From positions 20,604,527 through 20,668,526 of the forward strand of contig OX485808.1 in the NCBI GenBank assembly GCA_950295325.1: DNA of 64,000 nucleotides. The letters are read 5' to 3'. Below are positions 1-64,000 of the stretch, in pieces (the first letter of the stretch is position 1; every line of letters starts with the position of its first letter). This DNA is from Polytrichum commune. Lineage: Eukaryota; Streptophyta; Polytrichopsida; Polytrichales; Polytrichaceae. The notes under the pieces are model-generated. The model did not search any database. It was given only the letters and a program-made list of their open reading frames with translations, and was not told the DNA's origin. A program made the translations under genes and the position numbers.

Positions 1-2830
1 AAGGGTTGGCATATGTATTTGCGATCTCAATGTTGTAGTTGTGAGTAGGAGTGTTATAGTTTGGCATTTAATATTTTCATTTGTGAGTGATTATGGTATT
101 GTATTAGGAGGAGGAAGAGGAGGTGGTGGTCATATGATATATTATATGTGTGGAATAGGTCTTTTTCATGGATCCATTGTGGTGTAGTGTTAGGTGTAGA
201 CCAATGACAAAGGAATTTGTACCTACGTTTGGATGCACCCCAACTATCTTTGCGGGAGGAAGGTCTAGAAGAGGTTTTTTGGGGAGCATGGTATATATGC
301 TGCGCAATCTTGTTGTGGGTGTGAGGATTAATGGAGGGTTATTAATTCTATTAGAGGTGGAGGGTGGGTTGGAAGGATTGGGAGGGGAAATTGTGTTTGC
401 TTGTAGGAGGTCTTGCTTGATAATTTGGGATTTGGTTTGGTATTTATTTTGGAACTCTTGGTATGAAAGAATTTTATATTCATATAAGTCTTGCATGTGG
501 AGGATTGTGGTGATATTAAAAGAAGCTAGTTTGGCTAAGAACTTGGGTGTGTTAACTTTTTGGGAACATGTGAGTGTGGGGTAAAATGGACTATTGTACT
601 AATTCAATATGTAATGGTGGGGATTGGAGGGGGAATTTGGTATCCGTGGAGCCAAAGTGGATGTTGAATTTGTGTTTGAGAACGTATAGAGTTTGAGTAG
701 TGGGGGAGTGATGGCATGCACATTGTTTGAGGTTGGGAAGATATTTACACCACCATGTTTAGTTACTATATACTTAACTAAGCCTGGGTATATGTCACCT
801 AGTGGTCCCAAGTCGTTTAGTGTTTGGGAGAAATGTTTTGCTAGATATTAGCATATCTTGGTAGGAGAGATTGTGTTCCTATGCTGAAGGTGTCGTGGGG
901 AAGTTTGGTGAATATATTCGCAAAACTAATGGGGATGCGACATATTTGTTTGGTAAGTTTTATTAAGAGTTTATCTAACTTGGTGATGATGGGGATAGAG
1001 AAAAGGGCAACATAGAAAGCGTATTTGATGCTTGGACGCATTTAGTGAGGATAGATAGGTCATCTACATAGCTTGTAGTTGAAATTTTGGAATTTGATGT
1101 TGTGAATTTATAACCCATGGAGTCTTTTATTAGTCATCTTAGTAGGGGTTCTAGGAAGACTATGAAGAGGTGGGGGGATGTGGAGGTTTACTTGTGGTTG
1201 TGTTGGGATTGTAGTAGGCAGGTTGATGAAGCCTATGACTTGTTGGGTGCGTTGTAAGGAAGAGGAAAAGATGTTTATTGCCATGTATAGGAATTTAGAT
1301 TGAAGGAGGTGAAGAGAGGGCATTTGTCTTTGTGATAGTTGTTCTTGGATATGATTGTGTAGGGCATCTAGAGATTGGTCATTGATGACTGTGTTGTTGA
1401 GTATGTTTGGATGGATGTAGAGGTAGTAAGGGGTTCCGGTGTTGGTGATTCATGATGAAGACGTCAAAGGAGAGTTAGTTTGTGGGGAGGAAATCCGGTG
1501 GCTAGTATTGTATTGCATTTTGAAGGGGATAGATTGATGGATGTAATGAGCATAAACATGAGAACATGGTGGAAGATGTTGCGAGGAGAGAGGCACGACA
1601 ATGAAGATGGGGATATTTGTGTGTTGTTTTTATGCTTGGGGTCGAGGTTGGGGCATATGAGTGAGGAAGTGAGAAGATAGGAGTGTATATTCATGTTTGA
1701 GGGTTGTCACATTTGGGAGAAAGTAGTATTTTTTGATAGGCTATGAAGGTGGGGGAGGGGGGGGGGTAAGTGACACATTATGTGAGTGGTGATAGGTCCA
1801 TGATTTGTTTCTATATCACCAGCAAGGGTCTACATGGATGTAGTGTCCCATATATAGAATTTTTTCCAGGTTGGATGTGGATTTTTATGGTGGCAAGAGG
1901 AAGGGAAGAGGAATGAGATGAAAATAGGGTGGTGACATATTTGAGGGGATATGGTTGGTAAATAGGGGTAATGTTGTGAGGGAAGAGATAGGGAAGGTAA
2001 CAAAGGGTTGAGTAGGATTAGTGGCCATGGAGGTCGGATTGTGAGTGTGAAGGGTTTTCCTTGGGGGTATAGGTGTTTAGGGGGATTTTACATGATGTTG
2101 TATTGATGGTACATTAAATACGATATTTATTGTTTGATTATATTTAATGTTGTTACCACCCTACCTTGCTCACCACTAATTTTCAATTCCTTGACAATTA
2201 GAGTTAGAAGATATACTAGAATATATGCCGGAATTCTCCTTTTATCATTATTATTTTATTTTTTCTCATATCCTTACTAACACTACATCAAACATGTAAC
2301 TTCCACATATATATTACCATAGTAGATACTCAGTGTTTAAGTTTTCATTTAATGTTACTTACTTTCATAGGCTTATTGACAGTTAGTGTATGCATTCATA
2401 TTTAGTGTATGAAACACTAAATATCATACTTAGTGTAGTAGTAATACTTGGGTGATTTTACTGTGGAAGAGGGTAATGGTATTAATGCATATGGGAGGAT
2501 TTGGAAATAAAATAAAGGGGGGATGCGTTATGCTTATTGGAGATTGTTGAATTTTTGTGTGGGTTGGTGGGAGTGATAGCAAGGTCGCGGAGTGGGCTAG
2601 AATGGTAATCGATATTCTTAGGTTTAAACGTGTTGTAACGTGGGGTTGTGATTGTGTAGCAGTGGCATTGATAGTATGGGGTCTATGTTGATAATGGGGG
2701 TTGGGGCATTGAAAAATGTAGTTGGTGGGATTGTTGGTGTATGTACACTTTTTGTTTTGAAACAAGGGGGGAGAGTGGGGTCCAATTAAGATTGGTGCTA
2801 ATAGTGAGCAATATATAAACTAATGTTGGT
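1..2830. other. Strand-asymmetric, C-depleted intergenic DNA
   Basis: No gene is supported here. On the plus strand G is very common and C rare over roughly 1-2080 and again 2450-2780. In the 60 bases from 1141 I count about 3 C against well over 20 G, and the 60 bases from 361 are similar. Open frames occur on both strands (for example 168-584 plus and 104-496 minus), but they follow from the lack of C and match no family I know. A run of G lies at about 1755-1766. The stretch 2080-2450 is AT-rich without the skew and holds the small palindrome TTTAGTGT/ACACTAAA near 2400-2418. Confidence 0.5.
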
Positions 2831-2849
2831 GAGCACTTAGTTGGTAGGT

Positions 2850-3410
2850 GCGTACTTTACTCGTATCGTTTTTAAGACCCTCTGATTGGATGAATTGCAA
2901 CGGGAAACGGATGAAACTTGAGGCAACCCGCTTGACCGAAGCCCAACGATGTGAAATCATTGCAAAGTTGAGGAAGTTGAACGCGTTGAACAAGCTAGCG
3001 GGAGTATGAAGTCAGTGAAGGTGCCATTCAGAAAGTCTAGGACAATCGGGAGAACAAACTGCAACGAAATCCATCTTATCGAGACATTTGCTAAATCTGA
3101 AAGTGCTACCGACTTTAAGGCTTTGAAGCTCTACATAGCACTATCCTCGACATCGGCGACGAATTGCTTTGCTCCGATGTTCAAACGGAAGTTGAACAAA
3201 TGTATGATGAACTGCGACGATCATTTGGGACGTTTTAGCGAAACGTCAACAAACTAACATTTAATGTCAAGCATAAAAAAGTTCATGCATTCGCGGCAAA
3301 TGACTTTGCATGACATGTTCAAACAATGAAGTATGAACCCTGATTTCTGTTTAAAAAATTGCGCACTTAACTGGGATGCGTACTTAAAGGGGTGCGTACT
3401 TAAGAGGGAG
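2850..3410 (+). pseudogene. Decayed pogo/Tigger-like transposase relic (HTH part)
   Basis: A broken coding stretch. One frame near 2910-3007 reads MKLEATRLTEAQRCEIIAKL and on to a stop, which resembles the N-terminal helix-turn-helix of CENP-B/pogo-type proteins. The sense then moves to another frame near 3006-3110 (YEVSEGAIQKV, stop, DNRENKLQRNPSYRDI), and to a third part near 3120-3240 (FEALHSTILDIGDELL, then EVEQMYDELRRSFGTF). Stops and frameshifts interrupt all of it, so it cannot be expressed as one protein. Direct copies of GTGCGTACTT occur at about 2848 and 3392, with a further GCGTACTT in between. The family call rests on the HTH-like pattern alone and is tentative. No DDE catalytic region is visible. 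Confidence 0.4.
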
Positions 3411-3429
3411 ATTACTATTATAGTGGGAG

Positions 3430-4200
3430 ATTGCAAAACGGGCAGAGTTGAAGGTTCTGTTGTGAATACATGGGGCAGAATCTAGTCGCACAGGAAATCG
3501 AAGTGGGCAAGTGTGGTCGGATGCCGGTGTGGAGGTTTTATGTAGATTGGAGGAAGCGTTTTGCTTGGTCTTCTGGTATGTAACTTACTTGCGTGGAGTG
3601 GGGCTTATTGCTGGAGTCCGCTCGGTTGGCCGAGGTATGTGTTTTTGCAAGTAGAACATGCATATTTCTGGGGGAGAAGATAATCGTTGGTCAGTGAGGT
3701 AGCGAAGATGAGTTAGGGTTAAGAGTTGAGGTTCGCCAGTGGAATCGTTTGCAGATGAGAGAGAGAATTTGTAAGCAGTAAAGGAGGCGGTTGTGTCTAT
3801 ATATGGATTGACAGGACACGATCAAACATGCAAGTATAGATACTCGCAAAAAACACAGCAGGAAGGAACTACAGTAGGGTTTACACATCATCACGGCTTT
3901 TCACGATCTCGTGGACGTTGGTAAATTGATTTTTGTTGGTGAAGAGTGGAGGCAACTTGTACGCCTCCAGAGCAAATGCTAGAGAATTGTGCCAGCGTCG
4001 TTTGTAGATGTTGGAGTCGTTCTGCAACCTCTTGCGTGTTGGTGTTGTGTTGGGTGATGATTCTATCACCTGCTTGTTGAATATCTTGGTTTCTTGATGC
4101 GCCGGAAATCGCCGGGAAGGAAGATTGTTGCAATGTTCGGAGCTTGCATCTGGACATTTTGGATCTCCTTAGCTCAATTTGAAGAATGTTACCTCATATT
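3430..4200. other. Intergenic stretch with short unassigned minus-strand frames
   Basis: Overlapping minus-strand frames at 3881-4157 (62 and 88 residues) start with ATG but share no motif I recognise. No splice-supported gene model could be built, and nothing else stands out. Confidence 0.3.
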
Positions 4201-4204
4201 TATA

Positions 4205-4275
4205 AAGAAAAATCGAAAGATGTACTTGGAAAGACTAGGATCTTGATCGATTATACCCAAAAGTCTCTCCGGACA
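4205..4275 (+). repeat. Fragment of dispersed repeat X
   Basis: About 70 bases match the last part of the repeat at 16130-16345, including the shared words ACTAGGATCTTGA and ATTATACCCAAAA. The other copies, at 54320-54540 and 56590-56815, lie in the opposite orientation. Confidence 0.4.
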
Positions 4276-4310
4276 CGGCTCATGTGCCGCAGCTGAAGAG
4301 GGTGCATAAA

Positions 4311-4431
4311 GGGTTAGTTTCCATGTAGACTATTGACCCACCAGATTCTAGTGGAAATGTAGATGCCACTAGGTGGAATCTATATTTCCACTAGAATATG
4401 GTGGGCAAGCGGCCTACATGGATACTAACCC
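4311..4431. mobile_element. Short foldback MITE related to 62032-62460
   Basis: This 121-bp element has terminal inverted repeats GGGTTAGTTTCCATGTAG (left) and the complement of GGCCTACATGGATACTAACCC (right). Inside, CTAGTGGAAAT and ATTTCCACTAG pair as well. The terminal word shared with the larger element at 62032 is CATGTAGGCCGC, so the two look like one family. The flanks do not show a clean target duplication. Confidence 0.55.
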
Positions 4432-4884
4432 AATGTAGACAACCCTTATTCAGTTGCTTCTCTTTTAGGACACTTATCAGGGTCATTTTACACACGTGAC
4501 CAAGTGTTGTGAGAAAATTTGATTTAGGATTCTTTGTGGTCACAGTTAGTTGTCCGAAGCTCATGACTCTTTTTTTAAAAGCCTTGGTCATGGGACATAG
4601 TATAAAGTGGACATAGACCAAGACATAATGTTCTTAAGGAAATTAAAAAGCATCAAAATGTTTATATCTGCTACAAGTAGATATTTGCAAAAACGGAATT
4701 TATTCGAAATACACTTGATTCTTTTGATATGGTCACCTTATTTTTCCCACACCACAAAATTTGGGTGATCACCAAACACTATCCATTTCTGGACATGTAG
4801 GATTCCATGTCACTTCCTCGTCCATTTTTTGACATGCTCCTTCATGGTCACTTCTATTCTTGATGGCCTTGTGTAAAACAAAAT

Positions 4885-5150
4885 AAAAGAGGGGGGGGGG
4901 TCTATATTATCATTACATGAGCACAAAAATCTCCATTTTCATAATGAATAAGTTATTCATATGAGCTTTGAAAATTATGAGAAAAGTGGCTACTGCCTCA
5001 ATATGGATTTGCTAACCATCTTGTACCAATCGTGTGTTTCATATCCTAGGAGGAGAAGTGGGCTAGTTGGATAAAGTATTAATTCAAGACCCATCTAGCT
5101 ACCGGAACTTCTACAAGAAGTGGGTGCAGAGCTAAGGTAGAAATATCATA
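4885..5150 (+). repeat. Dispersed repeat R, copy 1
   Basis: One of about ten copies in the window. It carries the shared order: a G-run, then a stretch like ATGAGCACAAAAATCT, then AAAATTATGAGAAAAGTGG, TTTGCTAA.CATCTTGTA and TTTCATATCCTAGGAG.AG. The G-run here is about nine bases (4892-4900). Confidence 0.6.
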
Positions 5151-6530
5151 ACATGTTAACCACCCTCTAGCCGTGCACTAGACCGTCGTCATAATGGTGA
5201 AGTGCAATTTCTAAAACCAATCATGGCTCGGCGGTCACTTCAATGCGTGTGCACTTAGTTGTAGCATTTTTTGTATAGGGCAGAAAAATATGAAACAACT
5301 TGCATTCTTCATGAATCCTTCTCGTCTATCTTGTAAAATTATCTCACGATTGTCCGACCATATCTTCAATGCAAATCACCTAATTTTCATGGGTTATGGT
5401 ATTTCTACCTTAAAGCATGTCCATTGAAGGCCCGCTTCCTTTACTATGGAGAACAGCCGGTGAGAATAATGCAAAATGCAGTAAGCTTACTTGGGCCACC
5501 GTTGCCAACCATCACACCACACCTACCAAGCAACACATGGCAAATGGTCATGGGCCCACACCTACTTCCATGGGCTCCTCTTTAAATGGGCCAATTGCAT
5601 CGCGCCAAATGTAATTGGCTTGAGGACGAAGTTTGTGGGCATGCATATGCTTCTCATATCCTCCAACTTACCCCTCCACTCATCCCTTTTCCTCATGAGT
5701 CTTGAGGCTACATGTCCACTAAAGGTCGCCTAACTACTTTTGTGGATATATGGCACTAAATGATCTTGCAATAACTTAACGACAATCGGAGACCCAACCC
5801 CAAATGCCTCCTAGCCTCGGAAATCCATGGCCCACGAGAATCTTGAAGGCGTGTTTTTGTTGGGGCTAACTTAAGCTTGTCCCGTGTCTTTTTGTTTGAC
5901 TAACCTTAGGTCCATACAAACGTTAGGTGAAAGCATGTCCACACACCTCTTGGGTTCCCAACACAACACAAAATATTTCTAGGGTTTGTAGACCGTGGGA
6001 GGGGGGGGAGGGAGGGACTTGAGCGGGCAAGGAATCTAAGTGGCATATGCCGGTTTTCGAATCGTAGGATATTTTGCACTCGCGTGTGATCTTAAAGTGC
6101 CCTTAATAAAGTTACTTATTAGCATCATTGGGCTTCCCATCAAATATCTCGTGGGAGGATTTCAAAATGCGAGATTCGATCGCCCTTGCTACCACATGTT
6201 CAACTATGGCTTTTTTCTAAACACAATCATAATTTAATCAAAGTAGGTATGCATGGATCGTATCCAAAGTGTCAATGCCAACTTTATTATTTGAAATGAT
6301 CTTGGGGCCTCCCTCCACTCGACCCTAGCTAAAACCCGTCATCTTTGCCATAAATAAATTAAAAAAAAACAAAACAAAACCTCTAAACCGCTTTTCCATA
6401 GTTGAGGGTTCTATATGAAGAAGCCGCCATATCATTAAAACTTGAGTGCTTTTTTGCACACACTCTCACATGCTCTTATCTACAAGTCCATCGCCTAAGG
6501 CAGATGTGCCTAACTTGGTTATTAATTTTA
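5150..6530. other. Intergenic, nothing identified
   Basis: Open frames of 60-80 codons (for example 5417-5733 plus and 6040-6237 plus) have no recognisable motif and no conserved splice context. There is a G-rich patch at about 6000-6016. Confidence 0.4.
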
Positions 6531-6890
6531 TGTTGATCGGTCTTATGTATTTGAGCGGTATGCAATTAGGTGTGATTCCAAGAAAAGACACCAAAGTGAC
6601 ATGTGTGCAAAAAAGATTGGAGTGCATGCTCAAAATATGATAACCTTTCTAGGCTCAATAGTAAGCATAATTGGTGGGGAGGGGGGGGTGTATGACCATT
6701 TAATGAACACGAAAATCTTTACTTTCATAATGAACAAGATATTCATGTGAGCTTCAAAAATTATGAGAAAAGTGGTTGCAACCTCAATTTGAATTTGCTA
6801 ACAATCTTGTATTAATGTTCTGTTTCATATCTCAAGAGAAGCTATTCAGAAGAAGGAAAGTAGCCATTTAAGACCCATTTACCTTACACA
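6530..6890 (+). repeat. Dispersed repeat R, copy 2
   Basis: Longer copy of repeat R. It includes the upstream part (ATTAGGTGTGATTCCAAG, AGGCTCAATAGTAAGCATAA), the G-run at about 6672-6687, and the downstream part with AAAATTATGAGAAAAGTGG and TTTCATATCTCAAGAGAAG. Confidence 0.65.
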
Positions 6891-8540
6891 ATCTTACCGA
6901 TGAAACGTTGCACAGTTTGCTCTCAAATTAAACATTGTGTGTTATAATCAACATAACAACAATATGGACACTTGCAATTGGGTGATATGTGGTTGAAAAT
7001 TGGACACCAAAAAACATGCGTTTAGAAGAGATTGCATGTTTAATATCTTACTGTGAGTGGGTGGAGAGAGAGAGAGAGAGAGAGAGAGAGCATCTATCTT
7101 AATGTTATCTTAATACCACATCTCTACAACCTTCCATCTATGCTCTCATCTCTTGCCTCCTCTTGGTGTGTAGGTGTAACATAAACGTGCGTTAAATGGT
7201 TGAATTTATTGCTTGCTTTGAATATGAACTTGGATTTAAGGAGTTTTAAAACTTTCAACAATTCACAAATGTGATAAGATGTTTTTAGCAATTATCCGAA
7301 GAATTTTGTGAGCACCTATGTGACTGGTATGAATTTCAATATTTAAAAGCATTGTCATATGGACAAGCACCTAGAATTGGCAAGCATTGTTAGTAGCTAG
7401 TTGGAATCCAGAGTTGGTGAATCTTATCTTTTGACCAAAAACACTCTACTTAACATCAAGTGGAGGAGGGCCTTCCAATATCTAAAAGGACATCATTTGG
7501 CCTTAAGATAATACTTGGTGACCATCTCCAAGGAAACCATGTCATAACTTGATGACTCAACCACGTTAATTGTCTCCTAGAAAATTAATATGGATAGTTA
7601 TTTGATTTTGTACTACTAAATAGATTGTCCTATAACTAATATGCAATGTGTTGGTTAGAAGTCTTCATGAAAATCTAGGGGAAGACCCCAACCTTGAACC
7701 CACGTCAATTCCACCTTGACTAGAAAATTAGTGTGGCCCATGCTTATTATTCCCATGCTAGTGTTCCACCCACACCAACATAATTATACAATGAAGCTCT
7801 AAGCAATCTAGGAAGGAGGGCTAAAATATGTTCTTGCTCAATTTTACCTCCTCCCCCCCCCCCCCCTCCTACATGACCACTCTATAAACTCTAGAACTTT
7901 GATTGGAACTTTGATTGGAAGAGCATATGTGCCATGATCGCAAATTATTCACCAACACTCTTCCTTGTTCATAAATGTTGAATATTCAGACTCCTTGATC
8001 CAACAATCATCCTAGTATGTGGAGTTGCCCACAATAGGTAGGCATACATACCTTACAAATTCAATTCTCTTTCTAGAATGTAGAAAATTATTGATTTGGA
8101 GTTGAGAGAAACAACCGTCAATGCTCAACGCTATCTACTTGAGAGGAGGCGAAGGAGACCTACATGCTAATATGCCCATGTTACCATTTTAGATTCATTG
8201 AAGCATATGATATTGAAATTTAACAAATTCAATTGCATTAATCTCCTTAGAAATGTGTTTTTTTCAAATTTTAATTTTAATTTTTACTTTGGCATGAATT
8301 GTTTTAAGCATGTGAAGGGTGTCAAATTCTCAATGTCTTCATTGTATGGCTAACATTCTAAAATTAATATCAAAACTTCTATAGCAAAATTGCTTGTAAT
8401 GAAGGTTTGCAAGACCTCGTTAATTGCTCTTAGATAAGACTCTGATAGGTCCACAACATGAAAGACACCTTATAATGTATTTGGAAATCATTAACTCTTC
8501 TCTAGTATTTATTGTACGAAAATTTGAAATGAATGTATCT
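6890..8540. other. Intergenic with microsatellite and C-run
   Basis: This stretch holds a (GA)n microsatellite at about 7063-7090 and a poly-C run at about 7852-7866. No coding region is supported. Confidence 0.45.
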
Positions 8541-8541
8541 A

Positions 8542-8693
8542 CTCTACAAGCATACGAGTCATGAACATTTGACCTGCACCACCAAGAATTTGTCATATGT
8601 CATTAAATTTTTTGCAAATCTACCATTGTGATAGATTTGAATTGTTCTTTCACCGACGAAGAATGATTGTCTAGGAGTTATATGTTGGTACTG
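8542..8693. mobile_element. CACTA-like mini-MITE, copy M1
   Basis: Related to the copies at 9473 and 61764. It starts CTCTACAAGCATACGAGTC and ends with ATATGTTGGTACTG, and shares the inner words TTTGCAAATCTA and GATTGTCTAGGA. The terminal CACTA is mutated to CTCTA here. Confidence 0.5.
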
Positions 8694-8699
8694 GTAGTT

Positions 8700-9470
8700 G
8701 TCTATGATGGTTTTCAATTTGCAGTGGCTTGCACTTCGTAGCATTCTACTTCAATCTCCATTATAGGTTCACATCTTCCAACAAGATTTGCATGCCAACT
8801 CACACAAAGAGCCCATGAACTTTTTCCTTCTTTCTCATGTTAAATATCATTATCCTATGTAAAGGTAAAATAACAATCAAAGGCTATCTTAAAATTTAAG
8901 ATGTACACTATTGTTCTTTTAGGTGGCTACAAAGCACTTTGTTATGATCACTATCTTTTGCAACCATACAAGAGATTAGGTAGGCATATCACTTCGACTT
9001 GGTCACAATTGTTATGTGTTCCTAAAGTTGGATATCTATCTCATTGGAGGGAAGATGCAGAAAGGTGGATGGGGTTTGGTACCATTTTGGTCCAAAGGTG
9101 GCATAGGGATGAGCACCAAAGCTTGTCAAGCTTTCATAATGGGATAAAAAGCTATCGTAAAGGGTTATGTACTCCGACACTAAATCATTATTTTCCCCTC
9201 AAAATTTTCCACGTGTCATGCTCACGTTCGTCATGACCCACTTAAATCATAGGGAGTCCTTTATGGTAGTAACCTAGATACTCAACAATCAAGGCTTTTA
9301 TTCAAGGCGCAACAAATCAATATCACATCCCATAAGGTTTGCTTCTTGCTATAATCCAGTGATTAAATTCTCAAACATTGTAGACAAAGTGGCCTTGAGG
9401 TTGGGTCATTGTCCCAAAACATGTGATGCTATACATGCTTACAAATCCCCTTATTCTCTTCACCAAACCA
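8700..9470. other. Intergenic, nothing identified
   Basis: A 111-codon frame at 8901-9236 (plus) has no motif I recognise. It looks like chance open reading in AT-rich DNA. Confidence 0.35.
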
Positions 9471-9472
9471 CC

Positions 9473-9623
9473 CACTATAAGCGAATGAATCTTGGGCAAT
9501 TAACATGCGTCACTAAGAATTGTCTCACATTATTGACAAATTTGTAAATCTATCATGATGGTAGATTTGTGTATTCCTCTCATTGGCGAATGACGATTGT
9601 CTAGGATTCATATGTTGGTAATG
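9473..9623. mobile_element. CACTA-like mini-MITE, copy M2, with 3-bp target duplication
   Basis: This 151-bp element begins CACTATAAGCGAATGA and ends ATATGTTGGTAATG. It is flanked by ACC at 9470-9472 and ACC at 9624-9626, the 3-bp duplication expected of CACTA (CMC) transposons. Inner words are shared with M1, M3 and M4. Confidence 0.6.
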
Positions 9624-9629
9624 ACCCTT

Positions 9630-10930
9630 GACGTTGAGAGATTTTATACTTAATGTCACCAAAAGTTTTCTCAATGCACACTTGTATGAAAGCCAACTCA
9701 TAATGGAGATGATGATGGAAGAAGATTGTCTTCATTTAAACAAACTTGATAAGATACAAATGTCGCAAAGTTGGAGTTTCAAGTGGGAGTAGTTCATTAA
9801 AACCTTAATATTCTAAAAATGGATGATTGGATGAACAAATATCTTTAAAAAATTAGTATAAAAATTAGAACACATGTGTGTATTTCTTGAAATTTTGAAC
9901 TTTGGGTTCATATAGCTATTTTAAAGGGTGTCAACATGCATTGGCTCAGTGAGTGGTGATTCTTATGTTGACTTTAATGCTATCTTTGGGACATGTCCGG
10001 TTCATGTTGTTGCCCACAATGGAAAAAAAACAAAAACTGATACTTACAATGGACATGTAGGATTCTCGCCACCTCAATTGACCTCTTATGAGCTTCAATG
10101 ACACTTTGGAACACCATTTTCCTTCAAATCGATGTTAAACCCTAGTACACCTTACACCTATCCATTATTTAACATATGAGGATCTTCATGCCCAATGAGA
10201 CTTGGGAGGATGACACGAGGTGGCAATATAGAGCGCTTTCCTACCAAGAGAACCCCCCTGGCCAAGCTTGCTTGGCGGAGAAATTATTGACATAGTTGAA
10301 ACTGGAAGCTCCTGTGAAGGCTTCCTACTCGTTCATAAAACATGTAGAACTTGTGTATAGGAAACACAAATATCTTTGAAGAATCAACATCAAAAAACGA
10401 ACCTTTTCATTCCTTTGAAATGCATGCTATCAAAGGCTCCATGGGCGACCAATGTGTATCGTACTCTTTTCATCGTTTTAGCATGAAAACAACCAATTTT
10501 CAAAAAGAAGGTTTTAAAAAATGCCACATGTTGGTATCACACTGGTGTGACCATGTTGAAGCCCGAATTCAAATCACATTTTGGTCCCAAACCAAAGAGC
10601 AATGTTCCAAAAGCTCACATCCCAAAGAAGGTAGTGGCTCATGAGACCCATTTCGGTTCCATCATTCTTATCCCATGTCGTTGGTATGATACAATTCAGA
10701 GTATTTTGTTCAACACAATAATTGTAAAATTTCAACAATATTGATTAAAAAAAAACATGTGGCGTGATTTTCATGTGCATAGTTGGCTCCTAGTTTTATG
10801 TGTCACTCTCTACGCAATCCCAAACATTTAATTGTCCGCATGCACTATACAACCACTAACTTAAAGCTACCAAAAGAAACAAAGAAAAAGAAACAAAGAG
10901 GCTAATAGAGGACTCTAGTAGATAGAGAGA
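9630..10930. other. Intergenic, nothing identified
   Basis: Overlapping plus-strand frames at 10351-10744 (97 and 65 codons) show no recognisable domain. No RNA gene or repeat with clear ends was seen. Confidence 0.35.
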
Positions 10931-10981
10931 ATGAAATGTGCGGCCACGTACGCGTCAAGCCGCGGTCTGGGACTGCCGCTA

Positions 10982-11310
10982 TCCGCCGCATCTCATTCAT
11001 CCAACACGAGATCTGCTCACGTCTTACATCCATCATTTTAATCATCCATATTCCTCCCGTACTAGGTTTCGGGTTCTGTTCATCCACAATGCATCCATAA
11101 TCACATCCATGCTCTCCTATTTCTTGCGCTTCCGCCATTTGAGCTGTCCGCCGCATCTCATCCATCCAACATGAGGTTCTGGCTCAATCGTACATCCATC
11201 TTCTATTCATCCACAATAGTTCCATACGAGGTCTCTGGTTCTGTTCATCCACAAACTCATCCCAAATTAGCATCCCTCCATGGTCTCCTATTTCATGTGC
11301 TCTCCTGTTC
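10982..11310. repeat. Tandem duplication in the HAD gene 5' flank
   Basis: Two units of about 165 bp lie head to tail. Unit 1 begins TCCGCCGCATCTCATTCATC at 10982. Unit 2 begins TCCGCCGCATCTCATCCATC at about 11147. Both then contain TTCTGTTCATCCACAA and GCTCTCCTATTTC or GTCTCCTATTTC words. The units are diverged. They lie 370-700 bp upstream of the HAD start codon, in the likely promoter or leader. Confidence 0.65.
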
Positions 11311-11683
11311 TTCGAACTCTCTCGTTTCTTCTCCTTCGCTTTCGGTGCATGTCGTGTGCTTCCACGCTTGCAATTTCCCAGGTCGCCATACCATCGTTTA
11401 AGCTCCTCTCCTAAGTCTTTGAAACCTGCTTGTAACTTCAGAATCGAATTTCTGGACAGGCGGGGACTTGTGTCACAAGATTTCGAAAGAAACGTGTTGA
11501 ATCGACAAAATCTCCGGTTTTTAATACCTCGTTTTCGTATTAGAGGAGGAGGAGGAGGAGGCATAAGGTGTGGTGTCCGCAAGCAACGAGGGATTATATC
11601 TGTGTGAATATTGGAGCTTGCGAGGTTGAGTTCTGTCCCCGTTCTTTTTCTGCTAGTGAAGAGCAAGTGGAAAGGGTTTGGCT
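11310..11683 (+). promoter_or_regulatory. Likely 5' leader/promoter of the HAD gene
   Basis: Directly upstream of the start codon at 11684. It includes a pyrimidine-rich part (11320-11420) and a short GGA/GAG trinucleotide run (about 11541-11559). No convincing TATA box was found and the transcription start cannot be fixed. A leader intron is possible. Confidence 0.3.
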
Positions 11684-13994
11684 ATGGTGGTAGGAAAGAT
11701 CAAGGAGACGGTGGCCATGGAGGAAATGCCTATCGAGGCACCGCGGTACGATAGCCTAATCTTCGATTTGGACGATACGTTGTACCCGCTCAGCAGCGGA
11801 CTCGCTCACTCTTGTCGCGAGAACATTGAGAGGTACATGATCGAGCGTCTAAAAATTGACCCCGCTATCGTCCCGGACATGTGCACCAATATGTACAAGA
11901 CCTATGGCACCACCATGGCCGGTCTCTGGACGCAGGGTTACTACTTCGATCACGATGATTGGCATAGGTGTGGCGTCTTCTTCTCCTCCTTCTCCGAACT
12001 TGTTTCATTTACTTTGCGATATTTTCTAGTATTATGTTGTAATGAAAGTCTTCCAAGGTTAGTAAGTTCGTGATTCTAACGGAACGAGTCTAGGATATGA
12101 CGTAGTTGTGGAACGTAGTTATTTCACATAGCTTGTGTTAGCAATCTTCATCTTGCAGACAGAAACACGCATTCTCTTATAGATTAGTTTCATACCTTAC
12201 ATCCCGAAGAATTGGTATAGGTATGTGTTCTTCTCCTTCTCCTAAGTTTGCACTCCACTTTGTGATAGTTTTCTGGTACTATCTTGTAATTAAGAGTCTT
12301 CCAAGGTTGTTAAGTTCGTGATTCTTACGAAGCGACTCTAGGTCATGACGAAGTTGTGCAACGTAGTTATTGCGCATAGTATGTGATGGCAAGCTTCATC
12401 ATGTCGAGTGAAACACACATTTCCTTGTAGACTAGTTGCTTGCCTTAGACCACGAAGAATTTACATAGGTATGTGTTCTTGTCCTATTTTGCTACTTTTA
12501 CGTTGCGGTAATGTTCTGGTACTATCTTGTTACGAATGTGTACGAAGGTTATTGAGCTCCCGAGTCTCACGAATCGACTTAAGGATATGCTGAAGTTGCG
12601 CAACGCAGTTATTACGCATAGTGTGCCACAGCAAGCTTCATCTTCCCGAGAGAAACACACATATTCTTGTAGTCTTATTGCTTACCTAAGACTACGAGGA
12701 ATTAAACTTGTAGGTGATACTCAAATAATAAGGAACACCCGTTCTTAAAGTTGATGGTGTTTTAACGCAGTCAGTAGTTGTGTAGTTGCCAACGAGCAAA
12801 CGTACCATAACTACAGGACTACTTGATATTGTCGTTTGCAATTTGTTGCGAACGACGTTACTTGCATTTGGTTAGAAAGTTGGACTTTTTTATTTTATTT
12901 TTCCTTAAAAAATTTGATGGATGAACTTCGATTGAGGAGTACTTCATGATCAGAAGTATAAAGACTACCTTGATATGTAGAAGCATTGCTCTTGTAGGCA
13001 GATATTCAAACGGTACGGGTGCAAATGGATGCTGTGGTGTGGGATATGTATTGAGCATGTCGTACTCATACTTGAGCATGTCACTTGGTCTTCCTCTGTT
13101 TGTTATTTTTTGCACGCATAATTGATGCCACTTAGTTGCTCACTAGGATGCACCTGAAGAGTAGGCTAATAGATCACAAGGATAAGTGCCACCTTGATAT
13201 GTAGATTCTAGAAGGATATTTCTTACAGGCAGAATCTCATACGATAGCAGTGCACATGGATGTCGTGGCGTTGTGTGTGAAGTCCAATGCACAGGATATG
13301 TTTTGAGCATGTCGCACAAATATCTATCACTTGATTTTCTTCTGTTATTTATTTTTCGCGCACAAATTATGCTACTTAGTTGCTGACTAGGATGCTTAAA
13401 TGGTTTCTTATCCTGGCGTTTTTTTTGTTTTTGGGTTCTTACAGACATGTGCATGGGCGCCTCCCCTACCACAACCTAAGACCTGATCCTGTCCTTCGTA
13501 ATCTTCTTCTGAGCATGCCTCAGAGGAAGTACATCTTCACCAATGCGGATCAAATACACGCTGATATTGTTCTCAAGATACTCGGTGTAGAGGACTGCTT
13601 TGAATCCATCATCTGCTTTGAAACTTTCAACCGCCACTGCGCTGTTGCCAACGAGGAAAGAGAGCGTGGAAATGAAGATGCAAAACTTGACCTGACTGTG
13701 CCTATCATCTGCAAACCAAACATCGAATGCATGAAGGAAGCAGTTCAGCTCTTGCAAATAGACCCCTCCAAAACACTCTACTTCGACGACAGTGTGAGGA
13801 ACATTGCAGCAGGCAAGGCTGTTGGATTGGATACTGTTCTTGTTGGCAGCACGATCATGTGTGAGGGTGCCGACCACGTGCTGGGAACCTTGCACAATGT
13901 GCGAGAGTCGATTCCAGAGATTTGGGCTGAGCCTCACTACTTTGATGAGCTTCGGTTACCAGCCCAGAAAATTGCCATTGAAACTATTGCTTGA
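11684..13994 (+). CDS. HAD-superfamily hydrolase, pyrimidine 5'-nucleotidase-like (two exons)
   Basis: Predicted soluble phosphatase of the family that includes yeast Sdt1/Phm8 and plant HAD-like hydrolases; these remove phosphate from small substrates such as pyrimidine nucleoside monophosphates, but the substrate here is unknown. Exons: 11684-11967 and 13445-13994 (intron GT...AG, 1477 bp), joining as CAT-AG|A-CAT to give HRHVHGRLPY, the expected family context. The product is 277 residues. Motif I is DLDDT (28-32), motif II FTN (126-128), motif III lysine in ICKPN (K185), and motif IV FDD (208-210), so all four HAD motifs are present and the enzyme should be active. The start chosen is the first ATG (MVVGKIK); an in-frame ATG at residue 12 is also possible. 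Exon 1 carries motif I only. The intron is packed with tandem repeats. Without transcripts, the single-intron structure is an inference. Confidence 0.92.
11968..12712 (+). repeat. Three tandem units of about 248 bp in the HAD intron
   Basis: Units start at 11968 (the real 5' splice site), 12221 and 12469, and end at 12712. Each begins with GTATGTG or GTGTGG, directly after ATAG, then a CTTCTCC-rich part, AAGTTCGTGATTCT-like words, and ends with ACGAAGAAT or a similar word. Periods are about 253, 248 and 244 bp. Each junction therefore rebuilds an AG|GT site like the real exon end. Confidence 0.75.
12968..13400 (+). repeat. Second tandem duplication in the HAD intron
   Basis: Two diverged units of about 224 bp lie at 12968-13191 and 13192-about 13400. 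Shared words include CCTTGATATGTAGA, GAGCATGTCG, CACTTAGTTGCT/TACTTAGTTGCT and ACTAGGATGC. The second unit ends about 45 bp before the 3' splice site at 13444. Confidence 0.65.
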
Positions 13995-13998
13995 GTTT

Positions 13999-14082
13999 CT
14001 AGTTACCCAAGCACTCTAATATACACATCCACCATTTAGTTTATAGTTTACCAAGCACTCTAATATGCACATCCACCATTCT
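13999..14082 (+). repeat. Short tandem duplication in the HAD 3' region
   Basis: The word CCAAGCACTCTAATATACAC, and its near-copy with ATGCAC, occur twice about 42 bp apart. Each is followed by ATCCACCATT. This begins a few bases after the TGA at 13992-13994, so it probably lies in the 3' untranslated region. Confidence 0.6.
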
Positions 14083-14409
14083 GGCTCCCTTCGAATCAGA
14101 CAGATCTTGGACTCGGATGGGCTTGTATAGCAAGAAGAGGTTTTCTCAGCTTTTTTTCTCCAAACAATGCATACTTTGACATGCAAAATTGTACGAAATG
14201 ACATTTCAACTGATGGGGAACAACCCCGTTTCAGACTCCTTTTAAGCAAACTCTCCTCTTTTATCTTTGTGAGAACCCTTCAGATAGTGTCAGAGTGCAA
14301 CTGAGGGATTTGGGTATAGATTGTTTGCCGGGAGAATCACTGCTGTCAATAGAGCATGTAAAGGTCTAAGTTGAGCCTTTTCTTTGTTGAAGCAGGTAAA
14401 TTTAATGCA

Positions 14410-14625
14410 CATTCTTCACATGTGATGAGAGGTGGATTGAACAAAAAGCTAGACCCAACTCTCAACACAAGTCCTGCAAATGTTTTTGCATAAATTAATC
14501 AAGATAATTAACCACACATTAGTGGTTACTTGATGCTCACAAGTTGGGACTTTGCCTCCATGTTGGGACTTGCTAACATGAGTGGGACTTGGGATTTGGG
14601 ACCCTGTGTGAACCGGTCCTCAGAA
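14410..14625. mobile_element. Truncated relative of the MITE at 22697-23056
   Basis: Contains CTCAACACAAGTCCT and, near its right end, GGGACCCTGTGTGAACCGGT, both matching the 22697 element (CAACACAAGTCCTAC on its minus strand, and the terminal GTGTGAACCGG). The left terminus is missing. Confidence 0.45.
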
Positions 14626-14767
14626 TTGCATCTACTCTATTCAAGTTTCTTGGAAGTTGCACCATGATGCATGTGCATGGTACATCCATAAAGTTCCTCA
14701 AAGAGAAACGAGAACGTGGGTTTGATCCGTATGTGAGAAAACTTGCTATAAAGAGATCGTTAGCTTA

Positions 14768-15339
14768 GGGTTGGTTTACATCATGGACCATGAAGTTTGA
14801 CTATGGAAGATGGCCTTTTTTCCATGGTTTGACTTGATGGTCCGACTTCCATGGTTTGATTTCTTGAAAAATTAATTTACAAAGCCTTTGGGACCGAATG
14901 TGGACCAAGAGGAACAACCTTGCACCAAAAAGTGAATGTGCTGATTTTTTTTTATATATGCCCAAGAAAGGCGGTTTAGAAAAATAAATAAATAAATAAA
15001 TAAAGTTTGACCATTCTCTTGTCTTCTATTTTCTTCATCTTCCTTTCCCAAGAATTTTTTTCATTAAAAAAATCTTATTACAACATTTTTCTGCCATGGA
15101 CCCCTTGCCCTTTTCTACTAGAGCACCTTTTTTGCCTCTCCCACTGCAAAACGCATCGGACAATGTCAGTGGATAATGTAGGCCTTAAAATTGTCTTTTG
15201 GGGACCTCGAACTCCATGGTCACTCTGACATTTCTTTTCTTGGGTGTAAACCGAAGTGGTCGTGGAACGAGTTCAATAGCCAATCACAAATTTTACATGG
15301 CCTTGGGACAACTTCATGGTCCATGGTGTAAACAACCCC
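14768..15339. mobile_element. Harbinger-type MITE with TTA target duplication
   Basis: The left end is GGGTTGGTTTACATCATGG. The right end, read on the other strand, is GGGGTTGTTTACACCATGG. Both are followed by ACCATGAAGTT. TTA flanks both sides (14765-14767 and 15340-15342). There is no coding capacity. An (AAAT)n microsatellite lies inside at about 14976-15004. Confidence 0.75.
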
Positions 15340-15344
15340 TTAGT

Positions 15345-16120
15345 CTTGTGTGGGAGCTTATTTTGAAAGTTGGGAGAAATTTCTGGAACTCTTGATCACC
15401 ATCCCAAAAACTTTGAGAGAACTTTTAGGATTGAAAATAGGGTATGGCCATGGATTCCATCATCCTATGTCTTGGATTGGCTTATGCAAGGCTAGTTTGG
15501 CCCACCCATCTTAGTAGGACAAACTAAAAACCCAATTTTCAATAGTCCGACACCACTCTTCGAATATCTTAACTGGAGATTAAGAAAACATGGGTCACTT
15601 TATGCATTTAAGCTCTTAAACTCATGTTTTTAGCCAACTCAATGCAAGTTTGGTGCCAATACGTTACAAATACCTTAACTCTTATCACGTGTGGAAATCT
15701 GTGAGCCCTAACTGTGTCGATGTATTCTCATGGTGCTTTGTGTGTTCACAGTCGAGCTTGTTTAGGTTTGTTTCATACCTTGCCTGTTGGGAATTTGCGA
15801 CCGTGGAAGAGAACCAAATCAATTGCAGTTATTTCTCAACATTGCAAATCGTTCTTGTTTTCATTGCGCTAGCTACTAATTGCGTTGATGAACTACTGTA
15901 CTGATCACCTTTCTGTGCTACAAAACGAGGAGGATGTGGTCGAATCTCCTTATACCAATCTGTAACTGTATGTGTGTATGATGTGTTGAAGTACTACTTT
16001 TTGAGTCTTTGTTGTTTTTTTGTCGACAGATCTTCAAGAATGTTGTTGGAGAGTACGTGCTCTTGGCCGCATGAATGTTAGGTTTCCAAGTTTCTAATGT
16101 AGATGGGTCTGAATGTGTTC
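15345..16120. other. Intergenic, no supported gene
   Basis: An 84-codon plus frame (15650-15904) and a 74-codon minus frame (15918-16142) have no motif I recognise. Confidence 0.3.
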
Positions 16121-16129
16121 CTTCTCCTT

Positions 16130-16345
16130 GAACACGGAACAATCAATAGGGAGAACTGACTGCACCATTTTGAGTTTGAGAAATAACCGGTTGAAGTTCA
16201 AGACCTCAGGAGAATTACTGATCATTTCAGAGAAATCTACAGAGTGGACCCTCAAAACTGAAAGATGTCAACAATGTAACTGGTTGGACTTGGAAACACT
16301 AGGATCTTGACCAATTATGCCAAAAAATCTCTGCAAACATTGATA
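16130..16345 (+). repeat. Dispersed repeat X, fullest plus-strand copy
   Basis: Shares ACCGGTTGAAGTTCAAGACC, CTGATCATTT, GTTGGACTTGGAAACACTAG, GATCTTGACC and AATTATGCC.AAAAA with the minus-strand copies at 54320-54540 and 56590-56815. No clear terminal repeats or target duplication were found. Confidence 0.55.
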
Positions 16346-16379
16346 CGAAACACACGATTCATACGAGATGCTTAGCAAA

Positions 16380-16722
16380 CACTACAATAGTAGAAAACTA
16401 TGCCCAAAAATACCGCAACCGAAAACCGAAATCGGTTGCGGTTGTTTTGACCAGCCTGACCTGCAGTCACGAAACGACTACAAATTTTTCCTTTTTCTTT
16501 TTTGACTGCAATTTTAAACATTTATGGGCGCGTAACATACCATTGGAAAGTAATTTTCAAGACCTTTCCAACGGTATATTACACGCCCCCAGCTTCCTAA
16601 ACTATCAATCGCTAAACCAAAAGAAAAATCTGCAGTCGTTTATCGACTGCAGATCAGGCTGGTCAAAAGAACCGCAGCCGATTTCGGCTGTGGTTCTTTT
16701 TGGCATAGTATTTCTACTAGTG
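16380..16722. mobile_element. CACTA-type MITE with AAA target duplication
   Basis: This 343-bp element begins CACTACAATAGTAGAAAACT and its right end, read on the other strand, begins CACTAGTAGAAATACTATGC. It is flanked by AAA at 16377-16379 and 16723-16725. Inner parts fold back too: ACCAGCCTGA and TCAGGCTGGT, CTGCAGTC and GACTGCAG, and ACCATTGGAAAG and CTTTCCAACGGT. There is no coding capacity. Confidence 0.8.
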
Positions 16723-16749
16723 AAATCCAAATCGAGGGCGTAGCTACTT

Positions 16750-17010
16750 TCCTCTCTATGTTTGGAGCTCATATGAATATCTTATTCCATCATCAAAGTG
16801 AAGATTCTTGTACTCATGAAATGGTCACATACAATACCAATTATGTCCACTATTGAACTAAGAATGGTTATGATATTTTGAGCTTGTAGTCCAATCTCTT
16901 TTAGACACACGTCTGTTCGGCATCCATTCTTGAAATCACACCAAATCGCATATTGCTCAAATATAGGTGTCTAATTAAGATAAGTAACCAAATTAGGCAC
17001 GTCTACATAG
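16750..17010 (-). repeat. Dispersed repeat R, copy 3
   Basis: Contains GAGCTCATATGAATATCTTA, GAAGATTCTTGTACTCATGA, GTCCAATCTCTTTTAGACAC and CTCAAATATAGGTGTCTAAT, as in the other R copies read on this strand. Confidence 0.65.
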
Positions 17011-19850
17011 GAGGCTTACGAGACTATTTTAGAGGCTTCATTGGAGACATCATAGTCTTGGACAAGTAGCACAAATGCAGAGAATGTAGGGAAGATCACC
17101 ACACTTTCGATTTTCCAACCCACCTTTAATGCACGATTCCACACTCGGAGGTTGACATGAGATACCATTTCGTTGCAAGCGCTCGATCCCCATCCTCTTT
17201 GCAGTTTGTTTGTTTGTTTGTTTGTTTGTTTCCTCTTGAAAAGATAAACGTCATGTTGTTGTCGTAATTCTAGTTAGGTTGTGGGTCCTTGACTGATTTG
17301 TCAATCCATGTCCAAGACTCAAGTCCCAATCACACCAAACTTTCCGTCTGGTTCCGGCCACGAAATTGATAGGGATTGTGTTGAGGAAAAGATTTTGGTC
17401 CATCATTTTTCACACTATTACAGTCAAAGATGCCAACGGATGGTGCCATAAGTGGCCGGTGTGATCAACCCCTCACCATGCACTTCATGTTCATTGTCGT
17501 GTACATTTTTCATGTAAAATTTGCTCAATATTCCACAAGTAGGAGCATGTGACACTCGTGGATCTACGATCCAGTCACCCATAAGCAATCTCGCACGAGT
17601 GCAATACAAATGTAATAATGGAGTGATTTTTCACAATATTGGAAATTGATAACGTTTAACAAATAATGTACGATTTATTTCCAAGTTTTGAAATTACCAT
17701 AAATTGGCAAAGGTGGGATTAAGTTCCCAACCTATATTCACAACATAGGTGGACCTATTTCCGATAATTGGGAGACAAAAACTTGAGTGCAATTAGTGCC
17801 CTTTTTAAGGAAATCTAAATTTGTGCCTTTTTAAGTTAAGTTTTTCATCACGCCAAATGTAAAGCTCACCTAAGGTTGAGACATCTATAACCAATCAAAT
17901 AAGAGAGTTTGCATCTAGTTAGGAGGAGTAACAACGGGGAATTCTTCTTCTTGTAAATAGAATCAAATTCTAAGGAGAATGCAATTTTCAAAAAAAATCA
18001 TGAATATGGAAATTGCTACAAATTTCAAAGCATAAATTTTAGGGTTACACATAGTCGACCTATGGATTAACCCATGACCGCTTATCGAAATGCTACTCAT
18101 TGGCTATGACAATTGTCAAAACTCTTATGAGGGTAGTCAATCATAAGCCGCCACCACATAAAACTTTAACTTTGTTCGGATAGAAATTATAGATCTCATC
18201 CATGACAGCATTCGAGGACCCTAGTGAGCGGTTAAATGGACTTGGTTGACTATGAAAGCCTCGACCATACATGTGTGATTCTTCATCATTTTTTCATCAT
18301 GTTAGAAAAATGACGGCTGCATGTGTGGAACTACACAACTCTAGAAGACTCTATGTCTTAAGATTAGGGGGGGTTATCATAAATGGGTATGTCTACCATA
18401 TATGGATCATGGCAAATGCAGCCATTATTGAAATTTTAAGACAAGTGTCATCATCTACTATACAAATAATTGTCAAGGCTTTCATAAACAAGCAACATGT
18501 GGTGACTTACCTACCAATTAACACCCGGGTTCGACGAGCACATGGAAAAAAGATTGTCAAAGGCCATGGGTTGAAATAATATCTTTATCCAGTATGTTGT
18601 TCAAACCTAGGGTTTGTCCACTTCGTCAACATGCCACATCACCAACCAATGTAGCCACCTCAAAGGACAAGACGGAAGAGTTTTGGGTCTTGCTTGAGGG
18701 GTGGCTCCAAACTTCTCCAGTGGAGGAATGCTCTTGCTTGTTTGGTTAGGCATTGAGAGTGTGTTAATAACACACTTACTGTTGTTTTATTGCATGTTTT
18801 TCTGGTTATGTTTTTTCACACAATGTGTTATGTGTAACGATGTGTATTTACACAACAACTTGGTTAGGGCTGCTAGCAAGTTTGAAGCCACGTATGATGA
18901 ATTGGACGACATACACAACGGCCTAATCATGTGGAAACACTATGGAGAGAGCAAGCACGGTCAAGTATACGAAAAAAAAATGCTCATGTATACAGAAACC
19001 TACATTTTTTTGGTCAAACGCCTAAAAGTACTGGCAAAATGTTGTTTAATTTGGGATTTTCCTCATGATGCCCTCTATTATCATGTTTGATACTCAAATA
19101 TAGAATATCAAGATGAGATCCTCAAAAATAATCATGAAAAGTATTGCTCAAAAGGTAATGGCTAAATTTGGTTTTGCACATAGATTTCATGACCTTAAAT
19201 ATTTTGAAGTTGGATGTTTTTCATATTCCTTGAATTCCTTATAAATTGAAGGCAACATCACAAAATTTGTAGAAAAAAACATCAATTTAATGTAATTGTA
19301 TCATGTTTTAAGCAAATTTAAGATAATTAAATGTTCAATATATTAAATGTTTAAATTAAGTTGGTGCACACTACTTGCACCAACTTCTAAAATTTGTAGA
19401 ATTTTTTTGAAAAAAAAATCAACATAAATTGCTTGGCTTTATAAATCAATGTGTTTTTCAAATGTTTATGATATTTTCCTTCACAAAATTCAAATTTAGT
19501 ATATATTTTTTAATCACTTTCACTTAAAGTTATGCAAGGTAATGGAGTTATATACTTGACCGTGCTTGCGCCCTATGAAGGGACAAAAGACTAGTTGGTT
19601 GTTCACACTTTGTCTGGGCATTTATTTGAATCATGCCTTATAGACTCACCCATCTTTTAAAGTCTAAGTAGAAGTATGTATATTTATTTATGGGTGAATA
19701 GGCCGGGCATAGGCCAAGCTAAAAGATTATTGAAAGGTGTTGCAGTAGTAAGACACATGCCATTTTACAGACTTGTTGAAATCAACTGAGGTAAACGTGC
19801 ATAAATCCAACATAAGAATAATATAGACGCCTATACTTTAGTAAGTGTGG
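17010..19850. other. Intergenic; microsatellite and unassigned frames
   Basis: A (TTTG)n microsatellite lies at about 17204-17231. Plus frames at 18271-18579 (102 codons) and 18701-19090 (129 codons) have no motif I can name. The second has a hydrophobic start but no splice or homology support. The rest is AT-rich. Confidence 0.35.
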
Positions 19851-20150
19851 ATCTAAGAAAGGACACCACAAAGATAAGTGTTTAAATGAGATGAAATACG
19901 TCCTCAATGTACACTAACAATTCTAGGCTCAATAGCTAGCATGATCAGAGAGACCTATTTAACCACTTAATGTGCATGAGATTATTCACTTTGATCATGA
20001 ATCATATACTCATATGGGCTCCAAAAATTATGAGTCAAATGTCTACAAGCACAATAAGGATTTGCAAATTATCTCGCACTAATTGCGTGTTTCATATCCT
20101 ACAAGAAGGGGATGTAGTATATGAATAACACACGTCCACCTTACATGCCA
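19850..20150 (+). repeat. Dispersed repeat R, copy 4
   Basis: Contains GGACACCACAAAGATAAGTG, CTAGGCTCAATAGCTAGCAT, CTCATATGGGCTCCAAAAAT, TTATGAGTCAAATG and GTGTTTCATATCCTACAAGA. Confidence 0.65.
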
Positions 20151-20199
20151 ACATACAAATCTTTGTCAAATTGTAACTCATATGCATGGGATGTCATGT

Positions 20200-20760
20200 A
20201 TTGGTACGGCACATGTTAAACTACATTGTTTGTGGTATTTAGTGTCACGTACACTAAACTAGGTGCCTCAAAGCTTGGAAATGTTATGCTTGTTGATTGT
20301 CAACTTGACACACTATTTGTCATAAGTCACTTTTGGAAGCCAATAATTCTTGAAAGTATTACTTTTAGCATAGCACAATTGATTACTTGAGATAATAGTT
20401 TTATGGTTAATATACAAGAAGGAGGTCTCATTGAGCATACTAATGTCAAGTGTCATGTGCTTACATATTAGTAGGCAAAAGGATGATACTATAAAGCATA
20501 TTAATGGCAAGTCATGGTGCCTAAAAATCATGTCTTTTACACTTATGATAAACTTGTTGACCAATGTGTAACATGGGCAAGGACCTCATAATATTCTTGG
20601 GCATACTAATGTCGAGACTTTATTAATGAGCATGAGCACTTAATGGCTAAACCAACTCTAAAAATGACCCCTACTAGTAGAAACCGTTCACTGGTGGCCC
20701 ACACCAATAAGTGTGGGTGAGCTATAAGTGACACTATCAGGTAGTGATACTACATACAAT
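20200..20760. repeat. TTAGTGTCAC-rich dispersed repeat, copy a
   Basis: Shares CTACATTGTTTGTGGTATTT followed by AGTGTCAC with a minus-strand match near 36590-36620, and with CTTAGTGTCACATGCG near 36100. No termini could be defined. The words ACTAGTAGAAACCG and CAGGTAGTG near 20675-20745 may be a separate CACTA remnant. Confidence 0.3.
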
Positions 20761-21950
20761 AAATGGTGTAGGTAGTCAAGTTGTGAACACAATAGAAACA
20801 TAACACTGCAAAATAGTTGATATAAGTGTCAAGAGAAACTTAATCGAGGCATTCGTTATTACCTCAATTGATTCATGGATGTGTAATGCTCATCACATCC
20901 CTCTACGAGCGCACGAGGATTTTCTCACTACTAACAATTTCTCATAACCGATAATTACAAAAGGGAGGTATGCAAAATTCCAATTGCTTCAAGTTCTTTC
21001 GGGCTTGTGTATGGTAAGCCCTAATCCCTAAGGGCGTCTCAATTGATCCACCGCATCTTCTTCCTACACTATTTTGTTAAGGGAATAACAATCACCACCA
21101 CACCCCACCTACTTCCTCTACATTGGTCGACGTAATTTTGGAGGGACCAAAACGAAGAGGGTACTATGTTTTAGTGTATCAATATGAAGTATATCAAAAC
21201 GAAGAGGATACTATGTATCAATCTATCTCGGTCAAACCCTTTTCAATGACGTATCATACTCTCTTCACAACATTTATATTTTATAATGATTTTTTATACA
21301 CTTATGAACATGTTGATATTAACATATGTGCAATGTTTTAGGGGTTTGATAATTTGTACATAGTAGTTTATGATATTGTAGTGATGATACCTCCACCTCA
21401 GGTCAAAATTGGAAGGTATTGTGTTGGCAGGGGTGGAGATGCCCCATAGTATGTGGTCCTATTGTGGGCACGTGCACCTCCACAAACAAAATTGGCCGTT
21501 GGATTGGATTACAAATCATCTCGTATGGCTAACAATTGCATATCACGAAGAATGTCATTTCAAGTTTCGGAAGATGCAAAAGTCTTAAGAATTCAAAGTG
21601 AAAATTATCGTTCTTTTTGAAGTGAATCGTGTATACTCCCAATTGCATTCATCAATAAACCTAGAATGGCATTTGTATAAAGGAAATGAATAGAATTTCA
21701 CTTTAAAGTGTGGGAAGCCAAATTGCTTATGGGACTAATAGAACATCAAGATTGTGACAAAAATGCTAATTCTCTAAAGTAATAGAATGCGGTGGTTGTT
21801 GTGAGATAAAAGCAAAGTTAGTGGTCCAACTAGAAGAAAGACTCAAGACTACCTAGTATTACATTGTGAAACATGGGGAATACACACACACACACACAAC
21901 ACAACACAACACTCTAAGGAAGACATGTGATATTTGAATATTTTCTCTTT
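20760..21950. other. Intergenic, nothing identified
   Basis: A short CA run lies at about 21883-21909. The frame at 21123-21341 contains a small internal repeat (TATCAATATGAAGTATATCA region) and no domain. Confidence 0.35.
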
Positions 21951-21954
21951 GTGC

Positions 21955-22290
21955 CCACTTCTTGTAGGATATGAAACTGACAATTAGTGCAAGAAGATTA
22001 ATAAACCTAAATCATGCCATTTGCCTCAAAATATTAGAGCTCATATGAACATATAATGCGTTATCAAAGCCAAGATGCTCGTGCTCATTAAGTGGTCATC
22101 TAGATCCCCCCCCCCCTTAAAAAAATTATGATGATTATTGAGCCTAAAATGGTTAGCATGTTTTGAGTTAATAGTCCAATCTCCTTTGAACGCATGTGTT
22201 TTTGGTGCATGCTCATAGATCCACACCCAACCACATACTACTCAAATATAGGTGTCCAAATTATCGTCATGCTAAAATTAAGCACATCTA
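21955..22290 (-). repeat. Dispersed repeat R, copy 5
   Basis: Contains GAGCTCATATGAACATATAA, GCTCGTGCTCATTAAGTGG, a poly-C run (22106-22116), GTCCAATCTCCTTTGAACGC and CTCAAATATAGGTGTCCAAA. Confidence 0.7.
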
Positions 22291-22366
22291 CCGACCTTAA
22301 TGGAGTTGTAGAAGACATAACCCCAACACAAAGTGTGCCTCATCATCAACTACATTACAAGAGCAG

Positions 22367-22444
22367 AAATGACATAATTTATTAATATCTCTAAATGACA
22401 TAATTTATTAATATCTCTAAATGACATAATTTATTAATATCTCT
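22367..22444. repeat. 26-bp tandem repeat, three units
   Basis: Three essentially identical units start at 22367, 22393 and 22419. Each begins AAATGACATAATTTATTAAT. Confidence 0.85.
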
Positions 22445-22696
22445 AGGGATTGGGATAGTCAAAGAAGAACCCGTTGTGGAGGGAGGAGTCTTACTTATAT
22501 ACTAGAGTCCCGTATTTTAGCGGTCCTCAACCAAAGGGCCCACATTATTTTGCGGTTAGGTCACGCGGTCACATGGTGTGGACCCCAAGGCACCAAAGCA
22601 TGGACACCTGACAAGCCCCGATCATGAGCCTCCACGATCGAGCACATGCATGGACCACAACATCAAGTTTGGTGACAGCCCTAAGTAATAAGTTAA

Positions 22697-23056
22697 GGGC
22701 CGGCTCACACGGGTCCCAACTCCCCACTTTAGAGCCTCTAGAAACCGTGAAAATATGGTTAATTATATATCATATTTTATGTCGGATCTTGGTTATTTTA
22801 TGTAAAAATATTTGTAGGACTTGTGTTGAGTGTTGGGTTTGGCTTTTTGCTTGACTCAACTCTCAACACACAAATCCCGAGCCTCACCTTCAAAAAGTGT
22901 TATCATGTAGGCATTCATGTTGTACTTGGGACTTAGGATTTGGGATCATGTGTGAAGTGGTAAGTCCCAATTTCCATGTTCTCTACGGCTAAGATTGCAC
23001 AGATTAACCTCGAGTGACTTGGGACTTACGACTTGGGACCCCGTGTGAACCGGCCC
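22697..23056. mobile_element. Harbinger-type MITE with TAA target duplication
   Basis: The left end is GGGCCGGCTCACACGGGTCC. The right end, read on the other strand, is GGGCCGGTTCACACGGGGTC. It is flanked by TAA at 22694-22696 and 23057-23059. The 360-bp element has no coding capacity. A truncated relative lies at 14410-14625. Confidence 0.8.
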
Positions 23057-23059
23057 TAA

Positions 23060-23850
23060 CTTGTAACTTATAGCTAAAAGCATACAAACAAAGATCTCTG
23101 CCCCTCTGACAAACCCATACACTAACTTATTAGTGTGAACTGTAAGCTTCAAGCTTCTACACAAAATGAAATGAACTTGATTTTTGAGTCTAGAAGTCAA
23201 AAGGCTAATCAGACCGAAAACAATACGGTGGGTGTTAACCTCCCCGCACGAACTTCTAAGGGGAGGTGTCTCTACCAAGATGAAGGCCAGGGCCCACAAC
23301 CCTTAGGCAACCCTTGAAATTCAATTTTAGGCTCGACTTTGGAAAGAAAAGAAATCGCCCTTGAATTCTCGAAGTTGCCTTGTCCACAAAACCCATATCA
23401 AGCGCACCTCACCTTCAAGGTCACAAATCTAATAAATATATGTTCACTTCCACTTAGTAAATAAGCAATTGACTAGGATTTCACTCTGGAGGTGAAACTA
23501 TCAATAAAGCAAGTCATACAAATCCTCTTTAGCACGGAGGTTATAATTTTTGGCGGCCCACCTTCGTGAGTTAAAATCTTAACCTAAATTAGTGAGCTCA
23601 CTTTAACATGCTTGTTTTATGATAGTTTATTCAATGCCTTCTACTTTCACAAGTATTCACACACATTCAAACCAATGAAGGCACGATTAAGTGCAATTCA
23701 TATTCATAATGGAATGAGAACCAATGGAAGAAAATCGTTGGTAAAGGAACGCGATTCCCATAGCACAAAAGGGACGACCTATCAATCACCCACATCAACC
23801 GTATTCTTGGTAATAATCACGGCGATCGATGGTAGGAAGGAAGGAGGATA
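23060..23850. other. Intergenic, nothing identified
   Basis: Short frames only (for example 23612-23851 plus), with no recognisable motif. Confidence 0.35.
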
Positions 23851-23856
23851 AATAAG

Positions 23857-24354
23857 GGCCACTTCACACACGAGACTGAGAGCCCATGACCATTGCACTT
23901 CAAGCACTCTCATTGGTGGAAAGGGTGGAGCCGGTCCAAGTTCGCTTCACACTACGCTTGAGGGACCAACGGAGTATGTGAATGCAAGATGGATGTAAAG
24001 TCTACATGGATTCCTACATGGCATCGAATGGATCATGTTTCATGGTCACTTGGACTATTTTCCAAAACCACCTTTTGGAGGTCGGCCTAACACAAAACCG
24101 GGAGACCGTGGCACTCTGAACGCTCACAACCATTGATTTATTATGTTTTATCATGTGTGAGCACCCGCATGAATAGAAATTCATTGAAATAGCATTTGGT
24201 TGAGGGCCCAGTCACATATGACTTCACACTACACTTGAGAGTCCATGACCACAATACATGATTTTGGAGGTGTGTTGGGACGGCCTTTTGACACTTTCTT
24301 TTGGGCTCTCACACTTTCATGGTCACGGCTCTTGGCTCATGTGTGAAGTGGCCC
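23857..24354. mobile_element. GGGCCACTTCACAC MITE family, copy 1
   Basis: The 498-bp element has left end GGGCCACTTCACACACGAGA. The right end on the other strand is GGGCCACTTCACACATGAGC. TAA lies on both sides (23854-23856 and 24355-24357). Inner sequence is shared with copies at 25338, 27811 and 35051 (for example CACTCTCATTGGTGGAAA, ACATGGATTCCTACATGGCA). The TAA duplication points to the PIF/Harbinger superfamily. Confidence 0.82.
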
Positions 24355-24574
24355 TAACTCTACGATCGGAGTGTGATGTAACTTATTCTTCGCAATCCGA
24401 TGCCTAGTAAGATATATAAGCTAATAAAGTCGGACAAAACCTTTGGGTGTGTGAAATTGTGAGTTGTGAATAAACACACGTGTGCACTTTTGGAATGTCC
24501 CGCGCTCCTAGATGTTGGGGGCTATTGTGTCAGGAATATGCAGGTGACTTTGCCCTTCCTACTACTACTACTAA

Positions 24575-25001
24575 GGGCGTCCCCAGCAGCCTCGCCATAG
24601 GGCATGCCAACGCCAAAAATGGGGCATCCCGGGTTCTTAGGTGGCGGTACCGGCATAAATTGATCCCCACCAATGTCCGGTCCGGCATAATTTAGAAGCG
24701 GCCCGGGTATAGTAAAGGCCTTCCAACGCCATAAATGGTTCATATGGCGGCCCTCCTCCGGCCCGCCAAGAGATTACTTTAATATCAGATACTCAGATAT
24801 CCTACTTTATCCCATGTCAGATAATAGGTGTCGTTGTCTTATTGATTGCTTCCTAATTATACCGGGGGTATGCCTAGGCTTTGGTGGGCTCTGACTCAAG
24901 ATGAGCGGCCCCGCCCAAGATGGAGGGCTCCCCAAACACCCTAAACACCATATAATATATTATTTTTGGCGGGTTGCTTACTATCTCTCCTGGGGATGCC
25001 C
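24575..25001. mobile_element. GC-richer Harbinger-type MITE with TAA duplication
   Basis: The left end is GGGCGTCCCCAGCAG. The right end on the other strand is GGGCATCCCCAGGAG. TAA lies at 24572-24574 and 25002-25004. The inside (for example GGGCATGCCAACGCC, CGGCCCGCC) is more GC-rich than the surroundings. Confidence 0.75.
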
Positions 25002-25337
25002 TAACACACGGACCACGAATTATAATGAACGATCCCATTAAGGAAACCTTCAATGCGCCTACAAAATTAGACTTCTTAATTATGCATTCGTATGAGCTTA
25101 GTTAGAGGAGCATATTTATTGGGGTTAATAATTTTGGGTGGAACATGACAGCTCATCGGCTCTAAAATTTGTGGGCCAAATTTGACCGCCGGCTTTGGAT
25201 CCCAGGCACTCGTCTTTTATTTTGTTGTTGACCAAGACCCACTTCGGAGTCCTATAGAACTCAATGACTTTAGACTTCGACGCTATGATTTTGTGGGTTA
25301 AATTTATCCCAATAAGTGGTAACATGGGCCACTTTAA

Positions 25338-25837
25338 GGGCCACTTCTCACACACGAGGCTGAGAGCCCGTGACCGTTACGCTTCGAGCACTCTCGTTGG
25401 TGGAAAAGGCGGAGCCGGTCCGAGTTTGATTCACGCTACGCTTGAGGGGCCAACAGAGTATGTGAATGCAAGATGGACGTCGAGTCCATGTGGATTCCTA
25501 CATGGCATCGAATGGATTATGTTTCAAGGTCACTTGGATCATTTTTAAAAACCATTTTTTGGAGGTAGGTCTAACACAAAACCGGGAGACCATGGCACTC
25601 CGAACGCTCACAACTATTGGTTTATTCAATTTTATCATGTGTGAGGACCTGCATGAATAAAGGTTCATTGAAATAGCAATCGGTTGAGGGTCCGGTCACA
25701 TATGGCTTCACACTACACTTGAGGATCTGTGACCACATTATATGGTTTTGGAAGTGTCTTGGAACGATATTTGGACACTTTCTTTGGGCTCTCACAATTC
25801 CATGGTCCCAGCTCTTGGCTCATGTGTGAAGTGGCCC
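25338..25837. mobile_element. GGGCCACTTCACAC MITE family, copy 2
   Basis: Same orientation and inner sequence as copy 1. The left end is GGGCCACTTCTCACACACGA and the right end closes with GTGTGAAGTGGCCC. Flanks are TAA (25335-25337) and TAG (25838-25840). An extra partial tip, GGGCCACTT, lies just to the left at 25327. Confidence 0.75.
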
Positions 25838-25839
25838 TA

Positions 25840-26347
25840 GTACACTGGAGCTTGAGGGCCCTTGACCCATGCTATAAAAATTACATGATTGGTCAAGAAG
25901 TCGGAGATAGTCCAAGTCCATTTTTACAATAGCTCTTGAATGCCTGAGGGACCAAAGAAACTTGAATGGATGAAAATTCTACATGGCATCTTTCATGACA
26001 ACAAGTGAATAATGTTTTGTGGTCTTCTGCATATTGCGTTTGGCCCATTTAAAAGGGGGGGGGGGGTCTAGCGCAAAACTAGGGGCCATGGCAAGTAATT
26101 AAATTTTCATCGGCTCTTAGAAATGTTATATTTTGTCATGATGAGATCATGGATTGCGTGCTATTTGGGATTGATTAGAAAATATGTTGTGGTCCCTTGA
26201 CATGGTCAACTTTCACTTTACAATAAGCTTTAGCTCGTCAATTGCATAATTGGATCAATATTTCCCATGGTATGGCCTTCTCAATGATTTCCAAGGACCC
26301 TTAGGTTTTCGTGGTCACGGATGTTGGTTCGTGTGTGAAGCACCCTT
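25840..26347. mobile_element. Diverged GGGCCACTTCACAC MITE, abutting copy 2
   Basis: Starts directly at the end of copy 2 and ends GTTCGTGTGTGAAGCACCCT. Its inside parallels the family (TTGAGGGCCC.TGACC, TTGGTCAAGAAGTCGGAG, GTCCAAGT). The left terminus is eroded. A poly-G run lies at about 26056-26065. Confidence 0.5.
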
Positions 26348-26559
26348 TAGTGTGGATTTTCATAGTACCCAAGCAAGGCGTGTTGTCCCATTGTAGACAC
26401 TTCTAACTCCACGTAGAAATTTGACTGTCGGATTGGGAATCGTCTCATTTGGTTAGCAATTGTGATTCGCGAAGATTGCTTATCACTTGAATTTCACATC
26501 AAAGATGCAAGAAGTTACAGGAGACCAAACTGAATAAATTCATCAATCTCTTTAAAACA

Positions 26560-26740
26560 TCACATAGACCTCACCAATGTTATACTACCTATTGACCCTA
26601 GACTAATGTATTCTTATATAATCACATAGTCCAATCTCATCGTAACACATTTCTCTTAGTGTCCATTCTTAACTTCAAGTCTTGCCATATGACACTTAGA
26701 TATAGGTGTGTAGTCAAGAAGAACCAACACACCTTATTAT
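26560..26740 (-). repeat. Dispersed repeat R, copy 6 (partial)
   Basis: Contains AGTCCAATCTCATCGTAACA, CTTAGTGTCCATTCTTAA and TAGATATAGGTGTGTAGTCA in the same order as other R copies on this strand. Confidence 0.5.
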
Positions 26741-27805
26741 AGAGAATCATTTCCATGATTTTGGTTGGAATGTAGGGGTGACTTTACCGCAGTTAAATTC
26801 ATTTGTATTGTTTTAGTGAATTAGTATACATCACATGGTAAACTCGCATCTATTTTCACCTCCTACTTTAATGAAGATGCTTAGTGTAGTGAGCATCATC
26901 ATCCATGCTTAGAATTTGGATTTTTCATGACATAACTTAACTTAGAAACACTTGGTACAAAGGATTTTGATTTTTTTAAAGCCAAGTCATATTCTCATGA
27001 CGTGAACAACGGCGTATTTGAGCCTTTCTTTGAAGTGCACAAGTTGCACATGGTTCGACCATTGGCTTTGGCTCCGGTTTCAATTTTGGTTCCCAATGAA
27101 TGTGTTGGTGTTTTTAGTAAATCAAAACGAGTTTGTTCCAATGGGGGGACACACGGAGAACTTTAGGTATGGGCATGTTCAATGTAGAGGAGAGGCGCCT
27201 ATAATGAATCACTTAAGAGTTGTTGCATCAGATCTCGAGAAGTGAAAGGCGGTGCAGTTTTTCCCCGTGTAGGAAGATAGAAATCAAGAGGACTATGAAT
27301 CATTTGGTAATTATATTCCTTAAATTGAAATTGTTGTGAATTTTTGAAGCCAAAAGTTGATCCGAACATATTACCAATATCTATAGTCTGTCATAACCGC
27401 TCATTCCTCCTCACTTTAGCACTCAAAAACAATGACACATGTCATGGCACTATTGGTTCGAGCTTGATCAAAACTTGGTCCGAACCCGATCGAAATCATG
27501 ACACCCTATAGATTCCGCACAGGACCCTAATCGGGAATAGGTGGTTTGACTATAATGCGGAGTTCATGGGAAGCATTCCCAATTTTCAAGTTGGATTAAA
27601 ATACTTTACTCACTCGGAAGCACAACTGGATGGGGAGACTCCTCGAATTGTTGATGCATTCCAAGGGTATATGGCTAGGGTGTGTATGGAGGCATGGGCA
27701 CAATTACATGTGGTGTAGTTAAACCACAATTTCATTATTTTTTTGGAAAACTACATAGTTTGTATTTTAACCCGAGGCGTCGGTGGCGGTTGGATACTAC
27801 TCCAC
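26740..27805. other. Intergenic, nothing identified
   Basis: A 75-codon plus frame at 27018-27245 has no recognisable motif. No repeat with defined ends was seen. Confidence 0.35.
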
Positions 27806-27810
27806 TTTTA

Positions 27811-28294
27811 GGGCCACTTCACACACGAGACTGAGAGCCCGTGACCATCACACTTCAAGCACTCTCATTGGTGGAAAAGGTGGAGCCAGTCCAAGTTCGC
27901 TTGAGACCACGCTTGAGGGACCAACAAGATGGATGTAAAGTCTACATGGATTCCTACATGGCATCGAATGGATCATGTTTCATGGTTACTTGGACTATTT
28001 TCAAAAACTACCTCTTGGAGGTAGACCTAACACAAAATCGGGGGACCATGGCACTCCGAATGCTCACAACTGTTGGTTTATTCTATTTTATCATGTGTGA
28101 GGACCTGCATGGATAGAAATTCATTGAAATAGCATGTGATTGAGGACCCGGTCACATATGGCTTCACACTACACTTGAGGATTTGTGACCACACTACATG
28201 GTTTTGGAGGTGTCTTGGGACGGCCTTAGGACACCTTCTTTTGGGCTCTCACAATTTCATGGTCACGGCTCTTGGCTCATGTGTGAAGTGACCC
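27811..28294. mobile_element. GGGCCACTTCACAC MITE family, copy 3
   Basis: The left end is GGGCCACTTCACACACGAGA and the right end closes GTGTGAAGTGACCC. TTA flanks both sides (27808-27810 and 28295-28297). Inner sequence matches copies 1 and 2, with a small deletion after ACCAACAAGATGG. Confidence 0.8.
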
Positions 28295-28437
28295 TTAGCT
28301 TATACAATGAAACTTGGTAGGACTTGGATCACAAAACGGACGGAGCCGGTGAAACCCATTGCAACAAAGTGGTTTAGAGTATAGGGTTTATCGGCCATCT
28401 AGGTGAAATATGTCGTTGTGTCCATGGAATTTATCAT

Positions 28438-28571
28438 CACTACAAGTTCTTTGGACTTGCACAACACGTTATGCATTACTTCAACAAAAATCACATACTA
28501 ACCGTTGTGGTAAATTTGTAGTTTCTTCATCGGCGTAAGATGCGTTATCCAAATCGCATATGTTGGTAGTG
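28438..28571. mobile_element. CACTA-like mini-MITE, copy M3
   Basis: The 134-bp element starts CACTACAAGTTCTTTGG. Its right end on the other strand is CACTACCAACATATGCG, so both ends carry CACTAC. GGTAAATTTGTAG in the middle matches the other M copies. No clean target duplication was found. Confidence 0.55.
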
Positions 28572-28579
28572 AGAAGTCT

Positions 28580-29665
28580 CTACAATAATACGTGTATATA
28601 ACAACAAATATTTTTTTACATTTTTTTGGTGATGTTGTGGAGGACGGTCCATTTTGGAAAGCGATGGTGAATCCGTTTGCAAAGCATACCCAATCTTCAC
28701 CCACAAAAGCTTCATGATTCACATTACTTCGACTTTGATCCAAAGTCGTGTGGTTGTGGTTTATTTTATTTTTATGTTAGGTATCCCCTTCTCTTATCCG
28801 CATGGTTGAGATAACCAATGTGAAGACCAAAAGTCCCAAGCATAAGTCATGAATCCCAATTTCAATGCAACTTTTTCAAGCTTTCATAGTCTTCTCGAAG
28901 CATGGGTTCCATCCAATGTCGGACATCAAAGCCGACAAACACGAAGCCCTTGGATTTACGATTTCGATGAATGATATAATTCTCTCTTCACATGCAACCA
29001 AATGCTCACCAAAGAGAACAACATGTTCAAGAGGTCCATTTCAAAAGCATAGTTGTGTAGAAATTGATCTCATTCATAGTATTCTCATATTTTGTGTGAC
29101 ACGGTTCCAAGTCCTCCACCATTCAATATGTGAATGTTGTTGAAGTTTAGGTGTAGGGCAATCAAACACCTTCACATAGTTGGGGTTTGGTTAGCCTTTT
29201 GTTGCGTGGGTGGAAGTTTAGGGTGTTCATGTATCAATGCCATAGTGGTCCTTGGTCTTCGGGGAGTACACTAAACTAAAGGGAGAATACATGCGGGTAT
29301 TTGAGATAACACGTGTGATAAAAGGGGGTTGAAAAAGGGGGTTGAATTCTTATTTTTTGGTATTTGTCCCCACCCTCACATTGAGTAATTTCATCAAACC
29401 AATGTCTCAAGGGCGTGTTTAAGCACAAATTCATCAATAATATTTCAAACTATATCGAAACTAAAAAGCTGAAGTAAAATTTCAAAGCATACATTTGTTG
29501 TTGTTGTTGTTGTTGTAACATATTAGCACAAACTCATGAAGAGTATTAGTGTCAACTATCATTCAGGGTGTACACTTTTGGAAACATGTGAAATGTGAGT
29601 GTAATAATGTAATGATATTTTCTATATGTATCCACTTCAAATAGGTGTGGTCATACTCTAACTTT
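28580..29665. other. Intergenic, nothing identified
   Basis: A (TTG)n run lies at about 29492-29515. A 92-codon plus frame at 28865-29143 has no motif I recognise. Confidence 0.35.
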
Positions 29666-29669
29666 AGGG

Positions 29670-30630
29670 TCCCTCTACAATACTACCTCATTGATATGAC
29701 AAGTTCAAAGACCGGGAAAACAATTGTATTATCGAGGTGTCACATATTCAATAATATGACAAATTGGACCTCTTTGTCATAATAACGAGGTACTTCATGA
29801 GAACACACATTGGATATTTGGTCACATACAACATAAAATATCTTTCAAACGTCTTTACAAATACGCAAATTCCCCTCATGAATTCTATGTGGACTTGAAG
29901 AAGGAATAAATAATCCATTGATGTCGTCTCTTTAAATTGGCAACATATATCTTACTGAGCTTCTCCGACATGGCCTACAATTTCATTGCATGTGCAAGAG
30001 TAAGTTCTAATGGGTTGTCCATAAAAAAATTAGCGAACAATTGAGCATAATGTTGAGCATTTGCTAGTTTCACAATAGGTGGAGGCCTCTCATCAACATC
30101 TAAAGAGTCTAGGGGCTTTGCATTAAGGTCGAACCTAGGTGTCTCTACTCTTTGTCCCAAGGCCATATCAACCAACTTTGACATGCAAAAAATTGCTTCA
30201 ATGTTGTTTTCATCTCCCATTATCATGTAATTTTCAAATGGTATCTCATCTTGTCCAAGCTACACATTATGATACGAGGAGTTGCAATTTTGCAAACCTT
30301 CATACTTGGTTGACTTTGATTTTTCTCATTGATTCTCGCTTCCCATGTTTATCATCATTTACATTAAATTTTCTTTATCCATATTTCATATGTGAAAGTT
30401 ACATAAATTTAACGTTAACTATATAACTTATACATGTATGGGACTCACCATATATATATTGATTACCTCTATAATATGACATTTTGGGGGTCCAAAAGTG
30501 TCATATTAACAATGTCATAATTGTATTATAGAGGTGATTATAACTATGAAGTTTGATTTGCATAATTTATGTCATTATATCAAGGTTGTCGTATTATCAA
30601 GTGTCATAATAAAGAGGTAGGATTGTAGTT
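29670..30630 (-). mobile_element. Degenerate pogo/Tigger-like DNA transposon
   Basis: Left end CTACAATACTACCTCATTGA and right end (other strand) CTACAATCCTACCTCTTTAT are inverted repeats, each followed by ATATGACA or TTATGACA. Similar ACCTCTATAATATGACA motifs recur inside near 30461 and 30523-30545. The minus-strand frame inside (29975-30226) resembles the C-terminal end of pogo/Tigger transposases. The element is about 960 bp, too short to be autonomous. Confidence 0.55.
29975..30226 (-). pseudogene. Pogo/Tigger-like transposase C-terminal remnant
   Basis: An 83-codon frame from ATG (30226). Near its end it reads NAQHYAQLFANFFMDNPLEL followed by TLAHAMKL, preceded by an acidic/proline stretch (DVDERPPPIVK). 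This pattern resembles the C-terminal tail of some pogo/Tigger-like transposases known from plants and other eukaryotes. The DDE catalytic domain is absent, so this is a remnant without activity. The family assignment is from memory of the pattern and is moderate. Confidence 0.5.
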
Positions 30631-31417
30631 CCAAAGAACCAACTCAAACACCACTTCACAAAAGACATAGACAAAGTTGAAAGAAGCTCCACCTACAACC
30701 AATGAACGCCCACTTCTCCAAACATTGAAACCAAGAATTTGGAATTAGTTTGATTTTCCTATAATCACACTGCAGCAAGCCACAATTTGATGATTAGAAG
30801 AGGTAGATGTCACACAAAACAAAGTAAGGGCACAATACACAACTATATCTCCCCGTCCTTATATGTATGTAAGTCCACTCTAAGGGCCGGTTTACACTAC
30901 AGTGGAGAAGGCCTCCGGTCGGTCAAGAATGCTTGGCCAAGACATGGTTATATGAGGCAAATGCTAGATGTGCCGGAGAAGAATTAAAGGCAATAAAATA
31001 TTTCTTAAGGAGTCTTGACCGGTTGAAGTCTAAACACCTAGAGGAGAAGTCCACCGGAGAAGTCCACCGGAGAAGTCCACCGGTGAAGAGAAGTTCACCT
31101 AATGGTGAAGATTTTTTGTCATAAAAAACCATAATTCTCTACATTCACATTGTATCAAAAGATTTCAACAAGAATCGTGTTCATAAGAATTGTGTAATAT
31201 AATGTTCAATTTTATTCAAAAGATAATGAAAATTGCCAAATTGCCAATTGTCAAGTTTGGCCCATGTAGGAAATAAATGTCTCCTTGGGTGTTTAAGAAT
31301 GAAGAGGGGAAAACCCATACACATTGGACAAAGCCCTACTCTTTGGTATTATTTAAGACATGCTCTCCTCTTAATCATCCTCATCAATTTCTCTCTTCTT
31401 ATCTTTGATCTTCAATC

Positions 31418-31807
31418 ATGGATAATCGAAGAAGAGAGATTTTGTGCTCTCTTATGATCTTTATGGTTTTGAAGTATTTGATCGTTTCAACTATGGCGAT
31501 ACAAAAAACCATCATGTATCACCATAATGCTTCAATTATGATGATGGCATATTTTTTGTTTGGGAGCAAGGAGAGGGTGGTGTGGAAATTTGACCGGCCA
31601 AGTGGATATGTGTCACAATTTCTTCTTGGATCATATAATGCAAAAATGTTCAAAGATCGTGTACGGGTGCGTAAGCCTACTTTTTTTTATTTATGTCATT
31701 TGCTTGGACCCATGTTGAGCAAGAAAGATACAAAATTAAGACTTTGTATTCTAATAGAGTGTAGAATTTCTCAAAATAATTCTCAAAATAATTCTCACTA
31801 CCAATGA
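31418..31807 (+). pseudogene. PIF/Harbinger transposase, 5' part only
   Basis: Starts at an ATG (MDNRRREILCSL). From about 31590 it reads RPSGYVSQFLLGSYNAKMF and then KDRVRVRKPTFFYLCHLLGP, followed by KKDTKLR. That matches the region ahead of the catalytic domain in plant PIF/Harbinger nucleases (the F-R-M-x-x-x-T-F-x-x-L-C-x-x-L motif). The frame runs into a repetitive QNNSQNNS tail and stops. The nuclease domain with its D-D-E residues is missing. On the opposite strand, 31677-31877 has an acidic frame (SSQDEDDLI) that might be a piece of the companion Myb-like protein, but this is weak. Confidence 0.7.
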
Positions 31808-33164
31808 GGTCATCCTCATCTTGGCTACTACCAAACTGAAATTGTGAGTAACCAACCATTGCGGAAAAAAATTGCACAAAAAAAAATCGCTAAGGAGCTA
31901 CTACAACAAAGAGAGAGAGAGAGAGCTGACTTTTCAATGCTTTATGCAAAGCATGAACTTCCTCCTTTCAGAGGCCTAATCCTTCAACATCTTCCTCATT
32001 GCTTTGCAAGGGTGGGTGGGTGGGAACCCTCTCACAACTAAGTCCTTCAAACCATAACCTTCCTATACTATACCTTAATGCTATGAATGCACAATGTACA
32101 GTATTTGTGTCCATGTCTGATTGTATGTAAACCACATAAATGTGCTATGTTATGTCATAATGTGCTTCAAAAGTATGTGCATTATACTCAAGGTATTCAT
32201 ATATTGTTCACAAGTACCATTTAACAAATTGTAGCTGACTATTCCATACCTTGGTAGATTTAACCACCTATCTTCATGCCTTGCTCCAACATATAAGTAA
32301 CCTAACTACTATACATATGGAATACATACCAGGGTATGCGCCTAGTAGTCTTAACCAAATGAAATGCATAATATGTCATAGTCACAATACACCATTGTAT
32401 TGAGAGTGTGAAGGGTCTGCCTCACCTGTGCCCATGCAACCAACCAACAAATAATTGAGGATTAGTTACGTACACAAGGTAAATAGCAGCAGAACCCAGT
32501 TGTTATCCATGTCGCACACATAAACTTACATCAAATGCACAATAGTACTTCAAATAATAACACTCATTACACAACATCAAATGAGTGCTCAAACCCGTGC
32601 CTTAGCCATGTGTGTAACACCACAAGTAGGATACTCCGCTTGGTAAATAGCTCTAGAATCCTTTACTTAACACACGTATCTAGTATCCTAGTAAGTGTGT
32701 ACTAAGTCACCGCACCAAGCTCTTGTGTGAATGGTAAAAAAGAGCTTCCATTAGGGTTTGAGGGTTTATATTGAAGATCTTACCCGTGGTAAGTTCTGTC
32801 ACACCCTACGTTTACCATGGGTTAAAGACGCGTTCCCCTTCCTTAACCCGGGTTACTTTGCTCCATTCATCCACACCCATGAAAAATGTCTTCACATGGT
32901 AATTGCATTTGCTTTCCATGTATGTAAGATAAATTTCATGATTCCACGTTCGTCTTTTTTATTATTATATTTATAACAAACAAATCCGTATTTGCAAGGT
33001 GTATAAAGTGAAGGTTCATGAGCTTAGATTGAACACTTGGCTATAATCCAAAACTAGAGAGGGAGAGAGAGAGAGAGAGAAGCTTGCCAACACCTTAGGT
33101 TTTGAAAAAAACCAGATCTGAAATCTACGGTCCAAATCTGTTTTTGAAAATTAATTTTTTATTG

Positions 33165-33246
33165 AGTTGGGCTTCTCCGGAGGATGAGTTTCTTGTCCGG
33201 CCTCTTGAGGCCGGACAAGAAATTCCTCCTCCGGAGAAGCCCAACT
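33165..33246. repeat. Near-perfect 82-bp hairpin inside the Harbinger element
   Basis: Left arm AGTTGGGCTTCTCCGGAGGA continues to GTCCGGCCTC; the right arm is its complement, ending TCCTCCGGAGAAGCCCAACT. Arms are about 40 bases with few mismatches, and the loop is only about two bases. The arm word CTTCTCCGG recalls the terminal region of the host element. Confidence 0.8.
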
Positions 33247-33439
33247 CCAAAAAGTGCCGCCATGTAGGCGGCCATGTCATTTTATCATCCATGAGAAAAG
33301 TTCATCACCATTGTTTTCTTCACCTAGTGTAAACACCCACCGGTCAAGAGTTGCATTTTCGACCAATCACAATTGAGAAACGCCCTTTTTTCATGACCGG
33401 TGGACTTCTCCACCGTAGTGTAAACCGGCCCTAACACTC

Positions 33440-35045
33440 CATCGCCAAAACATAAAACTCTTTGAAACCCTAATAAACCGGGCTCGAGCATGTAATCAAC
33501 ACGTCATTGAAAATGAGGGGAAATGTATTTGGGAAAGTTTGACGTTGGTTTCGCCCCCCTCTTCTAAAGGAAGTGTTCCAAGGGTTGTCCCTTTATTATA
33601 ATGTACAAACACTATGTTCCTCTTCGACAATTCTTAATAATGTGTTTGCATTTTTTGGGGGAAATTATCTTCTATACTTGATACCTTTTAGAGAGAATTT
33701 AAGACATAAATGACGAGTTTTAGGAGATTTAGATCTATCATGTACTTTTATGCAAGTTGTTTTCTAAATTTCATCATTTGAAACCCCTCACCCCCCCCCC
33801 CCCAACACCCCCAAAAGAAAGAGAACCAAAGGCTTGTTTCTTATCTAATTGTTATGGTTTATATCAAGATAAGTAATATGCTTGATATAAACATGGTGGA
33901 CGTGCTTCTTCTTTTTTGATCTTTTCTTCTTCTTATAAGTTGCAACTTAGATTACATAGTAATGTTCTTTCATGATGTAGGCACGAATTGCATCTCTTAC
34001 TCCAACAATGACCACACTAATTGGTTTGAACTCCACCCTTTGCCTAACTACTTTTATTGAAGTGTCGTGTTTTCTACGAGAATTTGTGTTTATTGAATTT
34101 ACATAAATATCATGGAAAACACAAGCTTAGTTGATTGACTGATGAACTATGAGGAGGTCATAAACGAATCTTGATCATTCAACCCCTATATCCACAAGCT
34201 AAAGGTTTGAGTTGTTAACTGTAAGAGGGTCCCACGGAATGCATCAAAGATGAATGTGCCATTTGAGCATGCATGTCCAATGCACTAAAAGACTGTCTCA
34301 TTTACAGTTGTCAATGAACATGTAGGGTTCGTCCATGTTGGTTTTATTTTGGGTTCTTCCTTGTAATTGAATTTTTAATTTGTGCCAAAAAGAAAAGAAA
34401 GAAAGACGATGAACATGTAGAATTGTAAAGATTGCAACTTTTGCCCACCGTTTTGCTTAAGGCAAACTTTGAGAAATACATCACAACAAACTTTGAAATG
34501 TTATAGTATTCCCCAAACCAGTTGGAACTTCTTTAAATAATAAAATAGCCTTGTTCTAACATATCCACCACACAACTCAAAACTACAAATATAGTTTATG
34601 TCTTATTTAACCATACAAGTGCATTTTGACGAATCACAAGAGCAATTTACCAATCCAAATGGTTTCAAATCCACTTTTGTTGTAGTGAAAGTCATGTGTG
34701 TTGCATGATGTGGATAGCCTATTGATGGAAAATTCTAGACATTAGGCATTGGACTCACCAATAACAAAATTATAAGAAAGTTGTTGATAATCCACAATGA
34801 AGTGTTATATATATATATATATAATGATTTTGGTCTAATGCATAACAGGTTTAGTTAACAGTATCATTTGGATCACATCCTTGTATTGCATTCTGATGTG
34901 TAAATATACACTTGAGTTCAAATAGAATTTCCACAAATCATAACAATTGAAATGATGTTTGGATATCATGTCCATTGTGGGTAATTATTAGAATTTGGTG
35001 TTGTCCATTGTAAGGAAGCTAAATTCCCACTTCTTACTTGTGTAC
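33440..35045. other. Intergenic with homopolymer and AT run
   Basis: A poly-C run lies at about 33789-33803 and an (AT)n run at about 34807-34823. No gene is supported. Confidence 0.4.
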
Positions 35046-35050
35046 AATGA

Positions 35051-35536
35051 GGGCCACTTCACACACGAGCCAAGAGCCGTGACCATGAAATTGTGAGAGC
35101 CCAAAAGAAAGTGTTTAAAGGCCATCGCAAGACACCTCCAAAATCATGTAGCGTAGTCACAAACCCTCAAGTGTAGTGTGGAGTCATATGTGACCGAGCC
35201 CTCAACCAAATGCTATTTCAATGAATCTCTATTATGGAGATCCTCACACATGATAAAATAAAATAAACCAACGGTTGTGAGCATTCGGAGTACCATGGTC
35301 TCCCGGTTTTGTGATAGGCCTACCTCCATGAGGTGGCTTTTGAAAATAGCCCAAGTGATCATGAAACATGATCCATTGGATGCCATGTAGACTTTACATC
35401 CATCATCCATTCACATACTCTGTTGGTCCCTCAAGCATAGTGTGAAGCAAACTTGGACCAACTCCTCCTTTTCCACCAATGAGAGTGCTTGAAGTGTAAG
35501 GGTCACGGGCTCTCAGTCTCATGTGTGAAGTGGCCT
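35051..35536. mobile_element. GGGCCACTTCACAC MITE family, copy 4 (reversed)
   Basis: Opposite orientation to copies 1-3. The left end is GGGCCACTTCACACACGAGC and the right end closes CATGTGTGAAGTGGCCT. TGA flanks both sides (35048-35050 and 35537-35539). Inner sequence is the reverse complement of copies 1-3. Confidence 0.78.
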
Positions 35537-35601
35537 TGAGTCGCTGCCACAAGAATACTCCTCTCGCCAAATAAAATACTCTCCCTAAGTAAAAACAATC
35601 C

Positions 35602-35603
<2 letters not shown>

Positions 35604-35641
<38 letters not shown>
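35604..35641. repeat. (TG)n microsatellite
   Basis: About 18 TG units without interruption. Confidence 0.95.
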
Positions 35642-35645
<4 letters not shown>

Positions 35646-35680
35646 CTTTCTTGATATAAGTACATTATTTATGGTATCTA

Positions 35681-36019
35681 GGCACTTCACACACGAGATT
35701 GAAGGCCCGTGGCCATTGTATTCTAAAATCTCTCATTGGTCGAAAAGGCTAAGACCATTCAAGTTCACTTCACACTAATGGGTGAAGACCTAAGGGCCCA
35801 AACCAAATATCATGGATGAAAGTCTACACGGATGGATTCCTACATGATGGACTATAGATGATGTTTCATGTGTTGTCATGATTTGCATAAGGCCCACCTC
35901 CAAGAGGTAGCCCTAACGCAAATTATGGCAAACCATGTTAGTGGTATGACCTTGGGATGAGAATATAGGGTCTTCATAGTTACACGGTCACGATTGTTGG
36001 CTTGTGTGTGAAGTGGCCC
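35681..36019. mobile_element. GGGCCACTTCACAC MITE family, copy 5 (short, diverged)
   Basis: The left end is GGCACTTCACACACGAGATT (one or two terminal bases lost) and the right end closes GGCTTGTGTGTGAAGTGGCCC. Inner words match the family (AGGCCCGTGGCCATTG, TCTCATTGGTCGAAAAGGCT). Flanks CTA and TTA are imperfect. Confidence 0.65.
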
Positions 36020-36427
36020 TTAGTGTCACATAAACTATTGGCAGACATTCCAATTTGATGCCTATAGGACTACACCATTTATGGTACTTAGTGTCACATG
36101 CGTAATAGTGTCACTTACCTTTATTTTGAGGCACATGCTAGGTTACACTAATGATCAACAACTTCACCATTAGTGTCGCTTTATGACGCTTGGTGTTCAA
36201 GTGCACTTACGAATATCTTGGCATGAGTATGTTCAATAATGTTATGAGGTGTATGCTTATCATATATGATGGTCTGCAAGTTGACTAAAGTGCACACAAA
36301 TGACCCTTGGCATTACTATGCTCAATATCATCTTCTCCTTGCGTATTAAAACAAAAAACTATCATCTCAAGTATTCCAATGTGCTACACTTAATGTCACG
36401 ATATACATACATACATACATACATACA

Positions 36428-36463
<36 letters not shown>

Positions 36464-36690
36464 TATGCACTTAAAGAAGGCACTTATGTTGACAGATAGA
36501 ATCATATTGACAATTAATGGACATGAAACTTTGAGACCTCTAGGCCCCTTGTTTGGGCCATGTGCTACATTGTATATGTCACTAAATATCATAAACAATG
36601 TAGTAGTATCATGTCCACTAATTGTCAACAAAAATAACCTTTTGAATGTGCATAGTTAGTTACATTATGATATTTGATGTAGCACATTGC
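36020..36690. repeat. TTAGTGTCAC-rich dispersed repeat, copy b, with TACA microsatellite
   Basis: Related to 20200-20760. A (TACA)n microsatellite lies at about 36403-36466 and turns into (TA)n. A short frame across it has no biological meaning. Confidence 0.45.
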
Positions 36691-36699
36691 AGTGCTTGA

Positions 36700-38505
36700 G
36701 ATGATAGTTTTACACTTTATTTGAAAATTGGGGAAGGGGATGATGCGGAGACACACAAAACAATTGGTGATCATTGTTTCATTTGAATAAGTTGACCTTA
36801 ACTTGCATGAGGAGCCGGGCCCTTGGGGTGTTTTGTGAATTAAACTTGATTTTCGCCTTTAAGATAAAATAATATATTTTTGGAACCCACTACTAGTAAA
36901 ACCAAACATTTCAAACCTACATTCTATTCCACTTTACAATATATGGGGAAAAAATCAATCCCAAATTTTAGTGTTTTATGCACTTGCGAGCTCTATAGGT
37001 CTTAAATTTCAACTATACTATGTTGCATGTCTATTTCATCGGAGGCTCAAGGGACTCAATGTTATGTGGTCCAAAAAGGCATTCTTTGGCCTCCTCATCC
37101 ATGTCTCTTGGTGTTATACACAATACGGTATAAGAAATAGCCAAGAACTACGTACATGTCAAGTAGAATTAGACTCATGCACAAGTTTTGAACACAATAA
37201 AATCGTATACATGCAAATATATTGATGGCCTCTATGATTTAAATGGTGTAAATTAGTCTAAGACATGGACTAAGTTATATTTATAGTTGAAAACATGTTT
37301 GACTTACATGTACATCTGAAGTGAAAATACAATCTTATGTAGCAATGACATAAGATTTACATGGTATGTATTTGTGTGAGCCAAAAGTTTAGGCTAATAG
37401 TTTTATTATGGACATTTTAGGGATATGTAGATGGAAATTGTACTTCAATGGATGAAAGTGGTCAAACTATGGATGGAGTTAGGCGGTAAAAACTATAGTC
37501 ATGGGCTTAGGAGCCACTAGTTAGTTAGAACTATCATCTTCCCCCTCTCGCCACGAGGTGGCACAAGGAGGATAGAAAGACATGCATTCCTTCGAACCTT
37601 TTGAGCGCATTGTTAAACTCACAGTCTTGTCTCCCTTGACACATGGATCGTGTGAGATCAATAGTTCAACTATTTTATGTAAACAAATCGGCAATTGCCA
37701 TAGTGATTGTGGGATTGTAGCTTTGGGATGAAGTTGATTGTTTAGTTTCAAATTTGAGTTATACCTACGTTGATGATGTTTGGCCAAACTATTTTCTTGT
37801 TCTTGTTGTGTGGAATTGTAGGCAAGTGTCTTTTGATTGAAACGTCTTTACACAAAAAGGACATATGAACGATTTTGACTATGAGTATGAGAGGTTTGGA
37901 ATTGATAGAAAATTAACGGAGTTATGTGAAACTAAGAACTATTGTCTTGGGTGTGGTTGCACTAGATTGAATATGAGTTGTGAGAATATTTGATTAAATC
38001 AAAATAGGGAGTAAAAGGCATAAATGCAAGATAATTGAGACAAATAGAAGTTAATTGAAGTTGCGACAAAGCAAATCAACATGAATACGTACATGAGACA
38101 TGAGCAAGAAGGCACTGAAGAAATTGGTAGAGATCAATGATTGTGAGAGAGATGAAGTGTGGTGGACTTGAAAAAAGATGTTGTTCCATGCATGAGAGAA
38201 GGAAGGTTACAATTGAGTTAGTTTTTGAATAAGTAAAACTATCAACAAATGCTTACATTTGAAACTTAAGAGGGTCCATGTGATCACTTAAAAAGAAATA
38301 AAACATTCACTGCAATCTCATCTCAACTCCAATCCTAAAATTCAAACGACTCTCTTTGTAGTTCATAATTGATAATCACATGGAACTATTCATTCCAAAA
38401 GAAAAGATCATAAAACAATAATAATGGATAACCCATGAGTTACTAGAAGGTCAACAACGAGCCTTGATTGGTTATGACTATCAACCAACTAGAACTGGTT
38501 GATGA
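36700..38505. other. Intergenic, nothing identified
   Basis: Short frames at 36971-37225 (plus) and 37521-37787 (minus) have no recognisable motif. Confidence 0.35.
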
Positions 38506-38509
38506 TATT

Positions 38510-38726
38510 CATGACTCATCATCCACTTCATCTTGTTGGCAACCTAGTATATAATATGAAAGAGCAAAAGATGTACTTCAAATATATACACCCGACAAAC
38601 GAAGTTGGACACATCATAGGTCAAGGTTAGGGTACAACTGGGCCAAACTATGTTAGGGCATCACTAGATATGAATTCGGGGAAGGTAAAGAAGCAAGTGC
38701 ATGGCACTAGGGTTAGTGGTTAATAG
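38510..38726 (+). repeat. Decayed eIF4B-upstream copy P5, left part
   Basis: Parallels 45440-45660 in order: CATCATCCACTTCATCTTGT, then AAGAGCAAAAGATGTACTTC, ACACCCGACAAACGAAGTTG, then GTGCATGGCACTAGGGTTAG. The functional copy has the GC-richer GGAGCTGGCGATGTACGTCG, CATACCCGGCAGCCGGGTG and GGCACGGGGCGCTAGGGCTG at these places. The right part of this copy resumes at about 42844 after an inserted element. Confidence 0.6.
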
Positions 38727-41700
38727 GGGAATACCAAATATGCCATGCTTCACAAGTTCCCTCAAGAGGCTTCCAAAACCCTAGGGCACATAGGCTTTAG
38801 GATAGGCTACCCATGGAACTGCATAGCATGCCTAATGTTAACCCTAGCCAACCTAAGGACAAACTTATTCCAGCTATGCACCCTAGCATGCGTAAGGTCT
38901 AACCTGCAAGTTTCATGGGGTGTCCCAAAACAATGATGATAGTTGATTTATTTTTTAAGCCACTTGAAAATATAAAATTAGAGTTGATTTTTTCTCAACA
39001 ATTATCGTTTCAATCTAAGGATGTTGATTCAATTAGATTATTGACTTTGACCACCTCCAGAAGGCCATAATATGAGAAACTCACATTAATCATACTTCAT
39101 TGTGTATGTTTTGTAAATTTATAGGCTTTTATATTGAAATTGTTAACTTTATTCCACTAGATAACACCCCAACATCAATTATTGTTGAATACTTCTTATA
39201 TAGGAATTAACCCTTAAACGATGTAGGGGCTCAATGTACAATACATGTACATACCTTTTGACACATTTAGCTTAAATGGAAGCATGTAGCTCAAATAGAT
39301 AATTTGTTGCATATGAAGAGGCCCAATTTGGCCTCTTGGATGCTTAATGGTTAAGGGATTGTGAATGGGGATAATTTTTAATTCTTGATTCTTGTGACCA
39401 AGTTCAATGATGTTATTTTGAGTCCTAGTATTTTTTTTAAAGCACAAATGACCCGCATAAGATTTGCTCACAAAATTGGACACTCTTGAATCTTTTTGAA
39501 GCAATGGTTAATGAACTATTTTTGGTTTTTCTTTTTCTTTTTTCCCAATTTAGGTGACACATGCATTTACTAGTATCAAAAGTGGGCCAAAGTTTATGAG
39601 GTAGAATTCAAACTTTTGGAGCTAAACTATGAGCTTTGATGATTTGTTTTTTGAAGATTGTATTCATAATCCCGGTTCCTTTGAGGAGATAAAGGTGACA
39701 CATCAACCCCTAGCAAATCAAACACTTAGACAATGTAGAATGTAGGGCTGAACAACTAGCAAGTGAGGTATTCTTAATTGCCAATTGCCTACAACATATA
39801 TAAACCTCAATGGCTTAGGCTTGCAAGCACACCTTCAAGCACTTAGAGGTGAGAATAGTTGCCTTGGTTGCGGGTTGAATCAATGACTCCATTTCATACA
39901 ATTTCTATAAGTTTTTCTAGCAATAAAATATTAATCTTGTGTCCACATGTTGCAATTTGACCAAGTTTTTATAACTTCTTATCCTCATAAAATTCATTAC
40001 TTCCATCATATAAAATAAAATAATAATTACAATACACGTCTAGTTATGTGATAGAAAATTCTATCCTACTTTTAAGATGTATGTGTTTTAGACGAAATGG
40101 TTGATCACAATTGCACCAACATTATGTATGTTATCAAAGTAAAAACTAGGCGTCATGATGCTAAAATACATCGTACACAATACTAAACTTCCAAACTCAT
40201 GTGCATCCATAAATGGATATTGCATCACTATCTAACATTGCATGTCTTGCTGTGAATTGTAAATAAAATTGAACATAGAAATTATGCTCTAACAACTTTG
40301 CTTGTTGGCATGGCAACTTTCATGTTATTATGACTTTAAGATACATGAAAATGGGTTGTGCATGTTGGAGTATGTCCCCCCCCCCCCCCCCCACAAAAAA
40401 AAAAAAAAACCTACTTAAGCATTTTTGTCCATAAACCCTCATTCCTTCAACCCATGAAATAGATATGTAATCAACAAAAATTCATAACCAACAAACACAT
40501 TCCCAAAGATAAAAGGTTTTCACGATGGGCACGTTGTTTTCTTAAAACATTTAAAACAATGTCATTATTAATGTATTTGCACAAGTTGTTCGGGGGTGTA
40601 ATATCCTTTTAAACAAGCATACTTCCCTGGATTTGGAAGGCCTTTTTCCAATACATTACTATGAATCCAAATGCTCAATATACTTGCGCTTTGGTCAAAA
40701 TCAAAATCAAAATCAAAAATTTAAAAAACGAGCATCTTGTTTACTTCGTAATGTCTACTTTTGAACTTTGAATGGCTTATATTACCTGGTAAATACATGA
40801 AGAAAATAATTCGATGATCTAACATACCTTTAATTTGATTACACATCATCCCATTCTTATTATTAAAATAAACATGTCGTCAAGATCTTGTCTTCGATCT
40901 AAATAGTGTTGATTTCTTATTGAATGGTCGCAACCTAGATGACATCTTGCACAAGGGGTGCATAAATAGGACTTTATAAACCACGACACTCCATCATAGG
41001 ATTCACAAGACATTAATTCATCTCAAGCAAAACAATTATGAACATTTACAGTAAATTGGTAGCAATGGGCATTAGGCACATGACATACAATATCATTGAG
41101 ACAATATAAACCATGAAATCAAATTCAATGCTCACACATTTCTAGAACCCAATAACATGTTTTTAAGTAATTTGTTGGATGTCAACTTGTTTTGGAGATA
41201 CTTCTTGGATGAATGTGCACATGCATTTAATTTATTGATTTAAAACATCCTATATATCTTTCGAGCAACCTCTTAATAGCCCTAATTTCAAATATAGGGT
41301 AGAATGACTACAAAGCAGTGGGAGCAAGGCCACTCCCATTTAGCTCCACCCACCCATCCAAAGATTTCAAATTGTGGCCATTTGAGATGTAAAGGAGACA
41401 ATTGAATTATTTTCTTGGCTAATTAACATAAACATAGTGTTCGTCAAAAATGTCACATGGCATACAAAAGTGTCACAAATGCCGTTTTCTCGAATACAAG
41501 GAAGGCCATTTTGAATTAGTCTTTGGAGGCAACTTTATCAACTACATTTGGATGTATTTACAAAATGCTAGTAGCATGTGTAAGTGATAACAAGGGAAGA
41601 AGACTTTTTATATCACGAATATTATGTTCTTTGTTGATACTTCAAACATTCTTGATAGCAATCAATACATAAACATATGATTTTTTAACATAAAAGACTT

Positions 41701-42843
41701 CTTATTTACTATACGGACTTGTGTCCACATAGAAGTAGTTTCAAATACATTTTTCTTCCAAAGTTGAAGTGCGTTCCACAAGACTAGAAATTGAGTCGAC
41801 CTTGGAGAAAAGAATGTCATGTGTGAATGTGAAGTTTTCACAAATACTTTGATCATGTCATATGGTACACCCATCCATAATGATGCTTGAGCCCAATGAA
41901 CTTCGCATGCCAACAAATTACAAACCAATGAAGTTACATGCAAATATTATAGATTTCAATGTTTCTACATGTCCTACATGCAAATTTGGGGTGAAATTGG
42001 AACCAAAAGAGCCTCACGTACTAGACCTTTGGTCAATCTTTCAAAAGACCACCTCTAGATTTGTTGAACTTTTGATTTACTAGGGTATATGTGTCACCAA
42101 TGTCCTCAAAGAAATTGAGACTAAACAAAATCATCAAAGCTACTAGCATAGATCCACAAGTTTGAATGTTACCTCATAAAAACTTGCCCCAATTTTGATA
42201 ATAGTAAATGCATGTGTCACCTAAGTCATCAAAAAGATGGAGACCAAAAATGGTTCATTAGCCATTGCTCCAAACAATTCAAGAGTATCCAATTCTTGGT
42301 AGTAGAACTTACCCATGTAATCTATGCTCTTAAAAAGACCAAGACCCGAAATAAAACATCATTGGAATTTGGTCATGGGAATCCATTTGTAGTCCCTTGA
42401 GCCTTAGAGGAGAAGCATCTAAGAATCATTATGTTTGGGTGTTTTTTAGAGCAACCATGTTACAATTTTGATTTGAAAGGCTAGAAAATCCCAAAGCATA
42501 CACAAATGAAAAAGAAATCATGTAAAAGTTTCACATCATGGCCTTCTAGAGGTGGCCAAAGTCGATGACCCATGGGCACAATCTAATCAACATCCATACA
42601 TTGAAACGACAATCCTTGGTTTACCTTTTTAAGATTTAAAGAAATTAGGCTGCTCAAAATCTTCGAGTTGCCCTAAGTTTGTTCGAGACAAGCCATAAAA
42701 CTTGTAGGTTAGACCCTATGCATGACAGGGTGCATAACTAGAATAAGCTTATGCTTGGGCAACCTATGCAATTCCCTATGCACCTTGGGTTCGTGGAGGC
42801 CTTGTGAGGGAACTTGCAAGGATGGCGTATTTGCTATTCTATG
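38727..42843. mobile_element. 4.1-kb long-arm foldback element inserted in copy P5
   Basis: The two ends are long inverted repeats. The left arm (about 38727-39720) matches the complement of the right arm (about 42058-42843). Matching words include CAAGTTCCCTCA near both tips, TTATTCCAGCTATGCACCCT versus TTATTCTAGTTATGCACCCT, GGTCTAACCTGCAAG versus GGTCTAACCTACAAG, and AAATGCATGTGTCACCTAA. The arms are diverged and differ by indels. The loop (39720-42058) shows a C-run followed by an A-run (about 40377-40409) and no identifiable transposase. Long arms suggest a Mutator-like or foldback element. The exact tips and target duplication are uncertain. Confidence 0.65.
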
Positions 42844-43230
42844 GATGGATTGGTGCCAAGGGGGGTTAGAAACAAAGTGGAAAAATAGCAAAGAAGGGAA
42901 GGGAAGGGAAGGGGTGTGTGTATTATGCATGTCATAATGGATCACTCATTCAAGAGAAAAAATGTTATCAAAGCATGTTGCACTTTGTCATTCATGGAGA
43001 CAAGACATCCATTATCCTCTCATTGGTTATCTAAGTCCATAATAGGAAGAGCAAGAGATGTACTTTGCATACATATACCTAGCATTAAAGTTGAGCGTAA
43101 TGATAGGTCAAGTTGGGTGCGATGTTAGGGTATCACCGAGTGTGAAAACGGGAAAGGAAAGGAAGGGAAGAAGGCACGGGGCACTAGGGCTAGTGGTGGA
43201 TCAATGCCAATAGGTATCATAGACAAAGCA
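42844..43230 (+). repeat. Decayed eIF4B-upstream copies: right part of P5 and P4
   Basis: At 42844-42905, TGGATTGGTGCCAAGGGGGG and then AAGGGAAGGGAAGGG correspond to TGGATCGGCGCCGAGGGGGG and AAGGGAAGGGG in the functional copy. P4 (about 42940-43230) then repeats the series: TCAAGAGAAAA, GTTGCACTTTGTCATTCATG, CTCTCATTGGTTATC, GTCCATAATAGGAAGAGC, GAGATGTACTTTGCA, GGCACGGGGCACTAGGGCTA, GTGGTGGATCAATGCC. Confidence 0.65.
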
Positions 43231-43329
43231 AAAAACAAAAAAAAGGAAGAGAAGAGAAAGGAAGGTGGGGGTGTATTATTTGTATTGTAACCAATTGCGC
43301 ACCCAATAGAATGAAATGCTATCAAACTT

Positions 43330-43436
43330 GAATGTCACATTTTGTCATTCTTGGAGGCACGATATCATCCATAACCCTCTGCGCGGCCTTGTGGCTCACT
43401 ATCCGCTCCTCTCGTTGGTTACCTAAGAGCATCCTC
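43330..43436 (+). repeat. Decayed eIF4B-upstream copy P3, first segment
   Basis: Carries CACATTTTGTCATTCTTGGA, GCGGCCTTGTGGCTCACTAT and CGCTCCTCTCGTTGGTTACC. It is interrupted at 43437 by a MITE and resumes at 43822, then again at 44856 after a second insertion. Confidence 0.6.
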
Positions 43437-43821
43437 AGTCGATCTAGGTAAAGCTCACTGCAAACCAAAACCTACCTTGCTTAAAATTGCTCAAAATTTA
43501 GAGGGAGTGCACCAAATCTTGCTTAAAAATGGACAAATCCTCCCACACTCCCTCTAAATGTAAAAAATTTGGAGGGAGTGTGGGAGGATCTTTCCATTTT
43601 AAAGCAAGATTTGGTGCACTCCCTCTAAATTTTGAAAATGTGGTGTTTTCAATGAGGGATTTCACCTACGTCAAATTTTTACAATTCTTTTTTCTTGAGA
43701 AATATCTCACGTTTATTTAGGTGTGCTTCTAATGATGGTAATTTCAGTTTCTAATTTTAGGTCAGTCAAAAGATAGGTTTTGGTTTGCAGTGAGCTTTAC
43801 CTAGATCGACTGAGGATGCTC
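43437..43821. mobile_element. Full-length foldback MITE with TAA duplication
   Basis: Termini GAGCATCCTCAGTCGATCTA and its complement continue as inverted repeats for about 50 bases. TAA lies at 43434-43436 and 43822-43824. The centre also folds (GGAGGGAGTGTGGGAGGAT with its complement), so nearly the whole 385 bp is a palindrome. It sits inside copy P3 of the eIF4B-upstream repeat. Confidence 0.85.
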
Positions 43822-43864
43822 TAAGCCCATAACATGAAAGAACATAATATTTACTTGGCAAGTA

Positions 43865-44855
43865 CTCCTTTTGGTAAGATGAATTCACACAAGTGCAAAC
43901 TCAATTTCATGATTTTAAAAACCAATCTAGCAATAGGTTTAATCAATTCCATTGGAATCATGAACCAAGTTTACTATACAGATAACCAATTTAACTTGAA
44001 CTTTCAACCAATTTCACTATGCGTTGTGAACAATTCCATGATTTGGTTCCCACGTTCACAACTTGACAAAATTGATTTCACGAAGTGTATAACTTTATTT
44101 CACAAAGAACAATACATCATGTATAAGATTCTCCTAATCACTCCCCACAACTACATTGTTTTGTCTATTTAATTAGTGTGGGTTACCATTTGAAGTTACA
44201 TGTTGCTATAACTTTCTCTTGACATTATCATTTTTGACCAACTAAGTTATATCATATTCTTTGGTGTGCATACTATGTTAATTGGGTAAAGAAATGAAAC
44301 TCTCAATGAAAAGTCATAGCAATACGTAACTCCAAATGGTAAACAAATGCAACTCTACTGTCAAGGCTAGAGGCTTCCAAGTAAACCCATACTCCTTTGG
44401 TAAGATGATTTCACGAAAGTTCAAACTCAATTTCATGAAGGGTCTGAGCTAGTTCACGAGCCTTCTAACATCCTTGTTTTGCATTATTTGCCTTCTCGTT
44501 GTTCATTGGTTCCTCTTTGTTATGTGTTTACTTGGAAGCCTCTAGCCTTGATGTAGAGCTAGTTGCATGGAGCAATCATGAGAATCTTATACATGATGTC
44601 TTGTTCTTCGTGAAATAAATTCCTACAATTCATGAAATTCATGAAATTGATTTTGTAAAGTTGTGAATATGGGTACCAAATCATGAAATCGTTCACAAAA
44701 TGTAGTGAATTGGTTGAAAGTTCAAGTTGAATTGGTTATCTATATGATGAATTTGGTTTAAGATTTTAGTGAACTTGGTAGAACCTATTGCTAAATCGGT
44801 ATTTAAAATCACGAAGAAGAGTTTTCACTTTTGCGCATTCATCTTACCAAAGGAG
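43865..44855. mobile_element. 991-bp foldback element flanked by TA
   Basis: The left end is CTCCTTTTGGTAAGATGAAT and the right end on the other strand is CTCCTTTGGTAAGATGAATG. TA flanks both sides (43863-43864 and 44856-44857), as in Tc1/mariner (Stowaway-like) elements. The arms match over several hundred bases, for example GATAACCAATTTAACTTGAA with GATAACCAATTCAACTTGAA. A third partial arm-like copy lies near 44386-44430. It sits inside copy P3. Confidence 0.75.
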
Positions 44856-45340
44856 TATATACCCGACAACAAAGTTGGATGCAATGAAGCAGGGTACGAC
44901 CGGGCTGTCATTATACATAAACATGAGGGAAGGGAAAGGGGCGCAAGGGACGGCGGTGGATTATTTGTATCATAACCAATGGCATTCATGTTGAATGTGG
45001 GGAATATCCGGGAATACTACGTGGAATATTGTCAGTCCCATAGAACACGGTTATGCAACTAAATAATGTTATGGGCTCGTCCAAGAGAAGAAGAGATTTC
45101 AAAACTCGTTGCATTTTGTCATTCACGGAGGCCACAACATGATGTCATTATACATAAACATGAGGGCAGGGAAAGGGACGCAAGGGACGGCGGTGGATTA
45201 TTTGTTCCATGGGACTAATAATATTCCACATAGTATTCCTGAATATCCCCCACATCCAATTTGAATATGGGGAATATTTGGGAATACTACGTGGAATACA
45301 GTTAGTCCCACAGAACAATGTTATGCATCTGAATGATGTT
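44856..45340 (+). repeat. Decayed eIF4B-upstream copies (end of P3, P2/P1) with tandem duplication
   Basis: After the inserted element the text resumes ACCCGACAACAAAGTTGGAT, then GGGTACGACCGGGC. A block with CATTATACATAAACATGAGG, GACGGCGGTGGATTATTTGT, GGGAATACTACGTGGAATA and GTTATG then occurs twice (from about 44909 and 45147). The joining words are GCTCGTCCAAGAGAAGAAGA (about 45074) and GCTCATCCAGGAGAAGAAGA (about 45345). Confidence 0.65.
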
Positions 45341-45344
45341 ATGA

Positions 45345-45700
45345 GCTCATCCAGGAGAAGAAGAGATTTTGAAACTCGTTGCATTTTTGTCAGTCACGAA
45401 GGCACGCACAATTTCATTCCGAATTGTGAGGGAGGCTCTTGCGGCTCATCATCCACTCTCCTTTCGTTGGTCCATTCATCCAAGTCCATACATAATAGGG
45501 AGGAGCTGGCGATGTACGTCGCAGACAATGCATACCCGGCAGCCGGGTGCAGCCGGGTACGACGGGGCCAGCGCGCGGCGGGTCAGGGTATGGCCGGGCA
45601 TGAGGGGCGGGGAGGGAAGGAAGGAGGCACGGGGCGCTAGGGCTGGTGGTGGATCGGCGCCGAGGGGGGTCGGAGGCGAAGCAAGCAAGGGAAGGGGAAG
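45345..45700 (+). promoter_or_regulatory. GC-rich upstream region of eIF4B (parent-like copy P0)
   Basis: This is the copy closest to the gene and the only one that keeps its GC- and CpG-rich form (CATACCCGGCAGCCGGGTGC, GACGGGGCCAGCGCG, GGCACGGGGCGCTAGGGCTG). Decayed relatives lie at 38510-45340. It is the likely promoter or its upstream part. No TATA box was found. Confidence 0.45.
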
Positions 45701-45940
45701 CGAAAGCGCGACCATTTTTTTGGATTGGAAGAGCGCAGGAGGAGGAGCAGCGACAGAGGGGGAGCGAGCGAGACTCGCACCAGAGACTCGGGTAAGCAGG
45801 CGCCATAGCCTGCCTACCTCGTGCTTCACTCACACAACACACAACACACAGCACACAACACAGCACAACCTCACTTTTCCACAACTTACTCTCACTCATT
45901 TATCTCGCTTTGAGACGAGACTCGACACGACGCGCCGGCG
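45700..45940 (+). promoter_or_regulatory. Probable eIF4B core promoter and 5' leader
   Basis: GC-rich DNA up to about 45830, then a CACAACACAACACAC-type CA-rich tract (45831-45875) and a pyrimidine-rich stretch (about 45868-45900) just before the ATG. This is typical of a plant 5' leader. The transcription start is not determinable from sequence. Confidence 0.4.
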
Positions 45941-48900
45941 ATGTCGAACAAGCCAGTGTGGGGCGCGGGAGCATGGGCCGCAGAGGCGGAGCTAGCGGAG
46001 CAAGAGCAGAAGGAACGGGAGCAAGCGGCGTACAAAGCGCCCGGGAAGGTTGAGGCGTTCCCGTCCCTAGGGGATTCGCTAAGCACCAAGCCAACGAAGA
46101 AGAAGAACAAGGGGCAGACTTTCTCCCTATCCGAGCTCACCGTCGGGAAGTATGTCGGTCCGGGGGGCAAGAGCCACAAGAGTTACACGGAGAGCCAGAA
46201 GCTGACCACGGAGGAGCTTCTGTTCCTCCCCACTGGGCCGCGGGAGCACCGCGACGAGCCGGAGATCGGCGGTCTCGGAGGCGGGTTCAAGGATTACGGG
46301 GGGTTTCGCGCGAATAGCGATAACAACAGCAGGGACGATAATAGCTCCCGAAGGGGAGGGTTCGGGGGAGGGTTTGCAGGAGATAGAGATGATAGTACTA
46401 GAGGTGGAGGAGGGTTTGGCCGTGACAGGGAACGTGATAGAGATGACGGCCCCTCTAGGGCTGATTCCGAAGACAAGTGGGGCGCTTCGAAGAAGTTTGT
46501 TCCGACTCCTGCTAATGATAGCAGAGGAGGAGGAGGAGGTGGTGGTGGTGGTGGAGGAGGAGGAGGAGGTTATGACGATGATCGCCGTGGTGGTAGCAGG
46601 CTGAGTGACCGGGATCTTCCTTCCCGGGCCGACGAGGTTGATAACTGGGGTTCATCGAAGAAGTTTGTGCCCACGGCACCGGCTTCCCTTGCTGGCGGGG
46701 ATGGTTACAACGAGCGCAGGCTGTCATCTGGTGGCAGGTATGGCTATGCACATGGCTGGTGATGTGTTGGAGGTTTAATTTGTCGTTTCCCAGATCAGGT
46801 CGGAGTTAGGGTTTCCAGTGCCGGTGGCATAGTGATGGTTTTTTGATCTGGGGTGGGCGGGGGTGGGGTCGGTGTTCTGGTGATGGTAGAGGTGATGTTT
46901 GATAGCCATTTTGACATGGTCTTGCATTTGTTGTGTGTTTGAGTGTGAGGGTTAGGTTGGGGCATCAAGAAAGTGAGAATAGGTCGTGGGGGATGGTTGG
47001 TGTGGTGTGGAGTGGGAATGAGGTACGGGGGAATCATGAAGGCAGCTGATTTAGTATGGTTTTTTTAATCTAGTATTGGCGGTGGGGAGGAGGGGTTTTT
47101 TAATGTTTTGGTGGTGGTAGAGTTGATGATTGATGGCAGTGCTGACATGGGTTTACATTTGTGGGAGATGTGAGTGTTAGGTTGGGGTACGAAGAAAGTG
47201 AAAAGAGGTTGAGGGGGAATGGTTGGCATGGTGTGGTGTGGTTTGGGAAGGAGGGGACTCATGAAAGGGGAGCTTATTTCTTGGCAGGTACGAGGAGCGC
47301 AGACATAGCTTGGGAGGAGGAGGATACGAAGAGCATGGGGGTGGTGGTGGTGTCATTTCGCGAGCCGATGAAGTGGATAACTGGGGAAAAGGGAAGAAGT
47401 TTGTTCCAAGCACAGCTCCCCCTAGCCGTGTAGGTGGTATGGGAGGAGGAGGTGGTGGTGGTGGTCTGGACTCCGCATACAAGGAGGCAGGCTCTGATGC
47501 AGACCGATGGGCACGTAGAGATCCATTGCCGCGTGTAACCGAACAGCCCCGAGCCACAGAACGGCCTCGCCTAAACCTTGCTAAACGAACTGTACCTGTG
47601 GAAGGCGGTGTTACTGTGCCAGCTCCTGCTGCTGCTGCTGCCGCCTCCGAGACCAATGGCGAGAAGCACTTGCCACCAGTTGGGGACTTGACCCTAACCG
47701 ACGATCAGCAGCAGCAAGCCCCGGTTGTGAAGCCCAGACTTCGCTCCAATCCTTTCGGAGCTGCACGCCCTAGGGAGGAAATCCTAGCTGAGAAAGGTCA
47801 GGACTATCGTAAAATTGACGCTGACCTTGAGGTCCACAAGGAGAGGTATGGAAGGCCTGGTAGTAGGCCCTCTAGCAGCCACTCAAGCCGTCAAGGTGGT
47901 GGTGTTACCAGCCGACCCCAGACCCCAGGGGGCGTTTCCAGCAGACCTCACACCCCCGATGTTGGTGCCCGATCAAGACCAAACCCTTTTGGCGAGGCTA
48001 AGCCGCGGGATGTTGTCTCCATTGAAGAGAAGGGCAAGGACTGGCGCATGCTGAATGTTGACCTGGAGCGACGTCTAGCTGAAGAGAGGTAGCCCTTCTC
48101 TCATTTAATATTTTGTTCCTCTTCTGCCCTTCTCTCCTGGAAACTCTTATATCGGGCAGTGGCAGCTTTCCCCCCCTTTTGTTCCTCTAATTGGAGGTTC
48201 TGGAAATTACAAAGCTCTTCTTTAGAAGAGAGTTCAGTTGGGCCATGGATTTTTGCATGGCTTTGTGGTCATATATAATCACTTGTATGGCTAGAGCTAT
48301 TTCATCACAAGTTGCACAGGGCAGCTGATTGTCAGAATGTGCTTCATGTGTTTCATTAGTACATATGTTGTTGGTAGTTTGAGATGTGTTATTGCAGGCT
48401 AGGTTTAATTCGGAATATGTACCTTGCATTGAGACAGATTTTGATGTTTGTGTGCAGATAGTCTCTGCAGTTAGGTCTGCACTTTCTCATGGCGTATAGC
48501 AATGATTAGTTAATAAATTTTAATCGATTTGCCTAATTCTTTCTCATGTGTGGAAGCTGCTGTGTTATTCATGGCAGTTTGAGGGTCAACTTGTGTTTAA
48601 CTTTCTCTCCAAATATCTTGTCTTAACATTTTAGGTCTTACCAAAATGTGCAAAAGGATAGTCTTGCAAGTACCCCTAGTGTAGTTTAGGGTTTAGGTTC
48701 CTGTGGGGTTCAGTTGTCAGTGATCATTTAATACCAATTCCATTAGTTTTTTTTAGTTACTTGGATTCCATAGATGTTTGCTCTTTGACAAACAGCTTAT
48801 GTTTCAAGGTTGACCGTATATGTGCATCCTTTACAGCTTTGCTTCTGAATTATAGTGATCAAGTGTTGTGGTTTTCCAAAGAGGTGATTTTGCTTTCCTG

Positions 48901-49461
48901 TGTTTGTATGGAATTGAAAAGTGACCTACTCTTATGCCAAATTGTATGGAATAAGAGTGACCTACTCTTTGCTTAATTGCATAATGATTTCTTGATGTAG
49001 GGTTCCAGTAAGAAATCAGGGTTTTACATAGTTTGTGTTGGGGCAGGCAATCTGGCAGTCTTTGAGAAGGATCCTAGATTAGTTTCCTACATATGCTTTC
49101 ATATGTCACGAAGCATCCAATGAAAAGTTTGCACCTGTTTCTATGAACTGGGAGGTTGTCTGAGATCTTCACTTTCTCAAGTTTTACAGATTTGTGGAGG
49201 AAGCTGCAATACCCATATTAGGACAATCAGGATGAATACGAATTGGGGGGGGGGGGGGTTCACCCAGTTACTGGCATGTGTTTTCTGCATACTTGGGAGT
49301 TTGTTTCCTGTTGTAGTGGGTGGCATAATCTGGTTGTGCTATGTGTTCCTTGACCAGATTGCCCATCTAATGGTTGTTCTTTTGTGATTGCTTTCAGTGC
49401 AAATGCACAGGCGGAACCAGAAGAGAACGCAACTGCAGTTAAGGAAACTCAGGAAGAATGA
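45941..49461 (+). CDS. Eukaryotic translation initiation factor 4B, plant type (three exons)
   Basis: eIF4B is an RNA-binding helper of the eIF4A/eIF4F helicase during cytoplasmic translation initiation. Exons 45941-46737, 47288-48088 and 49398-49461 are joined by phase-2 GT-AG introns; every junction keeps frame (AG|G Arg266, AG|T Ser533), giving 553 residues, the usual size in plants. Start: MSNKPVWGAGAWAAEAE, the plant eIF4B opening. Then FPSLGD (40-45), a lysine patch and SLSELTVGKY (51-71), and LPTGPRE (96-102). RGG/glycine-rich spacers follow, with a poly-Gly run (195-210). Three copies of SRADxxDxWGxxKKFVP lie at 172-188, 228-244 and 290-306. The C-terminal half has two NPFGxAxPR motifs (420 and 498), each followed by EKGxD(Y/W). 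All hallmark blocks are present and no defect was seen. Confidence 0.95.
46833..47276 (+). repeat. Tandem duplication within eIF4B intron 1
   Basis: Two diverged units of about 221 bp, at 46833-47053 and 47054-47276, fill most of the 550-bp intron. Shared words: ATGGTTTTTT, GGTGGTAGAG or GATGGTAGAG, GTTAGGTTGGGG, AAGAAAGTGA, GGTGTGGTGTGG, and ATCATGAA or CTCATGAA near the end of each. Confidence 0.7.
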
Positions 49462-50200
49462 GAGAGATTTGAACAGAGCCCAGCAGGTTAAAGTATTGGT
49501 GGACTTTACTTGAAATTTTGCAATGGATTCGTAGGGAGCCCACATCCCCACAGGAGTGAGAGATTGGTAGAGTGATCTTTCCAAAGACATGTTGGATTCC
49601 ATTGGAATCCAAATCTTAGTGTCTAAAAGTCATTGGCTGCTAATGGCCGCGGTCATGATGCTTACGTGAAATGAGTGGTTTGCGTGGGTGTTATATTCCT
49701 TTCTTTAATTTTGTGTAGTGGTAGTAATGGATAGTAGTGCTAGCATGTCACTGCCATGCATGTTGTTTGTTGAGGGTCCATGGACTAGTGAGCACAGTCA
49801 CTATGTCTACACCGTTACACCTAGACACAGGTTCATTTTGGACCTGTTTTGTGTTAGTCTTGTTTTGTGTACTCCTTGTTGTTGTGTCACTAACAGGGAA
49901 TCTCACTAACCTTGGTTCGAACATTCTCATTGCTTTGATTTTTCGGTTGCCCTGCATTGTAGGTATGGAATTTTTCCATACTTACGAGGACTTCTTTTTC
50001 TTAATTTTGTAACCAGAGTTACTCTGTTTTTAAACCTAGGTCATTGACTTTTGAAATATAAGCGAGAATTTTTTATGGGGATGTGGAGAGGGCAATATGT
50101 GTTGGTGTTCAAGTGGAGATATCTCCCCTATTTTTGGCGACCCTCTCGCTCAATCTGTAACTTGATACAAAATTTTATTTTCTTGAAACATTCTTACGCA
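49462..50200 (+). other. Probable eIF4B 3' untranslated region
   Basis: Follows the TGA at 49459-49461. A transcript end was not identified; the nearest AATAAA word is near 50349, rather far. A G-run lies upstream in intron 2 at about 49246-49258. There is nothing coding here. Confidence 0.3.
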
Positions 50201-52560
50201 AGTGTGTCACTATTCTGAAAGAAGGCACTTCTCTGGAACTTCTGAAGAAAAAAGTGCCAGATTATGAGTGTGCTTCAGGATCATGTAGTTTGGCTGGTTA
50301 TTCCCTGGCTCCAATATTTCTGGTACCCCTGTCTTTATTATTCCCATCAATAAATGAGATTTGCTTGTCAAAGGTTTTATACATTGAGATGTTCCTGATT
50401 TGTCTAAGAAACTGAGATCAGCCTTTTGAAAATTGTCACTGGTCATGGAATGCCAGAAACTCATGTAGTGTTATTTTCTACAGTTTCTTTCTTAGTAGCT
50501 TTCATAAGAATTTTCTGTTCATGGGTCATGCTTCTAGACAATGGCTGCCCAACTTGCCCGTATGCGATGCGAAGCTTTCAGAATGGTAGCTCCATTGATG
50601 TTTTAATATGGCTCCCATGTGTGTTATATTGTCCTGGGAGGTCGGTGACGTAGATTAGTATGACAGGGTATGTATGACATGTGGTCAAGCTGATGGCCTA
50701 TGAGGAAGTTGAGAGCTTGTTCTCTTTCAGCATGGATGGGGGCCCAGGACCAAGACTTCCAGGGACCAATTTGAGGCCCAATATAGCTGACTCCTTGAGC
50801 TGAGAAATTGTTTTTTGTGTCTAAAGATGGCGAAACCAACTCAGGTGAAGATACTGCTTGTACCCTAAGAGGGAGGTTTAGGAGAGCTGCCTAGAAGAGT
50901 TTTGTTTTTTAATAGGGATGTTGCTTTTAGATTATCAAGTGTGGATAACAGTGCTTGCATTTTGGCTTGTCTAATCACTCCTTTCTGCTTCAATTCTTGA
51001 TGCAAGTCTGTTGTCATCTCATGTTTTTCATTTTTGCTCTTCTTGGTCTTGGACCCCATTTGAAGCACAGCAATTACGAAGGGTTATCCCATTTCTGCTG
51101 GATTCTTGCCTTTAAACCCCTATTTCCATTGATTACAAGTGAGAACAAGCTGCTGCTGACATCAAACTGTGAAAGTAATTGTGTTTTGGGGATATATAAA
51201 CACCAAAATGTTTATATATCCACATTTTACGCTCACAGTTGTTGATGGTTTCTTGCCTGTGCTAAGTGAGCTCATATGGACATGATGCATTCACATGTCT
51301 ATCAGTAGTTTGTGCATGCTTTCTTATCCATAATTGTTGTCCTCTTTTTCAATGACTATCTGGTCGTTCAATCACTAATAGGTTTTGAATACTCAATTGC
51401 TTTTTTACCCCTAGAAGGTCTCAAATCAAAGATGTACCTATTAGAAAGTGCGCTCTCAAGGAGTCACATGGAATTGACATGCAAAAGAAAGTTGTCAAGG
51501 ACGAGTTCTACATTATATCTGTTTGGTTGAGACAAAGCAACATGGTCATTGATCCTGAGCAAATCAGTTTGAAGCATTTGTTCAGAAAATAATCAGAATT
51601 TCAGCTTCCAAGGGTAATACTTGAATGTCGGTTTAAGTGGATGTAAATATAGGTTGCATAGAGATGGGAAAAGTTTATCGTGCCAAGAATCCGATTCTGT
51701 TCTTCGTTTATGCAAGTTATTACATGATCCAGCAAAGAAATCCTCTAGGGTCATTGTGGAGAAAGTTGCAAATAAATGGATGAAAGAGTACATGCATTAC
51801 TAAAAATCCCACCCAAAGAACACATCACAAGTGATTGCTTTTGATTGTTTCTTTTAACAATTGCTTGACTCTGCAATCTCGTCAACCATGGAAGAGATGA
51901 AAACTTTTAAATTTCTTTGAAATAGCACTGGATTCCTTGAATAGCCTGGGAAATCGTCTGCAATGTGAACTCTCATCCTCCTTGAGAAAAAATTGTGTGT
52001 GTAATAAGATTGCCTTTGCAAATATGCAGAGTCAAGCACTTGTCAATTGACTACCGTATTCAATGTGTGCAATAAGGTTACCTTTGCAAGTTGCCTATTT
52101 GATCATGTAAATTACATTGGATCAAAATGAAATCATAAGAGCTTTAATGTCGTTTATCAATCCATACATCTTTTACAGTGAATCTTTCCCTGTATTTTGT
52201 CACTGGTAATAAATATGTAAATTAGTGTAGAATGTCAATAGATTAGCGTGGGGCAACCAAATTGCACATATTAGTGTAGGCATAATGAAACTTGGAAATT
52301 CAAAATGGGGTTGTACAATATATACCCTTGTTTTTTCTTCTTCTGTGTTTGCATATTCACACCAATTTTCATATGCATAATTCCTTCTTGATGTTCTAGA
52401 ACCCTTGTCCAATGGCTTCTCCCTTTGAGCATTGTCCTTGAAAAATTTATGGCACAACCCTCATACTGTATATTTTACTAGGTTATTGTGTATCAATGTT
52501 TTAAGTTCTCAACTCCTCATTGCCTTCAAACTAAGGTAAGTGAGCCTAAAACAAACATTT
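50200..52560. other. Intergenic; small hairpins only
   Basis: A perfect 13-bp inverted repeat GGATATATAAACA...TGTTTATATATCC lies at about 51190-51221. TGCTTGACTCTGCA (51862-51875) and its complement (about 52024-52037) bound about 190 bp that could be a MITE, but the flanks are unclear. Frames of up to 96 codons show no recognised motif. Confidence 0.35.
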
Positions 52561-52569
52561 CTTTTTCTT

Positions 52570-52910
52570 TTCAAGTAGCCCACTTCTCCTAGGATATTGA
52601 ACAAATGTTTAATACAAGATGATTACGAAACCTAAATCAAGGTTGGAGTCATTTCTCTCATAATTGTTGAAGCTTGTATGAACATCATGGTTTATTATGA
52701 AAGCAAAGATTCTATTTTTCTTGAGATGATCATACATGGCCCCCCAATTATGTTGACTACTAAGCTTAAAATAGTTCATAAAATTGGAGCACGTACTTCA
52801 ATTTCTTCAAAACACTTGTCTTTGCAGTATCAGTTTCTATACCCACACCTAACTTCCCTCACTCAAATATAAGTGCCTGATAAAGATAAGTAATCAAATG
52901 AGGTCTGCTT
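52570..52910 (-). repeat. Dispersed repeat R, copy 7
   Basis: Contains CCCACTTCTCCTAGGATATT, AGCTTGTATGAACATCATGG, ATCATACATGGCCCCCCAAT, ACTCAAATATAAGTGCCTGA and GATAAGTAATCAAATGAGG. Confidence 0.65.
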
Positions 52911-54175
52911 ATGTGATCTAAATACTTGGACAATCACTTGCAACAAAGATAATAACAGAGGGGAAGTTCATCATGAGAAATAATGTCAATATTTTCATGC
53001 TTGATGTAATGTTGGGTGTCTTGTCCGACTGGCAATTTTTATCATGAAAGACTCTTGATTTTTTTTATAATTTAAAACATCCGTGCTTTACAATGTTTTT
53101 TTTTGATTGTTGTAAAAGTTTCAAAATTTTGCAAAATTTACAAGGATGATAAAGCTAATCCTTATCATTGCACATGTGTCATCAATAACATTCTTCAGCC
53201 ACAATCAATGTTTGGTTTCTATTCACATCAAAACCTTGTCTCCTCCTTGTTTTTGCATACTGCATATTCAAACCAATTGTATAGCATTTACCCATGTTGG
53301 TTCTAGCATTTATCAGCATCCACCTCACCTAGTTCCTCAAGAAGCGAACAAGGTGATCCCATTGAAGAATGTTATGTCTCATATTTACCTCTATAGCTGC
53401 AAAATTGATTGCAATTTTTTCTTGATGCTTGTTTATGCTGTTCAACGAACAACTCAATATGCTACATAAACCATCCCACAAAATGTCACACAATTTGTCA
53501 ATTCCTTCATATCCTCATTTTCAGTAAACTAATATTTAGTTACCAACATTAGAGCCCACCACCAAAAGGTGACATGAGCCTCCATGAAAAGATGCTCTCA
53601 TTCATGATGGCTTCTTCAAGTTATATGTGTGCATTATTATTGGCAACCAACATCTTGCTATAATAGTTATGAATGTTATAAATATATTGGCGCACATTAT
53701 TATTGAATGTACAAAAGAAACACTCAGTATTTTGTGTGCTTACCACACTTGCAATTTTTGGAATCACGTGAACACTTCTGATTGTATGAAAACCTGAGAA
53801 AGACAACAACGTCAATGACTAAGAGTCAAGACTCTACAACAACTTCCATTTCCAATATGGAAATACTGGTGATATTTCTTAAAGAGTCCTAAAGTGGCCG
53901 TACCTATGTTCACATGGCTGTAAATAGAGGTGAAACGCACAATATGGGAGGCATATTTATACGTGCAATTCATTGCAGTAGCCAGTTGTTTCAATAAAAA
54001 TAATGAAGAATGTTGCCAAATTATGAAGGATCACAACCATGTATTACGGCAAGATTGCTTACTATAAGTTCATGTGTAAATAACGCCACACCAGATGTGC
54101 ACTGGATACAAGTAATTAAAAAGGAACACCAGGGAGAACACAAATCACATGACTAGCAGCTTAGTTGATGAAGAA
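52910..54175. other. Intergenic, nothing identified
   Basis: Overlapping plus frames at 53103-53469 and minus frames at 53621-53994 show no recognisable domain. I searched this stretch by eye on the minus strand for kinase motifs (HRD, DFG) that could continue the LRR relic, and found none. Confidence 0.35.
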
Positions 54176-54176
54176 A

Positions 54177-54197
54177 ATAAACCCTAAACCCTAAAAC
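54177..54197. repeat. Short telomere-like CCCTAAA array
   Basis: About two to three units of CCCTAAA, the second ending in CCCTAAAA, just below the last LRR exon. Confidence 0.8.
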
Positions 54198-54319
54198 CAG
54201 AAACCGAGGGTTATGGAGATCGTGACTCACCATGAATATTTTGAGTGCTTCTTGGGCACAATTCCAGTCAAACAATTGCTACTCACGTCCCTGCCCAAAG
54301 AACCATGAACCCACAAATT

Positions 54320-54540
54320 TTTTTTGATCACATTACAGTGTCTGGGGAGGATTTTTTTGGGCATAATCAGTCGAAATCCAAAGTGTTCCCAAGTCCAACT
54401 GGTTATGTGTTGTGAACTTTGGTATTTTGGGGGTATATTCCATAGATTATTCCCAAAATTGATGGGTAGTTTTCCTGAAGTCTTGAACTTCTCAACTGGT
54501 TCATCTGTAACTAGCAATTGGTTCTTCCCGTTCATTGATC
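54320..54540 (-). repeat. Dispersed repeat X, copy in LRR-relic intron
   Basis: Minus-strand match to 16130-16345 (ACCAGTTGGACTTGGGAACA, TTCAAGACTTCAGGAAAACT). It lies directly upstream of the last LRR exon. Confidence 0.55.
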
Positions 54541-54623
54541 ACATATGAGAAATTGGTGGAAGCGTTGATTCTTGTTGATTGCATATTTATGCTGATAGGG
54601 TTTGGGATATAGAGTTCAGGGAT

Positions 54624-54657
54624 TAAACCCTAAACCCTAAACCCTAAACCTCAAACC
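54624..54657. repeat. Interstitial telomere-like array, CCCTAAA orientation
   Basis: About four units of CCCTAAA, ending in a degenerate CCTCAAA unit. Confidence 0.9.
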
Positions 54658-54829
54658 TATGCCTATGAGGTTTGGCACCAATCACTTGTTTTCTCAACCT
54701 TTGTTCCATGTGTCATGCTCACATTGGGTGTTCATGTGTGTCAGGCAAAAACTTAACTATATTGGTGAGAGTCGCCTAATCTTCTAGGTGCACATGATAT
54801 ATGAAAGATGGATGCTAAGTAGTTATTTT

Positions 54830-55110
54830 TTCTAGGATATGAAACATGTGATTAATATGAGATGATGAGCAAAATCCAAATTGAGGCTGTAGAACTTTCA
54901 ACATTAAAGTGAAGATTCTTGTGCTCATTAAATGGTCATACAGGTCCCTAGAATTATGTTGATTATTGAACTCAAAAAACTTATTATATTTTGAACACAT
55001 GTCTTTTTGATATATGTTCTTGGAGTCAACCTAACCACCCATTACTTAATATAGGTGTTCAATCAAGATAAGTAACCCGATTAGGCACATGTACCTTTAT
55101 GATCCATCAG
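54830..55110 (-). repeat. Dispersed repeat R, copy 8
   Basis: Contains CTAGGATATGAAACATGTGA, GTGAAGATTCTTGTGCTCAT, TAAATGGTCATACAGGTCCC, GAACACATGTCTTTTTGATA and AATATAGGTGTTCAATCAAG. Confidence 0.7.
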
Positions 55111-55910
55111 CTCAAGGTTTGAATTCCTCAAATCATGTAAAAGTATATGGGCCTTATGTGGTCACTCTTGTAATTTGGATACCTATTTTTCGGTGATAAA
55201 TGATAAGGCTCGTAGTTAACAATGGACACCCCCAAAAAAAATGTCATAATGAGATTGGACTTTGTGCTCAAAATATAAACACTAAGTTCAACACTAAACA
55301 TTCTTGAAAAATTTAAGGTCTAGGTAATCTTTTCAAGGGAAAGAGAATCTTCACTTTGACCTCTTATAAACCTTTGAATCTCAACTCTAATTCCAATACG
55401 TGAAATAAATAACGACCTTTGTGATTTCCATTTCGTAACTAGATGATATAATTCCCACAATTCACTGTGGAGTTGAAAGTGCCCACAATAGGGCCACATA
55501 TGATTAGAATAGAGCAAAGGCTTTAAAAAGAATAATATGATGATGCCTGTGCTTGAGATCGAAACTCACAAAAGGTCAAACTTGGAGATGTGTGTATGAG
55601 GAAGTTGGCCGCTGAAGTAATTGTTTGCCAAGTTTCTGCTTGCTCACATCCCACAACGTCATCAAATTCCTCTCCACAAAGATTGCTTGTCATCTTAAGG
55701 TATGTGGGTGCTATGTGGTTCTTTTTTTTTATGTTCTCCAACTTCTACCGATTAGATTTACACAACAAAAACTCACGTTTCATGAGTAAATCTAGGATAA
55801 AACATCTGCAAAAATCAGATTGAAAATTAGATCTCCCTAGATTTAGTTATGCTTACTGAAAGTGCATGTTTGTTGATATCGTAACTGGATACACATGTCC
55901 TCTCGATTGT
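55110..55910. other. Intron or intergenic DNA of the LRR relic, nothing identified
   Basis: Antiparallel frames at 55523-55741 (minus) and 55590-55823 (plus) have no recognised motif. Confidence 0.3.
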
Positions 55911-55915
55911 GTCAT

Positions 55916-56078
55916 AACACTGTTAAGCGGTGTGTGTTCGTTTAGGTGGGCCCTGAGTATATAACCATGGGATGCCGCAGCTAGTGCAGATTTAGTCTAA
56001 ATCTACACTAACTGCTGCATCCCATGGTTACATTCTCGGGGCCCACATGAACAAACACACACTGCTTAATAATGTTCC
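55916..56078. mobile_element. 163-bp near-complete palindrome (foldback MITE)
   Basis: Arms of about 80 bases pair. Left words GGTGTGTGTTCGTTTAGGTG, GGGCCC, ATAACCATGGGATGC and TGCAGATTTA face TAAATCTACA, GCATCCCATGGTTA, GGGCCC and AACAAACACACACTGC. The loop is only a few bases. No target duplication could be defined. Confidence 0.75.
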
Positions 56079-56109
56079 GATTCACTATTGATTGTAGAGT
56101 AGTTATTAA

Positions 56110-56245
56110 TAATTGAAGACGTAGTCGAATCTCTTTTAAACATGTGTCTTGATGATGTTTGCTCTTTGATCCTCACGGAACCACATACCAATCGAATCTA
56201 GATGCCCGATTAAGAAGAGTAGCCACTTAAGACCCATCTACCTGA
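56110..56245 (-). repeat. Dispersed repeat R, copy 9 (partial)
   Basis: Contains GTCGAATCTCTTTTAAACAT, GTGTCTTGATGATGTT and TAGATGCCCGATTAAGAAGA in the usual order. Confidence 0.45.
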
Positions 56246-56263
56246 GTTAGGTTTTGAAGTAAT

Positions 56264-56293
56264 GGGTTTAGGGTTTAGGGTTTAGGGTTTAGA
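56264..56293. repeat. Interstitial telomere-like array, TTTAGGG orientation
   Basis: Four units of TTTAGGG. The orientation is opposite to the array at 54624-54657. Confidence 0.92.
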
Positions 56294-56589
56294 GAACTGC
56301 CAATAGGGTAGAATGGTCGATTCGGAAAATGCTATTAATATATGAATGTGTTGCACAATACGATTCGTAATGTTGGAAATTGTGTTGAAAAAATGGTGGG
56401 TGGTGGTGCACTCACAACGATTTCACGTGCGACTTGAGAAGTGCTCGTGGGATGCGGCCTGCAAATTTGTTGTTACTCAAATTCCTGGGCACCCGATCGA
56501 AGCAAGTTCCAAGTCAAGCGAAACGAAGCCTTGATGGGATCGATGCGTGTGTGCGAGGACAATTTATCACACGGGTATGATCAGTTTTA

Positions 56590-56815
56590 TCAGTGTTTGC
56601 GAAGATTTTTTGGGGTATGATCGGTCAAGATCCTGGTGTTTCCAGAGTCCAACCGGTTACATGTTGTGATGTTTCGGTTTTTCTTCATGAATTTGAGGTA
56701 TATTCCATAGATTCCTCTAAAATGATCGGTCATTTTTACAGATGTCTTGAACTTTCAACCGGTTTTTTTCTTCAAACTTCGACCAGTTCATCTGTAGCTA
56801 AGGATTGGCTCTGAG
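56590..56815 (-). repeat. Dispersed repeat X, second copy in LRR-relic intron
   Basis: Minus-strand words GGTTGAAAGTTCAAGACATC, TGGAATATACCTCAAATTCA, GTAACCGGTTGGACTCTGGA and GATCTTGACCGATCATACCC match the copies at 54320 and 16130. It lies between the 72-nt and 69-nt LRR exons. Confidence 0.6.
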
Positions 56816-57855
56816 TCGGTGTTCATTGTGTTGAAGTGTAATGTAGTCATGTGTTGGCCTCACTGCATTCATTGGGTTTTCATGCTTGGTAGCATGTAGA
56901 AAGACATTCATGCTAATGCTAAACCTTATATTTACATGATTCGATACATATCCAAGAATCTCTAATCCCTTGCAAATTGGAGGCTTTAACGTACAGAGTC
57001 TGGAGGTTGGGCAAATGATGTAGCTCCCTTGGCATTTCTCCCGTAAATGCGTTATTTGACAAGTCTCTGTTTCCACCAAAGGCCCAAGAATAAGAATAAA
57101 ATAAAATGAAACAAAGTAAAAATAACATTGGTGATTTTGTGCATTGACGTGTATGGGAGCCTGTTCTTTTCAAACCCTGATCATGTTTTACCAAGCTTCA
57201 GGGTAAGGGCACTTCTTTCCTTTCGGAAGGTGGGCTGCTTACCCAAAATGAAAATTTTAGGGTTTTGTTTTGCTACACTAAAATAGGAATGTACAACCAA
57301 AAGAATGAAAGTAGTCCAACCAGTGTAACTTCTACACATGCTTCCAATGAGAAAGGGAGTGAATGACTAAAGGAGTTGAACGTACAAATGCTTGAGTTTT
57401 GGGAGGTCGTTGAAAGTTAGGGGCCGCGAGTTGATCCTGCATCCACCGTTGCATGTTTGAGTGATCCCACTTGGCTATGACAATGTTCAATGCATGCATT
57501 CTCTTGTTAAAATCAACTACAATACAAGATAAGAAAGTTGCGATTTTGGGGTTCGGTGTGCTCACTTTGATGCTTTGCTTTCCAATAGGTGCCGGGATTT
57601 TCCCACCATCTTGCTTGATTCTTGCGGTTTCAGACCTTTTGTTTCATCGCAAGGTGGGCCACTTGGTCTATACTTTCCATCACAATGATGTAAGATACTT
57701 CACACTATATCGAATCACATTCTAGTAATCTACCTATCTTATTGCGTTAAAGTTACCCCTGAAGAATCAAGCAATGACCACAACTAGAGCGCCAACACTA
57801 TCAAAAGTTAACATAGGCAATTGTCTATTTACAAGCGAGGATTGGAGTAGAAAGC

Positions 57856-60301
57856 TTACATGGGCTCGCCTATAGGTGGGAACTTAGGATAGCTGTACTC
57901 AGGGAGAGGAGGAAGACTTGGCATAGTGAAATTGGGAGGAGTGAAGGGAGGGAGTGGAGGTAATGTAGGGAGTGTGAAGTTAGGAGGTGTGATTTGGGGC
58001 CAAGGAGGGATTTCTGGAAATGTGAAATTAAAAGGTTGGGGTAGAGGCGGAAAAGTTGGCATGGTAATGTTGGGTGGTGTCCATGATGGTAAAGGTGGAA
58101 TGGTCATATTGGGAGGGGTAAAATGAGGCAAAGGAGGCAGCCCTGGAAAAGTGGAGTTTGGCATCAAAGGTAAGGGTGGAAGGGTTGGCATCGTAAAATT
58201 GGGTGGTGTCCATATTGGCATAGGTGGAAGGCTTGGCGTAGTTAAATTAGGAGGGCTCCATGATGTTAGAGGAGGGAACGTAAAATTGGGAGGGGTAAAT
58301 TGAGGCATTGGCGGAAACTCGGGAAGAGGTGGGAGACTTGGCATGGTTAAATTCGGAGGTGTCCACAATGGTAGTGGAGGGAACGTAAAATTGGGAAGAG
58401 TAAATTGAGGCATAGGCGGAAACTCAGGCAGAGGTGGAAGTGTTGGCAAAGTAAGATTAGGAGGTGCCCAAGATGGTAGAGGAGGGAATGTAAAGTTGGG
58501 AGGAGTAAATTGAGGCATCGGTGGGAATTCCAGAAGTGGTGGAAGGCTTGGAATAGTTAGATTAACATGGGGGAACTCAGGAAGAGGTGGAATGGTTGGC
58601 AAAGTCAAATTAGGAAGTGTCCATGATGGCATTGGAGGGAATGTGAAGTTGGGAGGGGTAATTTGAGGTATAGGTGGGAATTCTGGGAGTGGTGGAAGGC
58701 TTGGCATAGTTAGACGAGGAGGGGTCCATGATGGTAGAGGAGGAAATGTAAAATTGGGAGGGGTAAATTGAGGCATAGGCAAAATCTCGGGAAGAGGTGG
58801 AATTGTTGGCATAGTGAAATTAGGAAGGGGCCATGATGGTATCGGAGGGAATGTAATGTTGGGAGGGGTGAATTGAGGCATTGGTGGAAACTCTAGAAGC
58901 GGTGGGAGGTTTGGCATAGTTAGATTAGGAAGGGTCCATGATGGTAGTGGAGGAAATGTAAAATTTGGAGGGGTAAATTGGGGCAATGGTGGAAGACTGG
59001 GCATGGTGATGTTGGGTATTGTCCATGTTGGCAAGGGTGGGAAACTAATGTTGGGAGGGGAATATTGAGGTAAAGGTGGAACACTTGGCATGGTAACATT
59101 TGGTTGCTCCCATGTGGGCAATGGTGGGAGGGTTGGTATTGTGAAATTTGGAGGCGTCCACATTGGCATCGGTGGAAGAGTAGATATGGTGATGTTTGGA
59201 GGTGTAAATATTGGTAGCGGTGGAAGAGTAGGAATGGTGATGTTTGGAGGTGTGAATATTGGTAGCGGTGGGAGAGTAGGAATGGTGATGTTTGGAGGTA
59301 TGAATACTGGTAGCGGTGGAAGGGTAGGAATTGTGATGTTTGGAGGTGTGAATATTGGCATTGGTGGAAGAGTAGGCATGGTGAAGTTTAGAGGTGTTAA
59401 AATTGGTAGGGGTGGAAGAGTAGGAATGGTGATGTTTGGAGGTGTGAATACTGGTAGCGGTGGAAGAGTAGGCATGGTGATGTTTGGAGGTGTCAAAATT
59501 GGTAGCGGTGGAAGAGTAGGAATAGTGATATTTGGAGGTGTGAATATTGGCATCGGTGGAAGATTAGGAATGGTGATGTTTGGAGGTATGAATGTTGGCA
59601 GCGGTGGAAGGGTAGGAATAGTAATATTTGGGGGTGTGAATACTGGTAGAGGTGGAAGAGTAGGAATGGTGATGTTTGGAGGTGTGAATACTGATAGCGG
59701 TGGAAAGGTAGGAAATGTGATGTTTGGAGGTGTGAATACTGGTAGTGGTGGAAGAATAGGCATGGTGAAGTTTGGAGGTGTGAATACTGGTAACGGTGGA
59801 AGAGTAGGCATGGTGATGTTCGGAGGTGTGAATACTGATATCGGTGGAAGGGTAGGAATGGTAACGTTTGGAGGTGTCAAAACTGGTAGGGGTGGAAGAG
59901 TAGGAATGGTGATGTTTGGAGGTGTGAATACTGGTAGCGGTGGAAGAGTAGGCATGGTGATGTTTGAAGGTGTAAATATTGGCAGCGGTGGAAGGGTAGG
60001 AATAGTGATATTTGGGGGTGTGAATACTGGTAGAGGTGAAAGAGTAGGAATGGTGATATTTGGGGGTGTGAACACTGGTAGAGGTGGAAGAGTAGGAATG
60101 GTGATGTTTGAAGGTGTGAATATTGGTAGCGGTGGAAGGGTAGGAATAGTGATATTTGAGGGTGTGAATATTGGTAGTGGTGGAAGAGTAGGAATGGTGA
60201 TATTTGGGGGTGTGAATACTGGTAGGGGTGGAAGAGTAGGAATTGTGAGATTTGGAAGGCTAAATACAGGTAAAGGTGGAGTAGTTGGAAGTGTAACATT
60301 C
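57856..60301 (-). CDS. Proline-rich, sequon-rich repeat protein, terminal exon
   Basis: Large terminal exon, stop TAA at 57856-57858. It encodes about 814 residues of repeats. From the N-terminal side, about 24 near-identical 16-residue units of the type FTPPNITIPTLPPLPV run to about 59160. Longer units follow (about 33-43 residues) that add SWTPPNLTMPSLPPLPEF and PPMPQFTPPNFTF, ending PKFPPIGEPM. Almost every unit has one N-x-T/S sequon (I count about 49). There is essentially no Lys, Arg or Cys. Proline-rich repeat proteins of plants are usually secreted wall proteins, but this lacks extensin SPPPP and does not match PELPK. The exon opens at an AG acceptor (TGTGCAG|G), not at a methionine: no ATG precedes the repeats in this frame after the upstream stop. 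Signal peptide and start lie upstream. Confidence 0.82.
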
Positions 60302-61763
60302 CTGCACAATTTATCATAAGATGTTAGAATGCATGAGGCTTAAATATCAATAATCAATATGTACATTAAGACAAAATACTTTGACGCACAACAATTGTTG
60401 AGGTACATATAGTAATGTAGAAACATCCAATCTACTTCATTGCTCACATTTAATTGTAGAAGTTAATACATGGGCAAGGTTAAGGGGTTGTTTCATGGGA
60501 TTCAAGTCATAGTGGTTATGATTCATATCATGTCACCCATTCAACTAAATGTAGTTGTATCTTATGTTTTTAATTTATTCTTTGTACATGTAGTTGCCAA
60601 TTTGTGTGTTGTTTTCTCTATATTTATGTGAGGCTCCTTCAATGTTTGCATAAATTTGTGACATCTATAAAGATGGATGTCACATGAATCATATTTCCAA
60701 TGTAAATTTTATGTTCCTAAGGAAGTAAACTTGTGTATGTAATTTATGTGAGTACCATACTAAAATTGATGTATGTATTTGTGAATTGATTATGTCATTA
60801 TAGAGTTGTGAACAAGAACTAAGTTATCATCATTTAAAATATGGCTATTAGAATAACTAGTAAGTAAGTTATCATGTTTATTAAACATTTGGTGAGTTAC
60901 TTAGTCATCATGTACGTTGTGCACAAAGTATTCAAAATAATGTGGTATTAGAAAAATTAGGATATTGTTATTTGTGCTAGAAAATTGACTTGTATTATGG
61001 AATAAAATATTCTCAAGTGATGTTTATTTACAAATACTTGAATTTGGTGTTATAATCATTGTACCAATTGCACATTGATGACACAACTGGGTTATGTAAC
61101 ATTTGTCCATGATACTTGATATAAGGAATTACACTCACAATGAGGAGATTAGGGTGGGAGGTGACAATGAAACATATTCAATGAAACATAACTATTGAGG
61201 TTCCCATATGAATTTTTTTTGATATTCATTTTGAAAATGAGGTGTTAAGTTACTCGAAGAACACCGATGTAGACAACTAAAATCAAGATGAAATTAATAT
61301 ACATTTATGCCTTATTAACATGGTATCCCACATAAGCATGCACCTTATTTGGGTGAGCTCCACCATGAAGCCATAAGCCACCTACATTGTCTTAAAATTC
61401 CTTATCCTACAATTATATGAATTAAGGTGATTAGCCAACACTTGGATGGGAAATATGCAATCAATGAACATGCACAAAAGTTCAAAGACATAGTGTAGTA
61501 AAAACTACATTTCTTTATTCACAATGATATAGTATAAGAGCTTGGAGCACCAAAGTCTTTGATGGGGAGGCTTACGATGCCGGCGTAGATGGGACAGGCA
61601 TTGCAATGGGTGTTATGTTCCTACATACATCATCATCAATGTCATCAATATAAGATGCTCACTTGTGCTTAACGCTTAAAGATTCCAAGTTGCCATTCCA
61701 CAAAATACATTTTTCACAAGCCCCCAACAAGTATTAAACCTAGGTTTCACTTAATTATACTTA

Positions 61764-61893
61764 CACTACAAGCATTTGAGTCCTAGGCAATTGTTTTGTG
61801 TCACTGCAAATTTGCAAATCTATCAGATTGGTAGATTTGCCTTGTTCTTGCACATGCATAGGACAATTGCCTAGGACTCATATGTTGGTAATG
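61764..61893. mobile_element. CACTA-like mini-MITE, copy M4
   Basis: The 130-bp palindromic element starts CACTACAAGCATTTGAGTCC. Its right end on the other strand is CATTACCAACATATGAGTCC. Both continue TAGGCAATTGT. Flanks are TTA and CTA. It is the best preserved copy of the M family. Confidence 0.65.
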
Positions 61894-62031
61894 CTATGGG
61901 ATTAAAACTATATGGGCTTTACAACCACTACAATTTTTTGATTACCCTCGTATAACAATATCCTATAAACATTAAATTCCCAACTGCGCCATTGCATTAT
62001 AAAATATCCACCAACGCAACTTGTAGTTTAA

Positions 62032-62460
62032 GGGTGAGTTTTCATGTAGGCCGCTCGGCCACTAGATTATTCTAGATAATAGTAGGTCTAAAGTGCTCAC
62101 ATGTAGTTAAGCGCAAGCCACCATCCAACCACCATTTGGCAATCTACTAGAATGTGGAGGGCCGTGGACACATGCTGCTAGATTTCAAATTATGAGCCCA
62201 CTAAAGAATCTTTAATCTACAAGTGCCAGTCACCAAAGGATTAAGACCAGTTGAAGACTCAAACGAACCAATATTAGTCCAGAATTCCATCCTTGGTAAC
62301 CTGAGGAGGAGGTTAATAAGTGGGCCCAGATTTGAGAATATGGGAGCAGCTAGTTGGCACGTATGAACCCTACCCCACCATATTCCCTCTACATTTGGAC
62401 AGGGTTGTCCTTATTCACACTGGAATATGATGGGCGAGCGGCCTACATGGAAACTCACCC
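62032..62460. mobile_element. Harbinger-type MITE with TAA duplication
   Basis: The 429-bp element has left end GGGTGAGTTTTCATGTAGGC. The right end on the other strand is GGGTGAGTTTCCATGTAGGC, both continuing CGCTCG. TAA lies at 62029-62031 and 62461-62463. A 60-codon frame at its right end (62354-62536) is not a gene. Confidence 0.85.
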
Positions 62461-62936
62461 TAAGTCAAGGATTTTGCTGAACCTTATTGTGAGTCATGTG
62501 CAGCTGATTGAGGTAAAACCTGCTTTAGCTTATTGATGCTGTTGGGAAAAATGATGTTTTTGAACTGACAAGTCTATATGTGAAGCTTACAAATTTGGGG
62601 TTGTCCAGTTGATTGTAGGAGTAGCATTCCTGTTTCAAATGAAAGAAACATTTAACAATGTGGTATCTTTAAAAAGCTTAAAGCTGTCATCTCTTGAACA
62701 CTCTACTTGTAGTTGTCACTGAGATCTTTCCGTCATCTGAGGTAATTTCTATCTACCTAAGCAGCACCAAAATTATAGGTGCGTTGTTATTAGGTACAGG
62801 TGGAGGTATCCAATCAATTGCAGGAAATGATTTGTTAGATGTTGACCTATTTCAAGTGTCAGCATTAAATTTCAAGAGTCATTTTGACATATTTGATTGA
62901 CTTTCTGTGATCAAATGCTTAACAATTAGAACTCAC

Positions 62937-62984
62937 AGTGGTGGCAGTGGAGGGAAACTTGGCAGCGGAATAGTAATGTTGGGA
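62937..62984 (-). CDS. Proline-rich gene, 48-nt mini-exon
   Basis: Acceptor TTGCAG, donor GTGAGT, phase 2 at both ends. It encodes PNITIPLPSFPPLPP plus the split codon CT|G (Leu) into the terminal exon. The same motif grammar (PNITIP, PPLP) as the terminal exon supports it as coding. Confidence 0.78.
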
Positions 62985-63163
62985 CTGCAATAAACATAGC
63001 AAAACTTCAAGTGAGATTTACAAACAACTGAAGAGGAGGGATGACGTACAGAAGGGAATTTGAAACTTGGAAAATTAAAAAACCAGTATTCCCTTATGGT
63101 GTGCGACTTGTCCAGAGAATTTTAATCTTGAGCATGTGTGTTCATGTGTGATTTGAAACTTAC

Positions 63164-63190
63164 AGTGGGAGGTTTGGGATTGTCAAATTC
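63164..63190 (-). CDS. Proline-rich gene, 27-nt mini-exon
   Basis: Acceptor ATGCAG, donor GTAAGT, phase 2 at both ends. It encodes NLTIPNLP plus a split Leu codon on each side. At nine codons it is near the lower size limit for plant exons. Confidence 0.7.
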
Positions 63191-63409
63191 CTGCATTCAA
63201 TCAATTATAATGACCATCAATACTGATGCCATGTACCATGGAATACCAGGATTTGTCTGGACACATTAAGAGACGAGATTATGGAAAGGGTTGAAAATCT
63301 ACAAATTGTGATGCGCAATCTAGTAAAATCTGGACAAGTAAATCAAGAAGCAGGCATGTCTAGCTGCTCCAATTACATGACTCAAGATTATGGGTTATGA
63401 GTCGCTCAC

Positions 63410-63463
63410 AAGGGTGGCAATGTTGGTATTGTCCAGTTGACCAGATTAGGAGATGAGATGTTC
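63410..63463 (-). CDS. Proline-rich gene, 54-nt mini-exon
   Basis: Acceptor TGACAG, donor GTGAGC, phase 2 at both ends. It encodes NISSPNLVNWTIPTLPP plus the split codon TT|G (Leu). Exons further 5', with the start codon and any signal peptide, must lie upstream (higher coordinates) and probably beyond position 64000. Confidence 0.7.
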
Positions 63464-63519
63464 CTGTCAGATGAAGCGAATGTTGTTGTCATTTTTTGTT
63501 AAATCTTGAGTGGTGTGTG

Positions 63520-63840
63520 GCTAGGTGCGGATGTAAGAGTGGACACCACAAAGACTTGTCCTTAAGGACTTCAAATGACTCAAGAATTCTTAACCATCTA
63601 AGTTTCATAGTCAACATAAATTTTTTAGGAGGGGTGTGGGATTTATGTGATCATTCAAAAAGAAGAAAAATTCGCTTTGAATATGAATGAGATTTTAATA
63701 TGACCTCCATAAACTATGAGGAAAATGGCTATGGCCTCGATTTGGATTTGCTAATCATCTTGTATAAACCATGTGTTTAATATCCTAGGAGAAGTGGGTG
63801 CAGAGCAAAAAGTATCCATTTTAGGCCCACTTTGCCTTTA
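63520..63840 (+). repeat. Dispersed repeat R, copy 10
   Basis: Contains GGACACCACAAAGACTTGTC, AATATGACCTCCATAAACTA, TGAGGAAAATGGCTATGGCC, TTTGGATTTGCTAATCATCT and TATCCTAGGAGAAGTGGGTG. It sits in the upstream intron of the proline-rich gene. Confidence 0.65.
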
Positions 63841-64000
63841 TCTACTCCCTCTTCATTAATGTATAAATTGACCCCCTAAAATGTAGGCAATTATTTATAA
63901 TGTGCACAACAAGTTGCCCAGCCAAATGTCTGTCTTCTGTAGAAAAAACTTGATTGGCAGGGTGAAGGTTTGGAAAGGAGTGGGAGCTGACAATGGTGGT
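63840..64000. other. Window edge, unresolved
   Basis: Read on the minus strand, an AG at about 63987 is followed by a frame with SFPNLHP-like text. It could be a further exon of the proline-rich gene, but no donor in the right phase was found. Confidence 0.2.

Follow-up and report, generated by a model that had tools for sequence, protein, structure and literature searches.

The locus studied here in Polytrichum commune raises the question of whether a series of very short, proline-rich exons forms a gene of its own or belongs to something larger. The stretch of DNA analysed, hereafter the window, comprises 64,000 nucleotides (C6:20604527-20668526), and the genome searched was a 408-Mb assembly of seven contigs of 42-78 Mb. 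In plants, LRR (leucine-rich repeat) proteins with proline-rich partners connect the cell surface and the wall; the gene predicted at this locus would place a proline-rich part within the LRR ectodomain.

The predicted gene and its LRR exons

The first-pass annotation of the window described three mini-exons leading into a giant terminal exon, the whole being taken as a stand-alone proline-rich gene. Actually, LRR exons lie on both sides of the proline-rich insert, here and in a paralog on contig C5, so the proline-rich part is not self-contained and the gene probably continues past the long exon. The predicted gene occupies 21.5 kb of the minus strand, between a point some 11.2 kb beyond position 64000 and about position 53744 of the window, and its 34 joined exons give 1545 codons with no stop and GT-AG at every intron. 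From the N-terminus onward, a signal peptide, an LRRNT_2 cap and four LRRs precede a proline-rich insert of 1215 aa, which is followed by the GPPCDE exon, five LRRs and a Cys cap. One phase-1 and one phase-0 intron are present, both ahead of the second LRR exon, all others being in phase 2. The features are as follows, in window coordinates unless the contig is given.

C6:20668583-20679755 (-), remaining upstream exons of the gene model
63992-64000 (-), window portion of a 66-nt mini-exon (C6:20668583-20668518) that extends past the last position
63410-63463 (-), 54-nt mini-exon NISSPNLVNWTIPTLPP, phase 2/2
63164-63190 (-), 27-nt mini-exon NLTIPNLP, phase 2/2
62937-62984 (-), 48-nt mini-exon PNITIPLPSFPPLPP, phase 2/2
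62591-62629 (-), 39-nt mini-exon NATPTINWTTPN, phase 2/2, overlooked at first pass
61576-61620 (-), 45-nt mini-exon NITPIAMPVPSTPA, phase 2/2, overlooked at first pass
57860-60301 (-), 2442-nt internal exon of 48-nt tandem repeats (TPPNITIPTLPPLPVF) with 49 N-x-S/T sequons
57566-57667 (-), 102-nt GPPCDE exon PSGPPCDETKGLKPQESSKMVGKSRHLLESKAS, conserved in the C5 paralog (GGPPCDDDK...SRHLLES)
57386-57436 (-), 51-nt LRR exon INSRPLTFNDLPKLKH, phase 2/2, C5 counterpart likewise of 51 nt
56995-57066 (-), 72-nt LRR exon DLSNNAFTGEMPRELHHLPNLQT, phase 2/2 (Pfam, paralog, gene model)
56416-56484 (-), 69-nt LRR exon NLSNNKFAGRIPRALLKSHVKS, phase 2/2 (Pfam, paralog, gene model)
55570-55635 (-), 66-nt LRR exon NLANNYFSGQLPHTHISKFDL, phase 2/2, C5 counterpart not found
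54231-54290 (-), 60-nt LRR exon DVSSNCLTGIVPKKHSKYS, phase 2/2 (Pfam, paralog, gene model)
53744-53793 (-), C-terminal Cys cap exon FSYNQKCSRDSKNCKC, C5 counterpart VLYARKCSRKLKH

A start exon had been expected beyond position 64000, and a signal-peptide exon was indeed located there, at a distance of about 11.2 kb (C6:20679755-20679668; leader sequence MAGAAVNLLSLLLLGSTFLSFAYADLASEG). The C6 and C5 models both open with an ATG exon coding for a hydrophobic leader, as read by eye, and LRRNT_2 is matched in both (Pfam, E 2e-7 in C6 and 1.5e-10 in C5). LRRs on both sides of the insert are supported by Pfam, with LRR_1 reaching E 2e-15 on the C-terminal block, while the 2442-nt exon alone matched no family up to E 1. 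Both models finish at a phase-1 donor, and the C6 Cys cap exon can alternatively be read as open until a stop after GKHTKY. Downstream of the Cys cap in C6 and C5, neither a further conserved exon nor a membrane span or kinase, nor any convincing conserved pair, was found; a malectin-like domain was absent near the locus among the scored matches. Taken from the sequence, the most probable reading (roughly 0.7) is that of a secreted or cell-surface/wall LRR protein, in which the proline-rich, sequon-dense insert would serve as a length-evolvable, extended glycoprotein linker.

Mini-exons and the end of the long exon

The 54-nt (63463-63410), 27-nt (63190-63164) and 48-nt (62984-62937) exons proposed at first pass are present at these positions; each is bordered by AG and GT and starts and ends in phase 2, and the Leu codons split at their junctions are TTG, CTT and CTG. 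They look real, and represent three of the 20 symmetric mini-exons of the larger predicted gene, which range from 27 to 66 nt, sum to 981 nt and are all multiples of 3 in length; missing from the earlier list were two that lie between position 62937 and the long exon, and 15 further upstream. That the mini-exons read into the long exon in frame was correct, but not the direct junction 62937>60301, which would be a double skip because the 39-nt and 45-nt mini-exons sit in between. All mini-exons being symmetric in phase 2, the arithmetic of frame-neutral skipping stands for each of them, and variation by splicing is possible insofar as exon lengths allow it.

The clustering of these mini-exons far exceeds chance. 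In an untrained scan of 50 kb, 22 proline-rich exon candidates were retrieved in phase 2 on the gene strand, where every other combination of strand and phase gave 0-2. A scoring model likewise gave 22 candidates in 12.2 kb on the gene strand and none on the opposite strand; 84 kb of control DNA yielded 0-1 for any strand and phase, and 30 first-order Markov shuffles yielded none at the same cut-off. The untrained scan is the stricter and cleaner test, since the splice-site weights of the scoring model were trained on these very exons; the phase-0 and phase-1 matches of that model on the gene strand probably represent these proline-rich exons read in other frames. A 24-nt candidate (C6:20666968-20666945) was dropped with a score of 12.9, below the cut-off of 22. 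Besides, an imperfect inverted repeat with 46-nt arms (76%), possibly a small transposon remnant, lies in an intron at about window 61764-61893, and another with 179-nt arms (94% complementary) in the LRRNT-LRR1 intron (C6:20678292-20679052).

Regarding the long exon, its supposedly terminal position is explained by the way it ends, namely GAG CCC AT|GTAAGC at 57860, where the in-frame TAA (57858-57856) falls inside a phase-2 donor. Any phase-2 GTAAG donor reads NNG TAA, so the apparent stop comes from the donor itself, and internal exons can thus pass for terminal ones. The long exon of C5 (1845 nt) has an equivalent end, CCC TT|GTAAGT, and the exon is probably internal. Antisense to the long exon, the window also holds an open frame of 416 aa (59069-60319, plus strand, GGRVGMVMFGGVN repeats), which most likely results from the repeat composition.

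The same TAA, together with an LRR to proline-rich order recalling leucine-rich repeat extensins, could be taken to mark the boundary of two neighbouring genes, i.e. an LRX-like gene, with LRRs and a proline-rich tail, that stops with the long exon or shortly past it, and then a separate LRR gene. Such an arrangement is improbable, considering that the TAA lies within a strong donor in both paralogs and that the GPPCDE exon lies just 192 nt from the long exon and 129 nt from the LRR exon that comes next, with no sign in either gap of a further signal-peptide exon or LRR N-cap. Besides, the frame is open throughout and the exon order is the same in C5. A single LRR gene interrupted by a proline-rich insert is the reading retained below.

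The C5 paralog and the growth of the insert

Comparison of both loci in all reading frames revealed that LRRNT, LRR, proline-rich, GPPC and LRR exons succeed one another at C5:32348404-32357659 as they do in C6. In C5, 18 exons with GT-AG introns join into an open frame of 1034 codons; the junction between signal peptide and LRRNT requires there another acceptor than the one first suggested by the alignment. LRR exons 1-7 are equal in length in C6 and C5 (37, 107, 75, 63, 51, 72 and 69 nt), the last one measures 60 nt in C6 and 63 nt in C5, and no C5 match was found for the 66-nt LRR exon of C6; the C-terminal block counts five LRRs in C6 and four in C5. Across LRR exons 1-4, pN is 0.23 and pS 0.74 (dN about 0.27, dS near saturation); the duplication is therefore old and the protein conserved. 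A proline-rich query of the genome matched the C6 and C5 loci only. With an LRR query, identity of at least 60% was likewise confined to these two loci among the best candidates scored, and the other listed matches, at 25-42%, are as would be expected of generic LRR genes.

The inserts differ in architecture, C5 having only four mini-exons versus 20 in C6 and a long-exon repeat unit of 69 nt versus 48 nt. On the upstream side of the gene, outside the window, mini-exons of 39 + 57/60 nt form pairs that are repeated, introns included, at intervals of about 408 bp, which indicates that the upstream array grew by tandem duplication of exon and intron together; another series of pairs (45 + 57/63 nt) comes next. 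Between the two closest 408-bp units, none of 99 exon sites differ, against 24 of 484 surrounding intron sites, and over the units in general exon divergence is just modestly below intron divergence. The mini-exons nearest the long exon bear no such trace of duplication that could be found, and the long exon expanded through in-exon repeats. The earlier proposal that repeat units seeded exons, or that introns entered a repeat array, is thus not favoured for the upstream array, where exon and intron were copied together. A decayed mini-exon copy, SPPPPISTSPPPLAIN, is also present in this region (C6:20670423-20670373), with an intact donor.

Could the whole then be a decaying gene, or a repeat spread by transposons, the exon-like pieces of which are no longer spliced? 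The acceptor of the copy just mentioned is lost (GCAG to GCTG) and the introns contain repeat-like inverted sequences, but decay of this kind is hard to reconcile with 1545 codons free of stops, with a pN/pS of 0.35 among the 48-nt repeat units in the coding frame, where changes fall mostly at third codon positions, with a pN far under pS between the LRR exons of the paralogs, and with a proline-rich query matching just two loci genome-wide. It appears even less probable than a pair of genes. The least probable reading, and a very unlikely one, is the original picture of a self-contained proline-rich gene with mini-exons derived from the 48-nt repeats and an N-terminus varied by splicing, for while one mini-exon is exactly 48 nt long with the PN(I/L)T...LPPLP grammar and all are skippable in frame, LRR exons stand on either side, only 1 of the 20 mini-exons has that length, introns travel with the upstream copies, and C5 has mini-exons yet a 69-nt long-exon repeat.

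For a single LRR gene with an insert, the uniform phase finds a simpler account in inheritance from the LRR exons, since those flanking the insert share both phase 2 and split-Leu borders with the mini-exons. Split Leu codons occur at 16 of the 32 phase-2 junctions in C6, with a binomial P of 4e-7 that is nominal only, the junctions not being independent because some exons are duplicates. This suggests that the mini-exons adopted the phase of LRR exons; that they descend from LRR exons would be a guess.

Proposed role and comparison with known systems

The C6 insert, made of a 222-nt exon, the 20 mini-exons and the 2442-nt exon, contains 34.9% Pro, 70 N-x-S/T sequons, 12 SPPP+ motifs, 4 Tyr and no Cys over its 1215 aa; that of C5 has 60 sequons over 721 aa, with Pro at 35-36% in both inserts. 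Provided that splicing occurs at the predicted sites, as we infer, mini-exons and long exon would encode an insert interrupting the LRR ectodomain of a plant protein, either secreted or at the cell surface, in which both LRR halves are conserved folded modules. Judging from composition, the insert is most likely an extended, polyproline-II-like and heavily glycosylated rod or linker, which could provide reach or a wall-embedding segment between the LRR halves. Its length shifts by tandem duplication, either of phase-2 exon+intron units or of repeats within the exon, and such changes keep the frame because every unit is symmetric, in the same phase as the LRR exons. This single locus displays how symmetric exons allow a linker to grow without frame loss, and it offers a testable case of whether the length of an extracellular protein in plants is tuned by copying or skipping of exons. 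No description of such a gene was found in the portion of the literature searched, which is in itself weak evidence.

Known island domains of LRR-RLPs/RLKs are under about 100 aa, while the present insert spans some 720-1215 aa, is proline-rich and is followed by no detected kinase or membrane span. The layout is otherwise comparable, as a non-LRR insert breaks the LRR series ahead of a short C-terminal LRR block in these receptors (PMC10834447) and, in the gene models, the insert stands between N-terminal and C-terminal LRR blocks. With LRX/PEX proteins (hybrid extensin class HEX, PMC3149072), the predicted protein shares a leader, read by eye, an LRR domain with an N-cap (LRRNT_2/LRR matches) and a long proline-rich stretch, the SPPP+ motifs of which recall extensins. 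Unlike in LRXs, this stretch is located between two LRR blocks and distributed over many exons, Tyr residues are few and N-x-S/T sequons dominate over Ser-Pro repeats; rather than a C-terminal extensin domain (Ser-Pro3-5 with Tyr) ending the protein, LRRs come after the insert in the predicted model. On sequence features, it resembles LRXs in parts and falls outside their definition.

Outside plants, the PEVK region of titin is a proline-rich spring encoded by many short duplicating exons, in which length changes tune the mechanics (PMC6469411). Here too, a proline-rich part lies between folded modules, with many short exons multiplied by duplication, whereas titin is an unrelated protein of animal muscle and the moss insert is predicted to be glycoprotein-like. 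The insert would act like a spring or spacer, as PEVK does; a full plant counterpart of PEVK, i.e. a glycosylated proline-rich spring with a length tuned by mini-exon skipping and evolving by exon-unit duplication, is a rather doubtful extension of that idea. Schistosome micro-exon genes (MEGs) also have many short symmetric exons skippable in frame, mainly of 36 nt or less and forming most of the gene (PMC8293314). The present gene is unrelated and differs in having large and LRR exons as well, and, while its mini-exons are all symmetric (20/20), with 27-66 nt only one of them is within 36 nt.

As for the surroundings, frames resembling plant eIF4B by eye (MSNKPVWGAGAWAAEAELAEQEQ...) are found on the other strand, downstream of the LRR gene (window 45914-48092, plus strand). 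Over the first 2000 nt of the window the GC skew is very strong (0.60), and an open frame of 164 aa lies there at 104-598, minus strand. In the genome, AAA_6 exons of dynein heavy chains were located at about eight loci, in keeping with a land plant that has motile sperm, and DUF247 genes are present too.
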